In this document: piece by piece, positions 1 to 64,000 of the stretch
Position numbering within the stretch: position 1 is the first letter of the stretch
How the letters are laid out: every line of letters begins with the position of its first letter
Assembly (NCBI RefSeq): GCF_013364155.1
Contig: NZ_CP054916.1
Span: 1,797,001-1,861,000 of the forward strand
Length of the DNA: 64,000 nucleotides
Source of the DNA: Streptomyces sp. NA02950
GTDB lineage: Bacteria; Actinomycetota; Actinomycetes; Streptomycetales; Streptomycetaceae
Direction: 5' to 3'
The notes under the pieces: generated by a model
Seen by the model: only the letters and a program-made list of their open reading frames with translations
The model's database searches: none
Told to the model about the DNA's origin: nothing
Position numbers and translations under genes: made by a program

Positions 1-432
1 GGCTTCGCCGGAGAAGATGCCCACCCGCATGGCGCCGCGCTCACGCAGATGGCGGGTGAGGGCGCGGGTGTCGATACCGCTGATGCCGACGACGCCCTGG
101 GCGGTCAGCTCCTCGTCGAGGGAGCGGCGGGAGCGCCAGTTGGAGGGCGTACGGGCGGGGTCGCGCACCACATAGCCGGAGACCCAGATGCGCCGGGACT
201 CGGGGTCCTCGTCGTTGACGCCGGTGTTCCCGATGTGGGGGGCGGTCATGACGACGACCTGGCGGTGGTAGGACGGGTCGGTCAGGGTCTCCTGGTAGCC
301 GGTCATGCCGGTGGAGAACACGGCCTCGCCGAAGGTCTCCCCCACGGCCCCGTAGGCACGGCCACGGAAGCTGCGGCCGTCCTCCAGAACGAGTACGGCG
401 GGGGTCCTGGCCCCCCGGGTGGAGGTCGTCAT
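1..432 (-). CDS. carA: Carbamoyl-phosphate synthase small subunit, 3' part missing
   Basis: Glutaminase subunit of carbamoyl-phosphate synthase, which supplies ammonia from glutamine for pyrimidine and arginine synthesis. The 144 codons present read from an ATG at 432 to the window edge. They show the typical N-terminal domain: [11 protein letters not shown], then [18 protein letters not shown], then the segment ending in [18 protein letters not shown]. The C-terminal class I amidotransferase domain with its catalytic Cys lies outside the window. The start overlaps the stop of the upstream membrane-protein gene by four bases (ATGA), so it is translationally coupled as a distal member of the pyr operon. 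Identification is firm; only the truncation by the window edge limits it. Confidence 0.95.
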
Positions 433-1016
433 CGTGCGCCTTCCTGGTTGTGCTCGGTGTTCTTGACGGCCAGGGCCTCGACCCAGGCCCGGTGCTCGGC
501 GGCGTGGTCGGAGCGGAAACCGGAGTCGATCTGCCGGTCGCCGAGCTGCCAGGTGAGGATCAGCAGCCCGCCCTCGGCGAGGACCTTGCCCGCGATGCCC
601 TTGTCGAGCCGGGCGTCGCGCAGGCTGTCCGCCGGGATGAAGAAGTCCTTTGCCCCGGGGCGGACCACCGTCACGCCCGCGTCGGTGAGGGTCAGCTCGG
701 CCCGGCTGCGGGTGCCGAGGCCATGGGCCACGATCCGGTCGAGCCACTGCCCCGCGGTGGTGGAGCCGTGGTAGCGGCCGGTCATCGTGAGCCGCGGGTC
801 GCCGGGCTCGGCGGGGGCCTGGGGCAGCTCGGGCAGATCGCCCTGGAGCGTGCCGCGCCACTTCCAGCCCTCGCGCATCAGCCAGTAGACGAGTCCGATG
901 ACCAGCAGCAGTCCGACGACCCAGCCGATCCGCGCGGCCCAGTCCGTCACGTCCTGCGACTTCTGGTCGGCGGCCAGGACCGCGAGGCCCGCCGCCGGAT
1001 TGCTCAGAGGTGTCAC
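429..1016 (-). CDS. PH-like domain membrane protein in the pyr operon
   Basis: A 195-residue protein of unknown function. One hydrophobic helix at about residues 29-46 ([16 protein letters not shown]) is followed by a soluble domain that resembles the bacterial PH-like (bPH) proteins found between pyrC and carA in actinomycetes; a beta-rich core is suggested by segments such as [15 protein letters not shown] and [19 protein letters not shown]. It overlaps pyrC upstream and carA downstream by four bases each, so its expression is locked to pyrimidine synthesis. The position suggests a membrane-linked accessory role, but no catalytic motif is visible and the function is not known to me. Confidence 0.8.
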
Positions 1017-2311
1017 GCCAGCTTCCCGTCCACGACCGTCGCCCGGCCCCGCAGGAAGGTGTGCGTCACGCGGCCCGGCAGTTCACGGCCCTCGTAGGGG
1101 GTGTTGCGGCTGCGGGAAGCGAAGCCCGCGGGGTTCACCACACCACGGTAAGCGGAGTCGAGCAGGGTGAGGTTGGCGGGCTCCCCGGCGGCGACGGGAC
1201 GGCCGTGGCCGGTGAGGCGGCCGATGGCCGAGGGGCGGTGGGACATCCGGTCGGCCACGCCCGCCCAGTCCAGCAGACCGGTGTCGACCATCGTGTGCTG
1301 GACCACCGACAGCGCGGTCTCCAGGCCCACCATGCCCATGGCCGCCGCGCCCCACTCGCAGTCCTTGTCCTCGTGCGGATGCGGGGCGTGGTCGGTGGCG
1401 ACACAGTCGATGGTGCCGTCGGCCAGCGCCTCGCGCAGCGCCATGACGTCGGCCTCGGTGCGCAGCGGCGGGTTCACCTTGTAGACGGGGTTGTAGGACC
1501 GTACGAGCTCGTCGGTGAGGAGCAGGTGGTGCGGGGTGACCTCGGCGGTGACGTGCCAGCCCTTGGACTTGGCCCAGCGGACGATCTCGACCGAGCCGGC
1601 GGTGGACAGATGGCAGATGTGCACGCGCGAGCCGACGTGGGCGGCGAGCAGCACATCGCGGGCGATGATCGACTCCTCGGCGACGGCGGGCCAGCCGCCG
1701 AGGCCCAGCTCGGCGGAGACGATGCCCTCGTTCATCTGGGCGCCCTCGGTGAGCCGGGGCTCCTGGGCGTGCTGGGCGATGACCCCGTCGAACGCCTTCA
1801 CGTACTCCAGAGCCCGGCGCATGATCACGGCGTCGTCGACGCATTTGCCGTCGTCGGAGAAGACGCGCACCCCGGCGGCGGAATCGTGCATGGCGCCCAG
1901 CTCGGCGAGCTTCTTGCCCTCCAGGCCCACGGTGACGGCGCCGACGGGCTGCACGTCGCAGTAGCCGGACTCCCTGCCGAGCCGCCAGACCTGCTCCACG
2001 ACGCCCGCGGTGTCGGCGACCGGGAAGGTGTTGGCCATGGCGTGGACGGCGGTGAAACCGCCGACGGCGGCGGCCTTGGTGCCGGTCAGGACGGTCTCGG
2101 AGTCCTCACGGCCGGGCTCGCGCAGATGGGTGTGCAGATCGACGAGGCCGGGCAGCAGGATCTGTCCGGCGGCGTCGATCACGGTGGCGTCCGCGGGGGC
2201 GTCCAGGCCGGTGCCGACGGCGGCGATGCGCTCGCCCTCGATCAGCACATCCCGCGGCTCGCCGCCGAGCACCTTCGCGCCGCGCAGCAGCGTCGTGGTC
2301 GTGTTGCTCAT
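1013..2311 (-). CDS. pyrC: Dihydroorotase
   Basis: Cyclises N-carbamoyl-aspartate to dihydroorotate, step three of pyrimidine synthesis, in the cytoplasm. The 432-residue length fits class I dihydroorotases. Metal-binding motifs are visible: [10 protein letters not shown] near residue 57, HICHLST near 230 and ATDHAPH near 300. The ATG at 2311 lies two bases after the pyrB stop, and the 3' end overlaps the following membrane-protein gene by four bases, so it is part of one tight operon running from pyrR to carA. Nothing is unusual in the sequence. Confidence 0.97.
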
Positions 2312-2313
2312 GG

Positions 2314-3285
2314 TTACTTGCTCTCCTCGGTGCGGGCGGCGGCGACGGCGGGCTCGTTCCCGCCGAGCAGCAGATACAGGACGGCCATGCGGATGGAGAC
2401 GCCGTTGGTGACCTGCTCCACGGCGGTGCAGCGGTCGGAGTCGGCGACCTCGGCGGTGATCTCCATCCCGCGGTTCATGGGGCCGGGGTGCATGACGATG
2501 GCGTGCTCGGGCATCCGGGCCATCCGGTCGCCGTCCAGGCCGTAGCGGCGCGCGTACTCCCGCTCGGTGGGGAAGAAGGCGGCGTTCATCCGCTCGCGCT
2601 GGACGCGGAGCATCATCACGGCGTCGGACTTGCCCACCACCGCGTCCAGGTCGTAGGAGACCTCGCAGGGCCAGCTCTCGACGCCGAAGGGCACCAGGGT
2701 CGGCGGGGCGACGAGGGTGACCTCGGCGCCGAGGGTGGACAGCAGGTGGACGTTGGAGCGGGCCACCCGGCTGTGCAGGATGTCGCCGACGATGGTGATC
2801 CGGCGGCCGCTGAGGTCCTGGCCGGTGCCGGAGGTCAGATGGCGGCGCATGGTGAAGGCGTCGAGCAGCGCCTGGGTGGGGTGTTCGTGGGTGCCGTCAC
2901 CGGCGTTGACGACGGAGCCGCCGATCCAGCCGGAGGTGGCGAGCCGGTGCGGGGCGCCGGAGGCGTGGTGGCGGATGACCACGGCGTCGGCGCCCATCGC
3001 CTCCAGGGTGAGCGCGGTGTCCTTCAGGGACTCGCCCTTGGAGACCGAGGAGCCCTTGGCGGAGAAGTTGATGACGTCGGCGGACAGCCGCTTGGCGGCC
3101 GCCTCGAAGGAGATGCGGGTGCGGGTGGAGTCCTCGAAGAAGAGGTTGACGACGGTACGGCCGCGCAGGGTCGGCAGCTTCTTGATCGGCCGGTCGGCGA
3201 GCCGGGCCAGCTCCTCGGCGGTGTCGAGGATCAGGACGGCGTCATCGCGCGAGAGGTCGGTGGCCGAGATGAGGTGGCGCTTCAT
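2314..3285 (-). CDS. pyrB: Aspartate carbamoyltransferase catalytic subunit
   Basis: Transfers the carbamoyl group from carbamoyl phosphate to aspartate, the committed step of pyrimidine synthesis. The 323-residue protein carries the carbamoyl-phosphate loop [12 protein letters not shown] near residue 50, HPTQALLD near 140 and the C-terminal HPGPMNRG. No pyrI regulatory subunit gene is adjacent, as expected for actinomycetes. It starts with ATG at 3285, with GGAG seven bases upstream, and is separated from pyrR by 134 bp of GC-rich DNA in which I see no convincing terminator, so it is probably transcribed from the pyrR promoter. Confidence 0.97.
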
Positions 3286-3419
3286 CCGGATGCTCCGTGG
3301 GTGAAGGAGGTGTGCGGGCGTACGGGCGGGCAGGCGCGGCCCGGTGGCGGCAGGGCGGCACCGGGGCGTCCGGCGGCCGGTCCCCGGGATCGCCGGGTGC
3401 CGTGCCGCCGGGGCAGGCG

Positions 3420-4045
<626 letters not shown>

Positions 4046-4135
4046 AAGGACGTCGGAATTGCGCCATTCACAGTAGCAGGGCCGGGCGGGCCGCCCGCCA
4101 ACACCCCTGGCGGGAGCCCCTCCGCCCCATTCGGC

Positions 4136-4178
4136 TTGACGAACCGAGATTACGCTGCGTAACCTCACAGTGAGTTAC
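4136..4178 (+). promoter_or_regulatory. bldD promoter with BldD-type inverted-repeat operator
   Basis: A -35-like TTGACG (4136-4141) and a -10-like TAACCT (4160-4165) are 18 bp apart. The 20-bp imperfect inverted repeat GTAACCTCACAGTGAGTTAC (4159-4178) covers the -10 region and the presumed start point. Its TCAC/GTGA core is the known BldD recognition pattern, and BldD is known to repress its own gene in Streptomyces. The bldD Shine-Dalgarno sequence GGGGAG follows at 4191-4196. Confidence 0.7.
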
Positions 4179-4200
4179 CAGTCTTCGTCCGGGGAGCTTT

Positions 4201-4701
4201 ATGTCCAGCGAATACGCCAAACAGCTCGGGGCCAAGCTCCGCGCCATCCGCACCCAGCAGGGCCTCTCCCTCCACGGTGTCGAGGAGAAGTCGCAGGGCC
4301 GTTGGAAGGCCGTGGTGGTGGGATCGTACGAGCGCGGCGACCGCGCCGTGACCGTACAGCGTCTCGCCGAACTGGCCGACTTCTACGGCGTCCCGGTTCA
4401 GGAGCTGCTTCCGGGCACGAGCCCGGCCGGCGCCGCCGAGCCGCCGCCGAAGCTGGTACTGGACCTGGAGCGGCTGGCCCATGTGCCGGTCGAGAAGGCG
4501 GGCCCGCTCCAGCGGTACGCCGCGACGATCCAGAGCCAGCGTGGTGACTACAACGGCAAGGTGCTCTCGATCCGCCAGGACGATCTGCGCACTCTCGCCG
4601 TCATCTACGACCAGTCCCCCTCCGTGCTGACCGAGCAGCTGATCAGCTGGGGTGTGCTGGGCGCCGACGCCCGCCGCGCCGTCCAGCACGAGGACGTCTG
4701 A
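4201..4701 (+). CDS. bldD: Developmental master regulator BldD (cyclic-di-GMP responsive)
   Basis: A 166-residue DNA-binding repressor that holds back sporulation and antibiotic genes during vegetative growth in Streptomyces. Residues 1-75 form an XRE-type HTH (LGAKLRAIRTQQGLSLHGVEEKS, then the helix with VVVGSYERGDRAVTVQRLAEL). The C-terminal domain carries the cyclic-di-GMP signature: RGD, eight residues, then RQDD, at about residues 116-130. Tetrameric c-di-GMP on this motif dimerises BldD so that it binds DNA. The gene is monocistronic, divergent from pyrR, preceded by its own operator and followed by a strong terminator. Confidence 0.98.
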   Translation: MSSEYAKQLGAKLRAIRTQQGLSLHGVEEKSQGRWKAVVVGSYERGDRAVTVQRLAELADFYGVPVQELLPGTSPAGAAEPPPKLVLDLERLAHVPVEKAGPLQRYAATIQSQRGDYNGKVLSIRQDDLRTLAVIYDQSPSVLTEQLISWGVLGADARRAVQHEDV

Positions 4702-4763
4702 GCCGCCTCAGACGCCACCGGACGCCTTCGGCCGTCCCTCTGTCCTCAACCAGCAGAAACGTA

Positions 4764-4815
4764 CCGCCGGGGGCGGTGGAGAGCCTTTCAGGTCCTCCAC
4801 CGCCCCCGGCGGTTT
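4764..4815. terminator. Bidirectional terminator between bldD and nusB
   Basis: A perfect inverted repeat with 18-bp arms (4764-4781 and 4795-4812) around a 13-base loop, followed by TTT. It sits between the convergent genes bldD and nusB and can serve both. Confidence 0.88.
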
Positions 4816-4871
4816 CGTCTCGGGTGCGGCGCCCCGTGGGCGCCGCGGTACGGCGGCTCAGCGGCGGCGCG

Positions 4872-5315
4872 TCACGCCGGGTGCTCGATGTCGCGGCGCA
4901 GACTCGGCTTCAGCTCCTTGAAGCGGCCCAGCAGGCCGTTGACAAAGGCCGGGGAGTCATCGGTGGAGAATTCCTTGGCGAGCTGCACCGCCTCGTCGAT
5001 CACCACCGCGTCCGGGGTCGCGTCCTCCCACACCAGCTCATACGCGCCGAGCCGCAGGATGTTCCGGTCGACGACCGGCATCCGGTCCAGCGTCCAGCCC
5101 ACCGCATAGGTGGCGATCAGCTCGTCGATCCGGGCGGTGTACTGCGCATATCCCTCGACCAGCTGCATCGTGTATTCGCTGACCGGCGGCTGCCGGTCGT
5201 CGGTCCGGGCGTGCCGTATCCAGTCCGCGAGGACGGTCTGCACGGAGCTGCCACGCTGATCGGCCTCGAAGAGAATCTGAAAGGCACGCTTACGGGCCTT
5301 GTTGCGGGCAGCCAC
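4872..5315 (-). CDS. nusB: Transcription antitermination factor NusB
   Basis: NusB pairs with S10 (NusE) on boxA RNA and promotes antitermination in rRNA operons. The 147-residue protein opens with the conserved basic helix RNKARKRAFQILFEADQRG and has DRMPVVDRNILRLGAYEL and AVQLAKEFSTDDSPAFVNGLLG, the standard NusB core. It follows efp with only two bases between stop and start, so the two are co-transcribed, the order known from other actinobacteria including mycobacteria. Confidence 0.96.
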   Translation of the reverse strand: MAARNKARKRAFQILFEADQRGSSVQTVLADWIRHARTDDRQPPVSEYTMQLVEGYAQYTARIDELIATYAVGWTLDRMPVVDRNILRLGAYELVWEDATPDAVVIDEAVQLAKEFSTDDSPAFVNGLLGRFKELKPSLRRDIEHPA

Positions 5316-5317
5316 GG

Positions 5318-5884
5318 TTAGTTGTTCACCCGACCGAGGTACTCACCGGAACGGGTGTCAACCTTGATCTTTTCACCGGTGGTGATGAACAGCGGCACAC
5401 CGATCTCATAGCCGGTCTCGAGCTTGGCCGGCTTGGTGCCACCGGTGGAGCGGTCGCCCTGGACGCCCGGCTCGGTGTACTCGATCACGAGCTCGACGGC
5501 CGCGGGCAGCTCGACGTAGAGCGGGTTGCCCTCGTACATCGCGACGACCGCCTCGAACCCCTCGAGCAGGTAGCGGGCGTTATCGCCGACGACCTCGGGG
5601 GTGATGTAGATCTGGTCGAACGTGTCCATGTCCATGAACACAAAGCTCTCGCCGTCCTTGTACGAGAACTGCATGCCGCGCTTGTCGACATTGGCCGTCT
5701 CGACCTTCACGCCGGCGTTGAAGGTCTTGTCGACCACCTTGCCGGACAGCACGTTCTTGAGCTTGGTGCGCACGAAAGCAGGGCCCTTGCCGGGCTTGAC
5801 GTGCTGGAACTCGACAACGGACCAGAGCTGGCCGCCGTCGAGCTTGAGCACCATGCCGTTCTTGAGGTCGTTCGTGGATGCCAC
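5318..5884 (-). CDS. efp: Translation elongation factor P
   Basis: EF-P relieves ribosomes stalled on polyproline. I place the start at the GTG at 5884, giving 188 residues, the usual length; AGGAG lies upstream at a suitable distance, and in-frame codons further upstream are not EF-P-like. Domain I carries the loop KPGKGPAF, in which the tip Lys sits between prolines. This is the actinobacterial subtype reported to work without the lysine modification used in E. coli; no epmA or yeiP-type partner is nearby. Proline-rich proteins in this window (the P-loop protein at 7200, SecD, MltG) are plausible clients. Confidence 0.96.
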
Positions 5885-5960
5885 GGTTGCGGGATCTCCT
5901 GGACTGCAGCTGGTGGAGACCAGAAAGATGCGGCGCGCCTGGTGCCGGCCGAAGCCGAAG

Positions 5961-7076
5961 CTAGAGCGCGAGCAGCTCTTTGGTCGTGATGGTGAGTAGC
6001 TCGGGTCCGCCGTCCGCCTCGGGGCGGACGACGAGCGTGTCGTCGATCCGGACACCGCCCCGTCCCGGGAGGTGGACCCCCGGCTCGACGGTGACCGGCA
6101 CACAAGCGTCCAGTTTACCCATGGCCGACGGTGCGAGCCGAGGGTCCTCGTCGATTTCCAGGCCCACACCGTGTCCGGTACAGGGCTCCAGCCTGTCCGC
6201 GAACCCCGCCGCGTCCAGCACCTGGCGGGTCACCCGGTCCACGTCCCGGTACGCGGTGCCCGGGGTCAGGGCCTCCCGTCCGGCTCGCTGAGCGGCGAAG
6301 ACCACGTCGTAGAGCTCGACCTGCCAGTCCGCCGGCGAGGGGCCGATGACAAACGTACGCCCCACCTGGCAGCGGTAGCCGCGGTAGTCCGCGCCGAGGC
6401 AGATGGTGAGGAAATCGCCCTCCTCGACCCGGCGGTCGGTGGGCAGATGTCCCGCCCGCCCGGCGTTCGGCCCCGCGCCCACCACGGTGGGGAAGGCCGG
6501 TCCGTCCGCGCCGTGGTCCACCAGACGGCGCTCCAGCTCCAGTGCGAGATGGCGCTCGGTCCGGCCCACCAGGATCGATTCCAGCAGCTCGCCGAGGGCC
6601 TGGTCGGCCAGCTCCCCGGCGATCCGCAGCCGGGAGATCTCCTCGTCGTCCTTGATCAGCCGCAGCTGTTCCACCGCCCGGCCCAGATCGGCCAGCAGCA
6701 GCTTGGGGGCGGCGCAGCCGAGCGCCCGGTGCCGGGCGACGGTCAGATCGTGCTCCTCGACGGCCAGTGACTCGGCGCCGTCGGCCGCGGCCAGATCGGC
6801 GGCGGCCACCGCCGGGTCGCCGTCGGGTCCCGGCAGCATCAGCAGCCGCAGATCCTCGGGGTGCGACGGGGAGCCCAGCCCCCAGGTCGGTGACGCCGGT
6901 GTCTCGGACGCCACCAGGACGTCCTGGGCCGGACCGAGGAGCAGCACGGCACCGGGCGGTGCGACACCGCACAGATAGCGCACATTGGCCGGCCGGGAGA
7001 CCAGCGCGGCGCCACTCCCGGCCGTGGCGCACTGGTCGCGCAGGCGGGCACGGCGAACGGCGTACACCTCGGACAT
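5961..7076 (-). CDS. M24-family aminopeptidase P-like protein with degenerate metal site
   Basis: A 371-residue protein with a creatinase-type N-terminal domain and an M24 pita-bread domain from about residue 150. It occupies the pepQ position next to efp and nusB seen in mycobacteria. Active members use two Asp, one His and two Glu to hold two metals. Here the first Asp position reads ICLGA (Cys), the second reads CQVGRTF (Gln), and the last Glu is Asp in [10 protein letters not shown]; the His of GHGVGLEID and the Glu of VEPGV remain. Two-metal catalysis therefore looks impaired, and a pseudo-enzyme or altered role is possible. The ATG at 7076 is chosen because homology starts at [12 protein letters not shown]. 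Confidence 0.85.
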
Positions 7077-7199
7077 GACCCCGAGCGTACGCAGGGTCGA
7101 GCCCCGCGGCCGGTCGAGCGGGGCCGTATGGGCGGCGTCCACCGGGGCTCCGGCCGGGCCGGTCGCACGCCGGTCGCGCCGGTCGCGCCAGTGGAGGGA

Positions 7200-8114
7200 C
7201 TACCAGGTGGGCGGGCTCGCGATGGAGCGGGCGACGACCTCGTCCAGCATCCGCGCGGTGGTCTCCACGTCATGGGTGGAGTTGTCGATGATCGGCAGCC
7301 CGGAGCTGTACCACCCGGCCATCCGGCCGTGGATACGGGCCACTTCGTCGTCGCTGAGGCGGCGGTTGCCGCTGCGCTCCGCGTTCCGCTCGAGCACGAT
7401 CTCCAGACCGGGCAGCACCACGACGGGCAGCAGCCCGGGGCCGACATGGCGCTTCCAGCCACCGAGGCCGACCACCGGGCGGTCCGGGAAGACCGCGTCG
7501 TCGAGGATGCAGGAGATGCCGTTGGCCAGGAAGTTGCGGGCGGCGAAGCCACAGGTGCGGCGGGCCAGCCGGTACTGGGCCTCGGAGTTCTCGTTCCACC
7601 CCGACTGGGGGTTGGCGAAGCCGGACCTGACCCATTCCCGGACGTCGTCCAGGCTGATGTGGGCGGTGGGCACCCGTCGGCGGTCGGCCCAGTGCCGGGC
7701 GACCGTCGTCTTGCCCGCTCCGGCCGGTCCGATCAGCAGCACCGCCACCGCGGTCTGCGAGGCGTCGGGCACCGCTTGGTCCGGCGGCGGGTGCGGCAGC
7801 GGCACCGGGCCACCGGGCGGCAGCTGGACATGACCGGTGACGCCCCCCGTCTCGGCGGGCGGCGGCGCCACGGAGGGGACGGACGCCTGCGGTACGGGCG
7901 GCGGCGCCTGCGGAGGCGGACCCTGGTGCGGGGGCGGGGCCTGGTGCGGGGGCGGGGCCGGATGGGCGGGCGCCGGGGGCACGGGCGGAACGGGAGGGTT
8001 CGGGTGGGGGCCCGGGTGGTGGCTTGCGCCCTGGGCCCAGCCTGCGCCCTGCGGTCCGGGCCCCTGCCCCGGCCCATGGGGCGGTGGCAGCGGAGCTCCC
8101 ACTGCGTGCTGCAT
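7200..8114 (-). CDS. P-loop ATP-binding protein with Pro/Gly-rich N-terminus
   Basis: A 304-residue protein. Roughly the first 110 residues are low-complexity Pro/Gly/His (for example PPPHGPGQGPGPQGAG) and probably disordered. The rest is an AAA_33/zeta-like nucleotide kinase fold: Walker A GPAGAGKTT, then AHISLDDVREWVRSGF, FLANGISCILDDAVFPD and DNSTHDVETTARMLDEVV. The substrate is unknown. The ATG at 8114 has GGAG nine bases upstream. In-frame codons further upstream encode a Cys-containing stretch (DSCRTCLYETEC), so a longer N-terminus cannot be excluded. It sits between aroB and the M24 gene, as commonly seen in Streptomyces. Confidence 0.8.
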   Translation of the reverse strand: MQHAVGAPLPPPHGPGQGPGPQGAGWAQGASHHPGPHPNPPVPPVPPAPAHPAPPPHQAPPPHQGPPPQAPPPVPQASVPSVAPPPAETGGVTGHVQLPPGGPVPLPHPPPDQAVPDASQTAVAVLLIGPAGAGKTTVARHWADRRRVPTAHISLDDVREWVRSGFANPQSGWNENSEAQYRLARRTCGFAARNFLANGISCILDDAVFPDRPVVGLGGWKRHVGPGLLPVVVLPGLEIVLERNAERSGNRRLSDDEVARIHGRMAGWYSSGLPIIDNSTHDVETTARMLDEVVARSIASPPTW

Positions 8115-8415
8115 CCGGTGGCACTCCGTCTCGTACAGGCAAGTCCGGCAACTGTCGCGTAGCGAGGCGGCGGTGAGGCCGCTTCTACCGAACGGTACCT
8201 GCCCGGACGGTCGCTGTGTGAACGGCGGACAAACCTGTTGCGTGCCCGGTACACCGCGCCAGCCAGGCAATTCCTCACCGGACGGCCGCGGCTGCGAGCT
8301 TCCGGGGCGGTTTTCCGGAGCCCGCGGCGGTGCCACGGGCTCCGGCCGCGATGACGGAGTTGTGACGGAATCCGGTCGGCCGTCACCGAACAGCGGCCTC
8401 GGCCGACGGCCTCCG
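8115..8415. other. Intergenic region between aroB and the P-loop gene
   Basis: A 301-bp spacer with no convincing gene. It should hold the promoter of the P-loop gene on the minus strand and the end of the aro transcript. Only a weak inverted repeat (TCGGCCG with CGGCCGA) is visible close to aroB; I see no clear terminator or promoter. Confidence 0.4.
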
Positions 8416-10090
<1,675 letters not shown>

Positions 10091-10094
<4 letters not shown>

Positions 10095-11275
10095 CGGATG
10101 GCCAGGTTCTCGAGGAAGCTCCGCACATTGCGGCGGGTCTCGGTGACCGAGTCACCGCCGAACTTCTCCGCGACCGCGTCCGCGAGCACCAGCGCGACCA
10201 TCGCCTCGGCCACGATCCCGGCCGCCGGGACGGCACAGACGTCGGAACGCTGGTGGTGGGCCCTGGTCGGCTCCCCGGTGGTCACATCGATCGTGGCCAG
10301 AGCGCGCGGCACGGTCGCGATCGGCTTCATGGCGGCCCGGACGCGCAGCAGCTCGCCGGTGGTCAGACCGCCCTCGGTACCGCCGGAGCGGCCGGAGGAG
10401 CGCCTGATGCCGTCGTCGGTCGGCAGGATCTCGTCGTGTGCCTTGGAGCCGGGCACCCGGGCGAGGTCGAAACCGTCGCCGACCTCGACACCCTTGATGG
10501 CCTGGATGCCCATGAGGGCGGCCGCAAGCCGGGCGTCCAGCCGCCGGTCCCAGTGCACATGCGAGCCGAGGCCCACGGGTACGCCGTAGGCCAGCACCTC
10601 GACCACACCGCCGAGGGTGTCGCCGTCCTTGTGGGCCTGGTCGATCTCGGCCACCATCGCCTTGCTCGCGTCGGCGTCCAGGCAGCGCACCGGGTCGGCG
10701 TCCAGCCTCTCGACGTCGGACGGCTTGGGGTGGACCCCGTAGGGGGCCTTGGCCGCGGCCAGCTCCACCACATGGGAGACGATCTCGATCCCGGCCGTCT
10801 CCTTGAGGTAGGAGCGGGCGACGGTGCCGAGCGCGACCCGGGCGGCGGTCTCCCGGGCGCTGGCGCGCTCCAGGATCGGCCGGGCCTCGTCGAAGCCGTA
10901 CTTCTGCATTCCGGCCAGGTCGGCGTGGCCGGGGCGGGGGCGGGTGAGCGGCGCGTTACGGGCCAGCCCCGCCAGGATCTCGTCGTCCACCGGGTCGGCG
11001 GCCATGACCTGCTCCCACTTCGGCCACTCCGTGTTGCCGACCATGATCGCGACCGGGGAGCCGAGGGTCAGACCGTGCCGGACGCCGCCGAGGAAGGTGA
11101 CCTCGTCGCGCTCGAACTTCATCCGGGCTCCGCGGCCGTAGCCGAGCCGCCGCCGGGCCAGGGCGTCCGCCACCATGTCGGTGGTGATCGGCACACCGGC
11201 GGGCAGCCCCTCCAGCGTCGCCACGAGTGCGGGGCCGTGCGACTCCCCCGCGGTCAGCCAACGCAACCTGCTCAA
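10091..11275 (-). CDS. aroC: Chorismate synthase
   Basis: Makes chorismate from EPSP using reduced FMN as a cofactor, the last step of the shared aromatic pathway. I choose the TTG at 11275, giving 394 residues: it starts at [19 protein letters not shown], the family N-terminus, and has GAGGGAG just upstream. Other signatures are [15 protein letters not shown], the [12 protein letters not shown] segment and [20 protein letters not shown]. It leads the aroC-aroK-aroB run. A 175-bp gap with a palindromic repeat separates it from aroE. Confidence 0.96.
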
Positions 11276-11321
11276 CGGTGCTCCCTCATGCTTCGCGCCT
11301 CGACGTCGTGCGGCGCGGCCT

Positions 11322-11353
11322 GGGGTCACCTCCCAGCGGTGGCTGGGGGCACC
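11322..11353. repeat. Small palindromic intergenic repeat, copy 1
   Basis: The core CTCCCAGC-GGTG-GCTGGGGG forms a hairpin flanked by TCAC and CACC. A closely related hairpin lies at 50291-50318, with half-copies near 11385-11405 and 14214. The pattern looks like a dispersed Streptomyces intergenic element and could also act as a weak terminator after aroE. Confidence 0.55.
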
Positions 11354-11450
11354 CGGTCCCGGCCCGCCACCTCCGATCCTCCCACGTTCGCGGGGGCACC
11401 CGGGGCTCCGGTCCAGCAGGCGGACCGTACGGTCCCGGATGGCAGCGGGG

Positions 11451-12296
11451 TCAGCGGGAGCGCTCCGCCAGTGCGGCCTCGCCCGCCGCGCGCATCGCGG
11501 CCAGGGGCGCCGGGGCCCGGCCGGTCATCTGCTCGACCTGGAGAACCGCCTGGTGCACCAGCAGGTCGAGGCCCCCGACGACCGCGCCGCCGCGTGCCGA
11601 CCAGGCCGCGGCCAGCGGGGTCGGCCAGGGGTCGTACAGGACGTCGAAGAGCGCGCCGGGGCGGTCCGGGACGGATCCGGCGAGTGTGTCGGTGGTGCCC
11701 GCCGGGGTGGTGGCGATCACCAGCGGGGCGTCGAACGCCGAGGCCGCGTCGGCCCAGTCCGCCGTACGCACCGTGACACCGAGCCGTTCGCCCCACTGCC
11801 GCATCTCGGCCGCCCGTGCCGCGCTGCGGACGTACGCGGTGACCTCGCCGTCGCAGATCCGGGCGAGCGCGGCCAGCGCCGACGAGGCGGTGGCCCCGGC
11901 GCCGAGCACCGCGGCGCGCTCCACCCGCGCCACCCCGCGCTCCCGGAGGGCGGCCAGCATGCCCGGGATATCCGTGTTGTCACCGGTGCGCTCGCCGTCG
12001 TCGGTGAAGACCACCGTGTTGACGGCCTCCACCGACGCCGCGGTGTCGCTGATCCGGTCCAGCAGCGGAATGACGGCGCGCTTGAGCGGCATGGTCAGGG
12101 AGAGCCCGGCCCACGCGGGCCCCTCGCCCTCGCCGAGCCGCTCGAAGAAGCCCGGCAGCGCGGCCTCGTCCACCTCGAACCGGTCGTAGATCCAGCCGTC
12201 CAGGCCCAGTTCGCGGTAGGCGGCCCGGTGCAGCACCGGTGACAGGGAATGGGCGATGGGCGAACCGAGCACCGCGGCCCTGCGGTTTTCCGACAT
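11451..12296 (-). CDS. aroE: Shikimate dehydrogenase
   Basis: Reduces 3-dehydroshikimate with NADPH. The 281-residue protein shows the substrate site [10 protein letters not shown] near residue 11, the catalytic Lys in [22 protein letters not shown], and a Rossmann nucleotide loop [15 protein letters not shown] near residue 135. It begins six bases after the mltG stop and is probably co-transcribed with mltG and ruvX upstream. With aroB, aroK and aroC it gives four shikimate enzymes within 4 kb. Confidence 0.94.
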
Positions 12297-12302
12297 CTTT
12301 CC

Positions 12303-14177
12303 TCAGCCGTCGTTCTTGCGCTGCCTGTTGAACTTGTCGACCCACTTCTGGTGTTCGGCGTAGGTCTTGGAGAACTGGCTCGTCTTGCCGTCGAGCGAGA
12401 TGAAGTAGTACCAGCCGTCGTCGGTCGGGTTCATCGCCGCCTTGAGCGCGTCCTCGCCCGGGTTGCCGATCGGGCCGGGCGGCAGACCGGCGTAGAAGTA
12501 CGTGTTGTACGGGTTGTTGTACTTCTTGATCTCGTTGATCGGGATATCGATCTTGCTCTGGTTCTTGATGTAGTTGTAGGTGGAGTCGAACTCCAGCTTG
12601 CCGTTGGTCTCGGTGTTGCCCGGCTTGAGCCGGTTGTAGACCACTTCGGACATCTTGCGGAAGTCGCTGTGGGTGACGCCCTCCGCCTGCACCAGGCTGG
12701 CGACGGTGATCAGTTGGAGCGGCGACTTCAGGCCCAGCTCCTTCGCCTTGCCCTCCAGGTCCTGCTTGGCGTAGTTCTGCCGGGCCAGAGCGACCATCTT
12801 GCGCAGGATGTCCTTGGGCTTGGCGCCCTCGCCCACGCTGTAGCGGGACGGGTAGAGGAATCCTTCCAGCGGATCCTTGATCTTGGCGTTGCCATCGGCC
12901 CAGGAGGGCAGGCCGAGGTTCTTGGCCTCCTTCTTGGCGATACCCGCGGTGGTACCGGACTTGAGGCCGATCTTCTTGTCCATGGCCGCGTAGACCGTGG
13001 CGTTGCGCATGCCCTCGGTGACGATCAGCGCGTTGCTGCTCGTCGGGTCGGTCATCATCTTGACCGCGGCCGCGCCGGACATCTCCTTGTGCAGGGTGTA
13101 GCTGCCGGGCTGGATGACCTTGCCGCTGTCCTCCACCGCCTTCACAAAGGCGCGGCTGCTCTTGACCACGCCCTTGTTGGTGAGGATGTCGCCGATCGTG
13201 GCGCCGCCCGAGCCCTCGGGGATCTCGACGGAGACCGAACCGGCGCCCGCGCCTGAGTAGTCCGGCGCCGGGCCGAAGCGGCTCTGCCAGAAGTCGTAGG
13301 CGAAGTAGCCGCCCCCGCCGACCACACCCACCAGGGCGACGGTGACGAACAGACAGGCAACACCACTGCGGCGCTTGGCGGGTTTACCCGATCCGCCCTT
13401 CTTGCCTCGGCGCTCATCGCCGTCGGCGTCGTCGTCCCCGTCATCCATGGCGTCCATGTCGTCCGACGGGATCCGGCCACGACTGCCCTTGCCGTCCTGG
13501 AAGAAGGGGTGGTCCTCCTCGCGCCCGGCGGGCTCGTCCGCGGCCGGTTCCTCCGCGGCGGGCTCCTGGGGCACCCGCCGCATCTGCTGCGTCCGCGGGG
13601 CCTCCGGCCGTATCCGCGGCATCGCCTGCGTCTGTGGCGCCGCCTGCGGTACCTGCTGCTGATAGCCGTCCTGGGCGTAGTAGTCGCCGGGAGCCGGGGC
13701 GCCCTGGCCGCCGCCGTACGGGTCGGCGGGCCGGGCGTACGGGTCGTGCGGGTCGAGGCCGTCGCCGTAGGTGCCCTCCCAGCCGCCGCCCGCGTAGTTC
13801 CGCGGCTGCTGCTGCGGGTAGCCGCCGTTTTGGCCGTCCCACTGGGACTGCTGGGGGTGCTGGAACTGCTGGAACTGCTGGGGGTCCTGGGGATAACCGT
13901 GGGGATCGCGCTGGTGCCCGTACGGGTCCTGGCCGTAGGGGCCCTGGGCGTAGGAATCCTGCCCGTAGGAGTCCTGGCCGTAAGGGTCCTGGCCATAGCC
14001 GCCCTGACCGTGGCCGCCCTGCCCGTACGGGTCCTGGGCGTAGGAGTCCTGCCCGTAGGGGGCCTGGGAGTGGGGGTCCTGACCGGTGACCGCCTGGTGT
14101 CCCCACCCCTGGTCCCCGTACAGCGGGTCCTCGGGATGCCACGGTTGGGAGCCGGAACCCCGGCCGTACTCAGTCAT
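12303..14177 (-). CDS. mltG: Endolytic transglycosylase MltG with long repetitive N-terminus
   Basis: MltG cuts nascent peptidoglycan in the membrane and so limits glycan length. The ATG at 14177 has AGGGG upstream and gives 624 residues, far longer than the usual 340-400. About 200 N-terminal residues are Gln/Gly/Tyr/Asp/Pro-rich repeats of the type YGQDSYGQDPYGQ, followed by an acidic and basic linker, one membrane helix near residue 290 (VACLFVTVALVGVVGGGGYFA) and the YceG domain. The catalytic Glu is expected in TVASLVQAEGVTH; the signatures VVYNRLKPG and NPYNTYFYAGLPPGPIGNPG follow. The cytoplasmic tail may be a disordered scaffold. ruvX lies 91 bp upstream. Confidence 0.92.
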   Translation of the reverse strand: MTEYGRGSGSQPWHPEDPLYGDQGWGHQAVTGQDPHSQAPYGQDSYAQDPYGQGGHGQGGYGQDPYGQDSYGQDSYAQGPYGQDPYGHQRDPHGYPQDPQQFQQFQHPQQSQWDGQNGGYPQQQPRNYAGGGWEGTYGDGLDPHDPYARPADPYGGGQGAPAPGDYYAQDGYQQQVPQAAPQTQAMPRIRPEAPRTQQMRRVPQEPAAEEPAADEPAGREEDHPFFQDGKGSRGRIPSDDMDAMDDGDDDADGDERRGKKGGSGKPAKRRSGVACLFVTVALVGVVGGGGYFAYDFWQSRFGPAPDYSGAGAGSVSVEIPEGSGGATIGDILTNKGVVKSSRAFVKAVEDSGKVIQPGSYTLHKEMSGAAAVKMMTDPTSSNALIVTEGMRNATVYAAMDKKIGLKSGTTAGIAKKEAKNLGLPSWADGNAKIKDPLEGFLYPSRYSVGEGAKPKDILRKMVALARQNYAKQDLEGKAKELGLKSPLQLITVASLVQAEGVTHSDFRKMSEVVYNRLKPGNTETNGKLEFDSTYNYIKNQSKIDIPINEIKKYNNPYNTYFYAGLPPGPIGNPGEDALKAAMNPTDDGWYYFISLDGKTSQFSKTYAEHQKWVDKFNRQRKNDG

Positions 14178-14268
14178 CGAACCCCTAGCGACGGTGGTGG
14201 CGGCCGCGGGTGGTGCTGGGGGCACGGGTTGCGGCTGCCATGTCGCGCGGAACGTTACCGTATCGCGA

Positions 14269-14733
14269 TCAGATGACCACTTCGACGGCCTCTCCCGGTG
14301 GCCGTCCCGAGGTACGCTCCGCCTCCAGCGAGCTCTGCAGGATGACCACGGCGGCTGCCTGGTCAACCACCGAACGGCCCTTCTTGGACGTCACGCCGGA
14401 AGCGCGCAGCCCCTGGGACGCTGTGACGGTGGTCATACGCTCGTCGACCAGCCGCACCGGCACCGGCTGCACCCGCCGCGCCAACTCCCGCGCGAAGGTA
14501 CGGACCTTGGCCGCGGCCGGCCCCTCACGTCCGCTGAGCGAACGCGGCAGGCCGACCACCACCTCGATGGGTTCGTACTCCTCGACGATCGCCGCCAGCC
14601 GCTTGTGTGCCGCCGGGACGTCACGCCCGGGCACGGTCTCCACGGGGGTGGCGAGGATCCCGTCGGGGTCGCACGAGGCGACCCCGATCCGGGCGTCCCC
14701 GACGTCGATGGCGATCCTTCTGCCGCGCCGCAC
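14269..14733 (-). CDS. ruvX: Holliday junction resolvase-like / pre-16S rRNA nuclease YqgF
   Basis: An RNase H-fold nuclease of the YqgF/RuvX family, implicated in 16S rRNA 5' maturation. The 154-residue protein begins with the catalytic AIDVGDARIGVASCDP and continues with VVVGLPRSLSGREGPAA, RLVDERMTTV and the C-terminal Asp in VVDQAAAVVILQ. It lies five bases after alaS, a linkage seen in many bacteria, and precedes mltG. Confidence 0.93.
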   Translation of the reverse strand: MRRGRRIAIDVGDARIGVASCDPDGILATPVETVPGRDVPAAHKRLAAIVEEYEPIEVVVGLPRSLSGREGPAAAKVRTFARELARRVQPVPVRLVDERMTTVTASQGLRASGVTSKKGRSVVDQAAAVVILQSSLEAERTSGRPPGEAVEVVI

Positions 14734-14738
14734 GACGG

Positions 14739-17408
14739 TCAGGCCGATTCCGCGACGAGCCGCTCGACGGCCTCGATGGCCTCGGCGACGGCGTCCGGGT
14801 TCTGGCCGCCGCCCTGGGCGACGTCCGGCTTGCCGCCGCCTCCGCCGCCGAGCGTCTTGGCGGCGGTGCGGACCAGGTCACCGGCCTTCAGACCGCGCTC
14901 ACGGGCGGCCTCATTGGTGGCGATGACGGTCAGCGGACGGCCGTTGGCGACCGTGAACAGGGCGGTGACGGTGGGGCGGTCGCCCGGGACGCGCCCGCGC
15001 ACGTCCAGCACCAGCTTGCGGAGATCGTCGGCGGAGGTGCCGTCCGGCACCCGGGCGGCGACCAGGGCCACGCCCCGGACGTCCGTGGCGCCCGCGGCGA
15101 GACCGGCGGCGGCCTGGAGCACCTTCTCGGCGCGGAACCGCTCGATCTCCTTCTCGGCCTCCTTGAGCTTGGTGAGCATGCCGGAGATCTTCTCCGGAAG
15201 CTCCTCCGGACGCCCCTTGACCAGCTCGGTCAGCCGGGAGACGACGGTGTGCTCACGGGCGAGGAAGTTGTAGGCGTCCACGCCCACCAGGGCCTCGACC
15301 CGGCGTACGCCGGAGCCGATGGAGGACTCGCCGAGCAGCTTCACCAGACCCAGCTGGGCGGTGTTGTGCACATGCGTACCACCGCACAGCTCCTTGGAGA
15401 AGTCGCCGATGGTCACCACGCGCACCCGGTCGCCGTACTTCTCGCCGAACTCGGCGATGGCCCCCTGCTTCTTGGCCTCGTCCATGCTCATCACCTCGGC
15501 GGTGACGTCGAGTTCACGGGAGAGGACCTCGTTGATCTTCTGCTCGACGTCGGTGAGCACCGCGCCGGGCACGGCGGTCGGCGAGCCGAAGTCGAAGCGG
15601 AAGCGGCCCGGCGAGTTCTCCGAACCGGCCTGGGCGGCGGTCGGACCGAGGGCGTCGCGCAGCGCCTGGTGGGTGAGGTGGGTGGCGCTGTGGGCGCGGG
15701 CGATGGCACGGCGGCGCGTGACGTCGATCTGGGCGTGGGCGCCGGAGCCGACCGTCACCTCGCCGACCTGGACGACGCCCTTGTGCACGCTGACGCCGGG
15801 CACCGGCTGCTGGACGTCCCGCACCTCGACAACGGCGCCGGAGTCCAGCTTGATCTTGCCGGTGTCGGCGAGCTGCCCGCCGCCCTCGGCGTAGAAGGGG
15901 GTGCGGTCCAGGACGACCTCGACATCGTCGCCCTCGACAGCGGCGGGTGAGGACACCCCGTCGACCAGCAGCCCGACGACGGTGGACTCGCCCTGGGTGT
16001 CGGTGTAGCCGGTGAAGACGGTGGCGCCGGAGCTGTCGGCCACCTCACGGTAGGCGGACAGGTCGGCGTGGCCGGTCTTCTTGGCTTTGGCGTCGGCCTT
16101 GGCGCGCTCCCGCTGCTCCTTCATCAGGCGGCGGAAGCCCTCCTCGTCCACGCTCAGGCCCTGTTCGGCGGCCATCTCGAGGGTGAGGTCGATCGGGAAG
16201 CCCCAGGTGTCGTGGAGCAGGAACGCCTTGTCGCCGGGGAGGACGCTGCCACCGGAGGCCTTGGTGTCGGTGACGGCGGTGTCGAGGATGTTGGTACCGG
16301 CCTTCAGCGTCTTGAGGAAGGCCGACTCCTCGGCGAGGGCGACGGTCTCGATGCGCTTGCGGTCGGTGAGCAGCTCCGGGTACTGCTGGCCCATCGTCTT
16401 CAGGACGACGTCGACCAGTTCGCCGACGACCGGGCCGGTGGCGCCGAGGATGCGCATGTTGCGGATGGCGCGGCGCATGATGCGGCGCAGCACATAGCCG
16501 CGGCCCTCGTTGCCGGGGGTGACGCCGTCGCCGATGAGCATGACGGAGGTGCGCATGTGGTCGGCGACCACGCGCAGCGAGACGTCGCTGTCATGGGCGG
16601 CGCCGTAGGCGACCCCGGTCAGCTCGGTGGCCTTGTCCATGACCACGCGCAGGGTGTCGGTCTCGTACATGTTGCGCACGCCCTGGAGGATCATGGCGAG
16701 GCGCTCGAGGCCGAGACCGGTGTCGATGTTCTTGGAGGGGAGCTCGCCGAGGATCGGGAAGTTTTCCTTGCCCTCGCCCGGACCGCGCTCGTACTGCATG
16801 AAGACCAGGTTCCAGATCTCCACGTAGCGCTCGTCGTTGACGGCCGGGCCGCCCTCCTCGCCGAACTCCGGACCCCGGTCGTAGTTGATCTCGGAGCAGG
16901 GGCCGCAGGGGCCGGGGACGCCCATGGACCAGTAGTTGGGGCCCATGCCCAGGCGCTGGATGCGTGTCGCGGGGACGCCGATGACATCGCGCCAGATGCG
17001 CTCGGCCTCGTCGTCCTGCTCGTAGACGGTGATCCACAGCCGCTCGGGGTCCAGACCGTAGCCGCCGTCCTCGACGGAGCCGGTCAGCAGCTCCCAGGCG
17101 TAGCGGATGGCGCCTTCTTTGAAGTAGTCGCCGAAGGAGAAGTTGCCGCACATCTGGAAGAAGGTGCCGTGCCGGGTGGTCTTGCCGACCTCTTCGATGT
17201 CCGGGGTGCGGACGCACTTCTGCACGCTGACGGCCCGGTCGTAGGGCGGCTTGACCTCGCCGAGGAAGTACGGCTTGAAGGGCACCATGCCCGCGGGGAC
17301 CAGGAGCAGCGTCGGGTCGTCCGCGATGAGCGACGCCGACGGCACGACGGTGTGCCCGCGCTCTTCGAAGAAGCGCAGCCAGCGGCGGCGGATTTCAGCC
17401 GACTCCAT
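14739..17408 (-). CDS. alaS: Alanyl-tRNA synthetase
   Basis: Charges tRNA-Ala and edits mischarged Ser or Gly. The 889-residue protein has, in order, the class II catalytic core ([18 protein letters not shown] near residue 85, [10 protein letters not shown] near 240), the editing domain with zinc-binding HSATHLTH and the CGGTH motif near residue 680, and a C-terminal Gly-rich DHHA1 segment ([16 protein letters not shown]). Its start overlaps the stop of the upstream small membrane-protein gene by one base (TGATG), and ruvX follows, suggesting one transcript from the DUF948 gene through mltG and aroE. Confidence 0.97.
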
Positions 17409-17725
17409 CAGTGGTCCTCATTTCCGGCGGTGTGGTGGGGGTGGATGAGCTGGGCGCGGCCGCGCTGGGCGGGCAGCTGCCGGACGTCGTTGGCGGGCGC
17501 CGCGGTGAGCCCCAGGGCGTCCTTGAGCGCCGCCTCGCGGTCGGCCATGCCGTCCCGCACATCGAGTGCGAAGACCTTGATCCGCCGGCCCGCGAGCACC
17601 GCCCGGTCGGCGGCCTGCGCCGCCAGGCTCTCCGGGGTGAGCTGGTTGAGCTTGCGGTTGACCTTGGTGGTGGCCCACACGCCGGCGGCGACGCCGGTGG
17701 TGAACCAGAACGTGCGGCGGAACAT
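17408..17725 (-). CDS. Small DUF6167-like protein upstream of alaS
   Basis: A 105-residue protein of unknown function with a short hydrophobic N-terminus ([21 protein letters not shown]) and a charged helical remainder. It resembles the DUF6167 proteins found between a DUF948 protein and alaS in Streptomyces. The pairing suggests a joint role at the membrane, but no motif points to an activity. Confidence 0.75.
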
Positions 17726-17733
17726 CCGGTCTG

Positions 17734-18174
17734 TCAGCCCTTCGATCCACGGTTGCGGCGGCCGCCCCAGCGGGCGGACGGCAGGGTCTTGCCGACGACG
17801 ACGGTGCGCGCGGGCCGCTCGTCCGGGCGCCCCTTGCGGCCGATCGCGCGGCGTACGCCGTAGCCGAACGCGGCCACCTTGACCAGCGGTCCGCCGAAGG
17901 CGGTGGAGACGGTCGAGGAGAGCGCGGAGGCGTTGGAGGTGACCTCCTGGACGTCGGCGGCGATCGAGTCCACCCGGGCGAGCTGGGTGTTGGCCGAGCG
18001 GACGGTCGCGGACGCCTCACCGAGCAGCGGCACGGCCTGCTCGGTGACCTCGGCCACCAGCTTGGTGGTCGCCTTGAGCGTCTGCGCGAGCCTCACCAGC
18101 GCGAAGGCGAGGAAGGACACGAGGATCGCCCAGAAGACGGCCACGAGGATCCCGGCCACCTCTCCACCGGACAC
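17734..18174 (-). CDS. DUF948 membrane protein
   Basis: A 146-residue protein with one strong N-terminal membrane helix (IFWAILVSFLAFALVRL-like, about residues 8-28) followed by a coiled-coil-prone segment (TLKATTKLVAEVTEQAVPLLGEA) and a basic tail. This is the DUF948 architecture of actinobacteria. It lies eight bases upstream of the DUF6167 gene, so the two are an operon. Function unknown; homologues are often membrane-anchored coiled coils. Confidence 0.78.
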   Translation of the reverse strand: MSGGEVAGILVAVFWAILVSFLAFALVRLAQTLKATTKLVAEVTEQAVPLLGEASATVRSANTQLARVDSIAADVQEVTSNASALSSTVSTAFGGPLVKVAAFGYGVRRAIGRKGRPDERPARTVVVGKTLPSARWGGRRNRGSKG

Positions 18175-18358
18175 GTTGCACCGCTCCCCTGCTGCCGCTC
18201 GTTGTCGTATGAGTCGTCCGTCGCCCGCCGCTCTCGGGCGGTCATCCGGGCGCGGGCGGCAGGTATCGACCTTATCGCGCCGCGCGGGCCCACCTGAAAC
18301 GCATTGGTGTCCCGTGCTCGCGGCCGCCGGGGACCGGACCGGGCAGGCGGGACGAAAC

Positions 18359-18403
18359 GGCCCGCGGGCCCCCGCCGACCGGTGTCGAGGGAACCCGCGG
18401 GCC
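18359..18403 (-). terminator. Probable rpsD terminator
   Basis: Ten-base arms GGCCCGCGGG (18359-18368) and CCCGCGGGCC (18394-18403) with a 25-base loop, just downstream of the rpsD stop. There is no T-run on the minus strand, as is common in Streptomyces. Confidence 0.55.
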
Positions 18404-18428
18404 GGGTGAGTACGCGGTGTCCGCCGGA

Positions 18429-19040
18429 TCAGCGGGCGTAGTACTCGACGACGAGCTGCTCGTCGCAGATCACCGGGATCTCCTTGCGGTTGGGGTCCCG
18501 GTCCAGACGGAAGGCGAGCGCCTTCAGGTTGACCTGAAGGTAGCGCGGGGTCTCGCCGTCGGGGGCGTAGCCGCCCTCACGGGCCACCTGGAAGGGGTGC
18601 TTGTCGCGGCTGCGCTCGCGGACCATCACCACGTCGTCCGGGCGGACGCGGAAGGAGGGCTTGTCGACCTTGCGGCCGTTGACGTCGATGTGACCGTGGA
18701 CCACCATCTGGCGGGCCTGGTAGATCGTGCGGGCGATACCGCTCCGCAGGACGAGCGCGTCCAGACGGCGCTCAAGCTCGACGATCAGGGCTTCGCCCGT
18801 CTTGCCTTCGACCTTCCGAGCGCGGTCGTAGGCACGGGCCATCTGGCGCTCACTGATGTCGTACTGAGCGCGCAGACGCTGCTTCTCCAGCAGACGGACC
18901 TTGTAGTCACTGGTCTGCTTGCGGCCACGGCCGTGCTCACCCGGCGGGTACGGGCGGGCTTCGAAGTACTTGACGGCCTTCGGGGTCAGCGCGATGCCGA
19001 GCGCTCGCGACTTCTTGACCTTGGGACGCGACTGGTTCAC
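18429..19040 (-). CDS. rpsD: 30S ribosomal protein S4, zinc-free form
   Basis: Primary 16S rRNA binding protein that starts 30S assembly. The 203-residue protein starts with GTG at 19040 behind a GGAGG. The N-terminal region that carries four zinc-binding Cys in other bacteria has none here, so this is the C-minus form. The S4 RNA-binding domain spans about residues 93-155 ([20 protein letters not shown], then [20 protein letters not shown]). It stands alone rather than in the rpsM-rpsK-rpoA operon. Its start is only 55 bp from the divergent DUF2470 gene, and an iron-box-like sequence lies between them. Confidence 0.97.
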
Positions 19041-19062
19041 GTGGAACGAACCTCCATGTACG

Positions 19063-19081
19063 TTAGGTTAGCCTTACCTTA
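19063..19081. promoter_or_regulatory. Iron box (DmdR/IdeR-type operator) between rpsD and the DUF2470 gene
   Basis: TTAGGTTAGCCTTACCTTA differs from the actinobacterial iron-repressor consensus TTAGGTTAGSCTAACCTAA at two positions. It lies 14 bp upstream of the DUF2470 ATG at 19096 and 22 bp upstream of rpsD. A bound DmdR1 dimer pair would cover the promoter of the DUF2470 gene and possibly part of the rpsD promoter. The match is direct; the regulator is inferred from DmdR1 in Streptomyces. Confidence 0.7.
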
Positions 19082-19095
19082 GCCGAGGAGAACGC

Positions 19096-19977
19096 ATGTT
19101 TCGACCTGGGATCCCCCTGCCCAGCACTGGTCAGAGCGCCGAGAAGGGTCAGCCGCGTCCCATGGCAGACACTCTGCGCCCGACGGCGGCGGAGCGCATA
19201 CGTACTCTCGTGGATGCCAAGGCTACGGCGTCTTTGACGATTCCCGGAATCGAGGCCCCGGACGACCTCGGAGCCCATGAGCCGGCGGCCCGCACCATGA
19301 CCCCCGAGGGGGACGTCCTGCTGCTGGTCCCCGGCGGCTCCCCGGCGGCCCGCGCCGCCGCGTACGCCCAGCACGACGACCTGGCCTGCGTGATGGAGAT
19401 CACGGACGTCGCCCCCGTCGCCATGCCCCACCGGATCCGCGGCCGGGCCTGGATCTCCGGCTGGCTCACCCCGGTGCGCAACGGCGAGCGGGCGGCCGGG
19501 GCGGCCCTGATGGCCGAGCGGCACCCGGTCGGGGAGCTGCTCGGGCTGCGGGAGGCGCTGCTGCCCGGCTCCGGCAACGGCTCCTCTCCCCGGACCTCGT
19601 GGACGCTGCTGCGGCTGGAGGTCGCCGAGGCGTGTGTGGACGACCTGTGGGGCGCCGACGACGTCGAGCCGGAGGAGCTCGCCGTGGCCGCGCCCGATCC
19701 GCTGGCGCAGCACGAGGCCGATCTGCTCCAGCATCTGCACGCCGCCCACAGCGACCAGGTGCGCGGCCTGTGCAAGCTGCTCGGCGAGCGCTCGTCGCCG
19801 GCCTGCGCCCGGGGCGAGGCGATCCCGGTGGCCCTGGACCGCTTCGGGCTGCGGGTCCGCTTCACCGACGACTCCGGCCGGCCCTTCGACGCGCGCTTCG
19901 ACTTCCCCGAGCCGGTGCGCAATGTGTCCGAACTGCGGCGGGCGATGCACCTGCTGTTCGACGCGGCGGCCGGATGA
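19096..19977 (+). CDS. DUF2470 (HugZ-like) protein, probably iron regulated
   Basis: A 293-residue protein. The N-terminal two thirds resemble the split-barrel flavin reductase/pyridoxamine oxidase fold (EGDVLLLVPGGSPAARAAAYA, VAPVAMPHRIRGRAWISGWLTPV). The last 80 residues form a DUF2470 domain (ADLLQHLHAAHSDQVRGLCKLL). In HugZ-type proteins this combination binds and breaks down haem, and an upstream iron box supports a role in iron acquisition. The ATG at 19096 has GAGGAG six to eleven bases upstream. The ATG at 19162 is an alternative that leaves more room for a promoter under the iron box. Haem binding is inferred, not shown. Confidence 0.8.
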   Translation: MFRPGIPLPSTGQSAEKGQPRPMADTLRPTAAERIRTLVDAKATASLTIPGIEAPDDLGAHEPAARTMTPEGDVLLLVPGGSPAARAAAYAQHDDLACVMEITDVAPVAMPHRIRGRAWISGWLTPVRNGERAAGAALMAERHPVGELLGLREALLPGSGNGSSPRTSWTLLRLEVAEACVDDLWGADDVEPEELAVAAPDPLAQHEADLLQHLHAAHSDQVRGLCKLLGERSSPACARGEAIPVALDRFGLRVRFTDDSGRPFDARFDFPEPVRNVSELRRAMHLLFDAAAG

Positions 19978-20004
19978 GCCGACCGACCGCATGAGGGGAG
20001 GGCG

Positions 20005-21378
20005 CTACGACGCATCCGGTGCGGGGGGCGCGTCGCCGCGCAGCCGGGCGCGCACCCGCTCGACCACATCGGCGTAACGCGCCTCCGCCCCGTAGCGCGT
20101 CGGCTCGTAGTAGCGCTTGCCGTGGATCTTGTCCGGGGCGTACTGCTGCGCGGCGATCCCGCCCGGGAGGTCGTGCGGATACAGATAGCCCTGGGCGTGG
20201 CCCAGCTTCTCCGCGCCCTTGTAGTGGCCGTCGCGCAGATGCGGCGGCACCGGCCCGGCGAGCCCCGCCCGTACGTCCGCCAGCGCCGCGCCGATCGCCG
20301 TGGTGGCGGCGTTGGACTTGGGCGCGAGGGCCAGCGCGATGGTGGCGTGGCTGAGGGTGAGCGCGGCCTCGGGGAAGCCGATCAGCGCGACCGCCTGCGC
20401 CGCCGCCACGGCGGTGGGCAGCGCGGTGGGATCGGCAAGGCCGATGTCCTCGCTCGCCGAGATCATCAGCCGCCGGGCGATGAACCGCGGGTCCTCCCCC
20501 GCCTCGATCATCCGCGCCAGGTAGTGCAGCGCCGCGTCCACGTCCGAACCGCGGATGGACTTGATGAGGGCGCTCGCCACGTCGTAGTGCTGATCGCCCG
20601 CGCGGTCGTACTTCACCGCGGCGCGGTCGACCGCCTCCTCCAGCGTGGTCAGCGTGATCTCGGCCTCGCCCTTGGCTATCGCCGAACCCGCCCCCGCCTC
20701 CAGCGCGGTCAGCGCGCGCCGGGCGTCACCGCCCGCGATCCGCAGCAGATGCGCCTCGGCCTCCCGGGGCAGGGCGACCGCGCCCCCGAGCCCGCGCTCG
20801 TCGGCCAGCGCCCGGCTCAGCAGCCCGCGCAGATCCTCGTCGGTCAGCGGCTCGAGGGTGAGCAGCAGCGAACGGGACAGCAGCGGGGAGATCACCGAAA
20901 AGTACGGATTCTCGGTGGTGGCGGCGATCAGCGTCACCCAGCGGTTCTCGACGGCGGGCAGCAGGGAGTCCTGCTGGGCCTTGCTGAAGCGGTGGATCTC
21001 GTCGAGGAAGAGCACCGTCTCCCGGCCGTACGCCCCGGAGGACCGGCGCGCCCCGTCGATGACGGCCCGCACCTCCTTGACGCCCGCGGTGATCGCCGAC
21101 AGCTCCACAAAGCGCTTCTGGGTGGCCTGGCTGACCACATACGCCAGGGTGGTCTTGCCGATCCCCGGCGGCCCCCACAGGATCACCGACGACGGCCCGG
21201 CCGGTCCCCCATTGCCCTCACCGACCAGTCGGCGCAACGGGGATCCGGGCCGCAGCAGATGCTGCTGGCCCACCACCTCGTCCAGCGTGCGCGGGCGCAT
21301 GCGCACCGCCAGCGGACTGCTGGCGGGGTCCTTCTCCTGGCGTTCCTCGGCGGCGGCGGTGAACAGGTCTGGCTCCAC
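20005..21378 (-). CDS. rarA: Replication-associated recombination protein RarA (MgsA)
   Basis: AAA+ ATPase related to clamp loaders that acts at stalled replication forks. The 457-residue protein has [16 protein letters not shown] near residue 27, Walker [12 protein letters not shown] near 70, Walker [17 protein letters not shown] near 122 and sensor 1 [13 protein letters not shown] near 150. The C-terminal MgsA domain includes [24 protein letters not shown]. The GTG start at 21378 lies six bases after a PafBC-type -10 element, so the mRNA is probably leaderless. It is convergent with the DUF2470 gene, 27 bp away. Confidence 0.94.
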
Positions 21379-21384
21379 CCGCGA

Positions 21385-21407
21385 AGCCTATGACACCTCA
21401 CCGACAG
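21385..21407 (-). promoter_or_regulatory. PafBC (RecA-NDp) type DNA-damage promoter of rarA
   Basis: The minus strand reads CTGTCGGTG, eight bases, TAGGCT, six bases, then the rarA GTG. This fits the mycobacterial RecA-independent damage promoter consensus tTGTCRgtg-N8-TAnnnT recognised by PafBC; only the first base differs. The spacing puts the transcript start at the start codon. A second copy lies before ruvC. Confidence 0.72.
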
Positions 21408-21440
21408 GAGGGTTTCCGGTGACGCCCGGCGGCGGGAACG

Positions 21441-22097
21441 TCAGCCCTGGGCTCCGGTCCAGAAGTCCCACCAGCGAGTCAGGATCATCATGCCGATGAT
21501 GCCGACCCACAGCACCGGCACCACCCAGTGGAACTCCAGCAGTCCGCGCCGGAGCCCGTCGGGCGCCGGGAGGTAGCCGTGCTTGATGTTGTAGCCGGTG
21601 ACGTAGCAGAACATCACGATGGTGGCGACCCAGGCCAGGCAGCACCACAGGCACAGCGAGCCGATGACGTACAGCGACTGGTACTGGAGCCAGGTGACGA
21701 ACGCGACGCCGAAGAGCGTGCCCGCGTTGAAGGTGAGCCAGTACCAGCGCGGGAAGCGGGCCCCGGTCAGCAGGGACACACCCACGCAGATGACGATCCC
21801 GTAGGCGACGAGCCCCAGCATCGGGTTCGGGAAGCCGAACGCCTGGGCCTGGTCGCTCTCCATGATGTTGCCGCAGGAGACGATCGGATTGAGGCTGCAC
21901 CCGGGGGTGAAGGTCTTGCCCTCCGCCTTGGCCTCGAGGATCTTGTTCTTGTCGATCGTGATGACCCAGGCGGCGAGCAGCCCCAGCGCTCCGGTGATCA
22001 CGAGCAGCAGGGCGAAGGCGCGACCGCCTCCCGTCCCGGCCCGCGCGCTCTCCCGCACCTCGCCGGACTCCACGTCGTCCACCACTGTCGTCGCCAT
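21441..22097 (-). CDS. Vitamin K epoxide reductase (VKOR)-family membrane thiol oxidoreductase
   Basis: Regenerates extracytoplasmic disulfide-forming proteins by passing electrons to menaquinone. The 218-residue protein (ATG at 22097) has four to five membrane helices. The outer loop has a Cys pair (GCSLNPIVSCGNIMES, near residues 65-80), and the helix 4 active site is CLWC near residue 150. A partner DsbA-like gene is not adjacent. It precedes rarA by 33 bp between rarA's promoter motif and its own stop, and is divergent from the ABC exporter genes. Confidence 0.88.
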   Translation of the reverse strand: MATTVVDDVESGEVRESARAGTGGGRAFALLLVITGALGLLAAWVITIDKNKILEAKAEGKTFTPGCSLNPIVSCGNIMESDQAQAFGFPNPMLGLVAYGIVICVGVSLLTGARFPRWYWLTFNAGTLFGVAFVTWLQYQSLYVIGSLCLWCCLAWVATIVMFCYVTGYNIKHGYLPAPDGLRRGLLEFHWVVPVLWVGIIGMMILTRWWDFWTGAQG

Positions 22098-22280
22098 ATC
22101 GCCGTCCGTCGCTCTCCCACGTGTCCAGCCCCGTCGGGCACGGCCATTGTGCCGCACCGGGCATCGCCGTACGGCCCCGTTACCACGGCACGGCCATCAT
22201 TCCGTGTCCCCCGTTCGGCGGACATAAGGCCGACCGCCCGGTGGTCCCCGGAATCCGGCCACCGCGCCAGCCTCGTGACC

Positions 22281-23159
22281 ATGACACATCAAGCGGTACG
22301 GGTACGCGGACTCCGCAAGAGATACGGCGCGAACACCGCGCTGGACGGCGTTGACCTGGGCATCCGGCAGGGCGAGGTATTCGGGATCCTGGGGCCCAAC
22401 GGGGCGGGCAAGAGCACGGCGGTGGAGATCCTCCAGGGCCATCGGAGCCGCGACGCGGGAGAGGTCACCGTGCTGGGCCGGGACCCCGCGTCGGCCGGGC
22501 GGGACTGGCGTTCCCGGATCGGCATCGTTTGGCAGGATGAATCGGCCCCCGCCGAGTTGACGGTGAAGGAGACCGTGCGCCATTTCGCCCGCTACTACCC
22601 TCGGCCGCGCGACCCCGAGGAGGTCATCGGGCTGGTCGGGCTGGCGGCCAGGGCGGCCAGCCGGGTCAAGGCGCTGTCGGGCGGTCAGCGACGGCGGCTG
22701 GATGTGGCCCTCGGTGTGATCGGCGATCCGGAGCTGCTGCTCCTGGACGAGCCGACGACCGGCTTCGACCCGGCGGCGCGGCGTCAGTTCTGGGAGCTGA
22801 TCCGGAGGTTGGCCAGCGAGGGCACCACGATCGTGCTCACCACGCACTATCTGGACGAGGTCGAGGCACTGGCCGACCGGCTCGCGGTGTTCGCCGCCGG
22901 ACGGGTCGCCGCCGAGGGCACCCCTGCCGAACTGCGCGATCGGTACGGCTCCTTGGCGACGGTCCACTGGACCGATCCCGGGACCGGGCCACGCAGTGAG
23001 GAGACCGCCACCCCGACCCGTACCGTCGCGGCGCTGATGCGCCGGTTCGACGGCGAGATACCGGGGCTGCGGATCGCCCGGCCCACCCTGGAGGACGTCT
23101 ATCTGCGGCTCAGCGGCCAGTTCGGCGGCCCGGCGGCGGACGAGGAGAGCGCGCGATGA
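22281..23159 (+). CDS. ABC exporter ATP-binding protein
   Basis: A 292-residue ATPase of the drug or lipid exporter group. Motifs visible are Walker A GPNGAGKST, the Q-loop VWQDESAP, signature LSGGQRRRLDVALG, Walker B LLLLDEPTTGFDP and the switch His in VLTTHYLDEVEALADR. The C-terminal ~70 residues match the accessory domain of DrrA/NatA-like subunits. A GTG two codons upstream (22275) is an alternative start. The stop overlaps the permease start by four bases. Substrate unknown. Confidence 0.9.
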   Translation: MTHQAVRVRGLRKRYGANTALDGVDLGIRQGEVFGILGPNGAGKSTAVEILQGHRSRDAGEVTVLGRDPASAGRDWRSRIGIVWQDESAPAELTVKETVRHFARYYPRPRDPEEVIGLVGLAARAASRVKALSGGQRRRLDVALGVIGDPELLLLDEPTTGFDPAARRQFWELIRRLASEGTTIVLTTHYLDEVEALADRLAVFAAGRVAAEGTPAELRDRYGSLATVHWTDPGTGPRSEETATPTRTVAALMRRFDGEIPGLRIARPTLEDVYLRLSGQFGGPAADEESAR

Positions 23160-23995
23160 CAACGACCCGTGCCCGCGGTACCGCCGCCTCCCGCCCGCTG
23201 CCCGGCGCCTGGCGCGTCGGACTGCACCGCGGTGCCATCGAGCTGCGGCAGTTCTTCCGCCAGCGCGAACAGGTGGTCTTCACCTTCGCCTTCCCCATCG
23301 TCTTCCTGGCCCTGTTCGCCTCGATCTTCAGCGACGATGTGAAGGGCGCGGGCGTCACCGCCTCACAGCTCTATGTGGCGGCCATGATCGCCGCGGGGGT
23401 GATGTCGACGAGCTTCCAGTCGCTGGGCGTCTCCATCGCGGTCGAGCGCGACGAGAAGGTGCTGCGGCGGCTGCGCGGCACCCCGATGCCCCCGGCCGCG
23501 TACTTCCTCGGCAAACTGTGGCTGGTACTGGTCACCGGGATCGTCGAGACCGTCCTGCTGCTGCTCATCGGGGCGACCCTGTTCGACCTGGACCTGCCCA
23601 CGGGCGCGGACACATGGCTGACGTTCGGCTGGGTCTTCGCCCTCGGACTCACCGGCTGCGCGCTGCTGGGCATCGCCATCAGCAGTGTGCCGCGCTCGGG
23701 CAAGAGCGCCACCTCGGTGGTCGTCCTGCCGTTCCTGGTGCTCCAGTTCATCTCCGGCGTCTACATCTCCATCGACACCCTGCCGGACTGGATGCTCGAT
23801 GTGGGCGCCCTCTTCCCCCTGAAGTGGATGTGCCAGGGGTTCCGCGGGGTCTTCCTGCCCGAGTCGGCGGCGGTGCTGGAGCAGACGGGCGCCTGGGAGT
23901 ACGGGCGGATCGCGCTGGTGCTGGGCGGCTGGTGCGTCGGAGGATTGGTGCTGTGCCTGCTGACGTTCCGTTGGAAGAGCCGTCGCGACGGCTGA
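23156..23995 (+). CDS. ABC-2 type exporter permease
   Basis: A 279-residue membrane protein with six predicted helices of the ABC-2 family (for example VVFTFAFPIVFLALFASIF and SVVVLPFLVLQFISGVYIS). The cytoplasmic ERDEKVLRRLRGTPMPPAAYFLGKL is the usual coupling segment. Together with the preceding ATPase it makes a two-subunit exporter. It is followed with overlap by a sensor kinase and response regulator, so the exporter is probably controlled by that system or senses together with it. Confidence 0.9.
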   Translation: MTTTRARGTAASRPLPGAWRVGLHRGAIELRQFFRQREQVVFTFAFPIVFLALFASIFSDDVKGAGVTASQLYVAAMIAAGVMSTSFQSLGVSIAVERDEKVLRRLRGTPMPPAAYFLGKLWLVLVTGIVETVLLLLIGATLFDLDLPTGADTWLTFGWVFALGLTGCALLGIAISSVPRSGKSATSVVVLPFLVLQFISGVYISIDTLPDWMLDVGALFPLKWMCQGFRGVFLPESAAVLEQTGAWEYGRIALVLGGWCVGGLVLCLLTFRWKSRRDG

Positions 23996-25221
23996 CCGGC
24001 CCGCTCGCCCCCGACGTGTACTTCCATGTCTACCGTCGCTGGGACGCCTACTACGCGATCGTGTTCGTGGCGACCCTGCTGTTCATCGTGTCCGGGTCCG
24101 ATCCGGGTCCCGGCCCCCGCGCGGTCGCGGCGGCGCTCTTCGCCGCGGCCGCGCCCTGGTATGTGCTGGTCGGCCGGCGGGTCCTGCTGGCCGGGGAGGA
24201 GGACCGGCGCCGCGGGCTGCTCTATCTCGCGGGGCTCACCGTGTTCTTCCTGCTGCCCTCGGCGTTCGTCGGGGAGACCCGGATCGCCCTGTTCGCGCTG
24301 GCGCCGCAGTGCTTCATCCTGCTGCGGCTGCGCTGGGCGCTGACCGCCATGGCCTCCCTCAACCTCCTGCCGGTGGTGGCCTGGGCGCTGGTGAGGCGGC
24401 CGGATCCGCACGATCTGTTCCTCAACTCGCTGTTCGCCGTGGTCACCCTGGCGTTCTCGGCGGTCCTCGGAAGCTGGATCATCATGGTCATCGACCAGAG
24501 CAGGGAACGAGCGGCGCTCATCGCCGAACTGGAGGCGAGCCGCGAGGAGGTGGCACGGCTGTCCGCCGCGCACGGCGCCCTCGCCGAACGGGAGCGGCTG
24601 TCCCGGGAGATCCATGACACCCTCGCCCAGGGCTTCACCAGTCTGCTGATGCTCGTTCAGGCGGTCGAGTCGGAGGTCGAGCACGACATGCCGCTGGCCC
24701 GCCGCCATCTGGATCTGATGGCCCGTACGGCGCGTGAGAACCTGGCCGAGGCGCGGGCCCTGGTCGCCGGGGCGGGCCCGGCCGATCTGGACGGAGGTTC
24801 GCTGCCCGACGCGGTGCGGCGGCTGGCGGTACGCCATGAGGACCAGTCGGGAGCCCCGGCCCGCGTCGAGGTGTCCGGGGCGGTCCGTCCACTGCCCGCC
24901 GCGGTGGAGGTGGTGGGCTTGCGCACATGCCAGGAGGCGCTGGCCAACGTCCGTCGGCACGCCGGTCCCCGCGCCGCGGTCGCGCTGGAGCTGGACTACG
25001 GCGAGAACGCGCTGCGGGTGCGGATCCGGGACACCGGGCGCGGCTTCGACCCGGCGGTCCCGCACGGCGGATACGGCCTCGCCGGGCTGCGCGCCCGCGC
25101 CCGGGAGGCGGGCGGCACGGCCGAGGTGCGGGGAGTGCCGGGCGAGGGCACGACGGTGGCGGTGGAACTGCCGGTGCGGGCGCCCGTACCGGCGCCGGTA
25201 GGGAAGGAAAGCACACGGTGA
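23953..25221 (+). CDS. Two-component sensor histidine kinase, NarL/DesK type
   Basis: About five N-terminal membrane helices (from AIVFVATLLFIVSGSD) form a DesK-like sensor. They are followed by a coiled coil and a HisKA_3 dimerisation domain with the phospho-acceptor His in LSREIHDTLAQGFTSLLML. The ATP-binding domain has EALANVRRHAG (N box), DTGRGFDP (G1) and GYGLAGLRARARE (G2). The start is uncertain: GTG at 23953 overlaps the permease by 43 bp and gives 422 residues; a TTG at 23971 is possible. It overlaps the regulator by four bases. The ligand is unknown. Confidence 0.87.
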   Translation: MPADVPLEEPSRRLTGPLAPDVYFHVYRRWDAYYAIVFVATLLFIVSGSDPGPGPRAVAAALFAAAAPWYVLVGRRVLLAGEEDRRRGLLYLAGLTVFFLLPSAFVGETRIALFALAPQCFILLRLRWALTAMASLNLLPVVAWALVRRPDPHDLFLNSLFAVVTLAFSAVLGSWIIMVIDQSRERAALIAELEASREEVARLSAAHGALAERERLSREIHDTLAQGFTSLLMLVQAVESEVEHDMPLARRHLDLMARTARENLAEARALVAGAGPADLDGGSLPDAVRRLAVRHEDQSGAPARVEVSGAVRPLPAAVEVVGLRTCQEALANVRRHAGPRAAVALELDYGENALRVRIRDTGRGFDPAVPHGGYGLAGLRARAREAGGTAEVRGVPGEGTTVAVELPVRAPVPAPVGKESTR

Positions 25222-25838
25222 TCCGGATACTGATCGCGGACGACCACCCGGTGGTGCGCGAGGGGCTGCGCGGCATGCTCGGCGCCGAGCCCGGTCTTGA
25301 GGTCGTCGGCGAGGCGGCCAACGGACCGCGTGCGGAGGCGCTGAGCGCCTCGCTGCTGCCCGATGTGGTGCTGATGGACCTGCGGATGCCGGACGGCGAC
25401 GGGGTGGACTCGATCGCCCGGATGACCGCAGCCGGACTGCCCTGCCGGGTGATCGTCCTGACCACGTACGAGACGGACGGCGACATCCTGCGCGCGGTGG
25501 AGGCCGGGGCGGCGGGCTATCTCCTCAAGGACACGGCCCGCGCCGACCTGGCCGAGGCGGTCCGGTCGGCCGCCCGCGGGGAGACGGTGCTGACTCCGTC
25601 CGTCGCGGCCCGGCTGGTGGACCGGCTCCGGGACCGGCCCGAGCGGCCCCGGCTGTCGGAGCGCGAGACGGCCGTGCTGCGACTGGTCGCGGAGGGCTGT
25701 ACCAACGCGGAGATCGGCCGTCGGCTGTACATCGGTGAGTCCACGGTGAAGACGCATCTGCTGCGGGCCTTCACCAAGCTGGGCGTGGACGACCGTACGG
25801 CCGCGGTCACCAGCGCGATGCGGCTGGGGCTGCTGTGA
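25218..25838 (+). CDS. NarL/LuxR-family response regulator
   Basis: A 206-residue regulator starting with GTG at 25218. The receiver domain has the acidic pair in LIADDHPVVREGL, phospho-acceptor Asp in VVLMDLRMPDGDG, the switch Thr in VLTTYE and Lys in YLLKD. The C-terminal LuxR HTH is LSERETAVLRLVAEGCTNAE, with STVKTHLLRAFTKL as the recognition region. Encoded with its kinase and an ABC-2 exporter, it most likely controls that exporter. Confidence 0.93.
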   Translation: MIRILIADDHPVVREGLRGMLGAEPGLEVVGEAANGPRAEALSASLLPDVVLMDLRMPDGDGVDSIARMTAAGLPCRVIVLTTYETDGDILRAVEAGAAGYLLKDTARADLAEAVRSAARGETVLTPSVAARLVDRLRDRPERPRLSERETAVLRLVAEGCTNAEIGRRLYIGESTVKTHLLRAFTKLGVDDRTAAVTSAMRLGLL

Positions 25839-25842
25839 CCAC

Positions 25843-25883
25843 CGTGCCCCGTCGCACCGCCCACGGCGGTACAACGGGGCACG
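25843..25883. terminator. Bidirectional terminator between the response regulator and hisS
   Basis: Outer arms CGTGCCCCGT (25843-25852) and ACGGGGCACG (25874-25883), with an inner ACCGCC/GGCGGT stem, lie between convergent genes. Confidence 0.75.
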
Positions 25884-25891
25884 TTCAGGGG

Positions 25892-27154
25892 TCAGTTGAT
25901 CTTGGTGCGGAGGGTGGGCACGACCTTGTCGAGCGGGACCGGGGTCTGCTCGCCGGACGCCATGTCCTTGAGCTGGACCACACCCTCGGCGAAGTCGCGC
26001 TCACCGGCGACGATCGCATAGCGGGCGCCGCTGCGGTTGGCGGCCTTCATCGCGGCCTTGAGGCCCTTGCCGCCGTAGGCGAAGTCCGTGGCGACGCCCG
26101 CCGCGCGGAGCTCGGCCACCACACCGAAGAGGATCTTCCGGGCCTCTTCCCCGAGCGGCACCGCGAAGACGCTGGTGACGTCGGGCAGGTCCAGGACGAT
26201 GCCCTCGGCCTCCAGGGCCAGCACCGTGCGGTCCACGCCGAGCGCCCAGCCGACCGAGGGCAGGGCGGGGCCGCCGATCATCTCGGAGAGGCCGTCGTAG
26301 CGGCCGCCGCCGCCGACCGCGGACTGCGAGCCGAGGCCGTCGTGGACGAACTCGAAGGTGGTGCGGGTGTAGTAGTCCAGCCCGCGGACCAGCTTGGGGT
26401 CGTCCTCGAAGGGCACGCCCTGCGCGCTGATCAGCTCGCGCACCTCGGCGTGGTAGGCGCGGCACGCGTCGCACAGGTAGTCGCGCAGCAGCGGTGCGCC
26501 GGTCAGCTGCTTCTGAACGGCGTCGCGCTTGTCGTCCAGCACCCGCAGCGGGTTGATCTCGATCCGGCGGCGGGTGTCCTCGTCCAGATCCAGGCCGCGC
26601 AGGAACTCCTGGAGGGCGGCCCGGTAGACGGGGCGGCACTCGGCGTCGCCCAGCGAGTTCAGCAGGATGCGGAAGTCGCGCAGGCCCAGCGAGCGGTAGG
26701 CGTTGTGGGCCAGCAGGATCAGCTCGGCGTCCAGGGCCGGGTCCTCGGCGCCGATCGCCTCCGCGCCGACCTGGGAGAAGTGGCGGTAACGGCCCTTCTG
26801 CGGGCGCTCGTAGCGGTAGTACGAGCCGGAGTACCAGAGCTTGACCGGCAGGGATCCGGCCTTGTGCAGATTGGCCTCCAGCGCGGCGCGCAGCACCGAG
26901 GCGGTGCCCTCGGGGCGCAGCGCGAGCTGGTCGCCGCCCTTGGTGGTGAGGGTGTACATCTCCTTGGTCACGATGTCGGTGGACTCGCCGACGCCGCGCG
27001 CGAAAAGCTCCACGTTCTCGAAACCGGGGGTCTCGACATAGCCGTAGCCGGACCGCCGCAACGGTGCCGCGATGGCCTCGCGCACCGCGAGATAGGTCGC
27101 GGAGACCGGCGGGATCAGGTCGTACGTGCCCCGGGGGGCCTTGAAGGTGCTCAC
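25892..27154 (-). CDS. hisS: Histidyl-tRNA synthetase
   Basis: Charges tRNA-His. The GTG at 27154 (GAGAG upstream) gives 420 residues beginning [15 protein letters not shown], the family N-terminus. Class II motif 2 is [20 protein letters not shown] near residue 110, and the histidine-specific [13 protein letters not shown] and GGGGRYDGL follow near 260-285. The C-terminal anticodon-binding domain ends [10 protein letters not shown]. It lies 13 bases after the MBL-fold hydrolase gene, the usual actinobacterial pairing. Confidence 0.96.
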
Positions 27155-27167
27155 GACAGTTCTCTCG

Positions 27168-27884
27168 TCACATTCCTCGTCGCGGAGCCGGCTCCTGGGT
27201 GCCGCCTCCGAGGCCGGAGGCCACCTCCCGCAGATAGGGGTTGGTGGCGCGCTCGCGGCCGATGCTGGTCTGGGGGCCGTGGCCGGACAGCACCACGGTC
27301 GAGTCGTCGAGCGGCAGGCACACACGGGCCAGGGACTCGAGGATCTCGGCGTGGTCGCCACCGGGCAGATCGGTGCGTCCGATGGAGCCGGCGAACAGCA
27401 GGTCGCCCGAGAAGAAGACGGACGGGATGTCCGCCTGCTCGGGCAGCCTGAAGGTCACCGACCCCTTGGTATGGCCCGGTGCGTGCGCGACGGTCAGCTC
27501 CAGACCGGCCAGCTTCAGCTCGGCGCCGTCGGCCAGCTCCTTGACGTCGTCCGGTTCGCCCACGGTCAGTTCGCCCAGCAGCGGCAGTCCGATGGAACGG
27601 CCGAGGGCCTTCTCGGGGTCGCTCATCATGAAGCGGTCCGCCGGGTGGATCCAGGCCGGTACGTCATGGGCGCCGCAGACCGGGACCACCGAGGCGACGT
27701 GGTCGAGGTGGCCGTGGGTGAGGACGACGGCGACGGGCTTGAGCCGGTGCTTGGCGATCGCCTCCTCGACTCCTGGGGCCGCCTGATGGCCCGGGTCGAT
27801 GATCACGCACTCCTCACCGGCGGCGGGGGCGACCAGGTAGCAGTTGGTCCCCCAGGCCCCGGCGGGGAACCCGGCAATGAGCAC
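27168..27884 (-). CDS. MBL-fold (glyoxalase II-like) hydrolase
   Basis: A 238-residue metallo-beta-lactamase fold protein. The metal-binding [11 protein letters not shown] is near residue 56, the next His in HAPGHTKGS near 134, the bridging Asp in [16 protein letters not shown] near 160 and the last His in LSGHGP near 207. The length and [13 protein letters not shown] fit YcbL/glyoxalase II-like thioester hydrolases, but the substrate is not certain. It is co-transcribed with hisS and divergent from the cyclophilin gene. Confidence 0.88.
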
Positions 27885-28028
27885 GATCGTCCTTAAGAGT
27901 CGTCCGGCAGAAGATTGTCGGCAGCTCCAGAGCCTACCGGCGGCGGCCCCGGCACAGCGAACCCGTATACGGTACGGCCGAGCGATCAGTCACGAGACCG
28001 ACGGCACACGCCATGAGGAGACGACCCG

Positions 28029-28892
28029 GTGGTCAGTAACGAGCAGCGGCGGCGGCAACTCGCCCGGGAGAAGTACCTTCGGCAGCAGGCACGGCGCCAG
28101 CAGGCCCGGGAGAAGGCGCGCCGCCGCAACACGGTGATCGCCTCGACGCTGGCCGTGGTGCTGGCGGCGGGCGGGGCCGTGGCGACCGTGGGCGCGCTGT
28201 CCGGCGGCGGCGACGACAAGAAGAAGGACGACTCCGCCGCCACGCCCCCCACTCCGCCGCCGACCAGCAAGGCGCCGGACCCCTGTGCCGCGGGGGCGAA
28301 GAAGGTCAAGGGCGAGAAGCCGAAGAAGATGACCTGGAAGAAGGAGCCCGAGGTCGCCATCGACAAGGCGGCGAAGTACACCATGAGGCTGGAGACCACC
28401 TGCGGGGACATCTCCATCGACCTGAAGGCGGACAAGGCGCCGCACACGGTCAACTCCTTCGACTTCCTGGCGAAGAAGGGCTACTTCGACCACACCTCCT
28501 GTCACCGGCTGACCAACCAGAACATCTTTGTGCTCCAGTGCGGCGATCCGCAGGGCACCGGCCGGGGCGGCCCGGGGTACACCATCCCGGACGAGAACCT
28601 GAAGGACCCCTCGCTCAAGGGGAACGTCTACCCGGCCGGCACGGTCGCGATGGCGAACCAGTACAACGCCCAGACCAAGCAGGGCCGGGACAGCGGCGGC
28701 AGCCAGTTCTTCCTCGTCTACCAGGACAGCCAGCTGCCACCGGACTACACGCCCTTCGGCACGGTGAGCAAGGACGGGATGAAGGTCCTGAAGAAGATCG
28801 GCAAAGCGGGTGCCGCCCCGCCCGACCAGACCGGGAGCACCGCCCCGAACGCCACCGTGAAGATCAACAAGGCGGCGGTCACCGCGTCCTGA
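28029..28892 (+). CDS. Membrane-anchored cyclophilin-type peptidyl-prolyl isomerase
   Basis: A 287-residue protein starting with GTG at 28029 behind GAGGAG. A highly basic N-terminus (RRRQLAREKYLRQQARRQQA) precedes one membrane helix at about residues 35-58 and a Pro/Lys linker. The cyclophilin domain covers about residues 110-280. The catalytic Arg is kept in SCHRLTNQNIFVLQCGDPQG, although the usual Phe before His-Arg is Cys, and GGSQFF is intact. It likely folds proteins on the outer side of the membrane. A DUF349 gene follows 208 bp downstream. Confidence 0.9.
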   Translation: MVSNEQRRRQLAREKYLRQQARRQQAREKARRRNTVIASTLAVVLAAGGAVATVGALSGGGDDKKKDDSAATPPTPPPTSKAPDPCAAGAKKVKGEKPKKMTWKKEPEVAIDKAAKYTMRLETTCGDISIDLKADKAPHTVNSFDFLAKKGYFDHTSCHRLTNQNIFVLQCGDPQGTGRGGPGYTIPDENLKDPSLKGNVYPAGTVAMANQYNAQTKQGRDSGGSQFFLVYQDSQLPPDYTPFGTVSKDGMKVLKKIGKAGAAPPDQTGSTAPNATVKINKAAVTAS

Positions 28893-29100
28893 CGCCCCTG
28901 ACGTGCGTACTGCGAAATTTCGGTCGCGCAGGATACGGACAGCCGGGGCACCGTTCGCCTATGTTGGCGTTGTGCGGGGTGCCTGCGCCGATGGCCGCCA
29001 CCCTGCTGAGAGACCGGTCAGGGCGTTTCCCGGCCGGAAGAAACTGTGGACGATGCCGGCGGGCCGCGCGCCCGCCCCGGCATCATGTGGAGGAGGCGCT

Positions 29101-30330
29101 GTGAGCAGCGAGCCTTGGGGCCGCGTCGACGAGGCGGGGACCGTGTACGTGCGTACGGCCGACGGTGAGCAGGTCGTCGGGTCGTGGCAGGCGGGATCTC
29201 CGGAAGAGGCCCTCGCCTACTTCGAGCGCAAGTACGACGGTCTGGTCGTCGAGATCGGCCTCCTCGAGCGCCGGGTGAAGACCACCGACCTGTCCGCCAA
29301 GGACGCGACGGCCGCCCTCGAGCACATCCGGCAGCAGGTCGACGAGCACCATGTGGTCGGTGATCTGGACGCGCTCAGGAAGCGGCTCGACAAGCTCGCC
29401 GAGGACGTCGAAAAGCGCCGTGAGCAGCGCAAGGCGGCCAAGGCCCACCAGACCGAGGAGGCCCGCAAGTCCAAGGAGGCGCTGGTCGCCGAGGCCGAGG
29501 AGCTGGCCGCCAGCGAGCAGTGGCGGGCCGCCGGGGAGCGGCTGCGCGCCCTGGTCGAGACCTGGAAGGGCCTGCCGCGGCTGGACCGCAGGACCGACGA
29601 CGAGCTGTGGCACCGCTTCTCGCACGCCCGCTCGGCGTTCTCCAAGCGGCGCAAGGCGCACTTCGCGGCGCTGGACGCCCAGCGCGAGGAGGCCCGGCAG
29701 ACCAAGGAGAAGCTGGTCGCCGAGGCCGAGGCGCTGTCCGGCTCCACCGACTGGGGGCCCACGGCCGCCCGGTACCGGGAGCTGATGTCGGACTGGAAGG
29801 CCGCGGGGCGTGCGCAGCGCGAGGCCGAGGACGACCTGTGGAACCGCTTCCGCGGGGCGCAGGACATCTTCTTCCAGGCCCGTGGCGAGGTCTTCGCGGA
29901 GCGCGACGCGGAGCAGCGGGAGAACCTGACCCGCAAGGAGGAGCTGGTCGCCGAGGCCGAGAAGCTGCTGCCGGTCTCGGATCTGAAGGCGGCCCGCGCG
30001 GCCTTCCGGTCGGTCAACGAGCGGTGGGAGGCCATCGGCCATGTGCCGAGGGACTCCCGGGCGCGCATCGAGGGGCGGCTGCACGCGGTCGAGCGCGCCA
30101 TCCAGGACGCCGAGGAAGTGGAGTGGCGGCGGACCAACCCCGAGGCGCGGGCGCGTGCCGAGGGGCTGACCGGTCAGCTCCAGGACGCGGTGGACAAGCT
30201 GCGCCGGCAGATCGACGCGGCCCGTGCGGCGGGGAACAACGCCAAGGCCGACAAGCTGGCCAAGGAGCTGGAGGGGCGGCAGGCCCTGCTGGACCAGGCG
30301 CTCAAGGGCCTGGAGGAGTTCGGCGGCTGA
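29101..30330 (+). CDS. DUF349 protein
   Basis: A 409-residue, mostly helical and strongly charged protein. The GTG at 29101 has GGAGG nine bases upstream. After an N-terminal domain (EAGTVYVRTADGEQVVGSWQ) it holds at least three DUF349 repeats of about 70 residues, seen in WRAAGERLRALVETWKGLPR, WGPTAARYRELMSDWKAAGR and LKAARAAFRSVNERWEAIGH, ending in a coiled coil. DUF349 proteins have no firm biochemical role known to me. It is convergent with relA across a perfect terminator. Confidence 0.88.
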   Translation: MSSEPWGRVDEAGTVYVRTADGEQVVGSWQAGSPEEALAYFERKYDGLVVEIGLLERRVKTTDLSAKDATAALEHIRQQVDEHHVVGDLDALRKRLDKLAEDVEKRREQRKAAKAHQTEEARKSKEALVAEAEELAASEQWRAAGERLRALVETWKGLPRLDRRTDDELWHRFSHARSAFSKRRKAHFAALDAQREEARQTKEKLVAEAEALSGSTDWGPTAARYRELMSDWKAAGRAQREAEDDLWNRFRGAQDIFFQARGEVFAERDAEQRENLTRKEELVAEAEKLLPVSDLKAARAAFRSVNERWEAIGHVPRDSRARIEGRLHAVERAIQDAEEVEWRRTNPEARARAEGLTGQLQDAVDKLRRQIDAARAAGNNAKADKLAKELEGRQALLDQALKGLEEFGG

Positions 30331-30360
30331 GCGCGCACGCCTGACGCACGGCTGGCGCTC

Positions 30361-30399
30361 GACAACGGCGGCCCCGGTTGATCCGGGGCCGCCGTTGTC
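30361..30399. terminator. Bidirectional terminator between the DUF349 gene and relA
   Basis: Perfect 17-bp arms (30361-30377 and 30383-30399, GACAACGGCGGCCCCGG and its complement) with a five-base loop TTGAT. Confidence 0.93.
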
Positions 30400-30428
30400 G
30401 GTGCTGTACGCCGTCTGCGGGCGCCGGC

Positions 30429-32957
<2,529 letters not shown>

Positions 32958-33061
32958 GTGCACTCCTCAAGCGTCCGGACCTCAAGAGGTCGGGGTGCCA
33001 TGGTATCGATCCCGCCACTCCGCTTGCCTGTCGGTCAAGCGGACCGGGCGGTGCCGGGCAT

Positions 33062-33108
33062 GACGGAGGGCGGGGGCCCCGCATGATCGCAGGTCCCCGC
33101 CCTCCGTC
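33062..33108 (-). terminator. Terminator after apt
   Basis: Fourteen-base arms GACGGAGGGCGGGG (33062-33075) and CCCCGCCCTCCGTC (33095-33108) around a 19-base loop, just after the apt stop. It separates the apt-secF-secD run from relA. Confidence 0.75.
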
Positions 33109-33130
33109 CGCGGTATCGGCGCGATACCGC

Positions 33131-33739
33131 TCAGATCGTGATCAGCGCCTCCAGCGGGGCGCTGCCGAGCGAGCCCAGCAGCCGGCCGCGGCCCTGGAGA
33201 AAACCGAGCTCCAGCAGGACGGCGACCCCGGCGATCTGGGCACCGGCCCGCCGGATCAGCTGGAGGGACGCCTCGGCGGTGCCGCCGGTGGCCAGGACGT
33301 CGTCGACGACCAGGACCCGGTCGCCCGGGGCCAGGGCATCGGCGTGTATCTCGATCTCCGCGGTGCCGTACTCCAGCTCGTACGCCTGGGCCAGGGTGGC
33401 CCCGGGCAGTTTCCCGGCCTTGCGGACGGGGACGAAGCCGACTCCGGCGCGGACGGCGGCCGGGGCGCCGAGGATGAAGCCCCGCGCCTCCAGGCCCACG
33501 ACCTTGTCCGCCCGGTACCGGGTGGCGAGCGTGGCCAGCGCGTCGGTCAGCGCGGTGAACGCGGCGGCGTCGGCGAGCAGCGGGGTGATGTCCTTGAACA
33601 TCACGCCCGGCTTCGGATGGTCCGGCACGTCCTGGATCCGGCTGAGCAGCAGGGCGCGCAGTTCCTCGGCGGCGAGGCCGCCGAATCCGTCCGGATCGCC
33701 CGGCTCACCGGTCGCGGTGCCCGTCGTGCCGGCACTCAT
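33131..33739 (-). CDS. apt: Adenine phosphoribosyltransferase
   Basis: Salvages adenine to AMP. The ATG at 33739 overlaps the secF stop by four bases and gives 202 residues. The PRPP loop is VLVVDDVLATGGTAEA near residue 140; KPGVMFKDITPLL near 45 and GLEARGFILGAP near 80 are also typical. It is located between secF and relA, the conserved actinobacterial order secD-secF-apt-relA. Confidence 0.96.
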   Translation of the reverse strand: MSAGTTGTATGEPGDPDGFGGLAAEELRALLLSRIQDVPDHPKPGVMFKDITPLLADAAAFTALTDALATLATRYRADKVVGLEARGFILGAPAAVRAGVGFVPVRKAGKLPGATLAQAYELEYGTAEIEIHADALAPGDRVLVVDDVLATGGTAEASLQLIRRAGAQIAGVAVLLELGFLQGRGRLLGSLGSAPLEALITI

Positions 33740-34869
33740 CGGCGCTTGCCCGACGGCCGGCCGCGGCCCCGGCCGCGTGAGGTGGGCTGGCGGCGCTGGC
33801 CGACGACCCCTCCGGGGGCCGCTCCGGCGTCCTGGAGATCCGGATCGCTGTCGCCCTCCTCGGCCGACCGGTCGGCACCGGCCTCGGACTCGGCCTTGGC
33901 GGCCGCCGCGCGCTTGGCGCGCACCCGCTTGGCCAGCGCCTTCATCCGCGGGTCGCGTTCCTTCAGGTCGGCGACGAGCGGAGTGGCGATGAAGATCGAG
34001 GAGTAGGCACCGGCGGCGAGACCGACGAACAGCGACAGCGAGATGTCGTTGAGCATGCCCGCGCCGAGCAGACCGCCACCGATGAACAGCAGCGCACCGA
34101 CCGGCAGCAGCGCCACAACCGTGGTGTTGATGGACCGCACCAGGGTCGAGTTGAGGCTGCGGTTGGCGATCTCGCTGTAGGTGAAGCGGTTCTGTTTGGT
34201 GAGGTCCTTCGACGCTTCCTTGAGACCGTCGAAGACCACGACCGTGTCGTACAGCGAATAACCGAGGATCGTGAGCAGACCGATCACGGTACCGGGGGTG
34301 ACTTCGAAGCCGACCAGCGCGTAGACCCCGACGGTGATGGTGATGTCGTGGATCAGCGCGACCAGTGCGGCCAGTGCCATCCGCCATTCGAAGGCGATGG
34401 CGAGATAGATCACCACCAGCACCATGAAGATCGCCAGACCCTGCCACGCCTTGCCGGCGATCTGCTCGCCCCAGCTCGGGCCGACCAGCTGGGTGTCGAT
34501 CTTGTCGGCCTTGACGTCCAGCTTCTTGGCCAGCGCCTCCTGGACCGGCAGCGCCTCCTTGGTACCCAGCTCGCTGATCTGGATCCGCAGGCCGCCGCGG
34601 CCGAGCTCCTGGACGACCACGGTGTGGTCGTCGGCCGCCTTCTCGGCGGTCTGACGGACGTCGGAGGTCGAGACGCTGGTGTTGGGCGTGGTGAAGACGG
34701 CGCCGCCGGAGAACTCGATGCCCATGTTGAGGCCACGCACCGCCAGGCCGACGATGGCCGTGATGGTGATCAGTATCGAGATGCCGTACCAGATCTTGCG
34801 CTTGCCGACGAAGTCGTAGCCGACCTCGCCTCGGTAGAGCCTGGCGCCGAGAGTGCCGAGTCGCGACAT
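33736..34869 (-). CDS. secF: Protein translocase subunit SecF
   Basis: RND-fold partner of SecD that uses the proton motive force to complete export. The 377-residue protein has a first helix (ISILITITAIVGLAVRGL), a periplasmic P1-like domain starting NMGIEFSGGAVFTT, then five helices including TVGVYALVGFEVTPGTVIGLLTILGYSLYDTVVVFD; the last, YDTVVVFD, is the SecF signature. The basic tail after residue 320 is Arg/Ala-rich. It starts one base after secD. Confidence 0.95.
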   Translation of the reverse strand: MSRLGTLGARLYRGEVGYDFVGKRKIWYGISILITITAIVGLAVRGLNMGIEFSGGAVFTTPNTSVSTSDVRQTAEKAADDHTVVVQELGRGGLRIQISELGTKEALPVQEALAKKLDVKADKIDTQLVGPSWGEQIAGKAWQGLAIFMVLVVIYLAIAFEWRMALAALVALIHDITITVGVYALVGFEVTPGTVIGLLTILGYSLYDTVVVFDGLKEASKDLTKQNRFTYSEIANRSLNSTLVRSINTTVVALLPVGALLFIGGGLLGAGMLNDISLSLFVGLAAGAYSSIFIATPLVADLKERDPRMKALAKRVRAKRAAAAKAESEAGADRSAEEGDSDPDLQDAGAAPGGVVGQRRQPTSRGRGRGRPSGKRR

Positions 34870-34870
34870 C

Positions 34871-36643
34871 TCACGCCTCCTTCGTGTCGGCGGGGGCGGC
34901 GGAACGGCGCCGGCGCAGGGGCGGCTTGGCTCCCAGGCGCTCGGGGTCCAGACCGGACCAACGGTGGCCGTTCCCGAAGAACGGGCGGCGGGCGAGCAGC
35001 GTCATCAGCGGCTTGGTGAACAGGAACACCACCGCGACGTCGAGCAGCGTGGTCAGCCCCAGGGTGAAGGCGAAGCCCTGCACCTTGCCGACGGTGACGA
35101 TGTAGAGCACCGCGGCGGCCAGGAACGACACGAAGTCGGAGACCAGGATGGTGCGCCGGGCCCGCGGCCAGCCGCGCTCGACGGCGGGGCGCAGCGAGCG
35201 GCCCTCCCGGATCTCGTCGCGGATCCGTTCGAAGTAGACGATGAACGAGTCGGCGGTGATACCGATGGCCACGATCGCGCCGCAGACCGCCGGGAGGTTC
35301 AGCGCGAAGCCGATACCGGGGCCGAGCAACACCATGATCGTGTAGGTGAGGATCGCGGAGACCCCGAGGCTGGCCATGGCCACCAGGGCCAGACCGCGGT
35401 AGTAGACGACCAGGTAGAGCATCACGAGGGCCATACCGATGGCACCGGCGACCAGGCCCGCCTTGAGCTGCTCACCGCCGAGGGCGGCGGAGACGGTGGT
35501 CTCGTCCGCGATGTCGAAGGACAGCGGGAGCGCACCGTAGGACAGGACGTTGGCCAGGTCCTCGGAGCTCTGCTGGGTGAAACCGCCGGAGATGGTGGCG
35601 CGGCCGCCGGTGATCGCCGTGTTGACCTCGGGGTCGGAGACGACCTCGCCGTCGAGGACGATCGCGAAGCGGTTCTGCGGGGGCTGCTTGGCCGCCAGCT
35701 TGCCGGTCACATCGGCGAACTTCTTGGCGCCCTTGCCGTTGAAGTCGAGCTGCACGATCCAGCCCGAGGCGTTCTGGCTCTCGAAGACGGACGAGGCGTC
35801 GTCGACGTCGGTGCCCTCGACCTGGGCGGGGCCGAGCACGTACTTGGCGTCGCCCTTCTGGCCGCAGGCCAGGATGGAGTCGGTCGCCTTGGCGTTGGCC
35901 GCCTTCTCGGCCGCCGCGGCGCGGCCCTTCTTGGTGGTGCAGTCCAGCGCGGCGAAGTCCTTGGCCAGGTCGTTCTGCCCGTTGGGGGCGGAAGGCTTCT
36001 TGGTCTGGTCGCCCTTGGGGGACTTCGACGGGTCGGGGGTCGGCGTCTTGTCGGCCTTCAGCGCGCCCGGGACGGCCCGGCCCTGGGTGCTGGCGCTCGC
36101 GGACGGGGTGCCCGAGGGCCGGTCGCTCTTCTCGGTGCCCTTGTCGCCCTGCTTGCCCTTGTCACCCTGGTCGTTCTTGCCCTTGCCGCTGGCGGTGGGG
36201 GTCGGGGTGGCGGGCGGGGGGTTCTTCCCGCCGGAGGTGGTGGAGGTGGTCACCGGCCGGAAGTAGAGCTGGGCGGTGGTGCCGACCTGCTGCCGGGCCT
36301 GCTTCGCGTTCGTCCCCTTGGGGATGTTCACGATGATGTGCTTGTCGCCCTGCGTCTGGACCTCGGCCTCGGACACACCCAGACCGTTGACACGCCGCTC
36401 GATGATGCCGACGGCGGTGTTCATGTTGTCCGTGTTGATCGCGTTGGGCTTGCCCGGCTGGTTCTTGGCCTCCAGCGTGAAGCTGGTGCCGCCCGCGAGG
36501 TCGATGCCGAGCCGCGGCGTGGTGTGACCGGAGAGGAACATCCCCCCGGTGAGCGCCACGATGGCGATCAGAATCACGGCCAGGGCGCGGCCGGGCCTGC
36601 CCTGCGACCCGGGTGACCTGCGGCCCTTCTTCGGTGCTGCCAC
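34871..36643 (-). CDS. secD: Protein translocase subunit SecD
   Basis: Six-helix membrane protein working with SecF. The GTG at 36643 with AGGGAG upstream gives 590 residues; an in-frame GTG at 36676 is less likely. LRLGIDLAGGTSFTLEA-like sequence follows the first helix. The P1 domain is interrupted at about residues 115-215 by a Pro/Ser/Lys/Asp/Gly-rich low-complexity insert (for example GKGKNDQGDKGKQGDKGTEK). C-terminal helices carry AVCGAIVAIGITADSFIVYFERIRDE, the family signature. A terminator-like hairpin separates it from yajC. Confidence 0.94.
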   Translation of the reverse strand: MAAPKKGRRSPGSQGRPGRALAVILIAIVALTGGMFLSGHTTPRLGIDLAGGTSFTLEAKNQPGKPNAINTDNMNTAVGIIERRVNGLGVSEAEVQTQGDKHIIVNIPKGTNAKQARQQVGTTAQLYFRPVTTSTTSGGKNPPPATPTPTASGKGKNDQGDKGKQGDKGTEKSDRPSGTPSASASTQGRAVPGALKADKTPTPDPSKSPKGDQTKKPSAPNGQNDLAKDFAALDCTTKKGRAAAAEKAANAKATDSILACGQKGDAKYVLGPAQVEGTDVDDASSVFESQNASGWIVQLDFNGKGAKKFADVTGKLAAKQPPQNRFAIVLDGEVVSDPEVNTAITGGRATISGGFTQQSSEDLANVLSYGALPLSFDIADETTVSAALGGEQLKAGLVAGAIGMALVMLYLVVYYRGLALVAMASLGVSAILTYTIMVLLGPGIGFALNLPAVCGAIVAIGITADSFIVYFERIRDEIREGRSLRPAVERGWPRARRTILVSDFVSFLAAAVLYIVTVGKVQGFAFTLGLTTLLDVAVVFLFTKPLMTLLARRPFFGNGHRWSGLDPERLGAKPPLRRRRSAAPADTKEA

Positions 36644-36739
36644 CTTGTCGTTTCTCCCTGTCCAACCGCCCCGCACCGGGGGTGCGGCAGGCGGCCACGA
36701 AGTCTTGTGGGGGACGGCCCCTGCGGAGCCCTAACCGTC

Positions 36740-36781
36740 CGGGAACCGCGGCACGCCGAGCGGTGGGCGCCGCGGTTCCCG
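36740..36781 (-). terminator. Hairpin between yajC and secD
   Basis: Arms CGGGAACCGCGGC (36740-36752) and GCCGCGGTTCCCG (36769-36781) lie just after the yajC stop and 96 bp before the secD start. It may end the yajC transcript or act as a partial attenuator within the Sec operon. Confidence 0.6.
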
Positions 36782-36789
36782 GTATGGGT

Positions 36790-37293
36790 CTACTTCGCGT
36801 CGGTGCTGCCGTCCCGCTTGCCGCCGTCGGACGCGTCCGCCGTGTCGGCGTCGTCCTTGCCCAGGTCGACCTTCTCGACGTCCTTCCCGGCGTCGCCCAC
36901 GGCGTCCTTCGGGCCGGCGTCGTCGGCGTCATCGTCATCGGCGTGCGCGGCGCCGGTCAGCGAGGAGGCGTCGTCGGGGACGACGGGGCCGTGGCCGTCG
37001 GTCTCGGGGTCGATGCCGTGGACGATGCGGTTGTACTCCTCGTCCGGCAGGACCGCGCCCACGGCGTTCTTCGCGTAGATCGCGTGCACACCGGGGGCCA
37101 CCTCGAGGAGGACCGTGTCGTCGCTGACCTCCTTGACCGTGGCGTACATGCCACCGATGGTCCGCACACCGGTGCCCGGGTGCATCTCATCGCGCATCTG
37201 CGCCGCCTGGCGCTGCTTGTTCTTGGCCGATCGGGTCATCAGGAACATGGCTCCGATGAGCACGATGAACGGCAGGAGAGTCACGATATTCAC
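36790..37293 (-). CDS. yajC: Preprotein translocase subunit YajC
   Basis: Small partner of SecDF. The 167-residue protein has one N-terminal helix (VTLLPFIVLIGAMFLMTRSA) and the YajC core (HPGTGVRTIGGMYATVKEVSDDTVLLEVAPGV), followed by an acidic, disordered tail of about 70 residues rich in Asp and Ala that is longer than in most bacteria. It precedes secD and secF. Confidence 0.93.
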   Translation of the reverse strand: MNIVTLLPFIVLIGAMFLMTRSAKNKQRQAAQMRDEMHPGTGVRTIGGMYATVKEVSDDTVLLEVAPGVHAIYAKNAVGAVLPDEEYNRIVHGIDPETDGHGPVVPDDASSLTGAAHADDDDADDAGPKDAVGDAGKDVEKVDLGKDDADTADASDGGKRDGSTDAK

Positions 37294-37497
37294 GGGACGG
37301 AAATTCCTTCACACGACCGCCGGGGCGCGGCCTGGTTTTCGGGGATGGATACACCGCACGGTTCCCGGACGGCATACGGACGGCATCGGCGGAGTCTAAG
37401 CGAGCCCACGCCAATGGAACAACGCCCGGCATGACGTCGGGGTTCCTGACGCCGCCATTATTCGCTCTTCACGCCAGGATGCCGAAGAACCGCGCCC

Positions 37498-38586
37498 TCA
37501 TGCCTCGAACAGACCTGTCTGACCACCCGCGCCGGCCTGCTGGGGCGGGGTGAGACCCAGATGGGCCCAGGCCGCGGGGGTGCCGACGCGCCCCCGCGGC
37601 GTACGGGCCAGCAGCCCCTCCCGCACCAGGAAGGGCTCGGCGACCTCCTCGACCGTCTCGCGCTCCTCCCCCACGGCGACCGCCAGGGTGGACAGCCCCA
37701 CCGGGCCGCCGCCGAACAGCTTGAGCAGGGCGCTGAGGACCGCGCGGTCCAGCCGGTCCAGACCGCGTCCGTCCACGTCGTAGACGGCCAGGGCGCTGGC
37801 GGCGATCTCCCGGGTGATCACCCCGTCGGCCTTGACCTGGGCGTAGTCGCGCACCCGGCGCAGCAGACGGTTGGCGATCCGGGGGGTGCCGCGGGACCGC
37901 CCGGCGATCTCGGTGGCGCCCACGGGCTCGATGGTGACCTCCAGCAGTCCGGCGGAGCGGTGGATGACGCGCTCCAGCTCGGCCGGGGCGTAGAACTCCA
38001 TATGACCGGTGAAGCCGAAGCGGTCGCGCAGCGGGGGCGGCAGCAGCCCGGCCCGGGTGGTGGCGCCGACCAGGGTGAACGGCGGCAGCTCCAGCGGGAT
38101 GGCGGTGGCGCCCGGCCCCTTGCCGACGATCACGTCGACCCGGAAGTCCTCCATCGCCATGTAGAGCATCTCCTCGGCGGGCCGGGACATACGGTGGATC
38201 TCGTCCAGGAAGAGCACCTCGCCCTCGGTGAGGGAGGAGAGGATCGCGGCGAGATCGCCCGCGTGCTGGATGGCTGGGCCGGAGGTGATGCGGATCGGGG
38301 CGCCCATCTCGGCGGCGATGATCATCGAGAGGGTGGTCTTGCCGAGCCCGGGGGCGCCGGAGAGCAGTACGTGGTCGGCGGTGCCGCCGCGCTGCCGGGC
38401 CGCCTTGAGCACCAGGTCCAGCTGCTCGCGCACCCGCTCCTGGCCGACGAAGTCACCGAGGTCCTTGGGGCGCAGCGCGGCCTCCACCGCCTGGTCCTCA
38501 CCGTCGGCGTCGGCGCCCACCAGCCTTCCGCCCGCGCCGGGGGAAAGGTCCTCGGCGGTGGCCGGTGCGGTTTCGTCCCAGTTCAC
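37498..38586 (-). CDS. ruvB: Holliday junction DNA helicase RuvB
   Basis: AAA+ motor that drives branch migration with RuvA. The 362-residue protein has Walker [14 protein letters not shown] near residue 80, Walker [20 protein letters not shown] near 127, sensor 1 GATTRAG and the arginine-finger region [15 protein letters not shown]. The C-terminal winged helix includes [17 protein letters not shown]. It is 67 bp downstream of ruvA, the last gene of ruvC-ruvA-ruvB. Confidence 0.97.
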
Positions 38587-38653
38587 TGCGTATCGCCTCG
38601 CGATGTTGTGTCGAGCGGTGCCGCGGGTCGCGCCCCGGCGCGACGACGGCCGG

Positions 38654-39274
38654 TCACCGTGTGCGGTTCAGGGTCTGGAGGGCGGCCCGCAGCAGCTGGG
38701 CCACCTGGGGAGCGCCGCCGCCGGCGAGGGCCGCCTCGGCCTGCGGGGTGACGGCGGCGACCGCCTCGTCGGCCTCCCGGGGCTGGTAGCCCAGGCCGAC
38801 CAGGGCGGTGTGCAGCTGATCGCTCCAGCCCCCGGCGGGTGCGGGGCGGGCGCCGGGCACGGCGGAGCCGACCGGCGCGCCGAGCCGGTCCTTGAGCTCC
38901 AGCAACAGCTTCTGCGCACCTTTCTTGCCGATGCCGGGGACGGCGGTGAGCGCCTTCTCGTCCCCGGTGGAGACGGCGATCCGCAGCGCGTCCGGGGTGT
39001 GGACGGCCAGCATGGCCTGGGCCAGCCGGGGGCCGACCCCGCTGGCGGTCTGGAGCAGCTCGAAGACCTGGCGCTCGTCGTCGTCCGCGAAACCGTAGAG
39101 GGTGAGCGAGTCCTCGCGGACGACCAAGGAGGTGGCGAGCCGGGTCTGCTCGCCGAGGCGCAGCCCGGACAGGGTGCCCGGGGTGCACTGGAGCGCCAGG
39201 CCGACGCCGCCGACCTCGACGACGGCGGAGTCCGGGGCGAGGGCCGCGACCGGGCCGGAGACGAACGCGATCAT
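38654..39274 (-). CDS. ruvA: Holliday junction DNA helicase RuvA
   Basis: Tetrameric junction-binding protein. The 206-residue protein starts [25 protein letters not shown] (OB-fold domain I). Two HhH motifs follow in [17 protein letters not shown] and [22 protein letters not shown]. The C-terminal RuvB-binding domain is [16 protein letters not shown]. It overlaps ruvC by four bases. Confidence 0.96.
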
Positions 39275-39804
39275 GGAAGACGGCCTTTCGTGGTGCGGTG
39301 GGCGGCGACGGCCCGCTGGAGGCGGTGGGTCGCGGGTGCCCGCCAGATGTGGCAGATGGCGAGCGCCAGGGCGTCGGCGGCGTCGGCCGGCTTGGGCGGT
39401 GCGTCGAGCCGCAGCAGCCGGGTGACCATGGCGCCGACCTGGGCCTTGTCCGCCCGTCCCGATCCGGTGACGGCCGCCTTGACCTCACTGGGGGTGTGCA
39501 GCGCGACCGGCAGTCCACGGCGGGCGGCGCAGAGCATCGCGACGGCGCTGGCCTGGGCGGTGCCCATGACGGTGCGCACGTTGTGCTGGCTGAACACCCG
39601 CTCCACGGCGACGCATTCGGGCCGGTGGGCGTCGAGCCACTCCTCGAGACTGCGCTCGATGAGGACGAGGCGGTCGGCGACCTCGGCGTCCGCCGGGCTG
39701 CGCACGACGCCGACGCCCAGCATCCGCAGGGGACGGCCCGCGACTCCCTCGACCACGCCGATACCGCACCGGGTCAGCCCCGGGTCGACGCCCAGCACCC
39801 GCAC
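39271..39804 (-). CDS. ruvC: Holliday junction resolvase RuvC
   Basis: Cuts Holliday junctions. The GTG at 39804 (GGGAGGGAG upstream) gives 177 residues. Catalytic acidic residues are visible in [14 protein letters not shown], the Glu of [11 protein letters not shown] near residue 66, and the C-terminal [28 protein letters not shown] is also typical. First gene of ruvCAB; a PafBC-type damage promoter motif lies about 44-66 bp upstream. Confidence 0.95.
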
Positions 39805-39847
39805 GACGCTCCCTCCCCTCACCGCCGCTTCGATCAACTGCTGACGC

Positions 39848-39870
39848 AGGCTAGCGGCTGCCACCGACAA
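39848..39870 (-). promoter_or_regulatory. PafBC (RecA-NDp) type DNA-damage promoter of ruvC
   Basis: The minus strand reads TTGTCGGTG, eight bases, TAGCCT. This is an exact fit to the consensus tTGTCRgtg-N8-TAnnnT known from mycobacteria and recognised by PafBC. The expected transcript start is near 39841, leaving a leader of about 37 bases before ruvC. No LexA box (GAAC-N4-GTTC) is visible in the gap to yebC. Confidence 0.78.
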
Positions 39871-39874
39871 CGCC

Positions 39875-39909
39875 GACGGGCCGGTGGGGTGTGTCCCCGC
39901 CGACCCGTC
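39875..39909 (-). terminator. Probable yebC terminator
   Basis: Fifteen-base near-palindrome GACGGGCCGGTGGGG / CCCCGCCGACCCGTC with a five-base loop and two mismatched positions. It lies just after the yebC stop. Confidence 0.5.
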
Positions 39910-39933
39910 CGCCGCATGTGCGCTGATGTGCCC

Positions 39934-40686
39934 TCAGGCGTCCACCTTGGCCATGACCTCGTCGGACACATCGAAGTTGGCGAAGACGTTCTGCACGTCG
40001 TCGCTGTCCTCGAGCGCGTCGATCAGCTTGAAGATCTTGCGGGCGCCGTCCTCTTCGAGCTGCACCTGCATGGTGGGCACGAAGTTGGCCTCGGCCGAGT
40101 CGTAGTCGATCTCCTGCTCCTGGAGCGCGCTGCGGACCGCGACCAGGTCGGTGGCCTCACTGATGACCTCGAAGGACTCACCGAGGTCGTTGACCTCTTC
40201 GGCGCCCGCGTCCAGGACCGCGCCGAGCACGTCGTCCTCGGTCAGCTCGCCCTTGGGGACGATCACCACGCCCTTGCGGTTGAACAGGTAGGAGACCGAG
40301 CCCGGGTCGGCCATCGAACCGCCGTTGCGGGTCATGGCGACGCGTACGTCGGAGGCGGCGCGGTTGCGGTTGTCGGTGAGGCACTCGATGAGCACGGCAA
40401 CGCCGTTGGGGCCGTAGCCCTCGTACATGATCGTCTCGTACTCGGCGCCGCCTGCTTCAAGACCGGCACCGCGCTTGACCGCGCTGTCGATGTTCTTGTT
40501 GGGAACGGACTGCTTCTTGGCCTTCTGAATGGCGTCGAAGAGCGTCGGGTTACCGTCCGGGTCGGCACCGCCGGTCCGGGCGGCGACCTCGATGTTCTTG
40601 ATCAGCTTCGCGAAGAGCTTGCCGCGCTTGGCATCGATCACGGCCTTCTTGTGCTTCGTCGTAGCCCATTTAGAGTGGCCGGACAT
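39934..40686 (-). CDS. yebC: YebC/PmpR-family transcriptional regulator or translation factor
   Basis: The 250-residue protein opens with the family signature [20 protein letters not shown] and contains [20 protein letters not shown] and [19 protein letters not shown]. YebC proteins have been described as DNA-binding regulators (PmpR) and more recently as factors that help ribosomes through difficult prolyl stretches; the sequence alone does not decide. It lies between pdxT and ruvC, as in mycobacteria. Confidence 0.93.
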
Positions 40687-40743
40687 CCGCCTGTCTCCTT
40701 CGCGTAACCCAGTGCTGTACGAACGCCTGCGATCCTACCGGGC

Positions 40744-41409
40744 TCAGGCTTGCCCGGACTGCCGCACCATGTCCACGAAGAGCGCGTGGACGCGGTGGTC
40801 ACCGGTCAGCTCCGGGTGGAAGGACGTCGCGAGGACATGGCCCTGCCGGACCGCGACGGTGTGCCCCTCGAACGTCGCCAGCACCTCGGCGGCGGCGCCC
40901 ACGGACTCCACCCACGGCGCGCGGATGAAGACGCCCTCGACCGGGCCGCCGTCGATGCCCTTGACGTCGATCCCGGCCTCGAAGGACTCGTTCTGACGGC
41001 CGAAGGCGTTACGGCGGACGATCATGTCGATACCGCCGATGGTCTCCTGGTCGTCACGGCCGTCGAGGATCTTGTCCGCGACCATGATCATGCCCGCGCA
41101 GGTGCCGTACACCGGCATTCCCGCGCGCACCCGCTCGCGCAGCGGCTCCAGCAGTCCGAAGATGACCGCCAGCTTGGACATCGTGGTCGACTCGCCACCG
41201 GGGATCACCAGTCCGGCGACCTCGGCCAGTTCCTCGGGGCGGCGGACGGGCCGTGCCGGGGCCCCGGCCGCGGCGAGCGCGGCGAGGTGTTCGCGGACGT
41301 CGCCCTGGAGGGCGAGCACACCGATCACGGGGGCGTCACCGGCCGTCGACGGGGCGGTGGACGATGCGGACGGCGCGAACGGCGCGGACGCGGGAGTCGA
41401 GGAAGACAC
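40744..41409 (-). CDS. pdxT: Pyridoxal 5'-phosphate synthase glutaminase subunit
   Basis: Releases ammonia from glutamine for PdxS. The catalytic Cys is in [10 protein letters not shown] near residue 103, the His and Glu in [11 protein letters not shown] near 200, and the N-terminal [13 protein letters not shown] is typical. The GTG at 41409 gives 221 residues; the first 25 (Ser/Ala/Pro-rich) are extra compared with most PdxT proteins, so a start closer to PVIGVLAL may be used. pdxS lies 85 bp upstream. Confidence 0.94.
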
Positions 41410-41494
41410 GGAGCGAAGACCTCTCGGACGTCAGGGGCACCACGCGTCCGCCGGGACGCGTGGTGCCGGGTGGTGCCGGTGCGGGCGGGGCCGA

Positions 41495-42415
41495 TTACCA
41501 GCCGCGCTTGGCGTAGCGCTCGTTCTCGGGGAGGGTGTCGCAGTTGATGCCGACCATGGCCTCGCCGAGGTCGCGGGACACATCCGCGATGACCTTCGGG
41601 TCGTCGTAGAAGGTGGTGGCCTTCACGATCGCGGCGGCGCGCCGGGCCGGGTCGCCGGACTTGAAAATGCCGGAGCCGACGAACACGCCCTCGGCGCCGA
41701 GCTGGCGCATCAGCGCGGCGTCGGCCGGGGTGGCCACACCGCCCGCGGAGAACAGCACGACCGGCAGCTTGCCGACCGCGGCGACCTCCTGGACCAGCTC
41801 GTACGGGGCGCGCAGCTCCTTGGCCGCCGCGTAGAGCTCGTGGTTGTCCAGGCCGCGCAGCCGGGCGATCTCGCCCTTGATCTGGCGCAGGTGACGCACG
41901 GCCTCGACCACGTTGCCGGTGCCGGCCTCGCCCTTGGAGCGGATCATGGCCGCGCCCTCGGCGATCCGGCGCAGGGCCTCGCCCAGGTTGGTGGCGCCGC
42001 AGACGAACGGCGTGGTGAAGGACCACTTGTCGCTGTGGTTGACCTCGTCGGCCGGGGTGAGCACCTCGGACTCGTCGATGTAGTCGACGCCGAGGGACTG
42101 GAGCACCTGGGCCTCGACGAAGTGGCCGATCCGGGACTTGGCCATGACCGGGATGGAGACCGCGTTGATGATCCCGTCGATCATGTCCGGGTCGGACATC
42201 CGGGCCACTCCGCCGTCCTTGCGGATATCGGCCGGAACCCGCTCGAGGGCCATGACCGCGACGGCACCGGCGTCCTCGGCGATCTTGGCTTCCTCAGGGG
42301 TGACGACGTCCATGATCACGCCACCCTTGAGCTGCTCGGCCATACCGCGCTTGACGCGGGCGGTACCGGTCGCGGGAGCCTCGGAGTTGGACGTGCTGGC
42401 GGGCGTGCTGGACAC
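41495..42415 (-). CDS. pdxS: Pyridoxal 5'-phosphate synthase subunit PdxS
   Basis: Builds PLP from ribose 5-phosphate, glyceraldehyde 3-phosphate and ammonia. The 306-residue (beta/alpha)8 protein starts with GTG at 42415 behind GAGG. The family core starts [18 protein letters not shown], with catalytic Lys residues in [20 protein letters not shown] and [17 protein letters not shown]. It is followed by pdxT and yebC, a conserved order. Confidence 0.97.
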
Positions 42416-42640
42416 GGTTTGACCTCACTCGATGATGAAAAGTGCGATGAGCCCATCGTAGGGCCGTTCGATACCCGTTCATGACCCGGCCATTCGGTCC
42501 AGGTCGAAGGCGCCTGTGCTACAGGGATGACAAAAGCGGCTGGGGGCCGGGCCCGGCAAGGGCCAATTGGCGGCCGGTGGCTCGAAGGCGGCGGAACCGC
42601 AGGTGAGCGGGGCGAGCGGGTCCGGCGGGCCGGCCAGGCC

Positions 42641-42684
42641 CGCGGCGGTTTGGCCCCCGCGGCGGTTTGGCCCCCGCGGCGGCC
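42641..42684. repeat. Short 18-bp tandem repeat
   Basis: The unit CGCGGCGGTTTGGCCCCC occurs twice in full (42641-42658, 42659-42676) and once in part, just downstream of the LemA-like gene. The rest of the 272-bp gap up to pdxS holds only the pdxS promoter region; no gene is recognised there. Confidence 0.85.
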
Positions 42685-42687
42685 GGG

Positions 42688-43230
42688 TCAGTGTCCGGCG
42701 CGGGCGGCCAGCGCGGCCGGCGGCTCGTCGTCCATCTCGAAGGCCAGCGGGAACGGGGCGTGCCCGGCCAGCCGGAACCAGCGCACCTTGCGGTGGCGGC
42801 GCAGCGCCCGGGCCGCGCGTACCGCGTCGTTGTGGAACCGCCGGGCCATCGGCACCCGCCGTACCGCCTCGGTCAGTTCGCCCAGCGCCTCCTCGCCGCC
42901 CGGCGCCTCCCGTACGACCTCGACCTGCGCGCTCTCCCCGAAGACGGCCCGCAGCGCCTGGCTCAGCTCGCTCTCGGCGACCTCCCGGTGCTCCTCCTCG
43001 GACTGCCGGGCGGCGTGGGCGGCCTGGTACAGCACCATCGAGGCGGCGGGGTCGAGCACTCCCGCGGTGGCCAGCTCCTGGGCGACCGAGGCGCGGCGCA
43101 GCAACTGGGCGTCCAGGGCCGCCCGTGCCGCGTCCAGCCGGCTGTGCAGCCGGTCGAGGCGGCCCGCGGTCCAGCTCAGATAGACGGCGATGACGACCAG
43201 CGCGGCCGCGATCCAGATCAATGTGCTCAC
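42688..43230 (-). CDS. LemA-like membrane protein
   Basis: A 180-residue protein. One N-terminal membrane helix (LIWIAAALVVIAVYLSWTAG) is followed by a helical bundle with RLHSRLDAARAALDAQLLRR and a C-terminal RRFHNDAVRAARALRRHRK followed by PLAFEMDD. These match the LemA pattern (variable helix, then R-x-N-D-A-V and a terminal F-x-D segment), so LemA family membership is likely though distant. Function unknown. Between its start and pimA lies the 310-bp repeat array. Confidence 0.65.
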   Translation of the reverse strand: MSTLIWIAAALVVIAVYLSWTAGRLDRLHSRLDAARAALDAQLLRRASVAQELATAGVLDPAASMVLYQAAHAARQSEEEHREVAESELSQALRAVFGESAQVEVVREAPGGEEALGELTEAVRRVPMARRFHNDAVRAARALRRHRKVRWFRLAGHAPFPLAFEMDDEPPAALAARAGH

Positions 43231-43421
43231 GGCGCGCCACGGTACCGCCTGTCACCTGCCATCGGGGGTGCCCATGGCTCCCCGCCCCGCCGGGGTCGTC
43301 GCACGGGCGCGGGCGCGCGACGTCAGCGCGGCTGAGCGCCGTGGGGGCGGGGTGGGGGCGGGGTGGGAGGAGACCCGGCACCCCGAGCGCGGTCACAGCC
43401 GGAAGCACGGGCGCGAGCCTG

Positions 43422-44740
43422 GCGGTACGGGCGCAGGCCCGGAGGTGCGGGCACAAGCCACCCGGCGGTACGGACGCAGGCCCCGCCCCGGGCACGCCCC
43501 CCGGGGCGCGGACTGCCCGGGAAGTACGCAACCCGGGCCCGGAACAGCGGACCCCGGGCCCAGCCCGCAGGCACGGGCGCCAGCTCGCAGGCACGGGCCC
43601 CAAGCCCGGTGGCACGGGCCCAGGGCCGGACGTACGGACGCGGGCCGCGCCCCGGGCACAGCCCCGGGCGCAGACTGGTCGGGAGGTATACGCACGGGCC
43701 CCAGCCCGCAGGCACGGGCCCCAGGCCCCCCGCGGTACGGGCGCAGGCCCGGAGGTGCGGGCACAAGCCACCCGGCGGTACGGACGCAGGCCCCGCCCCG
43801 GGCACGCCCCCCGGGGCGCGGACTGCCCGGGAAGTACGCAACCCGGGCCCGGAACAGCGGACCCCGGGCCCAGCCCGCAGGCACGGGCGCCAGCCCGCAG
43901 GCACGGGCCCCAAGCCCGGTGGCACGGGCCCAGGGCCGGACGTACGGACGCGGGCCGCGCCCCGGGCACAGCCCCGGGCGCAGACTGGTCGGGAGGTATA
44001 CGCACGGGCCCCAGCCCGCAGGCACGGGCCCCAGGCCCCCCGCGGTACGGGCGCAGGCCCGGAGGTGCGGGCACAAGCCACCCGGCGGTACGGACGCAGG
44101 CCCCGCCCCGGGCACGCCCCCCGGGGCGCGGACTGCCCGGGAAGTACGCAACCCGGGCCCGGAACAGCGGACCCCGGGCCCAGCCCGCAGGCACGGGCGC
44201 CAGCCCGCAGGCACGGGCCCCAAGCCCGGTGGCACGGGCCCAGGGCCGGACGTACGGACGCGGGCCGCGCCCCGGGCACAGCCCCGGGCGCAGACTGGTC
44301 GGGAGGTATACGCACGGGCCCCAGCCCGCAGGCACGGGCCCCAGGCCCCCCGCGGTACGGGCGCAGGCCCGGAGGTGCGGGCACAAGCCACCCGGCGGTA
44401 CGGACGCAGGCCCCGCCCCGGGCACGCCCCCCGGGGCGCGGACTGCCCGGGAAGTACGCAACCCGGGCCCGGAACAGCGGACCCCGGGCCCAGCCCGCAG
44501 GCACGGGCGCCAGCCCGCAGGCACGGGCCCCAAGCCCGGTGGCACGGGCCCAGGGCCGGACGTACGGACGCGGGCCGCGCCCCGGGCACAGCCCCGGGCG
44601 CAGACTGGTCGGGAGGTATACGCACGGGCCCCAGCCCGCAGGCACGGGCCCCAGGCCCCCCGCGGTACGGGCGCAGGCCCGGAGGTGCGGGCACAAGCCA
44701 CCCGGCGGTACGGACGCAGGCCCCGCCCCGGGCACGCCCC
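43422..44740. repeat. 310-bp higher-order tandem repeat array
   Basis: Four full copies and a partial fifth of a 310-bp unit; the landmark GGAGGTGCGGGCACAAGCC recurs at 43441, 43751, 44061, 44371 and 44681, exactly 310 bp apart. Copies are almost identical (one C-to-T change near 43574 in copy 1); the fifth diverges after 44740. Inside each unit a degenerate repeat of about 21 bp (core GCAGGCACGGGC) is visible and continues into the flanks. Because 310 is not a multiple of three, any reading frame shifts at every copy, and all frames lack stops only because of the extreme GC. I therefore do not call a gene in 43231-45042. Confidence 0.93.
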
Positions 44741-45042
44741 GGGGGCGCGGACTGGCCGGGACGTACGCCGCAGCCGCAGGCACTGGCCCCAGCCCGGAAA
44801 CACGGGCCCCGGCCCGCAGGTGACGGCGCCAGCCGAACGTACGGGCGCAGGGCCCACCCGGGACGCGGCGCCGACCCCGGGTACGGGCGGCCAGCAGGGG
44901 GGTACGCGCACGGGCCCGCAGCCGCCGACCCGGGCCCACACGACGCCGTATCTCGGGCACAGGCAGAGGCACCGGCACCGGCACCGGCACCGGCCGGACG
45001 GCCCGGGCACGGGCTACGTCTCACAGGTCCGCCCGACAGGGC

Positions 45043-46203
45043 CTAGTCGCGGGCGAGGCCCAGCCGCGCGCGCAGTCCGGCCTTGTCGTCGGCGGCCACG
45101 GACGCCGCGCCGTCGGTCACCGTCTCGTACACCGCGAGGATGTCCGCGCCGACCGTGGACCAGTCGAAGCGGCGCACATGGCGGCGGCCCCGCTCCCGCA
45201 GCTCGGCCACCCGCTCCGGGGTCTCCAGCAGCCGTACGGCGGCCGCGGCGAGCGCGTCGGCGTCCCCGCCCGCGAACAGCTCTCCCGCCGCTCCCCCGTC
45301 CAGGACCTGCCCGAACGCGTCCAGGTCGCTGGCCAGGACCGCGGCCCCCGCCGACATGGCCTCGACCAGGATGATCCCGAAGCTCTCACCGCCGGTGTTG
45401 GGCGCGACGTAGACGTCGACGCTGCGCAGCAGCCGCGCCTTGTCCTCGTCGCTGACCATCCCCAGGAACTCCACGCGCTCCCGCATCCGCGCCGGCAGCC
45501 CCGCGACCGCCTCCTTCTCGTCACCGCGCCCGGCGACCAGCAGCCGGGCCCCCGGCCGCGCTTCGAAGATCTTCGGCAGTGCGCGCATCAGCACCGGGAG
45601 GCCCTTGCGGGGCTCGTCGATCCGGCCGATGAAGCCGATCGTGTCGCCCCGCCACTCCTCCTTGGGCTCGGCGTCGGCGAAGAAGCCCACGTCGACGCCG
45701 TTGGGGATGACCACCGCGTCGCCGCCCAGGTGCTCGACCAGCGTCCGCCGGGCGTACTCGCTCACCGCGATCCGCGCGCTGATCTTCTCCAGCGCGGGCT
45801 GGAGGATCGGATATGCGGCGATCATGGCGCGGGAGCGGGGGTTGGAGGTGTGGAAGGTGGCGACGATGGGCCCCTGCGCCGCCCAGCAGGCGAGCAGGCC
45901 GAGCGAGGGCGAGGTCGGCTCGTGGATATGGATGACGTCGAAGGCGCCGTCGTGTAGCCAGCGGCGCACCCGCGCGGCGGACAGGAAGCCGAAGTTGAGC
46001 CGGGCCACCGAGCCGTTGTACGGCACCGGCACGGCGCGTCCGGCGGAGACGACATAGGGCGGCAGCGGGGTCTCGTCGTCCGCGGGGGCCAGCACCGAGA
46101 CCTCGTGGCCGCCCCGGATCAGATGTTCGGCCAGGTCGCGGATGTGGAACTGCACGCCGCCTGGGACGTCCCAGGAGTACGGGCAGACGATGCCGATCCT
46201 CAC
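45043..46203 (-). CDS. pimA: Phosphatidylinositol alpha-mannosyltransferase PimA-like
   Basis: Adds the first mannose to phosphatidylinositol from GDP-mannose. The GTG at 46203 overlaps the acyltransferase stop by four bases and gives 386 residues. The GT4 protein begins RIGIVCPYSWDVPGGVQFHI and has GRAVPVPYNGSVARLNFG, VIPNGVDVGFF, the donor-site GRIDEPRKGLPVL and E-x7-E in GGESFGIILVEAMSAG. These segments closely match mycobacterial PimA. Last gene of the pgsA-acyltransferase-pimA operon. Confidence 0.9.
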   Translation of the reverse strand: MRIGIVCPYSWDVPGGVQFHIRDLAEHLIRGGHEVSVLAPADDETPLPPYVVSAGRAVPVPYNGSVARLNFGFLSAARVRRWLHDGAFDVIHIHEPTSPSLGLLACWAAQGPIVATFHTSNPRSRAMIAAYPILQPALEKISARIAVSEYARRTLVEHLGGDAVVIPNGVDVGFFADAEPKEEWRGDTIGFIGRIDEPRKGLPVLMRALPKIFEARPGARLLVAGRGDEKEAVAGLPARMRERVEFLGMVSDEDKARLLRSVDVYVAPNTGGESFGIILVEAMSAGAAVLASDLDAFGQVLDGGAAGELFAGGDADALAAAAVRLLETPERVAELRERGRRHVRRFDWSTVGADILAVYETVTDGAASVAADDKAGLRARLGLARD

Positions 46204-47156
46204 CGTTTCTCCGTTCCGGAGCCGTCGGGGGCCCCCGTCACCGGGCGGGCGGCGGAGCGGGCCGCCGGACGCGGCTCCAGGTCCGCGAGCCACAGCCGCT
46301 GGAGCATATGCCAGTCCTCGGGGTGCTCGGCGATCCCCGCCGCGAAGACGTCGGCGACCTCCTGGGTCATCGCGGCCGCCCGCTCGGCGCTGGTGCCGGA
46401 CGCGGGCACCTCGACCGGCGGGTGCACCCTCCCCCGCATGACCGGGGTCTCGTCGTACCAAAGGGTGACCGGCAGCAGCAGGGCACCGGTCTGAACCGCC
46501 AGCCGGGCGGGCCCGGCGGGCATCTTGGCCCGCTCGCCGAAGAACTCGACCTCCACGCCCGAGGCGGACAGGTCGCGGTCGGCGACCAGGCACACCAGTC
46601 CGCCCGCGCGCAGCCGCCGCGCCAGCGTTCCGAAGGCGCTGCCGCCCTGGTGGGGCAGCACCTCCATGCCCAGGCCCTCGCGGTAGGCCACGAAGCGGTC
46701 GTACAGCGTCTCCGGCCTCAGCCGCTCGGCGACGGTGGTGAAGGGCACGCCGAGCCGGGTGGTGACCCAGGCCCCGGCGAGGTCGTAGTTGGCCATGTGG
46801 GGCAGGGCGAGGACCACGCCCCGGCCGTCGGCCAGCCCGTCCTTCAGATGGTGCACGTCCGCGACGTCGAAGCCGGTGCGGATCCGCTCCGGGCTCCAGG
46901 TCGGGAGCCGGAAGGACTCCATCCAGTAGCGCATGTAGGAGCGCATCCCGGCACGCGACAGCTCCGCGAGCCGCCGTGGTGAGGCATCCGGGACGACCCG
47001 CGCCAGATTGGCCTCCAGTCGTAGCACGCCCTTGCCTCGCCGCTTCCACACCTGATCGGCTATGCGCTGCCCGAGACCCGCGGCGACCGGTTCGGGGAGC
47101 TTCTTGACCGTGCTCCAGCCCAGCCCGTAGAGCGCGTCGGTCAGCCGGTCCTTCAC
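46200..47156 (-). CDS. Phosphatidylinositol mannoside acyltransferase
   Basis: A 318-residue LpxL-like acyltransferase that, by position and homology, acylates the mannose of PIM1/PIM2 (PatA role in mycobacteria). The GTG at 47156 overlaps the pgsA stop by four bases. The catalytic H-x4-D is HMANYDLAGAW near residue 128; VADRDLSASGVEVEFFGERA follows near 205. It has no clear membrane helix and probably sits at the inner leaflet. Some annotations name this family lauroyl acyltransferase, but a Gram-positive PIM role fits the context. Confidence 0.87.
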   Translation of the reverse strand: MKDRLTDALYGLGWSTVKKLPEPVAAGLGQRIADQVWKRRGKGVLRLEANLARVVPDASPRRLAELSRAGMRSYMRYWMESFRLPTWSPERIRTGFDVADVHHLKDGLADGRGVVLALPHMANYDLAGAWVTTRLGVPFTTVAERLRPETLYDRFVAYREGLGMEVLPHQGGSAFGTLARRLRAGGLVCLVADRDLSASGVEVEFFGERAKMPAGPARLAVQTGALLLPVTLWYDETPVMRGRVHPPVEVPASGTSAERAAAMTQEVADVFAAGIAEHPEDWHMLQRLWLADLEPRPAARSAARPVTGAPDGSGTEKR

Positions 47157-47821
47157 CGGGCCTCGCCCCCCTGGGGCACCGTCCGCTCCTCGGCGTCCGC
47201 CTCGGCGGCCTCGCGGCGCACGGTCACCACGCGCTGCGCCAGGGTCACCGCGCTGCCCACGGCGACGATCCACAGCGCGATCGGCAGCAGGATGTCGATA
47301 TGCGGCACCCCGAACTTGTGCAGTCCGGAGAAGCCACAGGCCACCAGCGAGATCACCAGCCGCTCGGCGCGCTCCACGAGCCCGTTGACGTTCACCGGCA
47401 GGCCGATTGCCTCGCCGCGCGCCTTGGTGTACGAGACCACCTGGCCGCTGGCGAGACAGAAGATCGTCACCGCACACAGCACATTGTCGTCGCCCCGCCC
47501 CGCGTACCACAACGCAAGACCGCCGAAGATCGCGCCGTCGGCGACCCGGTCGAGGGTGGAGTCCAGGAACGCGCCCCAGCGGCTGGAGCGGCCCAGTTGC
47601 CGGGCCATGTTGCCGTCGACCAGGTCGGAGAAGACGAAGAGGGTGATGACCACCGTCCCCCAGAAGAACTCCCCCCGGGGGTAGAAGACCAGTGCGCCCG
47701 TGATCACACCACCCGTTCCGACGAGGGTCACCGCGTCGGGGCTGACCCCGAGACGGATGAGCAGGGCGGCGAACGGTGTGAGAACACGCGTGAAGAATGC
47801 ACGCGCGTACTTGTTCAGCAT
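47153..47821 (-). CDS. pgsA: Phosphatidylinositol phosphate synthase (CDP-alcohol phosphotransferase)
   Basis: Joins CDP-diacylglycerol to inositol phosphate at the membrane. The ATG at 47821 gives 222 residues with about six helices. The CDP-alcohol signature D-x2-D-G-x2-A-R-x8-G-x3-D-x3-D is seen in DLVDGNMARQLGRSSRWGAF, then LDSTLDRVAD. As first gene of the operon with the acyltransferase and pimA, it supplies the phosphoinositol anchor for PIM synthesis. It is divergent from the EF-G-like gene. Confidence 0.92.
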   Translation of the reverse strand: MLNKYARAFFTRVLTPFAALLIRLGVSPDAVTLVGTGGVITGALVFYPRGEFFWGTVVITLFVFSDLVDGNMARQLGRSSRWGAFLDSTLDRVADGAIFGGLALWYAGRGDDNVLCAVTIFCLASGQVVSYTKARGEAIGLPVNVNGLVERAERLVISLVACGFSGLHKFGVPHIDILLPIALWIVAVGSAVTLAQRVVTVRREAAEADAEERTVPQGGEAR

Positions 47822-48038
47822 GGCCTTCCCGGTGGGTCGATTGGGCCGGATGGTCAAGGGGCCCCCGGCGGGCCCATCGTAGCCAGGCGTCGCCGGGGCA
47901 CCGCGCACCCGTCGGACAGCTCCCGCACCCGCTCCCGCACCGGGCCCGCGGTACGGCCGGATGTGCGACGTATGGACGCACCGTTACCTCGGTGGAAAGC
48001 TCGAAGTATCGCGAGGTGTCGACCGGGAGGCGAGACAC

Positions 48039-50246
48039 ATGGGCGACAAAACGAGTACGCACCCAGGGGCCGCCGGAAGGGCAGTGGCGGCCGACCGGCC
48101 CAGCTCCCTGAGGAACGTGGTGCTGGTCGGCCACAGCGGGACGGGAAAGACAACGCTGGTGGAGGCCCTCGCACTGGCGACGGGCGCGGTCAATCGGGCG
48201 GGCAGGGTCGAGGACGGCGGCTGCCTCTCCGACTACGACGAGATCGAGCACCGGCAGCAGCGTTCGGTGCAGCTGTCCCTGGTCCCCGTCGAATGGGGCG
48301 GGATGAAGATCAATCTCCTGGACACCCCGGGGTACGCCGATTTCGTCGGGGAGCTGAGGGCCGGTCTGCGGGCAGCGGACGCGGCCCTTTTTGTTGTCTC
48401 GGCGGCCCAGGACGCGCTGGGCATCGCCGGGGCCACCCGGATGGTCTGGGACGAGTGCGCGGCCGTGGGAATGCCGCGCGCGATCGTGATCACACACCTG
48501 GAGGCCGCCCGCGCCAGCTTCGAGGAGATGACCGAGCTGTGCCGGGAGTCCTTCGGCGGCGACGACCCGGACGCGGTGCTCCCGCTGTACCTGCCGCTGC
48601 GGGGCGAGCCGGCGCCGGACGGCCACGCCCCGGTCACCGGGCTGATCGGGCTGCTCTCCCAGCGGGTCTTCGACTACTCCTCGGGCGTACGGACCGAGAC
48701 GCCGCCCGGCCCGGACCAGCTCCCGCTGGTCGAGGAGGCCCGCAACCGGCTCATCGAGGGGATCATCGCCGAGAGCGAGGACGAGACCTTGATGGACCGC
48801 TATCTCGGCGGTGAGGAGATCGACGTCAAGACGCTCATCCAGGACCTGGAGAAGGCCGTCGCACGCGGCAGTTTCCACCCCGTGCTGGCCGCCGCCCCGG
48901 CCGCCGAGGGCTCCAAGCAGGGCCTGGGCACCACCGAGCTGCTGGAACTGATCACCGGCGGCTTCCCCACCCCGCTGGAGCGCGAGGCGCCCGAGGTCAC
49001 CACCCCCGAGGGCGTTCCGCGTCCGGCGCTCACCTGCGATCCGGACGGGCCGCTGGCCGCCGAGGTGGTCAAGACCTCCTCCGATCCGTATGTCGGCAGG
49101 ATCTCCCTGGTGCGGGTGTTCTCCGGAACGCTGCGCCCGGACGAGACGGTGCATGTGTCCGGGCACGGTCTGGAGGACCGCGGCCATGAGGACCACGACG
49201 TGGACGAGCGGGTGGGCGCCCTCTCCTCGCCGTTCGGCAAACAGCAGCGGATGCTCCCCCAGGCCATCGCGGGCGATCTGGCCTGTGTGGCCAAGCTGAC
49301 CCGCGCCGAGACCGGCGACACCCTGTCCGCCAAGGACGACCCGCTGCTGATGGCGCCCTGGCAGATGCCCGATCCGCTGCTGCCCGTCGCCATCCAGGCG
49401 CACAGCAAACCGGACGAGGACAAGCTGTCGCTGGGGCTGTCCCGGCTGGTCGCCGAGGATCCGACGATGCGGCTGGAGCAGAATCCGGACACCCACCAGG
49501 TGGTGCTGTGGTGTCTGGGCGAGGCCCATATGGATGTCGCGCTGGAGCGGCTGCGCAGCCGGTACGGCGTGCAGGTGGACGCGGTGCCGTACAAGGTCTC
49601 GCTGCGGGAGACCTTCCGCGGCAAGGCCGCCGGACGCGGACGGCATGTCAAACAGTCCGGCGGGCACGGCCAGTACGCGATCTGCGAGATCGAGGTGGAG
49701 CCGCTGCCGGGCGGCTCGGGCATCGAGTTCGTGGACAAGGTCGTCGGCGGGGCTGTACCGCGGCAGTTCATCCCGTCCGTCGAGAAGGGGGTGCGCAGCC
49801 AGGCGGCCCGCGGCGTCGCCGCGGGCTACCCCCTGGTCGATGTGCGGATCACACTGCTCGACGGCAAGGCCCACTCGGTGGACTCCTCGGACGCCGCGTT
49901 CCAGACGGCGGGCGCGCTCGCGCTGCGGGAGGCGGCCGCCGACGCCCGGATCGATCTGCTGGAACCGGTGGTCGAGGTGTCGGTCCTGGTCTCGGACGAC
50001 TACGTGGGCGCGGTCATGAGCGATCTGTCCGGCCGCCGCGGCCGGGTCGTGGGCACCGAGCAGTCGGGCGGCGGCCAGACCCTGATCAAGGCGGAGGTGC
50101 CGGAGATCGAGATCGGGCGGTACGCCGTCGATCTGCGGTCGCTGTCGCACGGCACCGGGCGGTTCGGCCGCTCCTACTCCCGGCACGAGGCGATGCCGCA
50201 GCAGCTGGCCGAACGGATCCGCGAAGGGGCGTACGCGGACGCGTAG
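48039..50246 (+). CDS. EF-G-like GTPase-family protein (FusA2-like)
   Basis: A 735-residue protein with EF-G domain order. The ATG at 48039 has GGGAGG eight bases upstream. G1 is GHSGTGKTT instead of the translational AHIDAGKTT, and G3 is DTPGYADFVGEL. The G4 position that should read NKxD reads THLE in AIVITHLEAARASFEE, so guanine specificity may be altered. Domain IV (SGGHGQYAICEIEVEPLPGG) and the C-terminal EF-G fold (EVSVLVSDDYVGAVMSDLSG) are present. It is not the housekeeping fusA. The family is found in actinobacteria, and its role is unsettled. Confidence 0.88.
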   Translation: MGDKTSTHPGAAGRAVAADRPSSLRNVVLVGHSGTGKTTLVEALALATGAVNRAGRVEDGGCLSDYDEIEHRQQRSVQLSLVPVEWGGMKINLLDTPGYADFVGELRAGLRAADAALFVVSAAQDALGIAGATRMVWDECAAVGMPRAIVITHLEAARASFEEMTELCRESFGGDDPDAVLPLYLPLRGEPAPDGHAPVTGLIGLLSQRVFDYSSGVRTETPPGPDQLPLVEEARNRLIEGIIAESEDETLMDRYLGGEEIDVKTLIQDLEKAVARGSFHPVLAAAPAAEGSKQGLGTTELLELITGGFPTPLEREAPEVTTPEGVPRPALTCDPDGPLAAEVVKTSSDPYVGRISLVRVFSGTLRPDETVHVSGHGLEDRGHEDHDVDERVGALSSPFGKQQRMLPQAIAGDLACVAKLTRAETGDTLSAKDDPLLMAPWQMPDPLLPVAIQAHSKPDEDKLSLGLSRLVAEDPTMRLEQNPDTHQVVLWCLGEAHMDVALERLRSRYGVQVDAVPYKVSLRETFRGKAAGRGRHVKQSGGHGQYAICEIEVEPLPGGSGIEFVDKVVGGAVPRQFIPSVEKGVRSQAARGVAAGYPLVDVRITLLDGKAHSVDSSDAAFQTAGALALREAAADARIDLLEPVVEVSVLVSDDYVGAVMSDLSGRRGRVVGTEQSGGGQTLIKAEVPEIEIGRYAVDLRSLSHGTGRFGRSYSRHEAMPQQLAERIREGAYADA

Positions 50247-50515
50247 GTCTCGTCCGGTGGATGCCCGGGCGACTCCGGCAACGCAGCCGGGGGCACCTCC
50301 CGGCGGTAGCCGGGGGCGCGGTGCCAGGCGTCGCGGGCCCGATAAGATCCGCCGGACAGGGCCTGGTTGCCGACCCGCCCGCCCCGACTCCGCCGGGGCG
50401 GGCGGCCGTTCGCGGGAGTGGTTGTCCACAGGCCACCACGCCCTGGCGACAGGTGGTGCACACCCCCGATACGCTGAGGTCGCAGCGCAAGCGGCGTGCG
50501 GTATTGGGGGCGTTG
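50247..50515. other. Intergenic region with palindromic repeat and a DnaA-box-like site
   Basis: This 269-bp gap holds the second copy of the palindromic repeat (50291-50318), a GC hairpin and a single DnaA-box-like 9-mer TTGTCCACA at 50422-50430. A possible -10 GATACGCT is at 50468-50475, ahead of the membrane-protein gene. Confidence 0.5.
50291..50318. repeat. Small palindromic intergenic repeat, copy 2
   Basis: GGGCACCTCCCGGC, then GGTA, then GCCGGGGGC. It is the same layout as the repeat at 11322-11353 with compensating changes in the stem (AGC/GCT to GGC/GCC), which indicates that the hairpin is what is conserved. Confidence 0.6.
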
Positions 50516-52168
50516 GTGACGGACGGATTCGATTTCAGTCCCGGGGCGCAGGTGCCTCTGTCGGGGGCTGCGGGGCAGACGGCGGCGACGCAGGCGCTCG
50601 CCTCGGCCGCCTACCGCGACGGCCCCGTGGCCAAGCTGCTGGACGCCAATTCGGAGTGGACGGTCTCGGAGGTCAAGGCGCCGAAGATATCGCTGTTCGA
50701 GCCGAATCTGGGCGAGGCGTTCTCCCGCGCCGTCCAGCAGCGGATGCTCGGTGGCGGCCGGGGCCAGGTGATCCAGTCCTTCGGCACCGAGCCGCAGACG
50801 GTCGTCGAGCACTGCCTCGCGGCCAATCGCATCCGCAAGACCCGGGACACCCGGCTCACCGCCATCATGGTGGTCTTCGGGCTGCTCTTCCTCCCCGGGG
50901 TGCTGCTGTGGCTCGGCGCGTTCCAGTTGCGGCGCTCGGTCGCCGGTTCCCAGGACAAGCGGATGGGAGCACTCGGCACGGCGCTGCTGGTGGCGCTCAC
51001 CGTGATCACCCTCATCTTCCTGATCAAGCTGCCGTTCGGCGGCTTCTGGGGCGTCTATCTGCGCGGGGTGGTGGTGGCCCCGGTGATCGGCTGGTACATC
51101 GCCAAGCAGGTCTGCGAGCGCACCGCCAAGGACCTGCGGGACTCCTGGGGCGGGCTGCTGGCGGGCGGCGGAGTGGGCGCCAAGGTGCCCGAGACCGTGC
51201 CCAACCACCCGGGCCAGACCTCCGCCGAGGAGCTGCGCAAGGCGCTGCACAAGCTCACCGCCGAGCAGTACAGCAACGTGGTCTTCTACGCCGGGCCCAA
51301 GGGCATATTGGGCATGGGCACCCGATGGGGAAGCTGGCAGCTGGCCGAGGACCTGGTCTCCGTCGACCCGGACAAGGAGATCGACCCCTTCCGCAGCTGG
51401 GACGTGATACGGGCGGTCCATGACCAGCTGCGGATGCTGGAGCGCACCCCGCTGCACACCGGTGGCTTCCCCACTCCCTCGGTGCGCCACTGGGTGGTGT
51501 CGCCGATCGGCGAGGGGGCCAAGGCGGTCGAGCGCGGCGGCACCTCCGAGGAGGAGGGCTTCCAGATAAAGGGCGTCGAGCTCCAGCGGATCTGCGACCA
51601 GCAGCAGTTCGGCGCCGGTGACCGGCACTACCTGGGTGTGCAGTTCGTGCTGTGGGACGGCCAGTTGGTGATCACGCTGCTGATCACGGTGACCCTGCTG
51701 CACAAGACACTGCGGATCGAGGTCACCGGGCACGCTCTGGGGCCGGTGCACCCGCTGTTCACCAGCAAGCCGGCGGCGCCGTCCAAGACCGTCAGCAAGA
51801 CCTTCCGGTTCTGGGAGACCAAGACGGTTCCGCTGCCGCTGGTGGACGCGAAGGAGGTGGTGCGGCTGACCGCACGCGCCCCCTTCACCTGGTATCCGCC
51901 GATCCTCGACCACCTGGGCGGCAAGCTGGTGCTGCCCGAGCCGTTCGGGCTGCGTCACGCCTGGGCGGACAAGCCCTGGCGCCACCGCTTCATGGCGGAC
52001 GACGCGCTGCGCGCCGCCACCCCCGTGCTGCGGGTGGTCCACGAGGCGGCGATCGGTGTGCTCAAGCACCATGGCGTCGACACCGAGCGCTTCGGCAACC
52101 GCTCGCTGGCGCTCAGCGGCCAGGTCCAGGAAGCGGCCCCCAAGAAGGCCGATCTGTACGACGCGTGA
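50516..52168 (+). CDS. Membrane protein of unknown function
   Basis: A 550-residue protein. The GTG at 50516 has a GGGGG run five bases upstream. After about 115 soluble residues come hydrophobic segments VVFGLLFLPGVLLWLGAFQL, LGTALLVALTVITLIFLI and LRGVVVAPVIGWYIAKQV, then a long soluble part with one more hydrophobic stretch (GQLVITLLITVTLLHKTL) near residue 390. I recognise no known domain. A similar long hypothetical membrane protein occupies this place near thrS in other Streptomyces. It is convergent with the HIT gene. Confidence 0.78.
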   Translation: MTDGFDFSPGAQVPLSGAAGQTAATQALASAAYRDGPVAKLLDANSEWTVSEVKAPKISLFEPNLGEAFSRAVQQRMLGGGRGQVIQSFGTEPQTVVEHCLAANRIRKTRDTRLTAIMVVFGLLFLPGVLLWLGAFQLRRSVAGSQDKRMGALGTALLVALTVITLIFLIKLPFGGFWGVYLRGVVVAPVIGWYIAKQVCERTAKDLRDSWGGLLAGGGVGAKVPETVPNHPGQTSAEELRKALHKLTAEQYSNVVFYAGPKGILGMGTRWGSWQLAEDLVSVDPDKEIDPFRSWDVIRAVHDQLRMLERTPLHTGGFPTPSVRHWVVSPIGEGAKAVERGGTSEEEGFQIKGVELQRICDQQQFGAGDRHYLGVQFVLWDGQLVITLLITVTLLHKTLRIEVTGHALGPVHPLFTSKPAAPSKTVSKTFRFWETKTVPLPLVDAKEVVRLTARAPFTWYPPILDHLGGKLVLPEPFGLRHAWADKPWRHRFMADDALRAATPVLRVVHEAAIGVLKHHGVDTERFGNRSLALSGQVQEAAPKKADLYDA

Positions 52169-52228
52169 TCCGCACGAGGCCTGATCTGTACCACGCGCCT
52201 GATCCGTACGACGTCCGCACGCGATGTG

Positions 52229-52251
52229 CCGGCCGGGCGGCGCCCGGCCGG
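52229..52251. terminator. Bidirectional terminator between the membrane protein and HIT genes
   Basis: Ten-base arms CCGGCCGGGC and GCCCGGCCGG with a three-base loop, between convergent genes. Confidence 0.8.
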
Positions 52252-52261
52252 GGCCAATGTC

Positions 52262-52810
52262 CTACGGCCGGGGCCAGGCGTCGGCGAGCATCCGGCGGGT
52301 GTCGGCGAGCAGTTGCGGCAGCACCTTGGTGTTGCCGATCACCGGCATGAAGTTGGTGTCGCCGCCCCAGCGCGGTACCACGTGCTGGTGCAGATGGGCG
52401 GCGATCCCGGCACCCGCCACGGAGCCCTGGTTGAGCCCGATGTTGAAACCGTGTGCGCCGGAGGCGGTTCGCAGCGTGGTCATGGCGGCCTTGGTGAACT
52501 CGGCCAGCTCCACCGTCTCCCCGGCGTCCAGTTCGGTGTAGTCGGCGACGTGGCGGAACGGCACGACCATGAGGTGGCCGCCGTTGTACGGGTAGAGATT
52601 GAGCACGGCGTAGACGTGCTCACCCCGCGCGATGATCAGGCCGTCCTCGTCGGACTTCTCCGGGATGGTGCAGAACGGACAGCCATCGCCCGCCCCCGGG
52701 CCGGTGGGCTTGTTCTCCCCCTGGATGTACGCCATCCGGTGGGGCGTCCACAGGCGCTGGAACGCATCGGGCGTCCCCACTCCGAACTGCTGCTCCGGCT
52801 CACTCGTCAT
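52262..52810 (-). CDS. HIT-family protein, likely Ap4A phosphorylase
   Basis: A 182-residue HIT-fold nucleotide hydrolase or phosphorylase. The active-site triad H-x-H-x-H is AAHLHQHVVPRWGGD near residue 137, with a CPFC motif near residue 45 and VLNLYPYNGGHLMVVP. Its closest remembered relative is the mycobacterial Ap4A phosphorylase that lies between thrS and pgsA, exactly as here. The ATG at 52810 matches the conserved N-terminus; an ATG at 52822 would add four residues. Confidence 0.88.
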   Translation of the reverse strand: MTSEPEQQFGVGTPDAFQRLWTPHRMAYIQGENKPTGPGAGDGCPFCTIPEKSDEDGLIIARGEHVYAVLNLYPYNGGHLMVVPFRHVADYTELDAGETVELAEFTKAAMTTLRTASGAHGFNIGLNQGSVAGAGIAAHLHQHVVPRWGGDTNFMPVIGNTKVLPQLLADTRRMLADAWPRP

Positions 52811-52850
52811 GCGGGCCAGCATATTCGCCCAGGAAGGGTGGGGAAGCGGT

Positions 52851-52880
52851 GAGGGGCGGCCCCTCCCGGGACCGCCCCTC
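52851..52880 (-). terminator. Terminator downstream of thrS
   Basis: Arms GAGGGGCGG (52851-52859) and CCGCCCCTC (52872-52880) with a 12-base loop, 30 bp after the thrS stop. Confidence 0.65.
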
Positions 52881-52909
52881 GTATCGCCCCGCCCCCGCGG
52901 GGAACGTGA

Positions 52910-54889
52910 TCACACCTGGATGCGGCGCTCCACAGCGTCCATGATCTCGGCCAGCGCCTCGTCGACCGGGATGCCGTTCTTCTGCGAACCGTCGCGGTAG
53001 CGGAAGCTGACCGCTCCGGCCGCCACATCGTCGTCACCGGCGATGATCATGAACGGAACCTTGGCCTTCTGGGCGTTCCTGATCTTCTTCTGCATCCGGT
53101 CCGAGGAGGAGTCCACCTCCATCCGCAGCCCCTTGGCCTTGGCTTTGGCCGCGAACTCCTCCAGGTACGGCACATGGGTGTCGCCGATCGGGATACCGGT
53201 CGCCTGCACCGGGGCCAGCCACACCGGGAAGGCGCCCGCGTAGTGCTCCAGCAGCACCGCGAAGAACCGCTCGATCGACCCGAACAGGGCCCGGTGGATC
53301 ATGACCGGCTGCCGGCGCGAGCCGTCCGCCGCCGTGTACTCCAGCTCGAACCGGGCGGGCTGGTTGAAGTCGACCTGGATCGTCGACATCTGCCAGGTAC
53401 GGCCGATGGCGTCCTTGGCCTGGACGGAGATCTTCGGACCGTAGAAGGCCGCGCCGCCCGGGTCCATGACCAGTTCCAGGCCCTGCTTCTCGGCGGCCTT
53501 GCGCAGCTCCTCGGTGGCCTCTTCCCACTGGTCGCCGCTGCCCATGAACTTGTCGGAGTCGTCCCGCGTGGACAGCTCCAGATAGAAGTCGCTCAGCCCG
53601 TAGTCCCGGAGCAGGTTCAGCACGAAGGTCAGCAGATTGTCGAGCTCATCGGCCATCTGCTCCTTGGTGCAGTAGATGTGCGAGTCGTCCTGGGTGAAGC
53701 CCCGGGCCCGGGTCAGGCCGTGGACCACCCCGGACTTCTCGTAGCGGTAGACCGTGCCGAACTCGAAGAGCCGCAGTGGCAGTTCGCGGTAGGACCGCCC
53801 GCGCGCCCGGAAGACCAGGTTGTGCATCGGGCAGTTCATGGCCTTGAGGTAGTAGTCCTGGCCCTCGAACTCCATGGGCGGGAACATGCCGTCCATGTAG
53901 TGCGGCAGATGGCCGGAGGTCTCGAACAGGCGCGCCTTGGTGATGTGCGGGGTGTTGACGAACTCGTAGTCCGCCTCCTCGTGGCGCTTGCGTGAGTACT
54001 CCTCCATCTCCTTGCGGATGACACCCCCCTTGGGGTGGAACACCGCGAGGCCGGACCCCAGCTCGTCGGGGAAGGAGAACAGGTCCAGCTCGGAGCCCAG
54101 CTTGCGGTGGTCGCGCTTCTCGGCCTCGGCGAGGAAGTCCAGATGGGCCTTCAGCTCGTCCTTGGTCGGCCAGGCGGTGCCGTAGATCCGCTGGAGCTGC
54201 GGGTTCTTCTCGCTGCCCCGCCAGTACGCGGCGGCGCTGCGCATCAGCTTGAAGGCCGGGATGTTCCGGGTGCTCGGCAGGTGCGGACCGCGGCACAGGT
54301 CCTTCCAGCACAGCTCGCCGGTCTTGGCGTCGAGGTTGTCGTAGATGGTCAGCTCGCCCGCGCCGACCTCGGCCGACGCGCCCTCGGCGGCGTCCGCGGC
54401 CGAACCCTTGAGGCCGATCAGCTCCAGCTTGTACGGCTCGCCCGCCAGCTCCTCGCGCGCGGCCTCGTCCGTCACCGCACGGCGCGAGAACTTCTGGCCC
54501 CGCTTCTGGATCTCCTGCATCTTCTTCTCGATGCGCTTGAGATCGTCCGGGTGGAACGGGGTCTCGACGTCGAAGTCGTAGTAGAAGCCGTCCTTGATCG
54601 GCGGGCCGATGCCCAGCTTCGCCTCCGGGAACAGCTCCTGGACGGCCTGCGCCATGACGTGCGCGGTGGAGTGGCGCAGAATGTCCAGACCGTCCTGGCT
54701 GGTGATCTCGACCGGCTCGACCTCCTCGCCGTCGGCCGGTGCGTAGGCCAGGTCCTTCAGCTGACCGGCCACGCGCGCGGCGACGATCGAGCGGTCACCG
54801 GCGAAGAGGTCCGCGGCCGTAGTGCCCGTGGCCACCACGCGTTCTTCCCGCTCGGAATCGCGCTGGATGATCACACGGACGTCTGACAC
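52910..54889 (-). CDS. thrS: Threonyl-tRNA synthetase
   Basis: Charges tRNA-Thr. The GTG at 54889 gives 659 residues: an N-terminal TGS domain (residues 1-65), an editing domain with [11 protein letters not shown] and [12 protein letters not shown], a class II core with the zinc Cys in [11 protein letters not shown], motif 2 in [21 protein letters not shown], motif 3 [14 protein letters not shown], and a C-terminal anticodon-binding domain. AGGAGAG lies upstream. No T-box structure is evident in the leader; the minus-strand promoter may use TACGAT near 54949. Confidence 0.97.
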
Positions 54890-55062
54890 CGGTCTCTCCT
54901 GACTGATGGGTGGCTCCCCGCGGCGAATGCCGCGCAGCGTGAATCGTACCGAGCCGACCGGTCCGACCGCGAAACGGCGGGGAGCACGCTCACCGGCCGC
55001 CCCGCGCCCCGCCCCGCGGGCGCCCGGCCGCCCGCCCCCGCGCTCCACCGCGAGCCCGGCGG

Positions 55063-56262
55063 TCAGGGCCCGCCGCACGCCTCCTCGAAGAAGTCCAGGT
55101 GCTCCTGGAGCGATTTGAGCAGCCGGTCCCGCTCCGCCTCGTCGACCTGGACCGGGGTGACGCCGGTGGCCCCGGTCAGCCGCCGGAAGCCGCCCCGGCT
55201 CTCCAGCCGCCCGCTGACCCGGACCGGCAGCCCCACCAGATGGGCATGACCGGCCACCCGGTAGTCGTCCTCCTCCAGCACGATGCGCACCTGTGCCACA
55301 TCGGCCCCGGCCAGCACCCGCAGCCGCACCGTACCGGGGCCGCCGGGTCCGGTACGGCGCAGCCGGACCACCGCTCCGGTGAGCCGCACGGCCACGGACG
55401 GCTCGTCCCGTACGAAACGCGCCCCCGCCTCCCGGAGCCCCGGCAGGTCGCCGGGCGAGAACGCCACCGGCTCGGGGCGCAGCGGGAAGCCCGGCGGCGC
55501 ACCGGCGGCCGGGGACCACTCCAGCGCCAGCCGCGCCCCCTCGGTGCCCTGGACCAGCGCGACGACGGCCTCGGTCAGCTCCCGGCTCACCCCTGCCTCG
55601 ACGGCCGCGTCGAAGGCTTCCATCCCGCCGGTGGCGCGCTGGTAGTCGACGGCGTCCCGGAGGGCGTGCAGCGCGCGGAGCAGGGTGGCGGTGGCGGCAC
55701 GGCCGTCCTCGACGGGAACGAAGACGGTCAGCGCCCGGCCGCCGGAGGCCGGTCCGGCCGGGCCGGTGAGCACCCGCTCCATGAACTCCTCGGCCGCGCG
55801 GCGGTGCCGTGCGCCGTAATAGCCCGCGCGGCCGCGGGCGGCGAGCGCACCGGCCAGCAGCATCCCGCGGGCGGCGGTGCGCAACCGCTCCTGGGCGGTC
55901 CAGGCGGCGGTGCCGCCGTGGGATTCGGGCACCTCGCGCCACCAGCGGATCTCATCGCTGGGCACGGCGAGACCGGTGAGCACCTCACGGGCGGACGGGG
56001 CGGCGCTGCGGGCCAGCGCCATCAGCGCCTCGGTGAGCAGATCGCCGCTGTCGGGGAAGTCCCGGGTCTCGGGCACCAGCAGGCTGGTGCCGCCCGCGAG
56101 CTGCCCCGGCGGGGTCCAGCGGGCGTAGCGCCCCGGCGCTCCGCCGCGGCGGCGCCAGCCGTGCCGGGTGAGCAGGGCGCCGAGGACGGCGGGATCGACT
56201 TCGTCGGGGTGCGGGGTGGCGGGGGCCGGAGGGGGCTCGCCCCCGGGCCGGTACCGGTCCAT
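55063..56262 (-). CDS. Hypothetical protein coupled to a DUF4365 protein
   Basis: A 399-residue, Arg/Gly/Ala-rich protein. The ATG at 56262 shares one base with the stop of the DUF4365 gene (TGATG). A Pro-rich start ([13 protein letters not shown]) precedes [26 protein letters not shown]; the C-terminus has beta-strand-like segments ([43 protein letters not shown]). I recognise no family. The tight coupling implies that it works with the DUF4365 protein. Confidence 0.75.
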
Positions 56263-56840
56263 CACGGTCTCCCTCCCGCCCCGACCCGGGTCATGATCTC
56301 GCAGAGCGCGCGGTCGTCGAAGACCCGCGAGGTCGGGATCCGCACGGTGGTCCGGCGCCTGCCCGTGACCGGGTGGCCCGCCAGATTGGTCCAGTAACAG
56401 CAGTGCCGCAGGGCGAGTCGGTCGTGCCCGGCGCGCAGCCAGTCGTCCTGGCTGCGCGGCACGATCATCACGACGAGGATCTTGTGCACGGAGACCGGGG
56501 TGCGGGCCAGTTTCACCAGATGGTCGTTGTCCAGGGTGAAGGCGAAGGTAGGCCCGCGCGGCCGCGGTGCGAGCTGGTACGTGGCCTTCAACTGCACCTT
56601 GATGGTGACCTCGTCGTCCGCCGCGTGGCCGGGCGCGCTGTGGCTGACGTGCCAGTCGATGCCGTGGTCGGGGAAGGGCTGCGCCAGGGAGCAGCCGGCG
56701 GCCGCCGCGACGGCGTGCAGATAGCCCACCTGGAGGGTCTCCATACAGGCGGTGGTGGCGATGTGGCCACGCAGGGGTGCGATCCGCTCGGACAGCAGAC
56801 CGCTCGCCGCCGGGGCCGGGTCGGGCTGAGCGAGCGCCAT
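56262..56840 (-). CDS. DUF4365 protein, PD-(D/E)xK nuclease-like
   Basis: A 192-residue protein of the DUF4365 family. The segment HGIDWHVSHSA followed by VTIKVQLKATY (about residues 60-87) fits a PD-(D/E)xK nuclease core in the variant where Glu is Gln (D, then Q-x-K). Whether it cleaves DNA is unknown. It is the first gene of a two-gene operon and is divergent from a DEDDh exonuclease, a neighbourhood with nucleic-acid themes. Confidence 0.8.
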   Translation of the reverse strand: MALAQPDPAPAASGLLSERIAPLRGHIATTACMETLQVGYLHAVAAAAGCSLAQPFPDHGIDWHVSHSAPGHAADDEVTIKVQLKATYQLAPRPRGPTFAFTLDNDHLVKLARTPVSVHKILVVMIVPRSQDDWLRAGHDRLALRHCCYWTNLAGHPVTGRRRTTVRIPTSRVFDDRALCEIMTRVGAGGRP

Positions 56841-57001
56841 GACTGTTGACGCCTTCCGGTCGTCGCCGGTCCGTACATCTGTGTTGTCTCCCCGTCAGGT
56901 GGGCGGCAAACAGCGGCGGTTCGGCCACCTCCCTCCGGGTATCACCTGGTCGGGGCGGGTTGCAGCTGTCATCGCACGACCACGCACGAGGAGTTGAGGC
57001 C

Positions 57002-57727
57002 ATGCCGTCCTGGTTCGAGGGGCCGCTCGCCGCGTTCGACACGGAGACCACCGGTGTCGATGTCGAGCACGACCGGATCGTGTCGGCCGCTCTTGTCGTC
57101 CAGCGCGGGACCGGAAGCATGCCGGAGATCCGCCGCTGGCTGGTGAGCCCTGGGATACCCGTGCCGTCCGCCGCCACCGAGATACACGGGCTGACGGACG
57201 CTCACCTCCAGCGCCACGGCCGCTGGCCCGCGCCGGTGATGGAGGAGGTGGCGCGCGGCATCGCGGAGCAGAGCGCGCGGGGCACCCCGCTGGTGGTGAT
57301 GAACGCGCCGTTCGATCTGACGCTGTTGGACCGCGAGTTGAAGCGGCACCGCAACTCCAGCCTGTCGGGCTATCTTTCACTGCGTTCGCTGTGCGTGCTC
57401 GATCCCCGGGTGCTGGACAAGCATCTGGACCGCTATCGCAAGGGGCGCCGTACGCTCGCCGATCTGTGCGCGCATTACGGTGTGGAGCTGACCGGGGCGC
57501 ATGACGCGGCGGCGGACGCGATGGCCGCCCTGGACGTGGTGCGGGCGGTGGGCCGCCGGTTCGCCTCCCGGGTGGAGACGCTGACGCCCGCCGAGCTGCA
57601 CGCCCGGCAGACCGTCTGGTACGCGGCGCAGGCCCGCGGCCTCCAGGCGTGGTTCGCGCTCAACGGCTCGGACGAGGTGTGCGATCCGGCCTGGCCGCTG
57701 CGGCCCGATCTGCCGGCCGCGGCCTGA
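57002..57727 (+). CDS. DEDDh-type 3'-5' exonuclease
   Basis: A 241-residue DnaQ-like exonuclease. The ATG at 57002 has GAGGAG eight bases upstream. Exo I is AAFDTETTGVD near residue 13, Exo II VVMNAPFDLTLLD near 97 and Exo III the GAHDAAADAMAALD near 166, giving the D-E-D-H-D set. The C-terminal ~65 residues are an extension ending WPLRPDLPAAA. It lacks polymerase or GIY-YIG domains, so it may be a stand-alone repair or proofreading exonuclease. Confidence 0.9.
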   Translation: MPSWFEGPLAAFDTETTGVDVEHDRIVSAALVVQRGTGSMPEIRRWLVSPGIPVPSAATEIHGLTDAHLQRHGRWPAPVMEEVARGIAEQSARGTPLVVMNAPFDLTLLDRELKRHRNSSLSGYLSLRSLCVLDPRVLDKHLDRYRKGRRTLADLCAHYGVELTGAHDAAADAMAALDVVRAVGRRFASRVETLTPAELHARQTVWYAAQARGLQAWFALNGSDEVCDPAWPLRPDLPAAA

Positions 57728-57744
57728 CGGCGTTCCCGGGGCTC

Positions 57745-58116
57745 TCAGCCGAGGCGGAGCAGGAAGGGGTGTCCGGCCGGGTCGGAGTAGACCCGGACAT
57801 CGCGCGGTCCGCCGTTGAACCGGGTCTCCAGTGGCCGTGCGCCCAGGTCCACCACCGTGCGTTCGGCCGCGTCGATGTCCTCCACCAGCAGTTCCAGATG
57901 GGCCTGCTGGGAGTCGTCCGGGCGCGGCCAGCTCGGCGGGGCGTAGCCGTGGTCGCGGAGGAAGGCCATCCGCGTACCGCCGGGCGCGGCGATCTCGATG
58001 CGGTCGGCGTTGGTCACGGCCAGGATCTCGGCGCCGAGCACCTCCGCGTAGAACTCGGCGAGCTCTTCGGGTTCGGCGCAGTCCAGGGACAGGACGGCTG
58101 CGGTCGCGACGGTCAT
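57745..58116 (-). CDS. VOC (glyoxalase/bleomycin-resistance) family protein
   Basis: A 123-residue protein with the ATG at 58116 behind GGAGGGG. Two beta-alpha-beta-beta-beta units are suggested by LSLDCAEPEELAEFYAEVLGA and LELLVEDIDAAERTVVDLGA. The C-terminal VRVYSDPAGHPFLLRL is typical of the VOC family. The substrate is unknown. It is the last core gene before the accessory segment. Confidence 0.88.
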   Translation of the reverse strand: MTVATAAVLSLDCAEPEELAEFYAEVLGAEILAVTNADRIEIAAPGGTRMAFLRDHGYAPPSWPRPDDSQQAHLELLVEDIDAAERTVVDLGARPLETRFNGGPRDVRVYSDPAGHPFLLRLG

Positions 58117-58190
58117 GGGTTCCCCTCCGATGTTCAACCGTGGAAGTTCTCTGCGGATACCCGTGCACCGGCCGTACAAGCACACACAGT

Positions 58191-58223
58191 TGAGGCCGGG
58201 CCGCCTGTGGCGGCCCGGCCTCA
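58191..58223. terminator. Orphan strong hairpin at the core/accessory boundary
   Basis: Perfect 15-bp arms TGAGGCCGGGCCGCC (58191-58205) and GGCGGCCCGGCCTCA (58209-58223) with a TGT loop. It sits between divergent genes, where no gene runs into it, so it looks like a terminator left behind after an insertion or deletion. Base composition drops to the right of it. Confidence 0.7.
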
Positions 58224-58227
58224 CGGG

Positions 58228-58662
58228 GTGGGCGACAAGGGGTCTGACTGGAATACGCACTACCGGCTGCGGGCCCTTCGGAACCTCCTCGGCACGCTTC
58301 CCGACCCCTCCGCTCCTTTGCCGAAGCCGAAACGAAAGCCCAAGACAAACAGGGCCAAGCGCCTCAAAGATGATCAGGTAGCAAAGCTCTGCCGGGCCTA
58401 CAAAGCTGGCACATCTCGGCGACAACTCGCTGAAGACTTCGGCATCGCTCCAAAGACAGTGACCGCCATCCTCAGGCGTCAGGGCGTCAAGACCCGTTGG
58501 CGCAAGCTTGCGGATACCGACGTGGACGAAGCCGAACGGCTATACGCGCAGGGCATGTCCCTCGCCAGAGTTGGTGAACGTCTCGGGGTCACCGACTGCG
58601 CCGTGCGCTACCAGCTCAGGAAGCGCGGCATCAGGATGCGCGACTCGCACGGCCGGGAGTAG
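58228..58662 (+). CDS. Small double helix-turn-helix protein
   Basis: About 144 residues from a GTG at 58228; the start is uncertain, because no good ribosome site is visible and the GTG at 58207 lies in the loop of a terminator hairpin. A Lys/Pro-rich stretch (PLPKPKRKPKTNRAKRLKDD) precedes two HTH-like segments: SRRQLAEDFGIAPKTVTAIL and SLARVGERLGVTDCAVRYQL. The layout resembles recombinase or transposase DNA-binding domains without a catalytic part, so it may be a regulator or a fragment of a mobile element. A strong terminator follows. Confidence 0.6.
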   Translation: MGDKGSDWNTHYRLRALRNLLGTLPDPSAPLPKPKRKPKTNRAKRLKDDQVAKLCRAYKAGTSRRQLAEDFGIAPKTVTAILRRQGVKTRWRKLADTDVDEAERLYAQGMSLARVGERLGVTDCAVRYQLRKRGIRMRDSHGRE

Positions 58663-58676
58663 CCGCCCTGAACCTC

Positions 58677-58718
58677 CAGATTGGCCCCACCTTTCGCATG
58701 ATCGGTGGGGCCAATCTG
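58677..58718. terminator. Terminator after the HTH gene
   Basis: Perfect 15-bp arms CAGATTGGCCCCACC (58677-58691) and GGTGGGGCCAATCTG (58704-58718) with a 12-base loop. Confidence 0.85.
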
Positions 58719-58791
58719 CGCTGGCCAACCAATCTTTAAGCTCTACCCGCTATAAATACCCACTGCCAACCAGTAAACGGAAGGAGGTTAA

Positions 58792-59160
58792 ATGACCGAG
58801 CAACCACCAGAAATGCAAGGACAGGAGCTAACGCCTGAAGACGCACGCAAGCCAGTAGTGTTCGCCGTCCGCATCGATCCCGTTCAACGGGAACAGATCG
58901 AAGGGCTGCGCGGTATAACCGGGCAAAGCGTCAACGATGTCGGAGTGGAAGCACTGGACGACTGGATTGCCAAGACACTCGCCGATGAGACCGTTCGCAA
59001 CAAGGCTATGGCTGAACTAGACGACGAGGAGAAAAGGCTCCAGGAACGACGTAACGCCATCGCGGGCATTCTCGGACAAGCAGTTACGGCAGCAGAAGCC
59101 ACTCCGGAGCAAACCGGCACTCAAAGCCGAAGACGCGGTAAGGCACAGCCCGGTTCGTAG
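58792..59160 (+). CDS. Ribbon-helix-helix-like protein with coiled coil
   Basis: A 122-residue protein with an ideal ribosome site AAGGAGG (58781-58787) before the ATG. A -10-like TATAAAT is at 58751. Residues 22-56 (VFAVRIDPVQREQIEGLRGI, then SVNDVGVEALDDWI) fit a ribbon-helix-helix strand plus two helices. The next part is a charged coiled coil (DDEEKRLQERRNAIAGIL). Such proteins are common regulators of plasmids and integrated elements. Its codon and base use is unlike the core genes. Confidence 0.7.
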   Translation: MTEQPPEMQGQELTPEDARKPVVFAVRIDPVQREQIEGLRGITGQSVNDVGVEALDDWIAKTLADETVRNKAMAELDDEEKRLQERRNAIAGILGQAVTAAEATPEQTGTQSRRRGKAQPGS

Positions 59161-59181
59161 GCGGTTACGCCCCATGACGCA

Positions 59182-59219
59182 AGAGCCCAGCAATCCTCAT
59201 GATTGCTGGGCTCTTTTTA
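59182..59219. terminator. Rho-independent terminator after the RHH-like gene
   Basis: Perfect 14-bp arms AGAGCCCAGCAATC and GATTGCTGGGCTCT with a five-base loop, followed by TTTTTAT. A T-rich tail of this kind is rare in the core part of the window. Confidence 0.93.
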
Positions 59220-59249
59220 TTCTACAAACTCCCGAGCGAAAATCCCGTG

Positions 59250-60854
59250 TCATTCCGCCTGGTCTACATCCTCGACAGCAAGCCACTCGTTAAGACCCGT
59301 CAGCATCGCCAATGCGGACACAAAGAGCGCCTTAACGGCTGCCGGTCCTCGGAGGTCCCCGAACACCTTCGTGAGCATCTTCTCGTATTCCCTGCTCTTC
59401 CGGTGCGCCGTAGCCTTGGACCTAACCTCTTGCAGGTTGCGGAGAAACTGGACGTCTCGCTCAGCGTGCGGGTACCCGACCAACTTCAGCCAACGTTCGA
59501 GCTTTGAGATTCCCTTCTCGTTCTCGATCTTGTCTGGCAGCTGTGCCTGCACCTGCTTTTCATTGATCGCGTCAACGAAGAGCTGGGTCATGATTCGGAT
59601 GCTTGACTCGAACTCAGCTTGGGAGTCGTTCAGAGGAAGACGAAGACGCTGCAAGAGTCCAGCGTCCGCCTCCTCGGGCTTGCGGAAGAAATCCCATCCG
59701 TAACGCTCGTTCCATGCACGCCCAAACGTCACATAGTTAGACCTCACGAGCAGGTCTTCTGCCGTTGGCTCAGTAAACTGAGCGAAGAAGGCTCGACGGA
59801 TGAGCGTTTCGCTGGGACGACCATCTGCCGGAACGTTGAAGCTCCTCCAATAGTCACGCTCCTGGCGAGGCAGGTCACGACCGAGGTCACCAAGAAAGAC
59901 CATCACATGCTCTTCGGCACTGTTGTCGATCTGAACGCCCCACAGGGAAGCGCAACGAAGGCGGCCGTCGGACACTTCGTAAAGCTCGGGCTTGTCGTAG
60001 TACTTCTGCAAGACTTCCCGGCGGAAGAAGACCGGCGTCAGGTAGTGAGGCGCGTCCGGGTTAGCCCCGAAGTAGTTCGCCAGGGCTTCCGGGTTGCACG
60101 TATAGCGGACCTCATCACCATCATCATCGGTCCCAATGATGAACTCGGGGAAGTAAGTGTCTTCTTCCTCGTATGGCCAGATGCCACTTTTCTCGACAGG
60201 CGGCGACGACACTACTCGAGTGCCTAGGTAGCGAGTGAAGTCACGCCCCATGATGCCGTCACCCGAATACAGGCCGGCGCGCAGGTCATCAGTTGCCCAC
60301 TCGGCGTCATCGGGCACAGCAGTACCCTCTGCACCGTACCTAACCGAGTCAATGTAGAGAACAAGGTCGAGCTGCCGTGCAGCCTGGAACTGCCGCAGAA
60401 GCTTGGTCCGCACCTCCACCTTCTTGCCAGTGATCTTGACCGCGACTGAAGAGGTTCCGTCGTCATGCGGCTGCATGAACTGAGACGTCAAATCGTCCCA
60501 GTAGAGGTTGTGGTAAAGACGGAAATGCTGAGTCAGCTCAAGCGTTGACGGCACTACCCCGTAGTACTCACGGAGAAGAACCAACGGCTCAATGCCGTCT
60601 GGGGCCCCATCTTGGAAGTAGGTCGCTACGGGCTTACCGTTCTCATAGTGCTGTGAAAAACCGGGGCCGAAGTCACCCTTCGAGATGTCCCATCCCGGAT
60701 CACTCAGGATGCGCTCTCGTTTCGAGGGCAGCGCAAAGGCACAATAGATACCACCGTTGGCGTCGTCATCGTGCCAGCTGTCGCAAACGACCGTCCATGC
60801 ACCACGCTCAAGCGAGGTGAAGCGTTGTCTAACGTCTTCTTGTTGCAAGTCCAT
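59250..60854 (-). CDS. Large unknown protein with C-terminal HEPN-like motif
   Basis: A 534-residue protein that I do not recognise as a named family. The ATG at 60854 lies six bases after a consensus TATAAT, so the mRNA is probably leaderless and this start is well supported. The N-terminal 400 residues are mixed alpha/beta, with many aromatic and acidic residues and no P-loop or protease motif. The C-terminal ~130 residues are helical and contain LQEVRSKATAHRK (Arg about 478, His about 484), an R-x5-H motif with HEPN ribonuclease-like spacing and the typical preceding hydrophobic helix. A TIGR02391 protein, another HEPN relative, is encoded just upstream. Confidence 0.75.
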   Translation of the reverse strand: MDLQQEDVRQRFTSLERGAWTVVCDSWHDDDANGGIYCAFALPSKRERILSDPGWDISKGDFGPGFSQHYENGKPVATYFQDGAPDGIEPLVLLREYYGVVPSTLELTQHFRLYHNLYWDDLTSQFMQPHDDGTSSVAVKITGKKVEVRTKLLRQFQAARQLDLVLYIDSVRYGAEGTAVPDDAEWATDDLRAGLYSGDGIMGRDFTRYLGTRVVSSPPVEKSGIWPYEEEDTYFPEFIIGTDDDGDEVRYTCNPEALANYFGANPDAPHYLTPVFFRREVLQKYYDKPELYEVSDGRLRCASLWGVQIDNSAEEHVMVFLGDLGRDLPRQERDYWRSFNVPADGRPSETLIRRAFFAQFTEPTAEDLLVRSNYVTFGRAWNERYGWDFFRKPEEADAGLLQRLRLPLNDSQAEFESSIRIMTQLFVDAINEKQVQAQLPDKIENEKGISKLERWLKLVGYPHAERDVQFLRNLQEVRSKATAHRKSREYEKMLTKVFGDLRGPAAVKALFVSALAMLTGLNEWLAVEDVDQAE

Positions 60855-60860
60855 CAGAGC

Positions 60861-60890
60861 ATTATAAGCCGAATGCACACTAATGGACAA
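60861..60890 (-). promoter_or_regulatory. Promoter of the 534-residue gene, leaderless
   Basis: The minus strand carries TTGTCC (60885-60890), an 18-bp spacer and a perfect TATAAT (60861-60866). The ATG follows six bases later, so transcription should begin at or within one base of the A of the start codon. No Shine-Dalgarno sequence is possible. Confidence 0.78.
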
Positions 60891-60924
60891 CGCATTACCC
60901 GGGCGACCGCCCTGCTCACATCCG

Positions 60925-61620
60925 TCACGTGGTCAACCTGCGCTCGATCTTGTCCAGCATCCGCATGAGCAAGCTGGCGGTCATGACGGCTTCGGATGCC
61001 TCTGTGACGTCATCGAAAGACACTTCGCGGTGCCCGGAGGGGTTGCGGAGCACAGCGTAAGTCCCCTGGAAGAGCATCATGGTCCCAACGACTTCACCAG
61101 CGGGTGCAGCAGGGTCAGCAAGCGGTCCACCCTGCCGGAAAGCCTTCGTCATAAGGTCGGTGCCGAACACGTCGTCTCCGAAGCCGGCCAACTGACGCAC
61201 TCGAACCTCCACCGCCTTCATGGACACGAAGATGGCGTTCTCGTACTCGCCGATGAGGAACTGTCGTCGAGCCTTAGCCTCGATCAAAGGATGCAGGTTA
61301 TCTTGCAGACGGTTAACGCTACGCACCGTCTCGATACCCTGCTCCACAGCTTGATGTCCGCGGCGGGTCACGAAAACAGATTGCGGATTACTATCACCGG
61401 GCTTGCTTGCAAGCATCCCATGCGACAGCAGCCACTGCACCGCCTCGGCTACAGCCCTTGCCGGGTGAGTGCCCATCGCACGATACTTCTCGTCCGTGGT
61501 GTAGCTCAGGCAGTAGTTGTACGAGTTCCACGTGTTGGTTCGCACCATGTCTTCAAGGACATGCAGTGCCAGCTCATCGACAGGGAGCTCAAGGACATCT
61601 TGGGGGCTGAGATCGATCAT
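60925..61620 (-). CDS. TIGR02391 (Ymh) family HEPN-like protein
   Basis: A 231-residue protein. The ATG at 61620 follows a -10 element by seven bases (leaderless); a GTG at 61626 would overlap that element's downstream edge. The N-terminal half looks winged-helix-like (AVAEAVQWLLSHGMLASKP, VFVTRRGHQAVEQG). The C-terminal Ymh domain starts FLIGEYENAIFVSMKAVEVR and contains AVLRNPSGHREV, with Arg about 192 and His about 197 (R-N-x3-H, the HEPN RNase motif). Family members are often found in phage-defence contexts. It is encoded in the same direction as the 534-residue protein, 70 bp apart. Confidence 0.82.
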   Translation of the reverse strand: MIDLSPQDVLELPVDELALHVLEDMVRTNTWNSYNYCLSYTTDEKYRAMGTHPARAVAEAVQWLLSHGMLASKPGDSNPQSVFVTRRGHQAVEQGIETVRSVNRLQDNLHPLIEAKARRQFLIGEYENAIFVSMKAVEVRVRQLAGFGDDVFGTDLMTKAFRQGGPLADPAAPAGEVVGTMMLFQGTYAVLRNPSGHREVSFDDVTEASEAVMTASLLMRMLDKIERRLTT

Positions 61621-61627
61621 GCCCACA

Positions 61628-61656
61628 GATATACGCCGTCAAGCCGTGTCTGTAAA
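61628..61656 (-). promoter_or_regulatory. Promoter of the TIGR02391 gene, leaderless
   Basis: TTTACA (61651-61656), 17 bp, TATATC (61628-61633), then seven bases to the ATG at 61620. It has the same layout as the promoter of the neighbouring 534-residue gene. Confidence 0.7.
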
Positions 61657-61698
61657 GCGATTAATCACGGCACTGCCTCCTCGATGCAGGCGCAAGCC

Positions 61699-63522
61699 CT
61701 ACTTAACCCGCGAGAACATATCGCTAATACCTGCGCCCGCACCTAAGTCAACAAGCTGTGAGGTCGTGAGCGAGTTACCGCCGCCCCAGTAGGTTTCGCG
61801 AATCTTGCCGTCTTGTGTGCCGGTGAAGACGTGTTGCACGTTGTCGGGTGTAATCGTGGCTGCTATGGCCGCTACAGGAGAGCCTGCATTGAGTAGTTCA
61901 CCAGTTGCCAAGTTGAACCCGCCGCCCCAGTAGGTTTCTTTCACGAGACCAGAGGCAGTGCCATTGTAGATGTGCCAGGTACCGTTATAGCGAGAGGCCA
62001 TGTCGGTTATCGTTGCACCAAGGTTAGCCATTTGCGCAGTAGTCAACGAATTGCCTCCGCCCCAGTAGGTCTCAAACGACTTACCATCTGCGGTGCTTGT
62101 CATGACGTGGTTCACGCCGTCGCCCGTGATACCCGAGTCAAGAGCCACAACCGCACTGCCAACATTGGCAATCTGGTAGGTAGTTAGCGTGTCGTTAGGA
62201 CCCCAGTAACTCTCGCGCACCTTGCCGTCAGCAGTGCCGGAATAGATGTGTTGGGTCGAGCCAGAGGTTATGTCGGTAGATATTGCTTCCACCGACGAGC
62301 CAGTGTTCGCAACCTGCCATGTAGTGAGCGCGTCATTGGGTCCCCAGTAGGTCTCGTTGATGCGGCCGTCTTGGGTGCCGGTATACACGTGCTGGGTGCC
62401 ATCAGAAGTGATCTGAGACGAGAGGGTGTTAATAGGTGAATTGAGGTCAGCGAGCTGGGAGGTCGTCAGAGCATTTCCAGCACCCCAGTAGGTCTCGTAT
62501 ATCTCACCGCCCTGGGTGCCGAAGTAGACGTGCTGTAAACCATTGCTGCCGATCTGGTTCGAGACGGCCGTAACCGGAGAGCTAACGCTAGCCAGCTGGC
62601 CTGTCGTGAGCGCGTTACCATATCCCCAGTAGGTCTCGTAGATTTTTCCGTTGGTCGTCCCTGTATAGACGTGCATCACGGGACAACCGTTATTTGCAGC
62701 CAGACCCGCTTTGGTCGGGCATGAGTCATTAGGGTCGGCCACACCGTCGCCGTCCGTGTCCGGCGGTGGTGGTGTTTCGGCGGGAGGTGCAGAGTTAATA
62801 GGATCGCCGACATCAATGAAGTGATCCCAGTAGCGGCCAGACGAGCGAATGAACTTCCCGGCTGAGCTCTTGCTACTGTACGCCTCATGCGTAAACAAGC
62901 CGTCACTGTTGTGGTTCATCTCAGCCACTTTTAACTTGATGACGCTACCGGCGTCGTTCTTGATTACGTCCGTCACGAAGCCGACATGACCCCACTGCCC
63001 ATAATCGCTTTGAGCAATGTCTCCCGGCTGAATATTGCTGGCATTACCAGCCTTGACGGCGTACCCATCGGCGGCTGCACCTTCGTCCCAAGTATTGGCG
63101 TTACCCCAGTCACCCCCAATCCGCACTCCCATGTATTTGTCTGTCCAGTACGCCGCGCCGTCAGTGCAGTTTCGATATCCATACTTGTAAGGGCTTAACT
63201 CTTCGTAAGCGTTGTAGACTCCGTTATGGTTTTCGTCAATCCACCAATCGAAGTTGGCTCGGTTGAGCTCCTTAGCTCCGGCATATGGATAGTCGTTCTC
63301 AAAGGGAATCTTTGCCGTGCTGTCTGCGTGCGCAACACTTGGGTTAATGGCATCCTCGGCGATGAAGGCGGCAGTGGTACTCCCAGCAATGAGGAGGCCA
63401 GAGGCCGCAACTCTGCCGAGCTTCATACATGCCGCACCTGCGTTGTCTCTCAGACGTTCTAAGAGACTTGGCTCTTCAATTTCAAGTTGTTCAAGGTTCT
63501 GTGGATGTAGCTCCGTGCTCAT
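61699..63522 (-). CDS. Secreted CHAP-domain protein with seven-repeat beta-propeller-like lectin domain
   Basis: A 607-residue exported protein. The ATG at 63522 is followed by an unusually long N-region and a signal peptide (hydrophobic SGLLIAGSTTAAFIA, likely cut after VAHA near residue 66). A CHAP amidase/peptidase domain covers about residues 75-238, with catalytic Cys119 in YRNCTDGAAYW and His179 in WGHVGFVTDV. A thrombospondin-3-like calcium stretch follows (DTDGDGVADPNDSCP). From residue 284 come seven repeats of about 47 residues, each with an H[VI]Y-G-T...ETYWG...LTT pattern, as in a seven-bladed propeller. The gene has a TTA codon (61744-61746), so BldA tRNA may be needed. Likely a cell-wall hydrolase with glycan-binding repeats. 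Confidence 0.85.
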   Translation of the reverse strand: MSTELHPQNLEQLEIEEPSLLERLRDNAGAACMKLGRVAASGLLIAGSTTAAFIAEDAINPSVAHADSTAKIPFENDYPYAGAKELNRANFDWWIDENHNGVYNAYEELSPYKYGYRNCTDGAAYWTDKYMGVRIGGDWGNANTWDEGAAADGYAVKAGNASNIQPGDIAQSDYGQWGHVGFVTDVIKNDAGSVIKLKVAEMNHNSDGLFTHEAYSSKSSAGKFIRSSGRYWDHFIDVGDPINSAPPAETPPPPDTDGDGVADPNDSCPTKAGLAANNGCPVMHVYTGTTNGKIYETYWGYGNALTTGQLASVSSPVTAVSNQIGSNGLQHVYFGTQGGEIYETYWGAGNALTTSQLADLNSPINTLSSQITSDGTQHVYTGTQDGRINETYWGPNDALTTWQVANTGSSVEAISTDITSGSTQHIYSGTADGKVRESYWGPNDTLTTYQIANVGSAVVALDSGITGDGVNHVMTSTADGKSFETYWGGGNSLTTAQMANLGATITDMASRYNGTWHIYNGTASGLVKETYWGGGFNLATGELLNAGSPVAAIAATITPDNVQHVFTGTQDGKIRETYWGGGNSLTTSQLVDLGAGAGISDMFSRVK

Positions 63523-63631
63523 ATATTTTTCCGTACACAAAGCCTCCCACCAGGCTCTGCGTTCTGCTGTTATTCGGTTAGTTAGATTGTCACGTCGCTA
63601 GTGTGCGTCGTTGGAAAAGGCTGCTGCGTAT

Positions 63632-64000
63632 CTAGTTCGACAGCTCCTCTAAGCTTTTTATGCCAGTCATGAGGGCATTATTTGCTGCGCCGACAGTCTC
63701 TTCGTCACTGGCACACAGGTACTTTGGAGTTCCTAGGTAGTAGTATTTGCCGTCCTTGGATGTGTAGATAGGACCACTGCCAACACCCTCAGAGGCATCT
63801 AAAGGCTGTGGACTTCTTACTAGAAGAACGCCAGTACCGCCAGATAAGCCAGAGCCATCTGACTGCTCTATAAAGTTACAACTGCTTCCGGGTAATGTGC
63901 TCAGACTGTCCACCTCAAAGGAGGCGGACTGCTGGTTTGCTGGGGAGTCGGTACGCAAACCGTACTTCACATCTCCGCGCATATTCTCGGGCAGCGGGAA
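63632..64000 (-). CDS. Partial CDS of unknown function at the window edge
   Basis: The reading frame is open from the window edge (first codons read FPLPENMRGDVKYGLRTD) to a stop at 63632, so the gene almost surely begins outside the window; the ATG at 63982 has no ribosome site. The 122 visible residues contain two Cys (GSSCNFIE and KYLCASDEE) and Gly/Ser-rich loops, compatible with a secreted or lipoprotein domain. No family was recognised. The 109-bp gap to the CHAP gene contains a small hairpin with the CHAP gene leader. Confidence 0.65.
   Translation of the reverse strand, partial: FPLPENMRGDVKYGLRTDSPANQQSASFEVDSLSTLPGSSCNFIEQSDGSGLSGGTGVLLVRSPQPLDASEGVGSGPIYTSKDGKYYYLGTPKYLCASDEETVGAANNALMTGIKSLEELSN

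Follow-up and report, generated by a model that had tools for sequence, protein, structure and literature searches.

Two adjacent genes on the minus strand of Streptomyces sp. NA02950, each encoding a protein with a HEPN-type motif, raise the question of whether they act together as one defence module or are separate passengers of the island that carries them. They lie near the end of a 64,000-nucleotide stretch of DNA (contig NZ_CP054916.1, positions 1,797,001 to 1,861,000), referred to here as the window. The large gene (59250..60854) is an open reading frame for a 534-residue protein of three domains, and the second gene (60925..61620), separated from it by 70 nt, encodes a TIGR02391/Ymh HEPN protein of 231 residues. 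A preliminary description of this DNA had put forward, as a reasonable hypothesis, a two-component, RNA-targeting abortive-infection system formed by the pair.

The two genes are inside a low-GC insertion, as had been proposed: GC content, about 0.72 before it, is 0.62 at 58-59 kb of the window and 0.52-0.58 from there on, and it recovers past the window end. A terminator-like hairpin (59181..59215, plus strand) stands between the flanking plus-strand gene and the cargo genes. The far side of the island, beyond the window, carries a serine integrase (PF00239/PF07508, phrog_95), the reading frame of which (locus L038, 4296-6120) overlaps a tRNA-Val gene at its 3' end, together with a Replication-relaxation protein, an MT-A70 methyltransferase and a weak match to a T4SS coupling protein. 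This gene layout makes the low-GC region a candidate for a single integrative element.

Several other features of this region can be recorded. A second tRNA-Val copy begins about 0.7 kb past the integrase reading frame in L038. At higher window coordinates than the Ymh gene, the minus strand encodes a 607-residue protein (61699-63522) with a CHAP amidase domain (PF05257) and then a long run of WGGGNSLTT-type repeats, and a 204-residue protein that has no Pfam match and starts with a prepilin-like segment (window 63632-64000, continuing into L037 10632-11246); look-alikes of both genes are found in locus L042 (5353-7173, near a Ymh orthologue, and 7391-8089, respectively). The same island also encodes a protein of the Methyltransf_33 (histidine-specific methyltransferase) type with a weak MerR-like N-terminus (L037 11371-12609).

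The RSKATAH sequence reported for the large protein is present as the R-x5-H motif R478-S-K-A-T-A-H484 (59403..59423, minus strand); it had been placed at the protein end and is in fact about 50 residues before it. R478 and H484 occur in all 23 rows of a divergent alignment, with identity to the large protein down to 21%, and are two of its 12 invariant columns. In an alignment of 101 close rows (100 of 120 listed relatives plus the query), each is present in 100, the remaining row being gapped at each position. The spacing in these rows is mostly five residues but also four and six, all within the R-x4-6-H pattern of HEPN proteins, and the residue directly after the Arg is polar, as in HEPN domains, being Ser in 99 of the 101 rows; in the divergent alignment, L052 has Asn.

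Structure prediction of the whole protein gave a model with a mean pLDDT of 91.7, in which helices span residues 412-428, 432-437, 448-458, 464-483, 488-498 and 503-533; a model of the domain by itself has the same helices. Helix 464-483 ends at the motif, and in HEPN domains it is helix 3 that carries the motif at its end, as outlined in PMC3710099. In the prediction the helices pack as a bundle whose third helix terminates at the motif, and the earlier reading of an R-x5-H motif following a helix in a HEPN-like fold agrees with it. Searching solved structures with the whole model returned, for the C-terminal part, the HEPN chains 6m6u, 8xdj, 8yuf, 1wwp and 3o10 as best rows, and with the domain-only model 10 of the best 25 rows are HEPN proteins by their titles or papers. 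We read the C-terminal ~150 residues (386-534; 59253..59699, minus strand) as a putative HEPN-like domain, in accord with the modelled bundle.

The N-terminal domain (residues 1-219; 60198..60854, minus strand) has a predicted fold that matches residues 1855-2076 of Avs3 in its complex with the terminase of phage PhiV-1 (PDB 8dgc). Between the two lies a middle domain (residues 220-385; 59700..60197, minus strand) to which no match was assigned and which is the most conserved part of the family, with 25 of 166 columns conserved at 90% or above, versus 7 of 219 in the N-terminal and 8 of 149 in the C-terminal domain. A search of solved structures by sequence with the large protein found no HEPN chain and no Avs3 chain, and a viral structure library gave no useful match.

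We were interested in how widely this architecture is distributed. The large protein has no match to Pfam, NCBIfam or PADLOC models at E values up to 1, nor to any PHROG with the limit set at 0.001. When the 23 divergent members were compared with Pfam, the only convincing matches were to recombinase parts (Resolvase, Recombinase) in single members; the next best was DUF6702, at an E value of 0.0096 in one member. One family member, P0103 (801 residues), carries an N-terminal serine resolvase (PF00239), which may be a real fusion or an effect of gene calling. The relatives nonetheless number at least 2,144 clusters at E up to 1e-3 (7,998 candidates scored), a search from a divergent member returned 1,071 clusters, and relatives are found in Streptomyces, other Actinomycetota, Pseudomonas, Rhodococcus and E. 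coli. Within single genome collections the family is sparse, occurring in 5 of 392 Streptomyces genomes (in two of these five only as fragments or partial matches), 10 of 370 genomes at the rank of taxonomic family, 6 of 394 at that of class and 5 of 396 at that of phylum (one marginal), sets that overlap and all include the NA02950 genome itself. A contig scan with a single sequence yielded one locus, in Streptomyces sp. 13-12-16, with an orthologue 95% identical in protein sequence. Broken or partial copies of the large gene were seen in other genomes and plasmids (L043, L069, L044, L054). Phage records gave no match to the family at an E value of 1e-5 with two queries, and a pattern scan of IMG/VR found one contig with a match. 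Among the titles listed for HEPN, ApeA and Avs3 defence, none describes it, and the accession of its E. coli homologue, WP_052318713.1, is absent from the main text of the DefensePredictor paper. We conclude that the large protein represents a real family, large and unnamed, whose members stand alone and combine a HEPN-like domain with an Avs3-like one at the N-terminus.

The company kept by these relatives supports the suggestion that the locus is of a defence-associated kind, since they reside on mobile elements and in some cases beside defence genes. Trios of gmtY, VPA1269 and gmtX carry defence cargo, and on a P. syringae plasmid the large-family gene follows gmtY, VPA1269 and gmtX. On a P. 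aeruginosa plasmid, 0.6 kb separates the copy there from a SAVED gene of CBASS type, beyond which lie cyclase and E1-E2 genes; all of these are strong PADLOC matches. Elsewhere the vicinity of the gene includes a type II methyltransferase and a protein weakly matching SIR2 (L068), or the gene adjoins a protein that partly matches RT-Protease_XI (L047), and it adjoins DUF4238 genes in L057, L097 and, as a fragment, L054; a one-protein DUF4238 system is described as resisting T7 (PMC9122126). Other observations point the other way. A first ten hand-picked neighbours gave four strong matches, one partial match and two weak ones, with three lacking any, and none of a second ten (eight neighbours and two slot occupants, also picked by hand) matched. 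Two chromosomal copies (L067, L069) lie beside apparent translation genes.

The E. coli homologue is found in P2-like prophages, between the baseplate V gene and a virion morphogenesis (tail completion) gene. Of 5,426 E. coli genomes, 11 have the gene itself, and ten of these 11 are OkiPb isolates from bovine feces; a match to some portion of the query with its flanks, chiefly to the tail genes there, was obtained in 1,667 genomes. In two other E. coli strains the same slot holds different genes, neither with a Pfam or PADLOC match. This variable one-gene slot (L102 5363-8626; L103 1340-2269; L104 1436-2422) is a candidate site for the discovery of new defence genes. It is different from the cos-side P2 hotspot reported in PMC9122126, which lies between gpA and gpQ.

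Each of the two genes had been credited with a near-consensus promoter placed for leaderless transcription, a claim that is confirmed for the large gene and weak for its neighbour. Upstream of the large gene, TTGTCC-18-TATAAT (60861..60890, minus strand) ends 6 nt before the ATG. The count of promoter-like matches over 5 kb, one found against 2.2 +/- 1.4 expected, is not above chance. The position of the box is conserved, however: TANNNT stands exactly 6 nt before a candidate start, at -12 to -7, in 12 of the 19 loci from Actinomycetota, in which 45 candidate starts were considered; the loci are related and so do not represent 12 independent events. The background in these loci is 112 of 29,216 start triplets. 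Two further loci have TANNNT at 7 nt, and none of three Pseudomonadota loci has it at 6 nt, purine-rich boxes being present instead. Since the box keeps its place even where the upstream DNA looks otherwise unlike that of the window (L040, L041 and L046, compared by eye), there is a good sequence-based case that the large gene has a leaderless promoter. For the Ymh gene the case is weak: its promoter-like TTTACA-17-TATATC (61628..61656, minus strand) was not found by the scan and lacks the final T of the box, and a 97%-identical orthologue keeps TTTACA but reads TATATG.

The neighbour itself is readily classified. It exceeds the curated cut-offs of both PF09509 (82.5 bits; cut-off 25) and TIGR02391 (61.3 bits; cut-off 39.45), and the RNPSGH motif noted earlier is present at residues R192-N-P-S-G-H197 (61030..61047, minus strand), with N193, P194 and H197 in all 22 aligned rows and R192 in at least 90%. 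Ymh/PF09509 is listed among the HEPN families that keep an R-x4-6-H motif (PMC3710099). A literature search for the name TIGR02391 returned no match. In PADLOC the HEPN half of the protein matches PD-Lambda-3_B (3.2e-6) and Aga_HEPN (3.5e-5), likenesses that concern the Ymh protein only, the adjacent large protein having no PADLOC match; between them the two proteins match component B alone, by the Ymh half, and the pair does not make up a PD-Lambda-3 system. Profile comparison of the HEPN domains of the large and Ymh proteins gave no match, and we discarded homology between them.

We then asked whether the two genes occur together elsewhere, the preliminary description having named their failure to do so as grounds for abandoning the two-component reading. 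A Ymh profile that recovers the window's own gene found none in 27 of 27 other large-family loci, some of which are short or hold only fragments. In the 392 Streptomyces genomes, the large family is present in 5 and Ymh relatives in 21, and NA02950 alone has both; as only about 0.2 chance overlaps would be expected outside it, this distribution shows no linkage rather than avoidance. Each gene is also found without the other in a related setting. Genome G011 shares the flank (window 58210-59100 at 72% identity, with more flanking DNA at 75-79%) and has a 97% identical Ymh protein in unchanged relative orientation, with DNA that has no blastn match at the position of the large gene. G337 lacks Ymh and has a close large orthologue (the gene and its first upstream bases 90.8% identical in DNA), similar flanking DNA over 340 bases and, nearby, a tyrosine integrase. 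In G011, the gene upstream of the Ymh orthologue (L042 8159-9424) encodes 421 residues with a DUF5677 match that is weak and below cut-off. Against this, Streptomyces sp. NPDC058653 encodes both on contigs of equal length (207,325 bases), seemingly one contig, and among S. longwoodensis plasmids one record has a fragment of the large gene and a second a distant Ymh relative (33%).

Nor did another partner emerge. Clustering 302 neighbours of at least 80 residues from 22 large-gene loci revealed none in more than three loci, the commonest clusters being integrase-type (three), GntR-type (three; our own label) and a few pairs. The clustering used crude gene calls and has limited sensitivity, as it missed the DUF4238 neighbours. 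These distribution data, with each gene found without the other and no constant partner, lead us to reject the two-component hypothesis; the Ymh neighbour is probably an independent passenger of a known HEPN kind.

Motif conservation, predicted fold, mobile setting and the lack of a fixed partner among the loci compared are what computation gives for the large protein, and we think that its family probably provides single-gene phage defence. The explanation we prefer, and hold somewhat more probable than its negation, is that the large protein is a stand-alone, self-contained anti-phage effector, the HEPN ribonuclease of which is released by a phage product and causes abortive infection. Its C-terminal HEPN ribonuclease, with R-x5-H as the active site, would act as a dimer. 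The N-terminal region, with its Avs3-like first 219 residues, would keep the ribonuclease inactive until it binds a phage-made product; cell RNA would then be cut and growth would stop before phage release. As mobile cargo, the large gene would bring along a leaderless promoter of its own and depend on no partner gene, and the Ymh gene would be a second cargo gene that moves independently. We infer ribonuclease activity, dimerisation, the defence role and the phage trigger.

The nearest tested precedent for such a mechanism, by analogy, is Tha, described as a one-protein HEPN defence of S. aureus prophages with a ribonuclease triggered by phage tail proteins (PMC11087260). As portrayed there, Tha resembles the large protein in being a single protein with a C-terminal HEPN domain bearing an R/H motif and an N-terminal part without a known domain, and in being carried by prophages, as are some large-family relatives. 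It differs in length (301 versus 534 residues) and motif (R-x4-H versus R-x5-H), the likeness being one of description, and it is reported to have an antisense inhibitor, Ith. HepS of the S. Typhimurium Gifsy-1 prophage (PDB 9oij; 9oik with the lambda J tail tip bound) also counts among the nearest known systems; its chain is smaller and its Z score weak.

Other assignments were weighed and set aside. No sequence similarity was found between Avs3 and the large protein, which differs in having only 534 residues, a HEPN-like effector and no Pfam NTPase or nuclease model; we do not place it in the Avs (antiviral STAND) group, as no STAND NTPase with an N-terminal effector was found and only the Avs3 C-terminal-like fold is common to both. 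ApeA, as presented in PMC3710099, is similar in fusing a mostly-beta N-terminal part of ~300 residues to a C-terminal HEPN domain (HEPN_Apea), and relative P0121 bears the UniRef name 'ApeA N-terminal domain-co...'. Pfam does not bear this identity out: ApeA_NTD and HEPN_Apea are absent among the 10 Pfam families that match any of the 23 members at E up to 1. A search with PF18739 found no match in the NA02950 genome and none in 14 controls either, and so has no bearing on this point.

The Avs3-like fold of the N-terminal domain is the reason why we favour a sensor of phage products. The conservation of the middle domain, the highest in the protein, makes a ligand bound there a serious rival: residues 220-385 would recognize a nucleotide second messenger or foreign nucleic acid, and the Avs3-like domain would be only a scaffold. 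One copy is near a CBASS cyclase, on the P. aeruginosa plasmid, and DS-11, a one-protein CBS-HEPN defence thought to bind an adenine derivative (PMC13092281), is an instance, as far as that account goes, of a nucleotide-binding domain as sensor. We regard this alternative as possible but the less probable of the two; it departs from the preferred explanation in the trigger only, and the likelihoods of the two overlap. That the protein is instead the toxin of an addiction system, stabilizing mobile elements and held in check either from within, by the N-terminal domain, or by an antitoxin encoded at an unlinked site, seems unlikely; relatives on plasmids, in prophages and near integrases and the broken copies would fit it, but there are chromosomal members, and the 302 neighbours, from which reading frames under 80 residues were left out, include no constant partner. 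A regulatory or RNA-processing enzyme independent of phage is less likely again, the chromosomal copies near apparent translation genes notwithstanding, given the patchy presence of the family (5 of 392 Streptomyces and 6 of 394 class genomes) and its mobile settings. Least credible is a two-component HEPN-HEPN module in which the large and Ymh proteins act together, as a heterodimer or as sensor and effector, for which their adjacency, shared strand, intact motifs and apparent joint presence in NPDC058653 speak, against the 27 loci without Ymh, the separate occurrences in G011 and G337 and the 392 genomes.

The preferred explanation, a self-contained effector, can be taken one step further, to a proposal that we offer as speculative: a minimal pattern-recognition receptor in which an Avs3 C-terminal module, the conserved middle domain and a HEPN ribonuclease are joined without a STAND ATPase, so that recognition of a conserved packaging or structural protein of the phage and cleavage of RNA would both be the work of a single 60-kDa polypeptide. 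The family is large, the members scanned show no model match apart from the recombinase parts, and it has a clear putative effector site at one end and, at the sensor-like end, a fold in common with a solved receptor of phage proteins. Being a single, easily cloned gene, it offers a way to ask whether the C-terminal module of Avs3 can be transferred as a sensor, and as WP_052318713.1 occurs in P2-like prophages, ordinary coliphages would serve for such a test. Conservation of the leaderless promoter suggests that defence cargo of actinobacteria is able to travel as complete transcription units. If the proposal is true, Actinomycetota and Pseudomonadota would share a widespread, unnamed family of immune receptors, with the Avs3 module as a sensor cassette that can be reused.
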